This document shows, piece by piece, positions 1-35,643 of a stretch of 35,643 bases of DNA (the stretch's first letter is position 1; every line of letters begins with the position of its first letter). Source of the stretch: a virus. The stretch covers positions 1 to 35,643 of IMG/VR virus record IMGVR_UViG_3300021185_002042. One strand, given 5' to 3'. Both the position numbers and the translations under genes were made by a program. The notes beneath the pieces are model-generated. The model had not been told where the DNA came from, ran no database searches, and was given only the letters and a program-made list of their open reading frames with translations.

Positions 1-139
1 ATCGAAGAAAGTGGAACGGGATGCCGAGCGAGAAAAAGCTGGGTATAGTAAGCGAGCAATCGCCGCCCGAAAGAATGCCAAGAAACTTAGTGGAGGGAAA
101 GATTTCCGCTTAGTATCTGCAATTGATGCGACTACCTTT
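1..139. repeat. Left copy of 139-bp terminal overlap
   Basis: These bases recur at the right end of the window with one difference, G at position 13 here against T in the other copy. The difference is silent: both codons encode Val in the gene crossing the junction. Because an intact reading frame runs through the join, the repeat is best read as the overlap of a circular or circularly permuted genome assembled as a linear contig. A packaged direct terminal repeat is less likely. Confidence 0.9.
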
Positions 140-235
140 CTCAGACATGAGATCCAAAACAAGGGCTGTATGTCTGATTCAGAATATCGCCGAGACTTCG
201 CAAAATCGAACCCCGAAACGGTAATCGGAAGTTAG
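2..235 (+). CDS. Small basic phage protein, 3' part of gene crossing the junction
   Basis: This is the C-terminal part of a gene whose start lies at the right end of the window. Joined there, the protein is about 101 residues and starts MSLNIIVKGG. It is rich in Lys, Arg and charged helix (VERDAEREKAGYSKRAIAAR), with no membrane segment or recognisable catalytic motif. It sits directly after the major capsid gene and its terminator, and its stop abuts the ATG of the adaptor gene. That position suggests a small head or connector accessory protein, but I do not recognise the family. A GTG at position 11 could be mistaken for a start; the continuous frame across the junction argues against it. 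Confidence 0.75.
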   Translation, partial: SKKVERDAEREKAGYSKRAIAARKNAKKLSGGKDFRLVSAIDATTFLRHEIQNKGCMSDSEYRRDFAKSNPETVIGS

Positions 236-868
236 ATGCGGACTGTAACCTATACCGAACTTAAAAATCGATTCACCTCGGCCATCGGGGTGGATACTTT
301 ATTATCGGTAGAAGAAACAGCATTCAAGAACTCGTTAAACGACCGAGTAAAGGGGGCATGGACCCGCGCACAATGGCCCGAGCTAATGACAGTAGTGGAG
401 AAGACTGTTGCCGCCGTTACCTCGCCAATCGTGGCAGACAAAGCGGTTCAGATAGACAACGATGCCAATCTAATGGATGTGTTTTCGGTCTTCGATAAGA
501 ATCCATTATCAGATCGCACAGCATTCAAATTAGATTACAATTTAATCAATGGGTATTTAGTTTTACCCGCCAATTCTTCACAGGATTCAGTATTCGTAAT
601 GGGCAACCAGGTAACTCCATCGAGTTATGGTGAGTCAGGCGATCCCGACCTCCCAAGATTCTTGGAGAGGTACTTACTTTTAGCGACCATTTCCGACTGG
701 TACAAATCAGACGGCCAGTTGGAGAAATCAATGCAACAGGAACAAATGGCAGAAGAAACCTTGGCACTCGAAATCGACCGAGTCGAACGCCTAGAAGGAA
801 TGAATAAAATATCGGTCAACACTTATCCAAGCTACAGCTTCGGAGTTAACATTTTAACCACAGTATAA
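236..868 (+). CDS. Probable head-tail adaptor/connector protein
   Basis: A 210-residue, mostly helical protein starting MRTVTYTELKNRF, with its ATG immediately after the preceding stop. Its place after the capsid gene and before the tail proteins, its length, and an N-terminal helix followed by a short-helix pattern (ELKNRFTSAIG, then TAFKNSLNDRVKGAW) fit the small adaptor proteins that dock under the portal in short-tailed phages (P22 gp4-like role). The C-terminal half has repeated acidic and Gln-rich helices (DGQLEKSMQQEQMAEETLAL). There is no signal peptide or membrane segment. Function is inferred from position and general architecture; no catalytic motif is visible. Alternatives are a minor head protein or tail completion protein. 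Confidence 0.6.
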   Translation: MRTVTYTELKNRFTSAIGVDTLLSVEETAFKNSLNDRVKGAWTRAQWPELMTVVEKTVAAVTSPIVADKAVQIDNDANLMDVFSVFDKNPLSDRTAFKLDYNLINGYLVLPANSSQDSVFVMGNQVTPSSYGESGDPDLPRFLERYLLLATISDWYKSDGQLEKSMQQEQMAEETLALEIDRVERLEGMNKISVNTYPSYSFGVNILTTV

Positions 869-872
869 AATT

Positions 873-1142
873 ATGGGATTATCAGCAATTAATGTAAATA
901 ACAGCATGGGTAGCAATGGCTGTGCCTATGCCAACGATACCGCTAATCACACAAACGGCACAGATGGCTGGACTGCAATCCAATTCACGGAGGACTCGGT
1001 CCTTGCCGCTCTAGTCGGCAAAATGGATGACTCAGCGGACTTAATTTCCGATGCAGTTACCTTTGCGGCTGGGCAAGTTCTGTATGTACCTTGCACATCG
1101 GTTTCGCTCACTTCGGGAGCTTGCATCTTGTACAAAGGATAA
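873..1142 (+). CDS. Small virion-type protein, unknown function
   Basis: An 89-residue protein rich in Ala, Ser, Thr, Asn and Asp (MGLSAINVNNSMGSNGCAYA), with predicted beta-rich character (TFAAGQVLYVPCTSVSLTSG) and four Cys. It begins 4 bases after the adaptor stop and lies in the virion operon. The composition resembles small fibre-associated or decoration proteins, but no family is recognised. The likely role is structural, from context only. Confidence 0.6.
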   Translation: MGLSAINVNNSMGSNGCAYANDTANHTNGTDGWTAIQFTEDSVLAALVGKMDDSADLISDAVTFAAGQVLYVPCTSVSLTSGACILYKG

Positions 1143-1145
1143 GCG

Positions 1146-1289
1146 ATGCCGGATCTCGCACTAGGGCTGATGATAGGGGAGGCGGATGCAGATTCGCACA
1201 TTCCGCCCATCGGAGTCGATGGTGCAATTCAAGCAGAAAGCGGACCCTATTTAAACACAGAAGACGGAAACATTTTAGCATTTGATTAA
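1146..1289 (+). CDS. Short acidic protein, unknown
   Basis: A 47-residue reading frame that fills the gap between two virion genes: ATG three bases after the previous stop, TAA eleven bases before the next ATG. The product starts MPDLALGLMIGEADADSH and is acidic, with no Lys or Arg at all and no membrane segment. Tight packing between neighbours and use of the same strand support it as real; no function can be assigned. A longer reading frame on the opposite strand covers the same DNA but is less plausible. Confidence 0.5.
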   Translation: MPDLALGLMIGEADADSHIPPIGVDGAIQAESGPYLNTEDGNILAFD

Positions 1290-1300
1290 GGAAAAATATT

Positions 1301-2095
1301 ATGGCAAATCGGCGCATTAGTTCACTTTCATCTCTCGGCGGAACCCCAAATACCGCAGATATTATCCCAATCACCGATGTCTCGGACACCACTGGTTCGG
1401 CACAAGGTACAACAAAAAAAGTAACTGTTGCCAACCTAGTAGCCGCCGCCCCACAAGGGGATTTACTCGCATCCAATAATTTATCTGATGTTGCGAATGC
1501 CGGAACGAGTCGGACGAATCTTGGACTTGGTACAGCAGCAGTCGCAAACACAGGTACATCGAATGGTAATGTAGTAGTGTTGGATGCAGTTGGGTTGCCA
1601 GCGATTAACGGATCGCAATTAACTAACTTACCTGCAGCAGCAGTAGACGGCACAGCAGTTACTTCAACAGGAGAAACAGGAGCTACTAAATTCTTACGAG
1701 AAGACGGAGATGGTACTTGTTCATTCAATGATATTGTAGTTGGGGATGCTCAACTAAGAGGCACGGACAATCCACACATCGGAGCATTTCCAAATCAATC
1801 CTTCTTAGTAGTAGATAATCCGACTAACTCAGTGATGCTAGCTTCAGATGCTGACGGAACTTTAAATATTATAAACTCGTTAGGTAAGTTTGCAATAACA
1901 GTTGGCTTGTCAGTCTCAGAAGATTCAACAGAACCTGACATTGAAATCACCACAACATCAGGAACTTACTCAGTTATAACAGGAGACTCAGATGGCTTAG
2001 GTGCAAATGGGCTACCTATTAGACAAGGCTTTAACACTCCTGATATAGGAGCAAACCCATCACCACTTTTAATCTCAGGCGGTTCAATCGCTTAA
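1301..2095 (+). CDS. Tail fibre-like protein
   Basis: A 264-residue protein with an N-terminal segment (MANRRISSLSSLGGTPNTAD, then DIIPITDVS) typical of fibre attachment regions. Low-complexity Ala/Thr/Gly/Asn repeats follow (LASNNLSDVANAGTSRTNLG, NGSQLTNLPAA), as in shafts of trimeric phage fibres. The C-terminal half is beta-rich and acidic. The start has an AAGGAAAAATATT leader. Codon choice changes around base 1640-1740, with more TCA, ACA and GGA codons after it, so the distal part may have been exchanged separately from the base. It heads a group of three surface proteins, so receptor binding is the likely job. Confidence 0.75.
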   Translation: MANRRISSLSSLGGTPNTADIIPITDVSDTTGSAQGTTKKVTVANLVAAAPQGDLLASNNLSDVANAGTSRTNLGLGTAAVANTGTSNGNVVVLDAVGLPAINGSQLTNLPAAAVDGTAVTSTGETGATKFLREDGDGTCSFNDIVVGDAQLRGTDNPHIGAFPNQSFLVVDNPTNSVMLASDADGTLNIINSLGKFAITVGLSVSEDSTEPDIEITTTSGTYSVITGDSDGLGANGLPIRQGFNTPDIGANPSPLLISGGSIA

Positions 2096-2118
2096 CTCAA
2101 TCTTAACTAATACTCATC

Positions 2119-2988
2119 ATGTCTATAGCATCCATTCAATCTAAATACCCATCCGCCATTTGGTACGATTCCAATCATGGAGGAACAAACTCAGGTACGC
2201 TTGATAACCCGTACACCTCCCTTAATACTGCAATGACTAATGCTTCTAGTGGAGGAGTTATCGCCATTCTTAACGGCACACACTCCGAAGATGCTCAAGT
2301 TACTCTCCCAAAATCACTTACCTTTGTAGGCGAAAGCACACAGGCTGTTTTATCTACTTCAGGAAGTACTTACGGAGGTGCGATTAATGCAAGAAATACC
2401 TCCTACTCAATCAAGTTGGAATCCCTTAAAGTTTCCCATAATTCATCATCTGCTACCTATGGGTTAATAGCGGCTGGGAATGTAGTGGGAGCAACTGTTA
2501 CAGTTGAAGGCTGTATTTTAGAGATGGGGTCACTCACACTAACAGCCACAAATAGAGGTTGGTTTAGTGGACACAGTTCGCCTACAACATCTCTTACATT
2601 AAGCGATTCTGTGATCCTTGGAGGAAGTTCATCAAGTGCTTATGGAGCAATAGTCGGAGGTGATGCCTTCCAAGACGGCTACAACCAAATAGACTTACAA
2701 CGAAACACCATCGTACTCACAGGCGGTTTAGCTACTAAACTTTCGAGTTACTCAAGTGGAATCACATCCTCAACCTTTAAAAACAACATTTTCGTAGGGA
2801 ATGAGAATAGTGAAACGATTGGTTATACTCCTTTAATTTACAAAAATAATTGTTTTAATAACACAGGAGAGACAAGTGGAGGGACAGATAACTTATTTGA
2901 AACAGACCCACTATTCGTAGATGCCGCAAACGGCGACTATCGCCTTCGCCCATCCTCACCTTGCATCAACGCAGGTACAGCTTCCTAA
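2119..2988 (+). CDS. Right-handed parallel beta-helix surface protein
   Basis: A 289-residue protein with the signature of secreted beta-helix proteins. It has an N-terminal WYDSNHGG...DNPYTSLNTAM segment, then rungs rich in Ser/Thr/Val/Gly/Asn, and a closing motif DPLFVDAANGDYRLRPSSPC followed by INAGT. That closing motif is common in DUF1565/pectate-lyase-like repeats of environmental bacteria. No signal peptide is present, as expected for a virion protein. It follows the fibre gene and precedes the LamG-like gene. It probably forms a tailspike or fibre head that binds, and perhaps cleaves, surface polysaccharide; catalytic residues cannot be assigned by eye. Base composition is AT-richer than the replication genes, consistent with exchange of host-range genes. 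Confidence 0.75.
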   Translation: MSIASIQSKYPSAIWYDSNHGGTNSGTLDNPYTSLNTAMTNASSGGVIAILNGTHSEDAQVTLPKSLTFVGESTQAVLSTSGSTYGGAINARNTSYSIKLESLKVSHNSSSATYGLIAAGNVVGATVTVEGCILEMGSLTLTATNRGWFSGHSSPTTSLTLSDSVILGGSSSSAYGAIVGGDAFQDGYNQIDLQRNTIVLTGGLATKLSSYSSGITSSTFKNNIFVGNENSETIGYTPLIYKNNCFNNTGETSGGTDNLFETDPLFVDAANGDYRLRPSSPCINAGTAS

Positions 2989-2991
2989 GTC

Positions 2992-4158
2992 ATGGCACAG
3001 CAAAAGTTAGGACGCAAGGATTACTCCATCGCTGTTAAGACAGGGAGTGCCAGCAACGATCACTTAAAGTTTGCGAGAGAGGCGAGTAAGGGTGAGATGT
3101 TTTACAACACCTTCGATGATAAACTTTACATCGCAGCTAGTGATGCTGGTGCTGGGGATGCTTCTTTAAAGGACTTTAGTTCTGCTTTCTTTAGCACTGT
3201 AGCGGAAACAACAACCGCTCGTACACTTAGTGATAGTGATAACGGTAAAGTCATAGTTTGCACGAACTCTGCAACCATAACTGTTACTATTCCATCTTCC
3301 CTTACTGCTGGTTTTAATTGCAAATTAGTACAAGGTGGGTCAGGTCTTGTTGGTGTAGTGGCTGGTTCGGGAGTAACTTTATCTGCAATAGGTGGTAAGA
3401 ACTTCACAGTCAATCAATATCAAACTGTAGATTTAATAAACTACGCATCTAACTCTTATGTTTTAGATAGTATAGCTTTACAGACTGACCCAGCAGCGTG
3501 GAGTGGTAACGCTCACTCATTAAGTTTTGATGGAGTTGATGATGGATGCTCATTTAGTTCAACGACTTTTTCAGGAGCTAAATCAATATCAGCTTGGGTT
3601 AAATTTTCAGATGTAGGGTCAGGCGTAGGCATAGCTAGTATTATCGGAGGCATAAATAACCCTTACTTAGCTTGGAATCCTTCTAACAAATATATCTATT
3701 GGCAAGACGGAACAACAAACGCACGATACAAAAATTACACAGGGACGATTGATACTAGCACATGGTTTCATGTAATGGCTATAGATAATAGTTCGGGTTC
3801 AGTCGGTAATTGTAATTTTTATGTCAACGGAAATAATTTAGGAACTCCAGCACCTACAGCCAACTCATCAAACCCTGGAGATTTTACAGTCCAGTATATA
3901 GGACGAAGTAATTTCGGGCAGTATTTTCCTGGAGTTATTGATGAGGTAGCTATTTGGAACTCTGATCAAACAAGCAATGTATCGTCAATTTATAACAGCG
4001 GATCACCTGACGATTTAAGTTCTCTTTCCCCTTTGCATTGGTGGAGAATGGGAGACTTTGAGGGTGGTGCATCTTCTTCAGTCAAAGACCAAGGAAACGC
4101 AACAACAACTATAGATCTAACTGTGAATGGAGCAACCGCATCAGTCGATGTACCTTAA
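2992..4158 (+). CDS. Tail protein with C-terminal LamG/concanavalin-like domain
   Basis: A 388-residue protein. Residues about 1-70 (MAQQKLGRKDYSIAVKTGSA, LKFAREASKGEMFYNTFDDK) look like a phage fibre base or attachment region. Residues about 90-160 form a beta-rich linker. From about residue 175 a LamG/laminin-G-like jelly roll is recognisable: LSFDGVDDGCSF, ISAWVKFSD, WFHVMAIDNSSG, FYVNGNNLGT, GVIDEVAIWN, then LHWWRMGD. Such domains bind carbohydrate. It starts three bases after the beta-helix gene and completes a fibre/beta-helix/LamG receptor-binding group. Only binding is inferred; no hydrolase motif is visible. Confidence 0.8.
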   Translation: MAQQKLGRKDYSIAVKTGSASNDHLKFAREASKGEMFYNTFDDKLYIAASDAGAGDASLKDFSSAFFSTVAETTTARTLSDSDNGKVIVCTNSATITVTIPSSLTAGFNCKLVQGGSGLVGVVAGSGVTLSAIGGKNFTVNQYQTVDLINYASNSYVLDSIALQTDPAAWSGNAHSLSFDGVDDGCSFSSTTFSGAKSISAWVKFSDVGSGVGIASIIGGINNPYLAWNPSNKYIYWQDGTTNARYKNYTGTIDTSTWFHVMAIDNSSGSVGNCNFYVNGNNLGTPAPTANSSNPGDFTVQYIGRSNFGQYFPGVIDEVAIWNSDQTSNVSSIYNSGSPDDLSSLSPLHWWRMGDFEGGASSSVKDQGNATTTIDLTVNGATASVDVP

Positions 4159-4164
4159 TTAATT

Positions 4165-4398
4165 ATGAGAAAATATGTAATAATAAGTGCCGATGAAGTT
4201 AATGAGGTAGACTTTAATAAAGTAATAGAACAATCAGCAAATGATCTTCGATACTCGTCTGATAGTTCAAAAACTATCGTTAAGTACGAAGGAACTCAAC
4301 CATCATTCCTCTCAGGAAAGACCGAATATACATGGGTTGAAATAATGACAATTCTAGCAACAGACGAGTGGACTCCTGACGAACCTCCTGGCGAATGA
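4165..4398 (+). CDS. Conserved small phage protein of unknown function
   Basis: A 77-residue acidic protein starting MRKYVIISADEVNEVDFNKV. It contains LRYSSDSSKTIVKYEG and ends with a Trp/Pro-rich acidic tail (DEWTPDEPPGE). I recall similar short proteins next to fibre genes in environmental short-tailed phages, but their role is unknown to me. It overlaps the next gene by four bases (ATGA). It may be a fibre chaperone or small structural protein; this is a guess from context. Confidence 0.65.
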   Translation: MRKYVIISADEVNEVDFNKVIEQSANDLRYSSDSSKTIVKYEGTQPSFLSGKTEYTWVEIMTILATDEWTPDEPPGE

Positions 4399-4856
4399 TC
4401 TACACCGCCATAATAGTATTGGCGCTATGCCTCACAGGATGTTCGATGCGCTCTGTTTACCCAACACTTGGCGGTATAGCTGGTGGTGGAGTAGGTAGTC
4501 TAGGTGGCCCAGGTACTGCGGCACTTGGTGCTGGTGCAGGTGTACTTGCTGGTGAGGCACTTAAAAACAAAGATGCCCTCATCGAAGCAGAAGAAAAGCT
4601 TGATTTACTTACACACGGAGATGTGAGTGAGTTAGTTGCAAAGGGCATGGAAAGTCACAAAACAGGTTTCGATGCCTTCACCTCCTACATAAAGAAAATT
4701 CTAATCGGAGCGGCCATCCTCCTCGGAGGCTACCTCGCCATTCCAATCTTCGTGGCAAAACGCACTGCCCGTCAATGCTCTCAAACTGAAGCAATTAAAC
4801 ATCAGACTCGCGCACCATTCCCCGTAAAACCTCCCTCCCGAAATGAGAAATCTTGA
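4395..4856 (+). CDS. Lipoprotein with C-terminal membrane helix; candidate unimolecular spanin
   Basis: A 153-residue protein with a lipoprotein signal peptide ending in the lipobox LTGC (Cys16). A glycine-zipper stretch follows (about residues 26-53, AGGGVGSLGGPGTAALGAGA), then a charged helical segment (about 54-100) and a hydrophobic helix (about 102-121, ILIGAAILLGGYLAIPIFV) followed by Lys-Arg. An outer-membrane lipid anchor plus an inner-membrane helix in one chain is the plan of unimolecular spanins such as T1 gp11, which disrupt the outer membrane at the end of lysis. The extra 30-residue basic tail is unusual. The next two genes encode tiny membrane proteins, supporting a lysis cassette. 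The alternative is a glycine-zipper lipoprotein acting in entry. Confidence 0.55.
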   Translation: MIYTAIIVLALCLTGCSMRSVYPTLGGIAGGGVGSLGGPGTAALGAGAGVLAGEALKNKDALIEAEEKLDLLTHGDVSELVAKGMESHKTGFDAFTSYIKKILIGAAILLGGYLAIPIFVAKRTARQCSQTEAIKHQTRAPFPVKPPSRNEKS

Positions 4857-4959
4857 ATTATTAAGAGACAAGTTCTTGGACATGTCGAAAAAAGCTAAAA
4901 TGATAACCATATTTGCGGGACTAGTCGTTGGCATCATCATAATCGATTGGCTTTTCTAA
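4843..4959 (+). CDS. Tiny single-pass membrane protein, holin-like candidate
   Basis: A 38-residue reading frame overlapping the end of the lipoprotein gene by 14 bases. A basic amphipathic N-terminal half (MRNLELLRDKFLDMSKKAK) is followed by one hydrophobic helix, ITIFAGLVVGIIIIDWLF, running to the C-terminus. Size, topology and place beside another tiny membrane protein fit a holin, antiholin or pinholin-like role. There is no sequence family I can name. Its stop overlaps the next ATG (TAATG). Confidence 0.55.
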   Translation: MRNLELLRDKFLDMSKKAKMITIFAGLVVGIIIIDWLF

Positions 4960-5102
4960 TGGATCGCACTGCACTAGCTGGTTTTGGTGGCTCGTTAGCG
5001 AGCATAAGCGGATCTCTACATGAAATCGTAGGTTTAATTGCCGGGGCTATGACAATCATTTACATGGCGGTCAAGATTTACCAAGAAATAAAGAACAAGT
5101 GA
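4959..5102 (+). CDS. Small membrane protein, probable holin
   Basis: A 47-residue protein starting MDRTALAGFGGSLASISGSL, with one hydrophobic segment (about residues 22-40, HEIVGLIAGAMTIIYMAVKI) and a Lys-rich C-terminus (YQEIKNK). This layout (short polar N-terminus, one membrane helix, basic tail) is typical of small phage holins. It is translationally coupled on both sides, starting in the preceding TAATG and ending in GTGA with the next gene. A copy of the 10-mer GCGGATCTCT lies inside it. Confidence 0.6.
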   Translation: MDRTALAGFGGSLASISGSLHEIVGLIAGAMTIIYMAVKIYQEIKNK

Positions 5103-7579
5103 GTAGATATCGTTCATACGGCAAACTAGACGATCCATTCACCTCAGAGGGGGATACTTTCTTTCTGCGGATGAATGCCCGTTTGCGGCCTAATCAGCTA
5201 AAGCCTGGTGAGGTAGCTTTGTCGAAGAATGGTCGGATGAATAAGGACGGGACTTGGCAGACTCGCAAAGGTTTATCGACTCTGTTTGGATCGATCACTT
5301 CGGGAGTAAATGCGATCCGATTGCCTTGGATTGTCTTGTCGGCTCAGAGGCAGAGCAATGTGGTAACTTTAGTTTTAAATGCAACACCTTCACTTTCATT
5401 TATACCTGGTGATGATTTTCATGTTGATGACCTTGATGCTTCAGTAGATGGCACACAAACTTTAGCTTCAGTCAATTTCACAACTAAGACTCTGACTTTT
5501 GCCAACAGTGGATCAGATACTACTTTTACAGTAAAGGGTGAAAGTGTAGGGAATACTTCCGTGGTCGCTTCCGGCACGGCAATTGGTACAACTTTAAAGT
5601 TTCAAGGAGGGGATGCAAGTGACCCTGATAATTATTATTTTACCCTCAACGACAACGGAGTAAATGAAGTCTTCGGCTCGGCAGTTTTCTCAGATGCCAC
5701 ATCGAATAATGATGACTATATTTTTACGGCCACCGATACGACCTGTATCATTCTGCGCCTGAAAGACTCTGCACTTTTTAAGTGTCGGTATGAGGCGGGT
5801 GGGGAGTCAGTCGATGGACCGGTTCAAATGACTCAAGGACTCGGGAAGATGTATATCTTTCGCACTCGACAAACAACTCTCGAGGCCAGCCCAGCAGTTC
5901 AGCGAGTGGATATCACATCGGCATCGCAAAGTGGGCAGACAATAACAGTAAATGCAACCGCACATGGCCGCTCGGCGAATGATTATGTTACCTTAACCGG
6001 TTTAGGAAATTGGACCAATAATCCGAATGACTGTTACCAGGTGGCAACTGCATCGACAAATCAGTTCACCGTCACGATGGCAACCAGCCAAAATACAACC
6101 TTTAATGTTTCCGGCGCACAGGTAGAATTTTTCTTGGATTTTAGTAGAGTTGCGAACGGAACTTACACCGCACCGCTTTACCTGACTGACACCACAACAG
6201 TAGCACAGGACGGAGTGGTAACAATGGATATAAATAGCCACGGACTATCCGCTGGGGATGACTTAACTATTCAGTCCGGCACAAGCCCGTTCGATTTATT
6301 TGCCGACCAAAAAGTCAGAGTTACGGGAGCGCCAACAGCCAATCAATTTACTTTTAATTTAGAAGTCGCTAATGTCTCTATCGGAGATTCAAAAACTCTG
6401 ACAGTCAATAAACCCCTTGCAGTTGGGAAAGGCTATATCCATCAACCCGCCGCACCTTGGGGAGTGGTTCACGAACGAAGACTGTGGATGCCTTACTGGT
6501 ATACCTCGGATGTCAATCCCACGGACCGAGGAATAAGGGATGAAATTGTAGCATCCGACATCATGGATTTCGATACTGTAGATGTAATCGGCAATCAGTT
6601 TAGGCCGTCTGCCGGGCAAAGTGATTACCTCGTTCAGCTTACTCCCTTTACCAAGGATTCGCTAGTAGTATTTAATCGAAAATCGATCCATCTTATGAGT
6701 GGGATAAGCGGATCTCTCGCTGATGTTTCGACCAATGTGGTAACTACAGAGATCGGATGCTCGGCAAGGAAGTCTGTTGTCCAAGTAGCCAATCAGATAA
6801 TGTTTTTATCGGACCAAGGTATATATTCAGTCGAATTTCTTGACGCTTATAATTTACGGGGAACAGGCACACCAATTTCCGAAACCATCCAGCCATTTAT
6901 CGACCGAATTAACCAAGACTATGTTCATCTGTCTTGCGGAGTTTATTTCGATAATAAATATTGGCTGGCCTTACCATTAGACATTGTTCCTGGGAGCGGA
7001 GATGCGACTAAGCTTAACACTATAATCGTGTACAGCTTCCTTAATGGTGGCTTTGAAAGTATTGATACAGTTAACTCCACCGAGTTTGCGATTCGTGAAT
7101 TAATAGTAGGCAAAGAAGGTTCTCAGAATGCACTTTACCTAACCACAGAAGAAGGTGGAATCCACAAAGTCGATGGAGCGGATGGCGGAGATGTGGTAAG
7201 CATGACTGCCGGTCAGGCGGCTCCCGAAACAATAGCAGTAGTATCTCAATGTACAACTCGCCAATATGATGCTGATACTGCCGATAGGAAAATGTTTGCC
7301 CGTTCCGAGCTACATATAAAAAGCTCAGATGAAGGACTTTCCGATGGCGATATTAGTTTTATAACTGAAGATCCCGACTCTACATCCACGGCCACATCAA
7401 TATCCACTCTGCTGGGCAGTACATTACCGGCAAGCGAAGATTCCTCGATTCGATTGGGAGTAAGAAAAAGGGGATTCGGCATACAGACGGACTTTAAGCC
7501 CACAGCGGGCAGACCATTTTTAAGGGCAGTTAAGATAGATGCCCGAATAACAGACAGAAGTACCACAAGCATTTCATAG
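5099..7579 (+). CDS. Large tail hub/stabilisation-like protein
   Basis: An 826-residue protein starting at GTG, which overlaps the previous stop. The N-terminal signature (SYGKLDDPFTSEGDTFFLRM, then NARLRPNQLKPGEVALSKNG and WQTRKGL) is typical of proteins forming the tail nozzle or head-tail stabilisation hub in short-tailed phages (P22 gp10 or T7 gp12-like role). The middle is made of beta-rich repeats (ITSASQSGQTITVNATAHGR, NGTYTAPLYLTD, VTMDINSHGLSAGDDLTIQS). The second half has a beta-propeller-like pattern (WMPYWYTSD, LVVFNRKSIHLMSGISG, IMFLSDQGIYSVEF, KYWLALPLDI). No enzyme motif is visible. The length and the absence of tape measure or tube genes fit a podovirus tail. Confidence 0.7.
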   Translation: MSRYRSYGKLDDPFTSEGDTFFLRMNARLRPNQLKPGEVALSKNGRMNKDGTWQTRKGLSTLFGSITSGVNAIRLPWIVLSAQRQSNVVTLVLNATPSLSFIPGDDFHVDDLDASVDGTQTLASVNFTTKTLTFANSGSDTTFTVKGESVGNTSVVASGTAIGTTLKFQGGDASDPDNYYFTLNDNGVNEVFGSAVFSDATSNNDDYIFTATDTTCIILRLKDSALFKCRYEAGGESVDGPVQMTQGLGKMYIFRTRQTTLEASPAVQRVDITSASQSGQTITVNATAHGRSANDYVTLTGLGNWTNNPNDCYQVATASTNQFTVTMATSQNTTFNVSGAQVEFFLDFSRVANGTYTAPLYLTDTTTVAQDGVVTMDINSHGLSAGDDLTIQSGTSPFDLFADQKVRVTGAPTANQFTFNLEVANVSIGDSKTLTVNKPLAVGKGYIHQPAAPWGVVHERRLWMPYWYTSDVNPTDRGIRDEIVASDIMDFDTVDVIGNQFRPSAGQSDYLVQLTPFTKDSLVVFNRKSIHLMSGISGSLADVSTNVVTTEIGCSARKSVVQVANQIMFLSDQGIYSVEFLDAYNLRGTGTPISETIQPFIDRINQDYVHLSCGVYFDNKYWLALPLDIVPGSGDATKLNTIIVYSFLNGGFESIDTVNSTEFAIRELIVGKEGSQNALYLTTEEGGIHKVDGADGGDVVSMTAGQAAPETIAVVSQCTTRQYDADTADRKMFARSELHIKSSDEGLSDGDISFITEDPDSTSTATSISTLLGSTLPASEDSSIRLGVRKRGFGIQTDFKPTAGRPFLRAVKIDARITDRSTTSIS

Positions 7580-7589
7580 GAGAAAAATT

Positions 7590-8279
7590 ATGGCAGTATT
7601 AAGCACAGGACAGAGTTTTAGCAGTGGCGATCAAGTCACTGCTCAGAAATTAAACGACATAATTGGTCAAGCGACTTTCACATCTGCCGCCTCTACTACT
7701 GATAATTCGACCCTTACTCTAGGTTCAAGTAAATTAAAAGTTAAGGATGCCGGAATCACAGCGACCCAGCTTGCCACGGATTCCGTCATTAATGCCAAGA
7801 TTCAGGATGATGCTGTTACCACGGGTAAAATAATAAATTCTGCGATCACTCTTGCGAAATTGGAAAACATAGCCACATCTAAAGTGATTGGTCGGACTAC
7901 TGCGGACGCTGGGACTCCTGAGTTAGTTTCAATTTTGGATGAGGATAATATGGCTTCGGATTCGGCTACCTCCATAGCTACTCAGCAAAGCATAAAAGCT
8001 TATGTAGATAGTGTTTTTAGCGGAGTCCCCACCTTTTATGCTTTTAGTTCGGGATCTATAACAACAGAAGCACAGCATACTATAAATTATCCTAGTGGCT
8101 GGACGGGTGGTACTCCGGATAAAATTTTAGTAAGCACTAGATATCCGACTGGCGATGCGTCCTCAACAGTCTTCTTTCAATTAGTCTCGTTTACTACCTC
8201 GGCCGTAACAATATTTGCACAGGCTGGTGCTAGTTCATTCACCTCGCACTTTGCGGACATACTTCTAGTTAAAAACTAA
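7590..8279 (+). CDS. Second tail fibre-like protein
   Basis: A 229-residue protein with N-terminal fibre-type repeats: MAVLSTGQSFSSGDQVTAQK, then LKVKDAGITATQLATDSVIN and ITLAKLENIATSKVIG, pseudo-repeats seen in trimeric fibre shafts. Next comes a short helical segment (SIATQQSIKAYVDSVF) and a C-terminal beta-rich head (about residues 150-229). A good Shine-Dalgarno (AGGAG, 8 bases upstream) supports the ATG. It lies between the tail hub and internal proteins, away from the other fibre cluster, so it may be a hub-attached fibre or knob. Confidence 0.65.
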   Translation: MAVLSTGQSFSSGDQVTAQKLNDIIGQATFTSAASTTDNSTLTLGSSKLKVKDAGITATQLATDSVINAKIQDDAVTTGKIINSAITLAKLENIATSKVIGRTTADAGTPELVSILDEDNMASDSATSIATQQSIKAYVDSVFSGVPTFYAFSSGSITTEAQHTINYPSGWTGGTPDKILVSTRYPTGDASSTVFFQLVSFTTSAVTIFAQAGASSFTSHFADILLVKN

Positions 8280-8290
8280 AATTTCTTAAT

Positions 8291-9688
8291 ATGGACTTTA
8301 TAAAAAAATTAATCGGGCCTTCAGAAGAGGAAATTGCAGAAGAAGCACAACTTCGTTTGAGTGGGGTAAGAAATGCTCAGATTATGCCCCGTCAGGTGAT
8401 AGCGGCTCAAGACCCTACAAGCCCTGAATATAAAAATACACATGTGCAAATGTTGAGGGCAAACAACGATACTGAATTTTTCGACACCAACCCCGAGCAT
8501 TTTAATCAAGATATTTCCCAAAACGATGTAATTAAATATTTAGCCAGCCAATCCCCATCGGGTGAATCCCTAGCCTATATTAATCCCATCGAGCGGGAAC
8601 TTCTTATGCTATCCGGCGCAAAGGGTAAAATGACAAAGGACGGAGTAGTTTCTTTTGCCCCCGAAGATCCGCTTAAACAAGCGGCTATGCTTCTTAATAC
8701 TGCCGCACCTGAAGGTGAAGGATTAGCGTACATTAATCAAGAGGAAGCCCAAATGCTCAAAGATGCGGGTGGAGCGGGTGAACCAGTTAACTCGTCAGGA
8801 GTCCCCTCGTTTTTCTTACAGAAACTTTTTGGAGGTGGAAAAGCTCCCCCTCCCTTACCCGAATTTAACGCTGGAAAATCTGCCCGAGATTATGTCGGAG
8901 CAATGGCCGACTCAGGGCTTCAGGATCAGATGCTAGAAGTCCGCCAGCGATACGATCCGCAGTATCAACAGCATCAGATTAACATGGCTCAACGGGCCGC
9001 CGATCCGATGGCAAGCCTGGCAGAATCAAATGCCATGCGGTCACAGGATTTTGGTGCAAGGATGGCGGAAAGACAGGCGGGGTCAGATATTTCTATGCTT
9101 GGTCGATTTGGTGCAGATTTAAACCAAGCATACCGGGCATCCGATCCGCTCATGCAAGCCCGTACAAACCAAGCTAACCAGTTAGCCGATCAGGCGTTCA
9201 ATGAAGCACAGATGACTGACCTATCGCCTGAAATGAGACGGAGAGCCACTCAGTCCGCCCGTGAAGGATTAGTCGCACGGGGTAGGGGAATGGATAATGC
9301 GGGCATTGCCGCTGAAGCGATGAGCCGAGAAGATTATTTGAGAGATATCATCGGACAGAATCGCCAACAAGCACAAAGCCTTGGATCTTATGCATCGAAT
9401 TTAAATCGCCAAACATCAGTCGATCCATTGGCCATGCTAAGAGGTGGGCAGAATTACACAGCCCAAGGATTTGGAGAAAGGTCCGCACTTTTTGGAATGC
9501 CACAGGAATCGGTGACTCGAATTAATCCCGATGCTGGAGTAAATATCGGAATGCAAGCATACGCGAACAAAGCAAATTATGACTCAGCAAACTATGCCGC
9601 CCGAGAGAATGCGGCCAGTGGAATGGCTAGTGGGTTGATGGGAGCGATTGGATCATTAGGCGGTGGATTTTTAGCTGGAAGGAAATAA
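8291..9688 (+). CDS. Internal virion protein with short tandem motif and hydrophobic C-terminus
   Basis: A 465-residue protein. Two related 22-residue blocks occur near residues 91-112 (GESLAYINPIERELLMLSGA) and 142-163 (GEGLAYINQEEAQMLKDAGG). The second is followed by EPVNSSGVPSFF, a motif I recall from phage structural proteins. Residues about 190-430 are helical and rich in Ala/Gln/Arg/Met (MAQRAADPMASLAESNAMRS), and the C-terminus is Gly/Ala-rich and hydrophobic (GMASGLMGAIGSLGGGFLAG). In short-tailed phages such helical proteins next to other large internal proteins are ejected with the DNA. It starts the three-gene internal block; the ejection role is inferred. Confidence 0.6.
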   Translation: MDFIKKLIGPSEEEIAEEAQLRLSGVRNAQIMPRQVIAAQDPTSPEYKNTHVQMLRANNDTEFFDTNPEHFNQDISQNDVIKYLASQSPSGESLAYINPIERELLMLSGAKGKMTKDGVVSFAPEDPLKQAAMLLNTAAPEGEGLAYINQEEAQMLKDAGGAGEPVNSSGVPSFFLQKLFGGGKAPPPLPEFNAGKSARDYVGAMADSGLQDQMLEVRQRYDPQYQQHQINMAQRAADPMASLAESNAMRSQDFGARMAERQAGSDISMLGRFGADLNQAYRASDPLMQARTNQANQLADQAFNEAQMTDLSPEMRRRATQSAREGLVARGRGMDNAGIAAEAMSREDYLRDIIGQNRQQAQSLGSYASNLNRQTSVDPLAMLRGGQNYTAQGFGERSALFGMPQESVTRINPDAGVNIGMQAYANKANYDSANYAARENAASGMASGLMGAIGSLGGGFLAGRK

Positions 9689-9690
9689 TT

Positions 9691-11139
9691 ATGGCAATTG
9701 GAGATACAGTTCAGGCGGGCTTAATGAGAATCGATACCTCGGCCTATGAAAGGGCGGGACAGGCAAATGCGAATGCAAATATGGCATTCGGTAATGCCCT
9801 TAACCAGGTAGCAAAAGGATTTATCGAAGGGCGGGAAAAGAAAGCTCGGTCCGAAGAGATGACTGGCTATCTGATGAACCAAGGGGTGTCGGAAAAAGAT
9901 GCCAAAGCAATCTCCAAGAATCCATTTCTGCAAAAAGAATATCAGCGGAAAAAAGGTGCTGAACAGCAGATGGAAATCGAAAAAGGCAGACTTAGCGCAC
10001 AAGCGGCGGCCCTCAGAAGTTCTGAAAAGATTGCTGGAGATAAAGCCGCACAGATACAATCGGAAAGAGATTCGATTCGGGCAGATGCTGATGAGTTGAA
10101 GCAAGCAAAAGGTGATTTCTTAGGTAAATTTTATTCATCTGTTCCGACTGGAGAATTAAACGAAGCGGGACAAGAAGAAGTGGCAAACTTTCAAGCATTT
10201 GCCGCTCCCGAAGATCCCCGTACAAATCCATTTATTCAGGAGACTTTACAGAATCCCGAGTTCCAACAGACCGAGCCTGTTATGGATATGACTGGCAATC
10301 GATTTGCCCAGCAGTTTGCCGGTGATTCCCCCGAGGTTCAGCAATTGGCATTGAATTTCATGCAAGCTAACACCCCGAAACCAATGACTCCCTTGCAACT
10401 TCAAGACTATAAGATTAAGGAAGCAGAAGAAAATAGAAGGCAAACAGAGTTTAACGAAAGAAATCAAAATCCAAGCGAAAACCTTTCAGTCGGACAAGAG
10501 ACAATAGATCGGGAGTTTGCGAAGGATATTGTTGAATTTAATTCAGCAGATGTTGAAAAAGGGCTTACTCAACTTCAAGAGGCTTCAGCTAGATTGGGCG
10601 GAACAGCAAAAGATGCAGACGGAAAAGCAATAGAACCGGAAAATCTAACGGGTGCAATGATTGGATTAATGCCTGACTCATTTAATGACATTTTTAACCC
10701 AAAGGCATCTGAAGTTAAAGAAGCAGTGGAAGAAGTCGTGCAAAGAAACCTTCGACTAGTTCTCGGCGCTCAGTTTACTGAAAAAGAGGGACAGCGTTTA
10801 ATTAGCAGAGCATACAACCCAAGGCTCGATGAAAAGGAAAATAAAAAGCGTGTAGACAGGCTAATTAAATCTATTGAGGGTGCGATGCAACAGAAGCAAG
10901 ATCAAGCGAGATACTTTAATGAAAAAGGAACTCTTAAAGGGTATCAATTCGCACCAGTATCGATTAAAAGCATTGAAAGGGATGCCTTTGATGGAAGTAC
11001 CACCCAACCGAGTGCCAATACCATAGACCCAACAGATTTAGAAAATGCCATCCAAGCTAAAAGGAAACAATTGGAGCAAAGGACTATGATGCAACAGACT
11101 TTGGATAATCCAAATGTCCCGAACTATGGTTCTCAATAA
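9691..11139 (+). CDS. Helical internal/ejection protein
   Basis: A 482-residue protein dominated by long charged helices, with coiled-coil-like stretches around residues 85-140 (KGAEQQMEIEKGRLSAQAAA) and in the C-terminal half (AVEEVVQRNLRLVLGAQFTE, KRKQLEQRTMMQQTLDN). There is no signal peptide, membrane helix or enzyme motif. It starts 2 bases after the preceding gene with an AAGGAAATAATT leader and precedes the 1467-residue protein, so it is probably the middle member of an ejection complex comparable in position to T7 gp14/15/16 or P22 gp7/16/20. No specific family is recognised. Confidence 0.6.
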   Translation: MAIGDTVQAGLMRIDTSAYERAGQANANANMAFGNALNQVAKGFIEGREKKARSEEMTGYLMNQGVSEKDAKAISKNPFLQKEYQRKKGAEQQMEIEKGRLSAQAAALRSSEKIAGDKAAQIQSERDSIRADADELKQAKGDFLGKFYSSVPTGELNEAGQEEVANFQAFAAPEDPRTNPFIQETLQNPEFQQTEPVMDMTGNRFAQQFAGDSPEVQQLALNFMQANTPKPMTPLQLQDYKIKEAEENRRQTEFNERNQNPSENLSVGQETIDREFAKDIVEFNSADVEKGLTQLQEASARLGGTAKDADGKAIEPENLTGAMIGLMPDSFNDIFNPKASEVKEAVEEVVQRNLRLVLGAQFTEKEGQRLISRAYNPRLDEKENKKRVDRLIKSIEGAMQQKQDQARYFNEKGTLKGYQFAPVSIKSIERDAFDGSTTQPSANTIDPTDLENAIQAKRKQLEQRTMMQQTLDNPNVPNYGSQ

Positions 11140-11150
11140 TAGGCTTTAAT

Positions 11151-14100
11151 ATGGCAACCCAAGCGGAACAATTAGCCGAGTTACAATCTCTTAATGCTCA
11201 ACTCGGACTCCCCGAAGGGGATGGTATGCCATTGACTTATGAACAGAAAGTTCAAGAACTTCGAGCATTAGACGAGCAACTAGCATCCACTCCCGAATCA
11301 TTCGGTGAGTATGTTGAAAGGCGGAAGGTCGAGGATAGTCGATCATTGGGTGATAAGACCGCCGCTTTCACAGAATCCTTTATGACTGGTGCGGGTGCAT
11401 TAGCATCGGAAGGAAAGAAAGCAATAAGCGAACTCTTTTCCGGCGATGTGGGAGCGAGCGAAGTAGGCGGAGTATTTCAAGTCGGAATAAATGATTTCGG
11501 TAGATTCGCTAAAACTCTAGGCGGTGCGGCGATGGATAACTTCTACTCGGATGAAAACGAGATGCAAAGGGAGTATCAAAGATACAAGGATAACTTTCTT
11601 TATAATCAAGAAGTCCGTCCGGCCATGCTCGAAACCTACGATGAAGAGGGTAGGGACTTTGTCAGCTTTGGAGCAAACTTTGTCGATCCCACTTTACTTG
11701 TACCAGCCGCCGGATTAATCGCTAAAGGCGGATCTCTCGGAGCAAAGGCAGTTGCAACAGGAGCAAAGGCGGGAGCTTTTGCCGCCCGTTCACCTAGGCT
11801 TGTGCAGTTATCTAAAGCGATGGCGAGGACAAGCCGAGGTGCGGGGGAGGTAGCCAAAGGTTTAGACAAGGCATCCGAAGTTGCATCTATTCCAGCCAAA
11901 CTTGCCGCATCGGGAACAAGGAAAGCGATTAAAGGGTCGGCATTTGTCGGTTCAAAGATTGCCGGTGGAGTAGGTAAGGCTGGAGAACTGACATCGAAGG
12001 TTGCTGGACTACCGAGGTCCGCAGTTACGGGTCTTGCAAGTAAAGTTATCGATCCAAAGATTGCCGGTTCAGGTATCCTTGGCGCACAGGTAACAGGAGC
12101 ATTAACTGGGCAAGTCCCAGGACTCGGATTATTAACCGGGGCAGAAGCACTTGGATATTTAGCCAACAAGACGGGTAGGGGAGTAGAAAGAACTTTATCT
12201 GCTCTATCATCTACTGGCGGGCAGAAAAGATTTCTTCAACGATTAGCCACTACTGCGGACTCCCCAAGACTTCGTAAGCTCGCCCTTATGGCTCATGCTG
12301 GCGGTGCTACCAAGCTAACCGACCTAGCATTCAATTCACTCGTTAATGGTGCATCTGTAGGGACATTAAATGGGGCATTGGCATATATATCGGGAGAAGG
12401 CGCGGAAGGTGTTGGCGCGGCAGTTGGTTCGGGTACGCTAATGGGCGGCTCACTACCATTCGGCCAACCTGGTATGAAGGGTGGAAAGAGTCAGGCGGCT
12501 AGGGATCAATCGAGTATAAACTTTCTTGATGCCAAGTTGGCAGATGATCAGATTAAACAATTTCAAAAATTATCCCCCGAAGCACGATTGGCATTTGCCA
12601 CAGTGGAAGAGGCGGGGATTCGTGCGCCTAAATTAGCATTCTTAGATAAACAGACTTATTTAGACTTCCTTCGTCAAGACGATCCAAACCTTCGACAAGC
12701 ACCCAATGCTCATTACGATATAGGCGATAATACTATTTATGTTAATCAGGATGGTAATGCTGGCAGAAGCTCAAAGGAGGCAATGGATATTCTTACCCAT
12801 GAACTCGGCCACCATTTTATTACTCAAGGCATAAAGGACGATGCACTCTTTGCCCGAAAGATTTTAGAGCAGTACGAGGCAAAGCCAGGAGAGGAATCAT
12901 TCGAGTTTGCATTTACAACTGATTCAGCTGGTTCACCGATTGATTCGATTCAATTAAATGCAGATGCCAAAAAGATTTCAGATGGATACGATTCCATCCA
13001 AAGCGGTGACCAGTCAATCAGCGTGGGAATGGATGCCAATAAACTCGCCCAAGAGATTGGAGCAGAGCAGTTCGCCATGATGATGGTCGATAATCCCAAT
13101 ATCTTTAACACTATCGAACCATCTCTCAGGCAGAAACTTTTGGATGGATCTCGCAAAGTGCTTACCATGTTTGGTGCTGTGGATGGCAATACGGGTAACC
13201 CGTTGGACATCTCAATATCTCCTATCCTTAAACGCAATAAACAAGTCCGCAACTTATATAAGAATTATATTAAGCAGAGAGAAAAGTCGATTGTGGATAA
13301 GGTTGACCTTGCTGAGAGGGGAGTGGCGATTAAGGTGCGTAAGGGCGAATCGGCGGACCAGGCAGTAGAAAGAATGTTTGGCGCTCAAGGGATATCCTTA
13401 AAAGATTCGGGAGCATTTCGGATAAATAATAAGAAGGTAAAAGAAAAATTATCTCAAATATTAAACCGATTGGACGAGCAACCTGAAGGCCAAATGTCCT
13501 CAGAAAGGAATCCAAGAAGTGGTAAACCTCAATCAATTGTCGGGAAAGAATTATCTTCCGAGCTTAGAAATGTTTTTACCCGAAACGATCCAAGGGGGAC
13601 GATTAATGTATTAATTAATGACATTACTGAATCTATAAAGAATCGCATTCAGCTAAACTTTTTATACCGCTCGGGTAAACCGAGTAAATATTCAGATAAT
13701 GAGCTAAAGGGTAGGGTAGTATCTCCAGTTAGATTCAAAATCACCGGACTATCGAAAGGTTCTCGTTCAGCCGCATCTTTAAAGATGGATGCAATCGATG
13801 AAGCATACCTTCGTAATAATGTAGAGGTATTGGTAAAAGAAGGATTTGCCAAAGACCCGAACAAGTTAATCGAACAAGCCCGAGAAGTTGCAAGACAAGC
13901 GTTGGATAATGAAGGTAGAATTAATCCTAAAGGTAACTTTAAAAATGAATTAATAACAGCAGTATTTGGTCAAAAAGAATCTGCTCCTCAAATAAAAGAT
14001 GCAAGGCTAAGGGAATTACTAGCGGCCAAGGATTCTAAACTCCAACACGCATATCGTTCCTACGATGTCGATGCGTTGGCGGGTATTGCTCCAACCGGTA

Positions 14101-15554
14101 AAAGTGGGATCGCATTTGATTACTTCAATATCAAAAACAATTACTCGCCCTTCGATGATAAACTCTTCATGCCAACCGAAACCTTTGAAGGTTCACCTGG
14201 TAGTTACTTTAGACCAAAATCTTCAAGGGATACATCTGCTCAAGTCAGAACCTTTAAAAGCCCAGTCCAATTAAAAGACGGCTCTCGCCTTTCAGGAGTA
14301 GCAGATAATCCCGAGCAGAGTCCATTTTATGGCTTCGATAAGAATGGACAGGAATTTAGCCAAGGGCGGGAATATATAAACCCACAGGATATTACTAAGT
14401 CTAGGGACTCGGATCGCACAGCTAATCAGATTCGTAACGAATTGGAAAGTGGGCAGAAACTCTTTATGCCGGCCTCCGAAGCGGGTGCGGGGAAGGGGAA
14501 GATTCCCAAGTCAGGCGATATGCTCACCCTTGACGATAGCTCGCTTAAACTATTCCTACCTTCACCAAGTAATCCGAATGCATCGCTAAGTGAGTTTAAG
14601 GGCAAGAATGTTCAAGTCCTTACAGCAGATCTTTCGGTAGTTGGAGATAAGAAAGCGGATGGAGCTATGATTTCATTTACAGGCGGTCCAGGTTACTTAT
14701 CTGTCAATGATGCATGGGGCTTTACTAACGAGGCTGGAGCAAAAGCATTTAAGACTAGATGGGAAAGGGATGGTAAACCATTGATCGGTATTACTTCGAT
14801 GAAACAAGAGAACCATCGGGCATCGACCCTGACTAGAGAGTATTATGTCCGTAAGTTCATGGAAGCAATTAATGGTGGAAAGATTTCTGAGAACACAGTT
14901 AACAGGCATATCAAAACAGCACTTAAACGAGCTATTGATGGAAAGAATGGTCTGACAAATAAACAGAAGGATGCTCTCAAAACTGTCAAAACGATTGAAG
15001 ACTTTTTAAAGGTATTCCCGGATAAAGAGCTTATTCCGTGGAAAGCCACTCCTATGATTTACGGCAAACTTGATGCCAAGACTTTACCGATTAAACAAGA
15101 TCGCTTAAAGAAATTAGGATTAGATACTGACACAATATTGAGGGAAACTCGCCAACCCGAGTATAATGATATTAAAAAGGGTTCGCTTTTAGCAATAGCT
15201 GAGTACGATGGTAGTGGTGCTACATATCGCCCTGACCTTAATTCAGCTTACCCTTGGTCAATACCGTTGAATGAAAAAGCATTCTTAAAAGATTTTGCTG
15301 ATATTCAGGATTTATCTTCTCGGCAAGACTTACGAGGATCAGATGGTAAAGCTAATATGGCAGTAGCTATGGGTGCTGGTGTAGTTTTGGATAAGCTAAG
15401 TCGGGGAGATGTAAACTTCATGCCCTCAGACCCCAAAGCACAAACCCGCCAACCCGCCAACCGAGTCCAACAGCAAGCACCCGCTATGCCTGGTAATCGC
15501 TTCATGGCCCCAGCGGCAAGTGCCGGTGCTAAGTTATCCGAAAGATTTCGGTAA
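11151..15554 (+). CDS. Giant internal virion protein with HELGHH metallopeptidase motif
   Basis: A 1467-residue protein, the largest in the genome. Residues about 169-430 are Ala/Gly-rich with hydrophobic stretches (FVDPTLLVPAAGLIAKGG, GILGAQVTGALTGQVPGLGL, GASVGTLNGALAYISG), suitable for a membrane-crossing channel. Residues 546-560 carry THELGHHFITQ, the zinc metallopeptidase HExxH signature (H550, E551, H554). A region about 1120-1270 (MISFTGGPGYLSVNDAWGF, then SMKQENHRASTLTREYYVRK) recalls domains of large polyvalent phage proteins. Related short motifs KLFMP, KLFLP, NFMPS and RFMAP occur at about 1004, 1103, 1133, 1422 and 1449, possibly marking domain joints or processing sites. It probably enters the cell with the DNA and may cut envelope or host proteins. 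Confidence 0.65.
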   Translation: MATQAEQLAELQSLNAQLGLPEGDGMPLTYEQKVQELRALDEQLASTPESFGEYVERRKVEDSRSLGDKTAAFTESFMTGAGALASEGKKAISELFSGDVGASEVGGVFQVGINDFGRFAKTLGGAAMDNFYSDENEMQREYQRYKDNFLYNQEVRPAMLETYDEEGRDFVSFGANFVDPTLLVPAAGLIAKGGSLGAKAVATGAKAGAFAARSPRLVQLSKAMARTSRGAGEVAKGLDKASEVASIPAKLAASGTRKAIKGSAFVGSKIAGGVGKAGELTSKVAGLPRSAVTGLASKVIDPKIAGSGILGAQVTGALTGQVPGLGLLTGAEALGYLANKTGRGVERTLSALSSTGGQKRFLQRLATTADSPRLRKLALMAHAGGATKLTDLAFNSLVNGASVGTLNGALAYISGEGAEGVGAAVGSGTLMGGSLPFGQPGMKGGKSQAARDQSSINFLDAKLADDQIKQFQKLSPEARLAFATVEEAGIRAPKLAFLDKQTYLDFLRQDDPNLRQAPNAHYDIGDNTIYVNQDGNAGRSSKEAMDILTHELGHHFITQGIKDDALFARKILEQYEAKPGEESFEFAFTTDSAGSPIDSIQLNADAKKISDGYDSIQSGDQSISVGMDANKLAQEIGAEQFAMMMVDNPNIFNTIEPSLRQKLLDGSRKVLTMFGAVDGNTGNPLDISISPILKRNKQVRNLYKNYIKQREKSIVDKVDLAERGVAIKVRKGESADQAVERMFGAQGISLKDSGAFRINNKKVKEKLSQILNRLDEQPEGQMSSERNPRSGKPQSIVGKELSSELRNVFTRNDPRGTINVLINDITESIKNRIQLNFLYRSGKPSKYSDNELKGRVVSPVRFKITGLSKGSRSAASLKMDAIDEAYLRNNVEVLVKEGFAKDPNKLIEQAREVARQALDNEGRINPKGNFKNELITAVFGQKESAPQIKDARLRELLAAKDSKLQHAYRSYDVDALAGIAPTGKSGIAFDYFNIKNNYSPFDDKLFMPTETFEGSPGSYFRPKSSRDTSAQVRTFKSPVQLKDGSRLSGVADNPEQSPFYGFDKNGQEFSQGREYINPQDITKSRDSDRTANQIRNELESGQKLFMPASEAGAGKGKIPKSGDMLTLDDSSLKLFLPSPSNPNASLSEFKGKNVQVLTADLSVVGDKKADGAMISFTGGPGYLSVNDAWGFTNEAGAKAFKTRWERDGKPLIGITSMKQENHRASTLTREYYVRKFMEAINGGKISENTVNRHIKTALKRAIDGKNGLTNKQKDALKTVKTIEDFLKVFPDKELIPWKATPMIYGKLDAKTLPIKQDRLKKLGLDTDTILRETRQPEYNDIKKGSLLAIAEYDGSGATYRPDLNSAYPWSIPLNEKAFLKDFADIQDLSSRQDLRGSDGKANMAVAMGAGVVLDKLSRGDVNFMPSDPKAQTRQPANRVQQQAPAMPGNRFMAPAASAGAKLSERFR

Positions 15555-15592
15555 ATAATCTATTAACAGCCTCCAATTTCTTTCGCTAACCC

Positions 15593-15659
15593 TTGCGTTA
15601 GAATAGTCCCATTTTATAGCAATTTAGTCCTTGCACGGGACATTTCATGCCTTTATTGT
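15593..15659 (+). promoter_or_regulatory. Candidate sigma70-type promoters before replication block
   Basis: The 130-bp gap after the giant internal protein gene holds two hexamer pairs: TTGCGT, 16 bases, TATAGC (from 15593) and TTGCAC, 17 bases, TATTGT (15631-15659). The second has ideal spacing and lies about 25 bases before the next ATG, which has an AAAGG ribosome site. Imperfect inverted segments GTCCC/GGGAC flank the region between them. This is the first gap after the late genes, a logical place for transcription of the next block to start. Confidence 0.4.
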
Positions 15660-15684
15660 ACGCAACCACTAGCGAAAGGATAAA

Positions 15685-16086
15685 ATGAAAAAAGGAACTA
15701 AAAAATGGATAAACGACCTAAGTTGCACATTGTACTATAAGGGTGAGAATCGTAAGTGCTTTGCGCAAGATTTTAGGCATATGAGACTCAAGCTACCCGA
15801 AGCGGTCCAGCGGAAGTGGAAACTTTGGTGTAATATGAATAGTGACAGTTTAGCCCAAGTAAGTAATAATGAGTGGCATGGTCATACAATCTGTGCAACT
15901 GGAGAACGAATTAATTACACCATCATCGACCGCAAGGACAAGGTCAAAGAGGCGGCTAGGCTTTTGGGCCAGGTTGGCGGCCAAGCTGGATATGGTAAGA
16001 AAAAAGTTCGGGGAGATTCTAATTATTACCGCTTACTTCGAGCAAAAAGAACAGTCAAAGAGTTGAAAAAAAATAGTAAAAAATGA
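15685..16086 (+). CDS. Basic protein of unknown function at start of early block
   Basis: A 133-residue, Lys/Arg-rich protein starting MKKGTKKWINDLSCTLYYKG, with an AAAGGATAAA leader. The middle has WHGHTICATGERINYTIIDR and the C-terminal third has AARLLGQVGGQAGYGKKK, a basic helical pattern like short DNA- or RNA-binding tails. No catalytic motif is visible. It follows the candidate promoters and stands alone between two non-coding gaps, a typical position for an early host-takeover or regulatory protein. That role is inferred from position only. Confidence 0.6.
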   Translation: MKKGTKKWINDLSCTLYYKGENRKCFAQDFRHMRLKLPEAVQRKWKLWCNMNSDSLAQVSNNEWHGHTICATGERINYTIIDRKDKVKEAARLLGQVGGQAGYGKKKVRGDSNYYRLLRAKRTVKELKKNSKK

Positions 16087-16135
16087 TAATTAAACAAGAA
16101 AAAGATACTTTTTCAGCAGATTTTACCCAAACTTG

Positions 16136-16164
16136 TTGACATGATCCGAAACTTTCCATTTAAG
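16136..16164 (+). promoter_or_regulatory. Candidate promoter for HTH/RuvC operon
   Basis: A perfect TTGACA is followed after 17 bases by TTTAAG (4 of 6 matches to TATAAT). It lies in the 246-bp non-coding gap before the HTH gene, giving a leader of about 160 bases. The gap is AT-rich and contains no plausible gene. Confidence 0.4.
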
Positions 16165-16307
16165 AGTATTATCAACCTAGTGGATGGGTTGAATTTGATC
16201 TTTAAAATTCTTAACATAATCGGTTGGCGTATATTTTGTTTCGCACAATATGGATTACGGTTCTATTTCGACAAAAATAGTTGATAAATAGGACTTAGTT
16301 TTTTCCA

Positions 16308-16329
16308 GCCGGTTTTAACACTAACCGGC
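16308..16329 (+). promoter_or_regulatory. Perfect inverted repeat at the HTH gene start (operator or RNA hairpin)
   Basis: GCCGGTT and AACCGGC form a perfect 7-bp inverted repeat around an 8-base loop (TTAACACT), ending three bases before the ATG of the HTH protein. The ribosome-binding region is therefore inside the hairpin, and no Shine-Dalgarno lies outside it. Two readings are possible: an operator for autoregulation by the adjacent HTH protein, or an RNA hairpin that hides the start codon region. Confidence 0.55.
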
Positions 16330-16332
16330 AAA

Positions 16333-16527
16333 ATGGACAAAACTAACCTTCAAAACTATCATGCGCTTTTCCTGACAAAGGACGAGCTTAAAGAAATATT
16401 CCGACTTAAATCGGACAAAGCTCTCAATGCTTTCAAGCGAGAGTTTGGCATTCGTAAAAGAGGCCAGCACTACCTAGCCTCGGATGTCCGAAAAGTAATC
16501 GCCATCTTTTCAGAGGAGGCGGCATGA
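16333..16527 (+). CDS. Small winged-helix/HTH DNA-binding protein
   Basis: A 64-residue protein. LTKDELKEIFRLKSDKALNA followed by FKREFGIRKRGQHYLASDVR has the pattern of a MerR/excisionase-type winged HTH: helix, turn, recognition helix, basic wing and a final helix (DVRKVIAIFS). It is the first gene after a promoter-like region and a palindrome, and it overlaps the RuvC-like gene by four bases (ATGA). A regulator of this operon or an excisionase-like DNA-bending protein is plausible. No integrase exists here, so a regulator is more likely. Confidence 0.65.
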   Translation: MDKTNLQNYHALFLTKDELKEIFRLKSDKALNAFKREFGIRKRGQHYLASDVRKVIAIFSEEAA

Positions 16528-16982
16528 AGCTGACTATCGGAATTGATCCAGGTAAGTCAGGAGGTTACGCAATCGCTTGGGATGGGATGCATAGTATTAA
16601 TCTGCATACCCTCGGGGAAGACTTTGAATTTGTTGAACATATTCAAGACTTAAAAGATCACCCCGATGTCACATCGATTGAGGCAGTGGTCGAATTGGTC
16701 CCGCCCTTTGCCGGTAAGATGATTCCTTCTAGTAGCTCGTTTAAATTAGGCAAATCATGCGGATTCCTTGAGGGGGTTCTTCGGATGGCCGAAATACCTT
16801 TCACTTTAGTCCGGCCACAAGAATGGCAAAAAGGACTGAGCGGACTTGCTGGGCTTACTTCAGGCAAACGCAAAAAGGTTTTGGCAAACCACGCCAAGCG
16901 GTTCTTCCCATCGACAAAAGGGGTCACCCTCAAGACAGCCGATGCGATTCTTATATTAAGACACTTTCTTATCAATAAATAA
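16524..16982 (+). CDS. RuvC-like Holliday junction resolvase
   Basis: A 152-residue RNase H-fold nuclease. Acidic residues expected for metal binding are visible: D8 in IGIDPGKSGG, E57 in AVVELVPP, and D140 in KTADAILIL. The stretch SSFKLGKSCGFLEGVL and the signature VRPQEWQKGL are typical of phage/plastid RuvC-like enzymes. It would resolve branched replication and recombination intermediates before packaging. It is coupled to the HTH gene upstream and followed by the SSB-like gene. The length is close to that of bacterial RuvC. Confidence 0.88.
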   Translation: MKLTIGIDPGKSGGYAIAWDGMHSINLHTLGEDFEFVEHIQDLKDHPDVTSIEAVVELVPPFAGKMIPSSSSFKLGKSCGFLEGVLRMAEIPFTLVRPQEWQKGLSGLAGLTSGKRKKVLANHAKRFFPSTKGVTLKTADAILILRHFLINK

Positions 16983-17030
16983 CAATGAGTCTCCTACTCG
17001 TAAAACAGGGAATAGAAAAACATAAATAGC

Positions 17031-17744
17031 ATGGCTATATTACAGCAATCATCAAACACAGGCGGACCTATCACAGGCTGGCCTCTCACTACACTCGCAC
17101 CAGCGGGGCAGACATTTGCAGTCTGTCTTGCAGTAAAGGACTCGATGAGCATTCAGCGTCCGTCCTATGACGATCCATCCATCATTGAGACTAAAAACTT
17201 CTGCCGTTTCCTTTTTGGATTAACTGACGGAACAATGATTCAAACGGGAGAGATGACGATTTCTCTGCACGAAAAGAGTAAGTTGTTTAAAACATTAACG
17301 AGTTGGAACGGAACGATGCCTTTTGGAGGATTCGATACTGAGAGCATGGTAGGCAAGGGTGCAACTCTGAACATTATTAATAAGGTCAGCCAAAAAAATC
17401 GGGAATATGCAGACATTACTGCAATTATGCCGGTCATGGCGGGGATGGAAAATCAGATTCCTGATCGTGCTAGATTCGTAATCCCTACTGGAGACGAAGC
17501 ACCATCTGCTGTTCAGAATGCTCCTGTGGTACAACCTGTCCAACCTATGCAGAAGTTCAACCCGCAACCGATTCAGCAAGCCCCCGTCCAAGCGCCGTTG
17601 CAAACGGCTACGACTGTGACAGTTGATCAGCCACAGCCTGTCCCCGTACAGCAACCTGTACAACAGCCAATGCCCGTCCAGCCCCAACAGGCCACAATGG
17701 GAACTCAGTTTACAGGTCCAGCACCTGAAAATGTACCATTCTAA
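17031..17744 (+). CDS. SSB-like single-stranded DNA-binding protein
   Basis: A 237-residue protein. Residues about 1-150 look like a beta-rich DNA-binding core (FAVCLAVKDSMSIQRPSYDD, then KSKLFKTLTSWNGTMPFGGF). Residues about 165-230 are a Pro/Gln/Val-rich disordered linker (VQPVQPMQKFNPQPIQQAPV). The chain ends PAPENVPF, resembling the acidic hydrophobic tip (DDDIPF) by which bacterial SSB recruits partners. Core, disordered linker and tip form the usual SSB plan, though the core itself is not a recognisable SSB family. Position between resolvase and DnaA-like genes supports a replication role. Confidence 0.65.
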   Translation: MAILQQSSNTGGPITGWPLTTLAPAGQTFAVCLAVKDSMSIQRPSYDDPSIIETKNFCRFLFGLTDGTMIQTGEMTISLHEKSKLFKTLTSWNGTMPFGGFDTESMVGKGATLNIINKVSQKNREYADITAIMPVMAGMENQIPDRARFVIPTGDEAPSAVQNAPVVQPVQPMQKFNPQPIQQAPVQAPLQTATTVTVDQPQPVPVQQPVQQPMPVQPQQATMGTQFTGPAPENVPF

Positions 17745-17746
17745 AG

Positions 17747-17812
17747 ATGAATCCGATAAACATATTACTAATGATGGGTTGGTTGGCCGTAGTCGCTGAC
17801 ATGGTTCTATGA
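17747..17812 (+). CDS. 21-residue membrane peptide (possible)
   Basis: A very short reading frame starting two bases after the SSB-like stop and coupled by ATGA to the next gene. It encodes MNPINILLMMGWLAVVADMV plus Leu, nearly all hydrophobic. It may be a real membrane micropeptide or only a leader for coupling translation. The upstream AAAGATG gives only a weak ribosome site. Confidence 0.3.
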   Translation: MNPINILLMMGWLAVVADMVL

Positions 17813-18093
17813 GCATGACGATCGAGGATATTAAACGAGTATCTGCTGAAGAATGTGGAGTTGAGGTAAGTGATATAGACGGGCGAGGGAGAACTGGAAA
17901 AGTATCCCTTGCCCGCTCTATCGCCATTTATTTGAGCAGAAAATTAAAGACAGGTACTTGTGCGGAGATCGGAAAAGCATTTGATCGCGACCACAGCCAA
18001 GTTTCATCTACTTGGAAAAATTACAGCGGATACATTGAAACAGATTCTTCGTTGCAATCTTTAATAAAAAAAGTGGAGGCGAAGTTAGGATGA
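17809..18093 (+). CDS. Stand-alone DnaA domain IV-like DNA-binding protein
   Basis: A 94-residue protein. KVSLARSIAIYLSRKLKTGT followed by CAEIGKAFDRDHSQVSSTWK matches the DNA-binding domain of bacterial DnaA: a basic helix, then EIG..F..RDH..V, where RDH and its flanking residues read DnaA boxes. The AAA+ ATPase domain is absent. The N-terminal 30 residues (TIEDIKRVSAEECGVEVSDI) resemble the segment just before domain IV. It could bind the phage origin, compete for host DnaA boxes, or act as a transcription factor. It lies in the replication block between SSB-like and nuclease genes. ATG at 17815 is an alternative start. Confidence 0.75.
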   Translation: MSMTIEDIKRVSAEECGVEVSDIDGRGRTGKVSLARSIAIYLSRKLKTGTCAEIGKAFDRDHSQVSSTWKNYSGYIETDSSLQSLIKKVEAKLG

Positions 18094-18182
18094 AATATCT
18101 GAAGCGAGCAATCCACCTGGTACTCTTTCTTTGGAAATGTGGAAAGGAGGTAATCCGTGGCTATTCTAACAGAAAAACCTAA
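18090..18182 (+). CDS. Short basic peptide overlapping nuclease start (possible)
   Basis: A 30-residue reading frame (MKYLKRAIHLVLFLWKCGKE, then VIRGYSNRKT), coupled to the DnaA-like stop by ATGA and preceded by TTAGG. It overlaps the nuclease gene by 26 bases, and that gene's strong AAGGAGG site lies inside it. Its main effect may be to carry ribosomes to the nuclease start. Function unknown; it could be non-functional. Confidence 0.35.
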   Translation: MKYLKRAIHLVLFLWKCGKEVIRGYSNRKT

Positions 18183-18975
18183 GCGTGGCGGAGGTGGGCA
18201 TTGGTACACCCGAGAGGGTAAGGCCAAGCATACTATGCCTCGAGCGAAGGGAGACGGCGAACGGAATACCACTCTTCGAGATGCTAAGAAGCATGGGCTA
18301 TTTCCATCCGTGACAACTCTTCTTGGCCTGTTTGCCAAGCCGGGGTTGGAGCGATGGAAACAGGACCAGTTACTTCGTATAGCATTTGATAATCCGGCGA
18401 AGCTTGACGAAAGTTACGAAGGATATGCAGACCGATGCCTTGTTCAGCACGAAAAGCCTGTTGAAGAAGCGGCAAGCTTTGGGACGAAAGTTCACGATGC
18501 GATTGAAGCATACTTTACCGGTCAGCATATACCCGATGAACTATTAGAGTATATCCAACCCGCCCTTGATTGGAAACAGGAGCATGGCCTTAACTTCATC
18601 GAGTTTGAGAAGATGCTGGTTAATACGAATCATGGGTTCGCTGGTACTGTAGATATTGTCGGACAGGGATCGGAAGGGGCTAAGTTTATATTAGACTGGA
18701 AGACTCGTAAGACGAAGAAAGGGGTCAAGGTAACATCCTACGACTTCCAAATCCATCAGATAGCCGCCTATGCCGCAACCTATTGGGGCGAAGAGGCGGT
18801 GTTGGGGCATAGCGTCCACGGAGCTAACTGCTACATCAGTTCGACTGAGCCAGGAAGGTTCGAGGTGATTAAATATTCCCCCGAAGACCTCGCCAAAGCA
18901 TGGGTCGATTTCACCGCCCTCTGTCAGCTTTGGCGGAGTCTTAAAAACTACGATCCTAGAAGTCATGGAGAATAA
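18157..18975 (+). CDS. RecB/Cas4-like PD-(D/E)XK nuclease
   Basis: A 272-residue protein starting at GTG six bases after a strong AAGGAGG. The nuclease core is clear: GTKVHDAIEAYF (H113), FEKMLVN, HGFAGTVDIVG (D166), ILDWKTRKTKK (D180, K182), and QIHQIAAYAATYW, the QxxxY motif. This is the arrangement of RecB-type exonuclease domains used for recombination or end processing. There is no helicase domain, no Cys cluster of the Cas4 iron-sulphur type and no recombinase partner gene such as RecT that I can see. It probably trims DNA ends or degrades host DNA. Confidence 0.82.
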   Translation: MAILTEKPKRGGGGHWYTREGKAKHTMPRAKGDGERNTTLRDAKKHGLFPSVTTLLGLFAKPGLERWKQDQLLRIAFDNPAKLDESYEGYADRCLVQHEKPVEEAASFGTKVHDAIEAYFTGQHIPDELLEYIQPALDWKQEHGLNFIEFEKMLVNTNHGFAGTVDIVGQGSEGAKFILDWKTRKTKKGVKVTSYDFQIHQIAAYAATYWGEEAVLGHSVHGANCYISSTEPGRFEVIKYSPEDLAKAWVDFTALCQLWRSLKNYDPRSHGE

Positions 18976-19126
18976 ATATTGGCTATTAGAACCTCGGGAC
19001 AGCTTCCTAGATGTCAATCAGGATGACATCGATGAGATGAGGGAGTTAGCCGGTCTTGAGCCTGATGCCATGACTTTGGCAAAGGCCAAGCGGGAAGAGG
19101 AGGAGTGCGAAGATGCCGAGGTTTAA
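18965..19126 (+). CDS. Small acidic protein, unknown
   Basis: A 53-residue, strongly acidic helical protein (MENKYWLLEPRDSFLDVNQD, ending REEEECEDAEV). It overlaps the nuclease end by 11 bases and the RHH gene by 14, so it is embedded in a chain of coupled genes, which supports it being translated. The acidic composition would suit a nucleic-acid mimic or inhibitor, but nothing specific shows this. Confidence 0.55.
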   Translation: MENKYWLLEPRDSFLDVNQDDIDEMRELAGLEPDAMTLAKAKREEEECEDAEV

Positions 19127-19325
19127 ATCGAAGGAGTGGGGCATGGGGGAGAAGATAGACCAGGCTAGTGTATTTATCGCCATGCCCGCTCGAATAAAGG
19201 AAGTCCTTTATCGGGTAACTCAGTCGGAATCGATTTCGATGAGCCGCTATACATTAAACCTAATTTTGGACGATATCCGAAAGAAGGACAAAGAAATAAA
19301 TCGATGGCTCAATTCACAGAATTAG
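19113..19325 (+). CDS. Ribbon-helix-helix-like DNA-binding protein
   Basis: A 70-residue protein. The segment QASVFIAMPARIKEVLYRVT followed by QSESISMSRYTLNLILDDIR fits the RHH/Arc-MetJ pattern: a short beta strand, helix, Ser-containing turn and second helix. Such proteins are usually dimeric repressors. It overlaps both neighbours. A target site cannot be named; the inverted repeats in the intergenic regions are candidates. Confidence 0.55.
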   Translation: MPRFKSKEWGMGEKIDQASVFIAMPARIKEVLYRVTQSESISMSRYTLNLILDDIRKKDKEINRWLNSQN

Positions 19326-19504
19326 ATTTCGGAATCAATTTAGCGAAGGAAGTCGCTGAAGGATACCAACGATTTTGGGATAAAAATAAACTGACTATCA
19401 TTCACGAGAATGGGCGGGTTCGGATTGTGCGGACGGATGTCCCGCGAACCCGCCCATCGGCTGAATTTGATTATGGTCGGTATAAAAAAAGGAAGGGAAT
19501 TTAG
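19304..19504 (+). CDS. Unknown small protein upstream of methyltransferase
   Basis: A 66-residue protein starting MAQFTELDFGINLAKEVAEG with a basic C-terminus (FDYGRYKKRKGI). It overlaps the RHH gene by 22 bases and is followed at once by TAGATG of the methyltransferase. A predicted helix then strands (KLTIIHENGRVRIVRTDVPR). No family is recognised. It might be a small regulator or partner of the methyltransferase by position only. Confidence 0.55.
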   Translation: MAQFTELDFGINLAKEVAEGYQRFWDKNKLTIIHENGRVRIVRTDVPRTRPSAEFDYGRYKKRKGI

Positions 19505-20998
19505 ATGGCAAAGTTTATTAGTTTATTCGCTGGGGTCGGTGGATTCGATCTCGGCATGGAAAAAGCGGGGCATGAATGTGTTGCCCAAGTGGAATGGGAT
19601 AAGAATGCGGCGGGTGTATTAAAGCATCGTTGGCCGAATGTTCCCCTGTTCTGCGATGTATCAAAAGTGTCGGCGGATGATCTGCCCGATGCGGATTTTA
19701 TAACATACGGATTTCCATGCCAAGATTTGAGCGTGGCCGGTTTAAGAGAGGGATTAGATGGAAAACGATCAGGATTATTCTATGAAGCAACTAGACTTAT
19801 TCGGGAACTGCGAACCCGAGGATGCGGGCTACGCTTTGCCGTGGCAGAAAATGTTGCCGGGCTGTTCAGTGCAAATGATGGTGTCGCACTTGCAAGGTGC
19901 ATCCGAGAGCTACTCGACAGCGGGGCTTGTGAAACAGGATGGAGGTTACTCGACAGCCAGTATTTCGGTGTGGCCCAAAGACGGAAGCGCGTGTTCATTG
20001 TCTCAGATTTTGGAGGCGAATCCGTTGACGAAATACTCGCTATCACCGAGAGCCTGCCAGGGCATCCTGCGCCGAGCAGAGAAGCGGGGAAAGGAACTGC
20101 CGGAGATGCTACAAAAGGCGTTGGAGAGGGTGGCAAGTGCGACTGCGATCCAAACGGAACAGCAGGAACACTCCTTGCAAGAGACTACAAAGGATTAGGA
20201 AACCGAGACTTAGAGACGGGTAGAGGTTTAGCATTACAAGCCCAATCCACAGGAAGTGATCCTAACCTAATGGCCACCCTATGTGCGAAGGATAATGAAA
20301 AGGTAGGATCGAACCAATGGGTGAAGGAGGGTAAGGCGATTATCGAAGGCGTAGATTGGTACAACAATGCAGTTACCGGTGATATAAATCATACCCTTAA
20401 AATAGGTGGAGATGTACCTGGTGTAATTCAGCAAGAAGGCATCGCATTTGAACCTAGAAGTGCAGATGGTGAACCTAGAATAACAGGTGATATTAAAGAG
20501 GTTGCCAGCCCTACCTTGAACTGCATGGGCGGAGGGCAGCGTGAACCTTCAGTCGTCTCATGGAACGGAGACACAACCCCCAAGGCTTCCGAGGATGTAT
20601 CGGTAACTCTGCGTAGTCAGCAAGGCGGGGAAGGCGTGGGGGTGGCATTTACCGCATCCGACCGCTCAAACAAGGCGGCATGGGAGGGTGATATTAGTGG
20701 GACGATAAATTGTCAGATGAACTCGGAGTCGAGCAATCTGCAAATGGGAGTCCGAGAAAACCTAACCGTCCGCCGACTCACTCCAATCGAATGCGAACGC
20801 CTACAGGGATTCCCCGATAATTGGACATCGGAAAAGATGGAACTGATCCTTGAGGGGAACGAGTGGAAGGCTACCGGCAAGGTGGTCAAACAGGCAGATG
20901 GTCCACGATATAAGCAGATGGGAAATGCAGTCACCGTTAATGTGGCTGAGTGGATAGGGAAACAGATTGGAAAGGTATTAAATGAAAACACAATATAA
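19505..20998 (+). CDS. DNA cytosine-5 methyltransferase
   Basis: A 497-residue C5-methyltransferase. Motif I is SLFAGVGGFDLG (about 6-17), motif IV YGFPCQDLS with catalytic C72, motif VI AENV (114-117), motif VIII QRRKRVFIV (158-166), and motif X QMGNAVTV (471-478). The segment between VIII and the end is long and holds at least four related units (GTAGTLLARDYKG, PNLMATLCAKDNE, EVASPTLNCMGGGQ, DVSVTLRSQQGGEG, DISGTINCQMN), an expanded target-recognition region. It would protect phage DNA from host restriction. No matching restriction enzyme is adjacent, so it is an orphan. A second reading frame lies inside it in the +1 frame. Confidence 0.93.
   Translation: MAKFISLFAGVGGFDLGMEKAGHECVAQVEWDKNAAGVLKHRWPNVPLFCDVSKVSADDLPDADFITYGFPCQDLSVAGLREGLDGKRSGLFYEATRLIRELRTRGCGLRFAVAENVAGLFSANDGVALARCIRELLDSGACETGWRLLDSQYFGVAQRRKRVFIVSDFGGESVDEILAITESLPGHPAPSREAGKGTAGDATKGVGEGGKCDCDPNGTAGTLLARDYKGLGNRDLETGRGLALQAQSTGSDPNLMATLCAKDNEKVGSNQWVKEGKAIIEGVDWYNNAVTGDINHTLKIGGDVPGVIQQEGIAFEPRSADGEPRITGDIKEVASPTLNCMGGGQREPSVVSWNGDTTPKASEDVSVTLRSQQGGEGVGVAFTASDRSNKAAWEGDISGTINCQMNSESSNLQMGVRENLTVRRLTPIECERLQGFPDNWTSEKMELILEGNEWKATGKVVKQADGPRYKQMGNAVTVNVAEWIGKQIGKVLNENTI
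19758..20198 (+). CDS. Overprinted protein inside the methyltransferase gene
   Basis: A 146-residue open frame, +1 relative to the methyltransferase, with an ATG preceded by AGAGAGGG at good spacing. The product does not look random: WPKDGSACSLSQILE, then YSLSPRACQGILRRAEKRGK and ELPEMLQKALERVA. I recall this LSP.AC.GILRRAEKRGK.LP pattern from small phage proteins encoded beside or inside phage cytosine methyltransferase genes. The same DNA in the main frame gives ESLPGHPAPSREAGK, a peptide also familiar from such enzymes. The C-terminal part is helical and basic; function is unknown. It could be a partner or regulator of the enzyme. Recall of the family was not checked against a database. 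Confidence 0.6.
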   Translation: MENDQDYSMKQLDLFGNCEPEDAGYALPWQKMLPGCSVQMMVSHLQGASESYSTAGLVKQDGGYSTASISVWPKDGSACSLSQILEANPLTKYSLSPRACQGILRRAEKRGKELPEMLQKALERVASATAIQTEQQEHSLQETTKD

Positions 20999-21194
20999 AA
21001 TGGGACGGGGATTACCTCGAGGCGAGAAGGTAGTCGTAAAAGTGGGAAGCCGCCAAGCGGATGTAATCCTAGATACCGATAAAATGAATTGGCGGGTCAA
21101 GCTGGATACCCCCGACCTTCCCGAACTGGAATATCCGACTCTTGAGAATGCGGTAATGTCCGCAGAAACAATTTTAAAGGAGGATCGGAATTGA
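20982..21194 (+). CDS. Small protein before DNA polymerase, unknown
   Basis: A 70-residue protein (MKTQYKMGRGLPRGEKVVVK), with predicted beta strands (VVKVGSRQADVILD, WRVKLDTPDL) and a final helix (TLENAVMSAETILKED). It overlaps the methyltransferase end by 17 bases and the polymerase start by four. An AAAGGAGG near its end serves the polymerase. No family recognised. Confidence 0.6.
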   Translation: MKTQYKMGRGLPRGEKVVVKVGSRQADVILDTDKMNWRVKLDTPDLPELEYPTLENAVMSAETILKEDRN

Positions 21195-22945
21195 TCGCCC
21201 TCGATGTTGAAACCATTTGGTCAAAGCAGAACAGCGTGGCAACGCTGGGACTCGATCGCTATGTAAAGCACCCCGACTTTCGGGTAACTATAGTTTCTTT
21301 GGTATCGGATGACGGATTTGAATGGGTTGGAGATCCAAGGGATTTACCGGTGGACCGCTTAAACGGCCAATCGATCTGCGCACACAATGCCGAGTTTGAT
21401 TCGGTCTGCTGTCGAATGGCAATGGCGAGGGGACAGATGCCACAGTTTACTCCGAAGGAATGGATTTGTACGGCGGATATGGCAAGCTGGCATCAGTTGC
21501 CGCGGTCATTGGCGGGCTGTCATAAGGAATTATTTGGCGAAGAACTTAATAAGGATGCCCGCAATGAGATGAGCGGACTTCGACCCGAAGAGATCCTCGG
21601 AAATGAATCTTTTAAGCAGTATGCATTGGGCGATAGCCGAGCGTGTATCCGCATTTATAATGAACTAAAAACCTCCTTCCCCGAAAAGGAATTTCTATTG
21701 TCCGCATTTACCCGAAGGACGGCAAGCCGAGGCATGGCAATCGATCAAAATCTATGCCAGCAGTCTATTAATAAGACCGAGGCAATAATGGCCGAGGTCG
21801 AAACCTTTCTGCCTTGGGTAGGACAAGGTGGAGGTGAACCCACTTCGACTGTTGCTATGGCCGCCTATTTAAAGATGCAGAATGTAGAACCTCCTAAATC
21901 GACTCAGGAGGGTGATTCGGAATTACTTTTATGGAAGGCTAGGAATCCGCAGTACGCTCCGATCCTTGAAGCGATGACAAGGTGGAGGAAAGCAAATAAA
22001 GCGAGGCAGACATATATCAGTATGATCTTACGAGTCCGCCCCGACCATCGAGTTTCAACCCGATTAAAATATTGCGGTGCGCCGCATACCGGTCGCTGGA
22101 GTGGTGCGGGTGGGCTGAACTTCCAAGGCATTCCTCGGGATGAGGTGGAAGGTACATCGGCAAAGAAATGTCTGACACCTGGTAAGGGACGAGTGATCGT
22201 CTCTGCGGATCTCTCGCAAATCGAGCCGCGCGTCTTAGCGTACTTGTGCGGGGACTTTGATTTCTTAGGTTTGGTCAGAGGCGGGATCGATCTTTACGAG
22301 GCACATGGCCGAGCAACTGGGCTTTACACGGAAGACGAGCCAATGAAGGACTTAGCCCCCGAACTTCGCCACTTATGTAAAGCCCGTGTTCTTGGTTTAG
22401 GATATGGATGCGGTCCGAAGAAATTCGGTCAAGTGGCACAGGCCTTAACCGGTGGGAAATTAAATATGACCGATTCTGAGTCCCGTAAACAGGTCAAAGA
22501 TTTCCGCAATCAGAATCCAAAGATTGTCGAACTATGGAAGAAGTGCGAGGACCACATTCGTGAGGAGGCAAGGCAGACTCCTGAATGTGCAACCATGATC
22601 TGTAAATCAGGGAAGCCAATCCGATATTTCGATGTGAAGGATGATGGCCGAGAGTTGACTGGTCAGAAGGTCAGAGGACAGGGGCGGATGAAGCTGTATG
22701 GCGGATTACTTTTAGAGAACCTTGTTCAAGCAACAGCGAGAGAGCTGATGGCAGATTCACTCCTCAAGATTGAGGCGGCTGGACTCCCCGTTGTCCTTCA
22801 TGTCCACGATTCCGTAACTGTTGAAGTTGCCGAATCGGAGGGACAGGCGGCACTTGATTTAATGATCAAACTATTAACCGAAGAACCTCTCTATATGCCA
22901 GGGCTACCCTTGGCGGCAGAGGGGGAAATTAAAAACCACTACTAA
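21191..22945 (+). CDS. Family A DNA polymerase with 3'-5' exonuclease
   Basis: A 584-residue replicative polymerase starting at TTG, seven bases after GGAGG. Exonuclease motifs: IALDVET (D5, E7), AHNAEFD (N66, D70), QYALGDSRAC (Y144, D148). Polymerase motifs: A VSADLSQIEPRVLAYL (D340), B RHLCKARVLGLGYG (R393, K397, Y405), C VVLHVHDSVTVEV (H539, D540). The residue matching E. coli Phe762 is Leu401. In motif C the usual HDE is HDS. No 5' nuclease domain. With the AEP primase and RepA-like ATPase encoded nearby it forms the replisome. Confidence 0.95.
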   Translation: MIALDVETIWSKQNSVATLGLDRYVKHPDFRVTIVSLVSDDGFEWVGDPRDLPVDRLNGQSICAHNAEFDSVCCRMAMARGQMPQFTPKEWICTADMASWHQLPRSLAGCHKELFGEELNKDARNEMSGLRPEEILGNESFKQYALGDSRACIRIYNELKTSFPEKEFLLSAFTRRTASRGMAIDQNLCQQSINKTEAIMAEVETFLPWVGQGGGEPTSTVAMAAYLKMQNVEPPKSTQEGDSELLLWKARNPQYAPILEAMTRWRKANKARQTYISMILRVRPDHRVSTRLKYCGAPHTGRWSGAGGLNFQGIPRDEVEGTSAKKCLTPGKGRVIVSADLSQIEPRVLAYLCGDFDFLGLVRGGIDLYEAHGRATGLYTEDEPMKDLAPELRHLCKARVLGLGYGCGPKKFGQVAQALTGGKLNMTDSESRKQVKDFRNQNPKIVELWKKCEDHIREEARQTPECATMICKSGKPIRYFDVKDDGRELTGQKVRGQGRMKLYGGLLLENLVQATARELMADSLLKIEAAGLPVVLHVHDSVTVEVAESEGQAALDLMIKLLTEEPLYMPGLPLAAEGEIKNHY

Positions 22946-22947
22946 AT

Positions 22948-23145
22948 ATGATAATCCAAATAAATGATAACCTCAGTCTAAACCCATTTCAGGTAACATC
23001 CGCCCAATATTTAAATGGGTCTTGGACAGTTAAGACTACAAGCGGAGAGACTTTCCGATTAACCCCCAAAGAGTACATGAAACTCGATGATTATGGATTC
23101 GATGTGAAATTACTCATCGACAGGCTTTCTGACGGAAATTCTTAG
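22948..23145 (+). CDS. Small unknown protein after polymerase
   Basis: A 65-residue protein starting MIIQINDNLSLNPFQVTSAQ, two bases after the polymerase stop. Predicted short beta sheet (NGSWTVKTTSGETFRLTPKE) and an acidic helical end (DVKLLIDRLSDGNS). It looks like a compact beta-sandwich or barrel fragment with no known motif. Confidence 0.55.
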   Translation: MIIQINDNLSLNPFQVTSAQYLNGSWTVKTTSGETFRLTPKEYMKLDDYGFDVKLLIDRLSDGNS

Positions 23146-23162
23146 ATGATCGAAGGGACAGC

Positions 23163-23282
23163 ATGAACCTCCTCCGAATCATCGGCTTAATCGTATTATT
23201 CATTACCTCAGTCCTCGCCTTAGCCTACATCGTGGCCGCATTCGTACTTACAATAATAACATCACTATTCATCACTACATGA
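23163..23282 (+). CDS. 39-residue membrane protein
   Basis: The product MNLLRIIGLIVLFITSVLAL then AYIVAAFVLTIITSLFITT is almost wholly hydrophobic, long enough for one kinked or two short membrane helices. An AAGGGACAGC leader precedes the ATG, and the stop is coupled to the dNMP kinase start by ATGA. Early-block location argues against a simple late holin. It may act in superinfection exclusion or membrane takeover; this is a guess. Confidence 0.5.
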   Translation: MNLLRIIGLIVLFITSVLALAYIVAAFVLTIITSLFITT

Positions 23283-23785
23283 CTAATAAAATTATCGGCT
23301 TAACAGGCCCAAAGGCGGTAGGTAAATCGACCTATGCAAAATCAATCGAGGGAGCGGTAATTCTCTCCTTCGCCACTCCCATTAAAGAGATGCTCAAGGT
23401 GATATTGCCGGGGGAAAAGTATCTGCATTTTAAGGAAGAACCAATACCCAACTTTCCCGACAATATTAATACCAGGCAGTTATTACAGAGCCTCGGGACG
23501 GAATGGGGAAGGGAAGGGGTTTACCCTAATATATGGATCGATCTAGCTTATAAGGCGGCTCTACCCTACATCGGGAATAAAACTATTGTTTTCGATGATA
23601 TCCGCTTCCCCAACGAAGCTTGGGCGATTCGTAGATGGGGCAATACACATGAGGTACTGTCAGAAATAGTTCACATCGCTCGCAAAGGCTATGAGCCTGA
23701 CCCGAATGATAACCATGTCTCAGAGGCGGGACTTCCAAAGGGAATGATAGATAGGTGGGTTAGTGTCGATGGGGACGGACGATAG
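23279..23785 (+). CDS. Deoxynucleoside monophosphate kinase-like P-loop protein
   Basis: A 168-residue P-loop kinase: Walker A GLTGPKAVGKST (about 7-18), a nucleotide-substrate region with FATPIKEMLKVILPG, then SLGTEWGREGVYPNIWIDLA and TIVFDDIRFPNEAWAI. These motifs match phage dNMP kinases (T4 gp1-like), which phosphorylate dNMPs for phage DNA synthesis. Its neighbours, polymerase and primase, fit. The C-terminal end (GMIDRWVSVDGDGR) overlaps the next gene by about 17 bases. Confidence 0.82.
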   Translation: MTNKIIGLTGPKAVGKSTYAKSIEGAVILSFATPIKEMLKVILPGEKYLHFKEEPIPNFPDNINTRQLLQSLGTEWGREGVYPNIWIDLAYKAALPYIGNKTIVFDDIRFPNEAWAIRRWGNTHEVLSEIVHIARKGYEPDPNDNHVSEAGLPKGMIDRWVSVDGDGR

Positions 23786-23990
23786 CCAAATAGCCAAGCA
23801 GATGGCAACCGATGCCAAGCTGAAAAATATGCTCCTCAAGATTCCCGAGGATCATCGGGGTTTTACTCAGTCCGAACTGGCCGCGAAAACAGGGATACCT
23901 CGCCGTACTTTAAGGCGGATTGAAGACGAGGCGATAGGCAAGCTGACTGATTATATCCAGCAGTTTATAGAGGGTGAGGGTTCCGAGTAA
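23769..23990 (+). CDS. Small sigma-70 region 4-like HTH protein (first copy)
   Basis: About 73 residues from this ATG (a GTG six bases earlier would add two). The C-terminal half, FTQSELAAKTGIPRRTLRRI followed by EDEAIGKL, has the helix-turn-helix and RxIExxAxxKL pattern of sigma-70 region 4, where the second helix reads the -35 element. The rest of a sigma factor is missing. It could bind RNA polymerase flap or DNA and redirect host transcription, or be an ordinary small HTH repressor. A second protein of the same type lies before the portal gene. Confidence 0.6.
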   Translation: MGTDDSQIAKQMATDAKLKNMLLKIPEDHRGFTQSELAAKTGIPRRTLRRIEDEAIGKLTDYIQQFIEGEGSE

Positions 23991-24845
23991 ATGGCAATTC
24001 TATCAGCAGACATGGCGGGGTTCTTCGACAGACTCCCGCAAGGAGACTTTGGCCATCATACCTTTATTGCCCGCCTTACCCTCCGTGCCGCAATGCATCA
24101 ATCCGACTTCGAGAAGGCTCACGATTACTGCATCGAGGTAGCAAAGGAATTTACCCGCCGACCACTCCAGCCGAACGAGATCCGCAATGCATTAACCGGT
24201 GCGTATCAAATCCTTTCAGGTGAGAAGATTATCAGTCCCACCAAGAGAGTATCAATTGATACCGGAATCTCAACAAACGCAAAAGGTAAGCCCGAGGATC
24301 TTGAAATGCTACAACTCCGCTCCTCCGCCATTCCTTTGAATGCGATGGAGGCGGTTTCCAAGCTATTCCGCCCCGACCAATGGATAAACATCCAAGCGGA
24401 TAAATTTAATACTATGATCAAGTCGGCGGGCGATTGGGCGATCAGTCAAGGGGTAGGGCAGATGGAATTTATTTCGTACAATCCATTTAAGCACATCGGT
24501 CCTCGGGTAAAAGAGAATGCCGGTGAGCGGATGTATCTAGTACATGAGATCGATGACCCGACTTGGACGAAGGCTGATCAGATTGGTCCAGCACTTACCC
24601 TCGAATCAATCTGCCCCCTTAAGATGATAGTCGATAGTGGCGGTCAGTCCTTACATTGCTGGTACGATTGGATACCTGGTAAGGCCGAGCAGTTTAAACA
24701 TATGTCAATGAAGCTCGGAGCCGATCCATCGATTTATAATTCACCCCTCGGATTAGTCCGACTGCCTTGGGGGACGAGAAAACCAAAGACCGAGAAGGGC
24801 GAGAGATTTTCTGCCCAGCAACCTATTCTTTTTTGGCGGGAATGA
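23991..24845 (+). CDS. AEP-type DNA primase-like protein
   Basis: A 284-residue protein. The second half matches the archaeo-eukaryotic primase core: YLVHEIDDPT (E186, D188; motif I, usually DxD or DxE), IVDSGGQSLHCWYDW (H222; motif II, the sGGkSlHaWy pattern), and LGLVRLPWGTRKPK (257-263; near motif III). The first 80 residues are helical (FIARLTLRAAMHQSDFEKAH). No helicase is fused and no zinc-finger Cys cluster is obvious. The RepA-like ATPase gene follows after a short gene, so primase and helicase are separate. The name is confident at superfamily level only. Confidence 0.7.
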   Translation: MAILSADMAGFFDRLPQGDFGHHTFIARLTLRAAMHQSDFEKAHDYCIEVAKEFTRRPLQPNEIRNALTGAYQILSGEKIISPTKRVSIDTGISTNAKGKPEDLEMLQLRSSAIPLNAMEAVSKLFRPDQWINIQADKFNTMIKSAGDWAISQGVGQMEFISYNPFKHIGPRVKENAGERMYLVHEIDDPTWTKADQIGPALTLESICPLKMIVDSGGQSLHCWYDWIPGKAEQFKHMSMKLGADPSIYNSPLGLVRLPWGTRKPKTEKGERFSAQQPILFWRE

Positions 24846-25036
24846 TTAATACTCTTCTTAAAGCAACCATCGTCAGACGGTTTATTAAGCTCGGGATTTC
24901 ACCCGTTAAAGCAATGAAAATGGCCGACCGGTTAGCCGAGGGAGATGCTATTGTGCTTGTCAGAAATCACATAAATTTACAGCCCCAAATAATTTTAACA
25001 CTAATCAAAAATAACATAAAAGATAATGAGACCTGA
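24842..25036 (+). CDS. Small basic protein between primase and helicase
   Basis: A 64-residue protein (MINTLLKATIVRRFIKLGIS), whose ATG overlaps the primase stop (ATGA) and whose end overlaps the helicase start by 11 bases. The middle, SPVKAMKMADRLAEGDAIVL, suggests a small helical DNA-binding fold. The frame stays open further upstream inside the primase gene, but the coupled ATG with GGCGGG before it is the natural start. A helicase loader or primase accessory is possible by position. Confidence 0.55.
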   Translation: MINTLLKATIVRRFIKLGISPVKAMKMADRLAEGDAIVLVRNHINLQPQIILTLIKNNIKDNET

Positions 25037-26183
25037 AACCGACCCATACTACAAAGCACAACTTAAAGCGGTAGAGCTGGAATATATGCTCGATAGCCCG
25101 ACTGTCACCAATATGCCCAACCGATCAATCGAGGTGAGCAATGACGACCCAAAGCCGCTTCCCGAGATTATGTCATTCGGCCAATGCATGGACTTTGCCA
25201 CTAATCCGAAGAATGAACTTGAAGAGATAATTGAGGGCGTACTGCACGAAGGTTGTAAGATGATTATATCGGGGTCCAGTAAGGCGGGTAAGACTTGGAG
25301 TCTCATTAACTTGGCCATCGCCGCATCCAATGGGATGCCGTGGCTGGGGATGCCGGTTAAGCAGTCGAAGGTTCTATACTTAGACTTCGAGCTAAAGAAG
25401 TTCTTTGGTACGGATCGGATAAAGCGGGTAGCCAAGGCAACCTTTAACGGAGAGATTAAGCCCAACCATCACTTGGACTATTGGCCGCTCCGAGGTCACC
25501 GGGCAGAACTCCTCGACCTCCTCACAAAGATCCGAGCGGAAAGGCGGGAATATGATCTGATCATCCTCGATCCCTACTACAAATTAGCCACAGGAATAGA
25601 TGAGAACGATGCTAAGGCAGTAGGCGAAATCGTAAACCTAATCGAGGATTTCTCCGAGGAGACCGGTGCCGCCATAGTATTTGCCCACCACTTCTCCAAA
25701 GGGAATAAATCAGAGACCGATCATATCGACCGAGCATCCGGCTCAGGGGTATTTGCCCGCGATCCTGACGCTATCCTCACCCTTACCTCTCACGAGGAAG
25801 AAGAACACCTAGTCCTCGAGGCAACTAATAGAAACTGTCCATTCTCACCGCCCAAAGTCCTCGAATTCTCCGCAGAAACCTTTCCACTCTTCATACATCG
25901 ACCCGACCTAGAAGCTAAATTCAGAAAGCCAGGGCAGATATCCACCATTCAAAAGAAGATTAATGAGGGCTTATGCGAGAAGTTTCTAGAGCTGTTGAAA
26001 GATAAGCCGATTGCTGGAAGAAACGAGATAATGGAATTACTTCAAGCTCAAACCAATAATAATATCGATGGTCATGTTTTTAAGAAAATATTATCGATGA
26101 CTAAGGATCAAATTGAGGTCGAAAAAGGTGGTCCGAATAACAAAACTATCTACAGTTTGAAGCTAAAACTGAAAGGAGAATAA
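25026..26183 (+). CDS. RepA/RecA-fold hexameric helicase-like ATPase
   Basis: A 385-residue protein with a RecA-fold core like plasmid RepA (AAA_25): Walker A MIISGSSKAGKTW (GSSKAGKT, 83-90), catalytic Glu near VLYLDFELKK (E122), Walker B YDLIILDPYYKL (D182), and sensor stretch AAIVFAHHFSKG (219-226). Residues about 310-385 look like a winged-helix tail (GRNEIMELLQAQTNNNIDGH). This fold unwinds DNA at forks. It is the last gene of the replication block, directly before a region rich in inverted repeats that may be the origin. Confidence 0.85.
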   Translation: MRPETDPYYKAQLKAVELEYMLDSPTVTNMPNRSIEVSNDDPKPLPEIMSFGQCMDFATNPKNELEEIIEGVLHEGCKMIISGSSKAGKTWSLINLAIAASNGMPWLGMPVKQSKVLYLDFELKKFFGTDRIKRVAKATFNGEIKPNHHLDYWPLRGHRAELLDLLTKIRAERREYDLIILDPYYKLATGIDENDAKAVGEIVNLIEDFSEETGAAIVFAHHFSKGNKSETDHIDRASGSGVFARDPDAILTLTSHEEEEHLVLEATNRNCPFSPPKVLEFSAETFPLFIHRPDLEAKFRKPGQISTIQKKINEGLCEKFLELLKDKPIAGRNEIMELLQAQTNNNIDGHVFKKILSMTKDQIEVEKGGPNNKTIYSLKLKLKGE

Positions 26184-26201
26184 GTTAACTTTATTGTCGG
26201 A

Positions 26202-26246
26202 AGAGTGGTAGTGCGACCCTATATAGTATATATGCACTACTACTCT
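26202..26246. repeat. 13-bp inverted repeat with AT-rich loop
   Basis: AGAGTGGTAGTGC and GCACTACTACTCT pair with one G-T position around a 19-base loop GACCCTATATAGTATATAT, itself nearly palindromic (TATATAGTATATA). No U-run follows, so it is not a typical terminator for the helicase operon. A cruciform or melting element of an origin, or a protein-binding site, fits better. Confidence 0.55.
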
Positions 26247-26259
26247 CTAAATAAAAAAC

Positions 26260-26387
26260 AGGCTGTTAAGTAGTTAACCTTCGCACTAATGCTTTGGCCC
26301 GTAGCCGGCCCAAAAGCTAAAGCTTACGCACCAGTGCGCCAAACCACCTGAAGGCGGCCCGTACCAGGTTAACTACTCCGCCAGCCT
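26260..26387. other. Long-range inverted repeat region; candidate origin or structured RNA
   Basis: Outer arms AGGCTG (26260-26265) and CAGCCT (26382-26387), then perfect 12-bp arms AGTAGTTAACCT (26269-26280) and AGGTTAACTACT (26366-26377), enclose 85 bases. Inside, CGCACT pairs with AGTGCG (26282-26287 with 26333-26338), within which GCTTTGG can pair with CCAAAAGC (26291-26317); the palindrome AAGCTAAAGCTT lies next to it. GTTAAC occurs three times in and beside this region. There is no reading frame worth calling. It could fold as RNA or act as DNA sites for the RepA-like, DnaA-like or RHH proteins. Confidence 0.5.
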
Positions 26388-26423
26388 ACAAGCTCGACCG
26401 ATTAAAAGATTAAAACCGAAAGA

Positions 26424-26609
26424 ATGAATACACTCGTTAAACAGATTAACCGCTCGAACAGATCAATCCTGTCAAAGAGGTATAAATATATCCATCAGCC
26501 AATCGATAAGACTGGTAGCCAATCAATCACAGCAAATCGGGCATTCAGAGGAATGGCGGGATTGGCGGCCTTATACCCTATCGTGGTAGATTGGATGTAT
26601 CGAAGTTAA
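26424..26609 (+). CDS. Small basic protein, unknown
   Basis: A 61-residue protein, basic in its first half (MNTLVKQINRSNRSILSKRY) with a hydrophobic C-terminal segment (FRGMAGLAALYPIVVDWMYR) that may be a membrane or amphipathic helix. The ATG has a GAAAG leader only. It stands alone between two structured non-coding stretches; being isolated, its reality is less certain than that of the packed genes. Confidence 0.4.
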   Translation: MNTLVKQINRSNRSILSKRYKYIHQPIDKTGSQSITANRAFRGMAGLAALYPIVVDWMYRS

Positions 26610-26653
26610 AAGACAGCCCTGTGTGCCTTCTAGGCGATTATTCGGGCTATCTT
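26610..26653. repeat. Nested hairpin downstream of the small gene
   Basis: AAGACAGCCC pairs with GGGCTATCTT (9 of 10) and encloses a smaller perfect hairpin GCCT-TCT-AGGC. It begins right at the end of the preceding stop codon. Without a U-run it is not a canonical terminator, but it may stop or stabilise the transcript. The remaining sequence up to the minus-strand gene (26654-26790) is AT-rich with no gene. Confidence 0.35.
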
Positions 26654-26744
26654 GAGATTATATGTCGGTAGTACTTCACTCCAATATCTTAAATATTACC
26701 TTCAAGGAAATAAAAAAGCATTCGATTATTAAATCTCGTTCGAG

Positions 26745-26782
26745 GAAAAAGAAGAATAAAGTCAGGAGAGCATACCACTCTC
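26745..26782 (-). terminator. Weak candidate terminator of minus-strand gene
   Basis: Read on the minus strand, GAGAG-7 bases-CTCTC lies about ten bases after the TAA of the small-terminase-like gene and is followed by CTGACTTTATTCTTCTTTTT. The stem is only 5 bp, so the call is tentative, but its place between converging genes is right for a terminator. Confidence 0.3.
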
Positions 26783-26790
26783 GTTGATGG

Positions 26791-27300
26791 TTATGTATCG
26801 GTGACTTCTGCCTCGATGATTTTTTCATCCTTCAGATTGGCAAGCTCGGCTCGGATCTCATCGAGGCTGAGTGATTTCTTTACTTCGATGACTTGAGTCG
26901 GCTCACCTTCGTACTGGCGATGCTTGTCGATTAAGATGCCTGTGGCGATTGGTAGGACTCCTGATGGGATTTCATCGTCCTGGAGTTTAGTTATCAGACT
27001 TTCAACCGCAAGCTGAGTCGCTGTTCCGATTAACCCTCGGAGATGCTTTTTCGTATCTTTCAGCGTTTCCTGTTCCCTAGACTTAACGACTGCAACTGTA
27101 TGGGCTGATATCTTACACTGCTTTGTAATACTCGTTATCGTGGAACCCTCTGCTAGCATCTGTACACATCTAGCATAATCATTAGGTCTCTTATCAAAAA
27201 GCTTCTGCCCAGTCCAAACAGCGGGACAGGCTTCCTCGACAACTAAATTAGCCGGAAGGTTCTCGGCTTTCTGATATGCTCTCGGTCTTTTTGTAGGCAT
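26791..27300 (-). CDS. Small terminase subunit-like HTH protein
   Basis: A 169-residue protein, the only gene on the minus strand. I start it at MPTKRPRAYQKAEN; an upstream ATG would add 20 hydrophobic residues that look like untranslated leader. RCVQMLAEGSTITSITKQCK followed by ISAHTVAVVKSRE is an HTH, then a long helical stretch (KKHLRGLIGTATQLAVESLI) and LPIATGILIDKHRQYEGEPT, the GI..DK...L pattern I associate with small-terminase-like phage HTH proteins. It would recognise the packaging site. It is divergent from the large terminase, with about 300 bases of structured DNA between them. An ordinary HTH regulator is the alternative. Confidence 0.6.
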   Translation of the reverse strand: MPTKRPRAYQKAENLPANLVVEEACPAVWTGQKLFDKRPNDYARCVQMLAEGSTITSITKQCKISAHTVAVVKSREQETLKDTKKHLRGLIGTATQLAVESLITKLQDDEIPSGVLPIATGILIDKHRQYEGEPTQVIEVKKSLSLDEIRAELANLKDEKIIEAEVTDT

Positions 27301-27322
27301 GATTTTAATCGGTGTGGCATAA

Positions 27323-27360
27323 TGATAATGAATTATCAATAAGGATATTGGCAAGAACAA
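27323..27360 (-). promoter_or_regulatory. Minus-strand promoter with overlapping palindromic operator
   Basis: On the minus strand TTGTTC, 17 bases and GATAAT (5 of 6) form a good sigma70-type promoter whose start would fall about 25 bases before the ATG of the small-terminase-like gene. The palindrome TGATAA-TGAA-TTATCA (27323-27338) covers the -10 box and start site, an arrangement expected of a repressor site. Confidence 0.5.
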
Positions 27361-27472
27361 TTAGACATAATGCTTATTGCACGAAGTTAGTTTATTTATT
27401 AAGTACATTGATTATCAGCGACTTACGCAAATGCTTTTGGATCGTGCAAATTATGTAAAAGTATTAGGCAAT

Positions 27473-27527
27473 GGTAGGAGGGGGGGAGGGGGGTCGGATT
27501 TCGCGGCCCGCCGATCACCGCGACCGA
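27473..27527. other. G-rich run and GC hairpin before large terminase
   Basis: GGTAGG is followed by runs of seven and six G separated by one A, giving a purine-only stretch able to form a two-tetrad G-quadruplex. Right after it, TCGG-ATT-TCGCGG pairs with CCGCGA-CCGA around an 11-base loop. This is the only such run I noticed in the window. It sits in the 295-bp gap between the terminase subunit genes. A packaging or cleavage recognition site is a reasonable guess. The rest of the gap is AT-rich; short frames in it lack coding character. Confidence 0.4.
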
Positions 27528-27547
27528 TTGTAGCCCATAAAAAAATT

Positions 27548-27578
27548 TTAACTAATTGCGGCCAATCGTACCGATAAT
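27548..27578 (+). promoter_or_regulatory. Weak candidate promoter for terminase/structural operon
   Basis: TTAACT and GATAAT (5 of 6) are separated by 19 bases, longer than ideal. Transcription would begin about 10-12 bases before the large terminase ATG, and no Shine-Dalgarno is visible there, so the message may be nearly leaderless. A promoter is needed somewhere in this gap because the upstream gene is on the other strand. Confidence 0.3.
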
Positions 27579-27595
27579 CTGTTATCATTAAGCCA

Positions 27596-29197
27596 ATGCC
27601 TCTCACATGGACACCGCACCCCGCTCTCCCGCCTCTGACAAAATCGGAGATGCTGTCCATGTCCCCCGAGTCAATCCTCGCATATTATGAGACTAGAGAG
27701 GAAGCAATCGCCAAAGAGAAAGACGATCCATACCGGCACGGGTTTGAACTGGATACTTGGAAGTTAGCGGATAAGGAACTGAAGACTCATGCCGAGATAT
27801 TGGTCATGGGCGGGAATAGAGCTGGAAAGAGTTTTTGGGCGGCCAAGCGGGTAGTTCAATGCCTCGTAGAAAACCCCGGCACGATCATATGGTGCTTAAC
27901 GGAAACATCGGCAAATTCTGTGCAATTCCAGCAGAAGCTCGTTTACGATGCTCTCCCAAAAGAGTTTAAGTCGTTGGGTAGAGGTAAGATAGGATATGTA
28001 ATGTGGTCGCTTAAAAATGGCTTTACCTCGCAAAAGTTCACTTTGCCGAACGGAAGTCAGTGTATTTTCCGTAACTGGAGTCAGGACATTTCGACAATCG
28101 AAGGAGGAGAAATCGGCTCACCGCAAGAACCGGTAAACGGCACACATAACATCGGATATTGGGCAGATGAACTCGTACCTATGTCGTGGGTCAACACGCT
28201 TAGATTTAGGACAGTTACACGCAATTCCAAGGGAATTATCAGCTTCACCGCCGTTGACGGATGGAACAGCGTAGTCAAATCGATGCTAACGGGAGCCCGC
28301 ACCATAGAATCAACGAAAGCGGATCTCCTAAATGGCGAAGAAGTCCCCCTCGTTCAGCAGCCCATCCGCAAAGCCAGTTCTGTGGTTTATTTCCACACAG
28401 CGGCGAACCCCTTTGGCGGCTGGGAGGCAATGAAGAATCAGTTAGAGGGAGAGAAGAGAGAGACTATCCTTTGCCGGGCTTATGGAGTGCCTGTGAGGCA
28501 GTCTAGGGCTGTGTTCCCTTCGCTTGGGGACAAAAACATCGTACAGGCTGAAAAACTCCCCGATTTCTCGGAAGCCAATTGGGTCATGTCGATTGACCCA
28601 GCGGGAGCAAAGCCCTGGACAATGGTATTATTTGCAATCGATCCTCATGGAGTCGCTTGGGCGGTCAAAGAGTTTCCTGACTTCGACACTTGGGGCGGTT
28701 GGATTGATCTGACAAAGGATAAGCTGTCTGCTGGCGAGGCCGCCCAACCGAACGGGTACGGTCTCAAGGATTATGCCGATGAGATTCGTAGGATGGAAAA
28801 AATTTGCGGGGATAGTGAGGTCATCCGCATAATCGACCCCCGTTTAGGGGCGGCAAGCTATCAAAAGTCGGAAGGATCTTCTAACATCATCGATGATCTA
28901 TCGGATGAAGATATCATCGTTCAACCGGCAGAAGCGTTAGACATCGAAACAGGACTCCAGGCGATCAATAATTTATTAGCATGGGACCGCGATAAACCGA
29001 TGGATTTGGATAATAAGCCCAAACTTATGTTTTCGGATGAATGTCAAAATCTCATAAGTTGTCTGCAAGCATATGTCCCTGGTGATTTAAAAGCCGCTCC
29101 AAAAGATTTTGTAGACTGCACCCGTTATTTTTGCATCGGGAACTTTGAGTATTTCGGCAAGGAGGAGTTAATTTCAACAGGCGGAGGAGGATATTAA
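27596..29197 (+). CDS. terL: Terminase large subunit
   Basis: A 533-residue packaging motor. ATPase part: Walker A MGGNRAGKSF (GGNRAGKS, 72-79) and Walker B IGYWADEL with D191-E192. Nuclease part (RNase H-like): D334 in VMSIDPAGAKPW, D414 in IRIIDPRLG, and D507 in KDFVDCTRYF. The N-terminal segment is Pro-rich. It cuts the concatemer and drives DNA through the portal encoded three genes downstream. The small-terminase-like protein lies on the opposite strand. Both active sites look intact. Confidence 0.92.
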   Translation: MPLTWTPHPALPPLTKSEMLSMSPESILAYYETREEAIAKEKDDPYRHGFELDTWKLADKELKTHAEILVMGGNRAGKSFWAAKRVVQCLVENPGTIIWCLTETSANSVQFQQKLVYDALPKEFKSLGRGKIGYVMWSLKNGFTSQKFTLPNGSQCIFRNWSQDISTIEGGEIGSPQEPVNGTHNIGYWADELVPMSWVNTLRFRTVTRNSKGIISFTAVDGWNSVVKSMLTGARTIESTKADLLNGEEVPLVQQPIRKASSVVYFHTAANPFGGWEAMKNQLEGEKRETILCRAYGVPVRQSRAVFPSLGDKNIVQAEKLPDFSEANWVMSIDPAGAKPWTMVLFAIDPHGVAWAVKEFPDFDTWGGWIDLTKDKLSAGEAAQPNGYGLKDYADEIRRMEKICGDSEVIRIIDPRLGAASYQKSEGSSNIIDDLSDEDIIVQPAEALDIETGLQAINNLLAWDRDKPMDLDNKPKLMFSDECQNLISCLQAYVPGDLKAAPKDFVDCTRYFCIGNFEYFGKEELISTGGGGY

Positions 29198-29199
29198 TT

Positions 29200-29556
29200 A
29201 TGGGAGTAACTAAAAAATGGAGTCCGATGAAGCGGGACCAGGTGGTAATTTTGCGAAAGACTGGGTTGAGTTGGCCGAAGGTCAGCCAATCGGTGGGTAT
29301 TCCCCGCTCCAGTTGTCAGAAAATTTGGGCGGAGGACTCAAACGGCGATATGGAACTGCCTAAACCACCGGCAAAACAGATAGAAAAGGCACGGGTTCTC
29401 AAGCTCGTCCCAAATCCCCGCCTTATGCTCATCCATTTCGAGGATCGGGAAGGGGTGGCAAGATGCGTAAAGCGTCCCGAGCAGAATCACCCTGTTAAAT
29501 CGGAAGTATATGTCAAACGAGTCGAAGGAGACGATGATTTGTATCGAATCGCATGA
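29200..29556 (+). CDS. HTH protein in the packaging operon
   Basis: A 118-residue protein. The N-terminal half, SPMKRDQVVILRKTGLSWPK followed by VSQSVGIPRSSCQKIW, is a resolvase/transposase-like HTH. The C-terminal half (ARVLKLVPNPRLMLIHFEDR) is beta-rich with positive charges. It starts two bases after the terminase stop with GGAGGATATTAATT before it. It could be a second packaging-site binding protein or a late regulator. Confidence 0.6.
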   Translation: MGVTKKWSPMKRDQVVILRKTGLSWPKVSQSVGIPRSSCQKIWAEDSNGDMELPKPPAKQIEKARVLKLVPNPRLMLIHFEDREGVARCVKRPEQNHPVKSEVYVKRVEGDDDLYRIA

Positions 29557-29782
29557 CCAACAGGAGAAGCGAATTGATGCCATGCTACAGGAAATGGTGG
29601 TGGAGGAGGGCTTGTCGGCATTTGAGGCGGGGCGTGAGCCAAACAATTTCACGCTGAAGGAAATTAGCGAATTTATCGGAGTGCCAATCGTGGCAGTACA
29701 CAGGGTCGAAAAAGAGGCTTTGAAAAAACTTAAAAAAATAATGTTAGAATTGGAGATCAAAAATGGAAATACAGGAATTTAG
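29534..29782 (+). CDS. Small sigma-70 region 4-like HTH protein (second copy)
   Basis: An 82-residue protein. I choose this ATG because AAGGAG lies four bases upstream; an earlier in-frame ATG has no ribosome site. After an acidic helical N-terminus, NFTLKEISEFIGVPIVAVHR then VEKEALKKLKKIM matches sigma-70 region 4 (helix-turn-helix, R-V-E-K-A-L-K-K-L). It overlaps the HTH gene and the portal gene by about 20 bases each. Being in the late operon, it could tune late transcription. It is distinct in sequence from the early copy. Confidence 0.6.
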   Translation: MICIESHDQQEKRIDAMLQEMVVEEGLSAFEAGREPNNFTLKEISEFIGVPIVAVHRVEKEALKKLKKIMLELEIKNGNTGI

Positions 29783-31835
29783 CGAAAAAGGCCCGGATGT
29801 TGATGCCATCAAAAAGGAGTTCGATTCAGCGAAAGCGGATCTCTCGTTTTGGATGGATAAAGCGGAACAGGCGAGGGAGTGTCGATTTAACGAGTGGGCG
29901 GGCAAAGATGAGTCAGGCAAGAAGAACGGACCGGAGGCATTTCCTTGGGACGGGGCCAGCGATCTCGAAGCAAATCTGATTAATCCGCTAATTGATGGGG
30001 ATGTGGCCTTACTTTCGCAATCTCTGTCACAGGCCAACCTCGTAGCCGCTCCCGTGGAGAGTGGAGACATTGGCAGTGCGAAGATGGTAAGCGAATTTTT
30101 AAAGTGGCGGATGAACTCAATGACTGAACTCCCGAGGGAGGCGGCCATCGGAGCAAACTATTTATTGCAAAACGGTATTACTTTTTTTGGCACTTATTGG
30201 AAGCGTGAAACCACTCGAGTATTTAAAGATATATCACTCGAAGAGATTGCCCAAATGTCCCCCGAGCTGGCAATGGCGATCCAAGACCCTGAGATGAAGG
30301 AGGGAGTTGAAGAGATGCTATTCCCGCTATTCCCAAATCTGAAAAAGCGAAGAGTCAGAAAGATGATTAACGAACTTCGTAATAAAGGAGTATCGAAAGT
30401 CCCGACTGAAAAGGCGGTAGTCAATCGTCCGGCAATCAAGGCTTATGAATTAGGTCGGGAAATAATCATCGACTCAAATGTAATTGATTTAGAGTCTGCT
30501 CGGTCAATTCATTGCATCCACTACTATAGCCCCGAGGCTCTCATGCAGAAGGTCAACGAGGGATGGGATAAGAAGTGGATCGAAGAGGTACTGGAGAACA
30601 GTAAAGGCTTTTATGCGAATGAAAGCTACAGTTCTGACTTAATGTCCTACGATAGTGGCAACTTTTACGGCACACAAGATTATGAAGGTATGGTCCGAGT
30701 AATTACAACCTACCGCAAGGAACTTGATGAAGATGATGTACCGATCTGCACAATTACTTGCTGGGCAGATGAATCGGAAGGGCATGGTTTTCACAGCCCG
30801 ATGGAATACGATGAGGGCAGATATCCATTCGTCTGCATCACCCGCGAAAACCTCAACCATCGCCTACTCGATTCCCGAGGTTACCCCGAGCTTTTAAAGA
30901 GTTATCAGGTTGCGGCGAAGACCGAGATGGATGCGAGGCGGGACCGCGCATCGATGAGTACCTTACCACCCGTGGAACATTTGGCTGGCCGCCGTCCCGA
31001 GAGGATAGGTCCAGGGGCAACCTTGGCAGTCCGCCGAAGAGGAGAAGTTGGTTTCATGGAAATCCCAAGGTATTCGCAAGCCTCGATGGAAGTCGAAATG
31101 CAAATCCGCCAACTCGCCAACAAGATAACCGGTCGAGCAACCTCCGCCGAAGACGCAGTTGAGGCAAACAGCATTCGCCAGCACCTCGTTAATCAGTGGC
31201 TCAATGGATTTAAACAGGTTCTTAATCGGGTATGGTGCTTGGACAGAACTTATGGTGGTCCACAAATTTGGTTTCGGGTCACGAATAACGAGCAAGGCGC
31301 TCAGTTGATGCTCGATGAGACTGCGGAGGTTTACGATTTTAATATCACATGGAACAGCATGAACCAGGACGAGGAGAAGGTTCTTCAGAAACTTGATACA
31401 GTTGGTAAATTAATGTCAACTTATGACCGGCAAGGAGTTGGTCGATATGATGTATACCTTCGTAAAGTTTTAGAGGCAATCGATCCAAATCTAGCCGGTC
31501 AATTAATCGCCCCAGTTGAAGAAGCAACAGACAAGGAGATTCAGGAAACTTCCGCAGACATTGCCAAAATTGCATCGGGGCAAGTGGTCAATGTACCGCA
31601 ACAAGGTGTAAATTCTCAACTTCGTCTACAAAAACTTCGAGAGTTCCTTGAAGGTACTCCCGAAATACCGGCACAGGATGTTCAGCAAAGAATGCAAGAG
31701 GACGAAAACTTCGCGAAGAGACTTCAGACATATGCTGGACAGCTCGAAATGATGCAAGCCCAACAAAGAAACGCAATAATTGGCCAGCTGGGTACTGCTC
31801 CCGGCAATGTGCCAGGTACATCAGTAGCCGCTTAA
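29763..31835 (+). CDS. Portal protein
   Basis: A 690-residue protein downstream of the large terminase. Diagnostic stretches are FPWDGASDLEANLINPLIDG near the N-terminus, ARECRFNEWAG, WKRETTRVFKD, and in the second half RPERIGPGATLAVRR and the helical GRATSAEDAVEANSIRQHLV. A Gln-rich coiled-coil C-terminus (YAGQLEMMQAQQRNAIIGQL) resembles portal barrel helices. Length is in the range of P22-type portals (about 725). It forms the ring through which DNA passes and on which the tail assembles. GGAG eight bases before the ATG supports the start. Confidence 0.82.
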   Translation: MEIQEFSEKGPDVDAIKKEFDSAKADLSFWMDKAEQARECRFNEWAGKDESGKKNGPEAFPWDGASDLEANLINPLIDGDVALLSQSLSQANLVAAPVESGDIGSAKMVSEFLKWRMNSMTELPREAAIGANYLLQNGITFFGTYWKRETTRVFKDISLEEIAQMSPELAMAIQDPEMKEGVEEMLFPLFPNLKKRRVRKMINELRNKGVSKVPTEKAVVNRPAIKAYELGREIIIDSNVIDLESARSIHCIHYYSPEALMQKVNEGWDKKWIEEVLENSKGFYANESYSSDLMSYDSGNFYGTQDYEGMVRVITTYRKELDEDDVPICTITCWADESEGHGFHSPMEYDEGRYPFVCITRENLNHRLLDSRGYPELLKSYQVAAKTEMDARRDRASMSTLPPVEHLAGRRPERIGPGATLAVRRRGEVGFMEIPRYSQASMEVEMQIRQLANKITGRATSAEDAVEANSIRQHLVNQWLNGFKQVLNRVWCLDRTYGGPQIWFRVTNNEQGAQLMLDETAEVYDFNITWNSMNQDEEKVLQKLDTVGKLMSTYDRQGVGRYDVYLRKVLEAIDPNLAGQLIAPVEEATDKEIQETSADIAKIASGQVVNVPQQGVNSQLRLQKLREFLEGTPEIPAQDVQQRMQEDENFAKRLQTYAGQLEMMQAQQRNAIIGQLGTAPGNVPGTSVAA

Positions 31836-31849
31836 CAAAAGGAAATATT

Positions 31850-31969
31850 ATGGCATATGGTAAGGGAACATACGGATCGAAGGTTGGAAGACCTTCCAAT
31901 AAAGCTAAAGCAATGGCTCGTAAGAAAATGAGTCCAGCAATGAAGAAAAAGCTGAAAAAGAAAAAGTGA
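31850..31969 (+). CDS. Short Lys-rich protein after portal
   Basis: A 39-residue protein, MAYGKGTYGSKVGRPSNKAK followed by a run of Lys (MKKKLKKKK). AAAAGGAAATATT precedes the ATG. I recall similar YGKGTYGSK-type micro-proteins next to portal genes in environmental phages; their role is unknown, perhaps DNA binding in the head. It overlaps the next gene by GTGA. Confidence 0.65.
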   Translation: MAYGKGTYGSKVGRPSNKAKAMARKKMSPAMKKKLKKKK

Positions 31970-32244
31970 GTAAGGTATACCGAGGCGTTACATTTGCTGG
32001 ATATTCAAAGCCCAAGCGAACTCCAAACCATCCGACTAAATCCCATGTGGTTTTAGTTAAAGATGATGGTAAGGATAAAATGATTCGATTCGGCCAACAG
32101 GGTGCGAAGACTGCGGGCAAACCAAAAAAGGGTGAGAGTTTAGCAATGAAGAATAAACGGGCATCGTTTAAAGCCCGTCACGGGAAGAATATCGCAAGAG
32201 GAAAAACATCAGCCGCCTATTGGGCTAACAAAGTGAAATGGTAA
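31966..32244 (+). CDS. Basic conserved phage protein (DUF-type)
   Basis: A 92-residue basic protein starting at GTG within the previous stop. YRGVTFAGYSKPKRTPNHPT, MIRFGQQGAKTAGKPKKGES, FKARHGKNIARGKTSAAYWA and NKVKW at the end are a pattern I recall as widespread in environmental phages, function unknown. The strong positive charge and place between portal and scaffold suggest a packaged nucleic-acid-binding or head protein. Confidence 0.7.
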   Translation: MSKVYRGVTFAGYSKPKRTPNHPTKSHVVLVKDDGKDKMIRFGQQGAKTAGKPKKGESLAMKNKRASFKARHGKNIARGKTSAAYWANKVKW

Positions 32245-32245
32245 T

Positions 32246-32389
32246 ATGAGTTTGTACAAAAATATCGCAAAGAAGAAGGCACGAATCGCCGCCGGATCAA
32301 AGGAACGGATGAGGAAGCCCGGAGCAAAAGGCGCACCTTCTGCTAGTGCATTTAAAAAAGCGGCTAAGACTGCAAAAACACGCAAATGA
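32246..32389 (+). CDS. Short basic protein
   Basis: A 47-residue protein rich in Lys, Arg and Ala (MSLYKNIAKKKARIAAGSKE, ending KTAKTRK). It starts one base after the preceding stop and is coupled to the next gene by ATGA. Third in a row of small basic proteins after the portal; a DNA-condensing or internal head role is possible. Confidence 0.6.
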   Translation: MSLYKNIAKKKARIAAGSKERMRKPGAKGAPSASAFKKAAKTAKTRK

Positions 32390-32610
32390 CTTTAGCAGAT
32401 GCGATTAACGGCCTTGGCGAACAAACCGAGTGGCTTACCGTTAAAGAATTTATCCGCGAACAGCGGGATATGTGCTTGGTCGATTTCCAAGACTACACCC
32501 ATGTCGATAATCCGCAAAAACTTGCCCGTTTGTCGGGTGAGATTGCCGGACTTACACGAATAATTGAAAGCTTAGAAAATGCCGAAACTGACACCCCATC
32601 AGCAATTTAA
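32386..32610 (+). CDS. Small helical protein, unknown
   Basis: A 74-residue acidic helical protein (MTLADAINGLGEQTEWLTVK, then ARLSGEIAGLTRIIESLENA). The heptad-like spacing in the second half suggests a coiled coil. It overlaps both neighbours. The pattern (WLTVKEF...DF...AARLAG.I.GL..I...L) resembles short proteins between portal and scaffold genes in other phages, function unknown. Confidence 0.6.
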   Translation: MTLADAINGLGEQTEWLTVKEFIREQRDMCLVDFQDYTHVDNPQKLARLSGEIAGLTRIIESLENAETDTPSAI

Positions 32611-32776
32611 AAACGAACATCGGGCCTTGCTAAATCGCTGGCTTGAAGAGAGTGATATCGATGACCAGGAGATGGCTCAAATCGCTTTAACCGATGTCGA
32701 GGAGTGGATGGACGAAGAGGTGGTCGGATTTGATTGCGACATTGACCTCGAAGATGACGAAGAACACGAAGCGTAA
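32579..32776 (+). CDS. Small acidic protein, unknown
   Basis: A 65-residue protein, basic at the start (MPKLTPHQQFKNEHRALLNR) and very acidic at the end (DCDIDLEDDEEHEA). It overlaps the upstream gene by 32 bases and the downstream nuclease gene by 23, typical of this compact cluster. A role as partner of the adjacent basic proteins is possible. Confidence 0.5.
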   Translation: MPKLTPHQQFKNEHRALLNRWLEESDIDDQEMAQIALTDVEEWMDEEVVGFDCDIDLEDDEEHEA

Positions 32777-33185
32777 AGGCTACATTTACGAGCAGACTTT
32801 TTTTACTGAAGCGTTAAAGAATGGGTTGGAAGTTTTCATCCCACTGGGTGACCATTTACCAGTTGACTGTATCCTCGTAAATTCGGCGGGCAAAAATTTT
32901 AATGTTCAAATTAAGGGGTCTGAAAAGTCAAGCAAAGGGGAAAGAAAAAACGGATGCAAAAGGTATAGATTTTCCACTACTACTGGGCGAGTAGTAAAGC
33001 AACCACTAGACTGCACGAAAGTCGATATAGTGGCAATATTTTGTGCCGACATAAACACTTGGTATCTAATCCCATGTATGGCTTTGGACGGAGCATTAAC
33101 AGTTGCGGTTTATCCTGATAACCCCGCCTCCAAAGCCAAACACGAGAAATATCGCGAAGCGTGGGAAGTGTTTAAAACTCCCTGA
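32754..33185 (+). CDS. PD-(D/E)XK endonuclease-like protein
   Basis: A 143-residue protein started at the ATG giving MTKNTKRKGYIYEQTFFTEA; a further-upstream ATG would overlap the acidic gene more and adds unlike sequence. The nuclease pattern is E13 (YIYEQTFF), D38 in GDHLPVDCILVN, and Q52-x-K54 in NFNVQIKG, as in PDDEXK_11-type or resolvase-like enzymes. Then RYRFSTTTGRVVK and VDIVAIFCADINTWYLIP follow the same family's strand pattern. Its place between portal-linked genes and scaffold is odd for a nuclease; it may be a moron, a mobile insertion, or act in packaging or exclusion. Confidence 0.65.
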   Translation: MTKNTKRKGYIYEQTFFTEALKNGLEVFIPLGDHLPVDCILVNSAGKNFNVQIKGSEKSSKGERKNGCKRYRFSTTTGRVVKQPLDCTKVDIVAIFCADINTWYLIPCMALDGALTVAVYPDNPASKAKHEKYREAWEVFKTP

Positions 33186-33280
33186 AAAATTTTCTTGGCC
33201 CCCTGTCATAATGGGATGTGGCGAACCATTTCGGTACGCAGAAAACGCAAGAGTGCGAACTTCCCAAACGCAGAGAAAAT

Positions 33281-34303
33281 ATGGCAGATACAGAAATTAG
33301 CGAGGCTCCGGCTACGACAGAAGCAGAAACAAACACGCAAAGCATTACGACCCTTGAGGAGTTAACGGCATCGTTCGTTGACAAAGTTGAGGAGAGTGAA
33401 GCGAAAGAGGAATCTGAAGTGGAAGCGGGTCCCGAGACCACAACCGCAGACGCAGAGACCGACCAAAATGATGTTCTTTTACAGTCTACCGAAACCGAGG
33501 AATCGGAGGAGGAAACGGAAGAGATAGCCGAAGAGGAGGAGTCCACTGATGAATCGGGGGACGATGAGCCGCAGTCTAAAGCTGTTGGTAAACTTCTGAA
33601 ACAGGTGAACCGCTTGACCGCTCGCTCGAAATCGAGCGAAGAGCTTGTCGATACACTTAAATCAGAAATTGCATCATTAAAATCCAACCCTCAGAAGCAA
33701 TCGGAATCTAGTCAGCCAGCTCTCGAAGAAGTCCAGGACTTTCAGTCATTGGAAACCTTACGAAAGGAAGCAGTAGCCGCTAAGAAGTGGGCATTGCAAA
33801 ATATTGGCCGTGATTATGTAGAATCTGGTGGGAAAGAATACAGCGATGACGACATTCGCAATATTCTAACTCAAGCCGAGGACTACTTGTCGGAGAAGAT
33901 CCCCGAAAGGGCGCAATATCTCCAGTCAGCGGCACAGTGGCAACAGGATACGATAAACACTCATCCGTGGGTTTCAGAAACAGTCGATACCGATATCGCC
34001 GAGGAACGGAGATCCGTTTTAGGTCAGATAAAAAGTCAGTATGCAGACATTCTAAAATCCCTACCAAATGGTGATTTTGTAGCGGCAACACTCGTAAGAG
34101 GTGTTGAAGCAATTAAACAAGATCAGGCGGCCAAGTCGGCTAAACCTAAAGCCAAAAGGGTAGCCAAAGCACCTCCGACAACGATGGGCGATTCATCCCC
34201 ACCGGTACAGACCTCGGCCACTCGAAAGACTGCAAATAAGCAAAAGATTTTGGAGCGTAAAGTCATCTCGGAAAACGATCTCGCCGCATTTCTTGCGGAC
34301 TAA
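33281..34303 (+). CDS. Scaffold protein
   Basis: A 340-residue protein placed directly before the major capsid gene. From the chosen ATG (MADTEISEAPATTEAETNTQ) the first 110 residues are extremely acidic and rich in Glu/Thr/Ser; then come charged helices (LLKQVNRLTARSKSSEELVD) and a Lys/Ala-rich segment (AKSAKPKAKRVAKAPPTT) before the end. Acidic disordered N-terminus, coiled coil and basic C-terminal capsid-binding part are the common scaffold plan. A GTG 63 bases upstream would extend it but lacks a ribosome site. The gap before it (33186-33280) holds no gene. Confidence 0.75.
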   Translation: MADTEISEAPATTEAETNTQSITTLEELTASFVDKVEESEAKEESEVEAGPETTTADAETDQNDVLLQSTETEESEEETEEIAEEEESTDESGDDEPQSKAVGKLLKQVNRLTARSKSSEELVDTLKSEIASLKSNPQKQSESSQPALEEVQDFQSLETLRKEAVAAKKWALQNIGRDYVESGGKEYSDDDIRNILTQAEDYLSEKIPERAQYLQSAAQWQQDTINTHPWVSETVDTDIAEERRSVLGQIKSQYADILKSLPNGDFVAATLVRGVEAIKQDQAAKSAKPKAKRVAKAPPTTMGDSSPPVQTSATRKTANKQKILERKVISENDLAAFLAD

Positions 34304-34338
34304 AAAATTTAAAAATCTTAAAATAAGGAATTACTAAA

Positions 34339-35358
34339 ATGTCTATTGCTACAAGTTACAATGTTACCAGCACTAAAGGTGCTAGGGAAAACCTCGAAAA
34401 TGTATTAAAAACAGTTGAACCTACAGAGACACCTTTGTACTCGACTTTATCTCAATCCGCCGCACCTAAAGCGACTCTTAACGAGTGGCTCGTGGACTCA
34501 CTTGCTAGTCCTGAAATCGGTGGAGTAATTGATGGGGTTGACCTCACAATTTCTGATGCTCAAAATCTTATCGACACAAGGGCGAGGCTCGGAAATCGAG
34601 TACAAACCCTAAGAGATATTTTTTCCGTATCAAGGCAAGCTGAGATGGTAGATGTTGCTCCTGGTGGGTCTTTGATGGCATCGAGCCGTGCAAAAAGTTT
34701 ACTACAGTTAAAGCGTTCAATTGAGACGGCAATCGGATCAGGTAATGATCAGTCTGCTGGAACAAGTTCCGCGGGTGCTTTGATGTGTGGCCTCGGGATT
34801 TGGTCTGACCCAACTGCAACCGGTAACACTTTCGACACATCCTTGAAACAAGGTTTTCGTGCAGTAAGTGGTTCAAGAGTAAGTCTTGCAAGTTTGACTG
34901 AATCTGCTTTTCGTGGACTCCTTCAAGCTGTTTACACTGCCGCCGGTTCTAAAGGTACTTACAACCTTTTTGCTGGTCCAGCCGTGATGAACAAAATTAC
35001 TGACTACACTCGTTCGACTACAGCTAATGGAAACTTTAGCTTCGATCAGGATGTTAGTGGCAAGACCCTTGTCAGAAGCGTGTTAACTTATGTCTCCGAC
35101 TATTCAACTATAAATATTATACCGGACCTTTTCTTAGGGCGTGTAAATGGTTCTGCTAGTGGTACAGACACAGTTGAGGGTACAGTGAATACAGATCGTG
35201 CTTACCTCATCCCTGGTGATGACACAGTAAGTCTGAAATTCTTGGAGGGTATCACGATTCAGGATCTTCCTGACAACGGAGCCGGGAAACGGGCTTTCTC
35301 TGAGACGATGCTTTCGTTGAGGGTCAGTAATCCCCGCGCACTTGGAAGTATAATTTAG
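34339..35358 (+). CDS. Major capsid protein (DUF5309/SU10-like, HK97 fold)
   Basis: A 339-residue capsid protein. The family pattern is visible: TVEPTETPLYSTLSQSAAPK near residue 25-45, LNEWLVDSLASPE, ARLGNRVQTLRDIFSVSRQA, LLQLKRSIETAIGSGNDQSA, then ALMCGLGIWSD and a C-terminal IPGDDTVSLKFLEGITIQDL. Family members take the HK97 fold. An AAGGAATTACTAAA leader gives a good ribosome site. Codons differ from the replication genes, with many T-ending ones (GCT, GGT, ACT), as expected for the most expressed gene. It is followed by a strong terminator. Confidence 0.85.
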   Translation: MSIATSYNVTSTKGARENLENVLKTVEPTETPLYSTLSQSAAPKATLNEWLVDSLASPEIGGVIDGVDLTISDAQNLIDTRARLGNRVQTLRDIFSVSRQAEMVDVAPGGSLMASSRAKSLLQLKRSIETAIGSGNDQSAGTSSAGALMCGLGIWSDPTATGNTFDTSLKQGFRAVSGSRVSLASLTESAFRGLLQAVYTAAGSKGTYNLFAGPAVMNKITDYTRSTTANGNFSFDQDVSGKTLVRSVLTYVSDYSTINIIPDLFLGRVNGSASGTDTVEGTVNTDRAYLIPGDDTVSLKFLEGITIQDLPDNGAGKRAFSETMLSLRVSNPRALGSII

Positions 35359-35386
35359 GTTTAATTGGTTTATTTGGTGTTATTTT

Positions 35387-35423
35387 GGGAGGCCGGTTGG
35401 GTAGTGGCCGGCCTCCCTTTTTA
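35387..35423 (+). terminator. Strong rho-independent terminator after capsid gene
   Basis: A perfect 10-bp stem GGGAGGCCGG / CCGGCCTCCC encloses an 11-base loop and is followed by TTTTTATTTTT. It lies 28 bases after the capsid stop. It would end most transcripts at the capsid gene, giving high capsid expression relative to the downstream tail genes that follow across the junction. Confidence 0.9.
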
Positions 35424-35433
35424 TTTTTAAAAT

Positions 35434-35643
35434 ATGAGTCTTAATATCATAGTCAAAGGCGGGAAGAGAAGTGGAATGTCGGGCGAAGAAATGGCCCACT
35501 ACTTATCGAAGAAAGTTGAACGGGATGCCGAGCGAGAAAAAGCTGGGTATAGTAAGCGAGCAATCGCCGCCCGAAAGAATGCCAAGAAACTTAGTGGAGG
35601 GAAAGATTTCCGCTTAGTATCTGCAATTGATGCGACTACCTTT
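35434..35643 (+). CDS. 5' part of small basic gene crossing the junction
   Basis: The ATG starts MSLNIIVKGGKRSGMSGEEM, ten bases after the capsid terminator's T-run. The reading frame stays open to the window end and continues in the same frame at base 140 once the repeated 139 bases are merged. The full product is about 101 residues ending PETVIGS. The nearest upstream purine run is weak, so translation may depend on read-through transcripts. Function unknown; see the left-end entry. Confidence 0.75.
   Translation, partial: MSLNIIVKGGKRSGMSGEEMAHYLSKKVERDAEREKAGYSKRAIAARKNAKKLSGGKDFRLVSAIDATTF
35505..35643. repeat. Right copy of 139-bp terminal overlap
   Basis: Matches bases 1-139 with a single silent difference (T here, G at position 13). 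The last 126 bases are identical. Merging the copies gives a circle of about 35,504 bp. Confidence 0.9.

Follow-up and report, generated by a model that had tools for sequence, protein, structure and literature searches.

A conserved, apparently protein-coding reading frame nested in the +1 frame of phage-type C5-cytosine methyltransferase genes

Can one stretch of a phage DNA methyltransferase gene encode a second protein in another reading frame? The question is raised by a 35,643-base virus record (IMGVR_UViG_3300021185_002042), taken over its whole length and referred to here as the window. An initial annotation made from the sequence alone had described a 146-codon open reading frame (ORF), with its own ATG and ribosome site, inside a C5-cytosine DNA methyltransferase (MTase) gene and in its +1 frame; this ORF is present, and the strongly patterned C-terminal part of its product was worded exactly (Table 1). 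Reports of long nested genes with evidence of selection on both frames are rare for dsDNA phages, and such genes are often dropped by gene callers.

The nested frame and its host gene

The host gene matches PF00145 in Pfam (E=1e-58) and phrog_116 in PHROG (E=1e-78), and HhaI and HaeIII are among its PDB relatives. It encodes a C5-cytosine MTase with the PF00145 catalytic domain and motifs I-X, laid out in a single frame as motifs I-VIII, a long variable region, and then motifs IX and X. The nested ORF lies wholly within this gene at an offset of 253 nt, which places it in the +1 frame. An in-frame TAG (19755-19757) immediately precedes its ATG with no gap, and both the start and the Shine-Dalgarno (SD)-like site are kept in close relatives. 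The conserved +1 domain begins opposite QRRKRVFIV, which we take to be motif VIII from established knowledge of C5-MTases. Motif IX lies outside the +1 product, which has ended well upstream of it.

Table 1. Features of the MTase locus in the window (positions are those of the window; MTase motifs are in frame 0)
Feature	Position	Strand	Remarks
C5-cytosine DNA methyltransferase, 497 aa	19505..20998	+	host gene; motifs I-X complete, frame 0
Nested ORF, 146 aa	19758..20198	+	+1 frame of MTase; ATG start, stop included
SD-like site AGAGAGGG (GAGAGGG)	19745..19752	+	5 nt upstream of ATG 19758
+1 product, N-terminal part (residues 1-78)	19758..19991	+	variable, predicted disordered, moderate +1 constraint
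+1 product, C-terminal domain (residues 79-126), CSLSQILE..KYSLSPRACQGILRRAEKRGKELPEMLQKALERV	19992..20135	+	conserved, predicted helical hairpin
MTase motif VIII (QRRKRVFIV; presumed)	19976..20002	+	opposite beginning of +1 domain
MTase motif IX RRLTPIECERLQGFP	20771..20815	+	nearly invariant alignment columns
Exonuclease	18157		neighbour of MTase
DNA polymerase	21191		neighbour of MTase
dNMP kinase	23279		neighbour of MTase
Primase/helicase	25026		neighbour of MTase
Terminase large subunit	27596		neighbour of MTase

The surroundings of the MTase (18157-31835) are an ordinary tailed-phage replication and packaging module. An antisense ORF of 118 codons (19780-20136, minus strand) covers the same segment as the nested ORF and is probably a by-product of constrained composition.

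With an alignment of 107 sequences, AlphaFold predicts a disordered N-terminal part of ~80 residues (pLDDT about 50), followed by a confident helical hairpin (pLDDT around or above 90 for residues ~91-130). The conserved domain is mildly basic (mean net charge +2.3), and L81, L85, L95, S96, A99, G102, I103, R106, L114, P115, and L118 are invariant or nearly so. No family of its own was found for the product in Pfam, NCBIfam, or PADLOC, and comparison with the PDB by sequence and by fold gave chance-level helical matches only; matches to sigma-domain and prion structures were set aside as common helical arrangements. When the 107 relatives were compared with Pfam, a DNA_methylase match was obtained for one, and none for the product of the window.

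Selection and start signals in the +1 frame

A long open frame may arise by chance in G+C-rich DNA. In 5000 synonymous codon shuffles, which keep the MTase protein and the codon usage fixed, the longest open +1 stretch averaged 61 codons, and one of at least 146 codons is improbable (P = 0.0006). Pooled over 67 loci, the openness of the +1 frame reaches p about 1e-32, while in single loci it is modestly unusual (median p 0.05). A chance ORF is ruled out by these shuffles together with the selection tests, and for the reality of the nested gene it is conservation rather than ORF length that is decisive.

Conservation was assessed on a first set of MTases retrieved by their frame-0 N-terminus alone, with no selection for the +1 frame. 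At fourfold-degenerate sites of the MTase frame, diversity starts from 0.69 on the 5' side of the ORF, drops to 0.59 and then 0.48 across the N-terminal half and reaches 0.32 over the C-terminal domain (C-domain), with a minimum of 0.08 at 20057-20080; 3' of the ORF it recovers to 0.64-0.66. The trough coincides exactly with the ORF, and the same pattern appears in a further comparison. Within the C-domain the usual order of codon positions is inverted, with the least variation at position 3 of the MTase codon and the most at position 1, as expected if position 1 of the MTase is the wobble base of the +1 frame.

Substitutions in 83 independent close pairs behave in the same way. Substitutions that leave the MTase unchanged and alter the +1 product drop fourfold, from 33.4 per 1000 weighted sites upstream to 8.4 in the C-domain, whereas those that alter the MTase and are silent in the +1 frame rise from 9.4 to 25.4, so that the usual bias is reversed. 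Omega is about 0.11 (+1) versus 0.32 (MTase) in the C-domain, and about 0.35 (+1) versus 0.19 (MTase) over the 50 codons upstream of the domain model, values that are approximate since the doubly synonymous denominator is small (10-52 changes per region). Judged from these substitution patterns, purifying selection acts on both frames, and the +1 frame is the more strongly constrained in its C-domain. The true dual coding proposed in the initial annotation is supported by both the fourfold diversity and the substitution classes, and selection measured with the overlap taken into account is purifying in each frame.

The start signals point in the same direction. Of 103 non-redundant loci, 50.5% have an ATG with an SD core no more than seven codons away from the preceding +1 stop, as against 5.7% of shuffled ones, an enrichment of about ninefold over synonymous shuffles (z = 20, which is not an exact probability since the shuffles ignore phylogeny). 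Such start signals would be compatible with translation of the +1 product. On these comparative grounds, a protein is encoded in the +1 frame of the phage-type C5-MTase gene, with start signals of its own; it would comprise ~130-160 aa and end in a conserved, predicted helical hairpin. The locus thus has the marks of an overprinted gene, namely a second ORF open beyond chance across homologues and purifying selection on both frames. The +1 ORF has a much narrower distribution than C5-MTases as a whole, which makes it the likely newcomer.

Distribution in phages and prophages

The +1 family was traced by scanning IMG/VR and GTDB genomes with the C-terminal motif, the fetched loci being the best-scoring ones and therefore a lower bound, and by tblastn. 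The 146-residue product matches 136 phage records, and the C-terminal consensus matches 149 phages and 535 plasmid records. Most plasmid matches are from Escherichia, and the majority of those listed are labelled as a Dam-family methyltransferase, as would be expected for P1-like prophages. When all fetched loci are counted, 469 of the 471 hits to the domain (415 of 417 distinct sequences) are in the +1 frame relative to an MTase ORF that overlaps them; the other two, L317 (Cellulosilyticum ruminicola) and L478, are displaced to another frame, probably by frameshifts, for which contig errors could account. No stand-alone +1 gene was found among the loci fetched from IMG/VR, phages, plasmids, and GTDB genomes. 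The initial annotation referred to similar proteins as separate hypothetical genes; as none of the 471 hits is a stand-alone copy, such database proteins are probably the same nested ORF.

Carriers infect, among others, Vibrio, Mycobacterium, Escherichia (P1, P7), Pseudomonas, Caulobacter, Sinorhizobium, Streptococcus, Ruminococcus, Akkermansia, and Pseudanabaena, and the family recurs in phages of Bacillota, Pseudomonadota, Actinomycetota, Verrucomicrobiota, and Cyanobacteriota. One contig, IMGVR_UViG_3300022929_000079, has two different copies of MTase plus nested ORF near its two ends (L002, L014). A second subfamily, e.g. in Lactococcus phage CHPC1175 (L491), has a divergent +1 ORF with a CSLSDILE..V..KYFLS core and without the ILRRA helix; synonymous constraint is also present there (set B).

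The association also holds when approached from the enzyme. Among the best-scoring 80 MTases fetched by the frame-0 N-terminus, 74 reach the region and all 74 carry the +1 domain, and in a second set retrieved by the MTase all 79 loci that span the region have it (78 in the +1 frame, 1 displaced), giving 152 in the +1 frame and 1 displaced over both sets; because each scan kept its 80 top-scoring hits, occasional losses in more remote relatives may escape. Frequent +1 stops in homologous genes, named at the outset as evidence that would speak against dual coding, are therefore not what these loci show. The +1 domain is absent from 22 of 30 C5-MTase loci sampled from 15 bacterial genomes, so that it marks a phage-type clade.

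Around the hits, the annotated regions that were fetched list the MTase, an unnamed CDS in its place, or nothing, and no annotation of the +1 ORF was found. This includes phage P1, one of the best-studied phages (AF234172), where an unannotated +1 ORF lies at 66728-67201 inside dmt (L051 2716-3189), with GGAG seven bases upstream of its ATG; the P1-like plasmid pFUJ80155-1 (L052) has a closely similar one. Because the ORF is present in P1, its function is directly testable. PHROG 16143 ('DNA methyltransferase', 139 positions) matches 52 of 107 family members (best E=3e-14), and gene callers have therefore probably already picked up the +1 frame in some phages. Its label appears to have been carried over from the overlapping MTase, and the library entry describes neither a function nor the overlap. 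No description of the nested family was found in the literature searched (subscription papers and protein nr lay outside the search), and looking for its sequence motif in papers likewise yielded no match.

An out-of-frame gene concealed within a phage DNA methylase has a precedent in the ShiLan domain, an HNH endonuclease hidden in actinophage methylases as a sporadic homing insertion in the third frame (PMC11855218). The nested ORF differs in lying in the +1 frame and in being constant in its MTase family. A homing element of the ShiLan type was rejected, since there is no HNH match and since presence in 74/74 and 79/79 relatives is not sporadic.

Relation to the methyltransferase and rival explanations

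Some relatives have the enzyme divided or joined differently. In six split MTases (L240, L245, L246, L255, L260, L298), the N-terminal ORF, which holds motifs I-VIII, stops within or at the +1 domain; the +1 ORF continues past this MTase stop, and motifs IX-X are in a separate downstream ORF. Conversely, the +1 domain shares one ORF with the C-terminal half of the MTase in L127, L420, and L594, and with motif IX in L288/L293, while motifs I-VIII stay in the frame-0 ORF; such fusions represent about four lineages. In the single case of L317, the N-terminal part of the MTase is in frame with the +1 domain. These splits and fusions rest on few contigs, and contig or frameshift errors could explain some of them.

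The nearest known kind of enzyme is M.EcoHK31I, a two-polypeptide C5-MTase whose large and small polypeptides are encoded by overlapping genes in different frames. The nested ORF likewise overlaps an MTase in an alternative frame, its product would be a second polypeptide tied to a C5-MTase, and by analogy it may work like the small subunit of that type. According to PMC3404938, the small polypeptide carries only motif IX, whereas the window MTase has its own motif IX and the +1 product lacks one; a motif IX on the +1 side is found only in relatives such as L288. The same paper describes M.AquI as having motifs I-VIII and IX-X on two polypeptides (PMC3404938). L245, L246, and L255 resemble that split, with the +1 ORF running across the junction, but the window MTase is unsplit and the +1 product is an extra polypeptide.

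In a further group of viral C5-MTases (L581, L583, L598, L609, L610, L613, L622, L626), a +1 ORF of ~230-490 codons overlaps almost the whole MTase and has an apparent motif IX (e.g. LNPxFVEWLMGFPxGWT), with I-VIII and X in the MTase frame. Double coding of this EcoHK31I-like sort is apparently widespread, and L581, L609, L610, and L613, among others, match the division reported in PMC3404938, with a motif-IX-like sequence in the +1 ORF and X in the MTase. Aligned by hhalign, the +1 family and these motif-IX-bearing ORFs give a probability of 44% (E=2e-4, 71 columns), a weak similarity that may come from the overlap of both with the same MTase motifs. The +1 domain with ILRRA..RGK.LP was not seen in the motif-IX-bearing ORFs inspected in this group.

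Taking the nested gene as real, we lean, with somewhat better than even confidence, towards a product that serves the MTase as a small accessory subunit or dedicated partner. The +1 product would be made together with the enzyme, from the MTase mRNA, by ribosomes that initiate inside the MTase coding region. Its hairpin may then bind at or close to the linker opposite which it is encoded, where the catalytic half of the MTase (motifs I-VIII) joins the target-recognition half, and aid assembly, stability, or activity; the product would be related to, or work like, the M.EcoHK31I-type small subunit, minus the catalytic motif IX. Among the loci examined that span the region, the two-way association of +1 domain and MTase is without exception, although constant co-occurrence is partly built in, as nested genes are not easily inherited separately. 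The persistence of the +1 ORF in natural splits and its fusions to MTase parts are suggestive of a co-translated partner, while the predicted hairpin and disordered N-terminus, with no informative fold match, would count against one. Of the two roles raised in the initial annotation, circumstantial evidence thus favours the enzyme partner, and nothing was found in favour of the antirestriction factor. The main rival, which we consider rather unlikely, is that a real gene arose in the MTase by overprinting and that its product has an independent phage function, such as host takeover, antirestriction, or regulation. Overprinting is an established route to new viral proteins (PMC8227390), the mildly basic hairpin is compatible with nucleic-acid binding, and there is no direct sign that the product binds the MTase. 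However, such a gene would be expected to disappear from some MTases or to turn up as a copy elsewhere, neither of which was seen, and the fusions to MTase parts point to the enzyme.

Two other explanations dispense with an independently initiated protein. Ribosomes may shift out of the MTase frame and produce a truncated MTase ending in the +1 domain, as the joined reading frame of L317 would suggest, and the fusions show that a joined product is tolerated. This is improbable, since L317 stands alone, start positions differ between lineages as expected for independent starts, and starts with SD cores right after the upstream +1 stop are strongly enriched. It is highly improbable that there is no second protein at all, the +1 conservation being a shadow of the MTase peptide or an RNA or DNA element. 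The N-terminal part of the +1 product does overlap conserved MTase motifs and owes some similarity to them, and the openness of single loci is modest; but the codon positions in the C-domain are ordered in the reverse of the way that a shadow would give, the signal has a three-base period set by the +1 frame, which would not suit an RNA element, and in split genes the +1 domain extends beyond the end of the MTase frame.

If the partner reading holds more broadly, the members of a very widespread clade of phage and prophage C5-MTases, P1 Dmt included, may be enzymes of two components, the second being an unrecognised subunit read from the +1 frame of the catalytic gene. Nested ORFs, M.EcoHK31I-like +1 ORFs with motif IX, and AquI-like splits could then be stages of one evolutionary continuum in which enzyme halves move between overlapping frames. 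Both parts of this proposal are put forward tentatively and with less than even confidence. In any case, the family is a rich natural source of data on how a single DNA sequence can encode two proteins: the conserved +1 domain faces a part of the enzyme, directly after motif VIII, that is under weak constraint, and parts of the enzyme can change frame. An annotated split MTase is also found in Mycobacterium phage Dylan (gp7/gp6; L490 1471-2422), where gp6, the second half, begins inside gp7 in the +1 frame with an overlap of about 69 codons.
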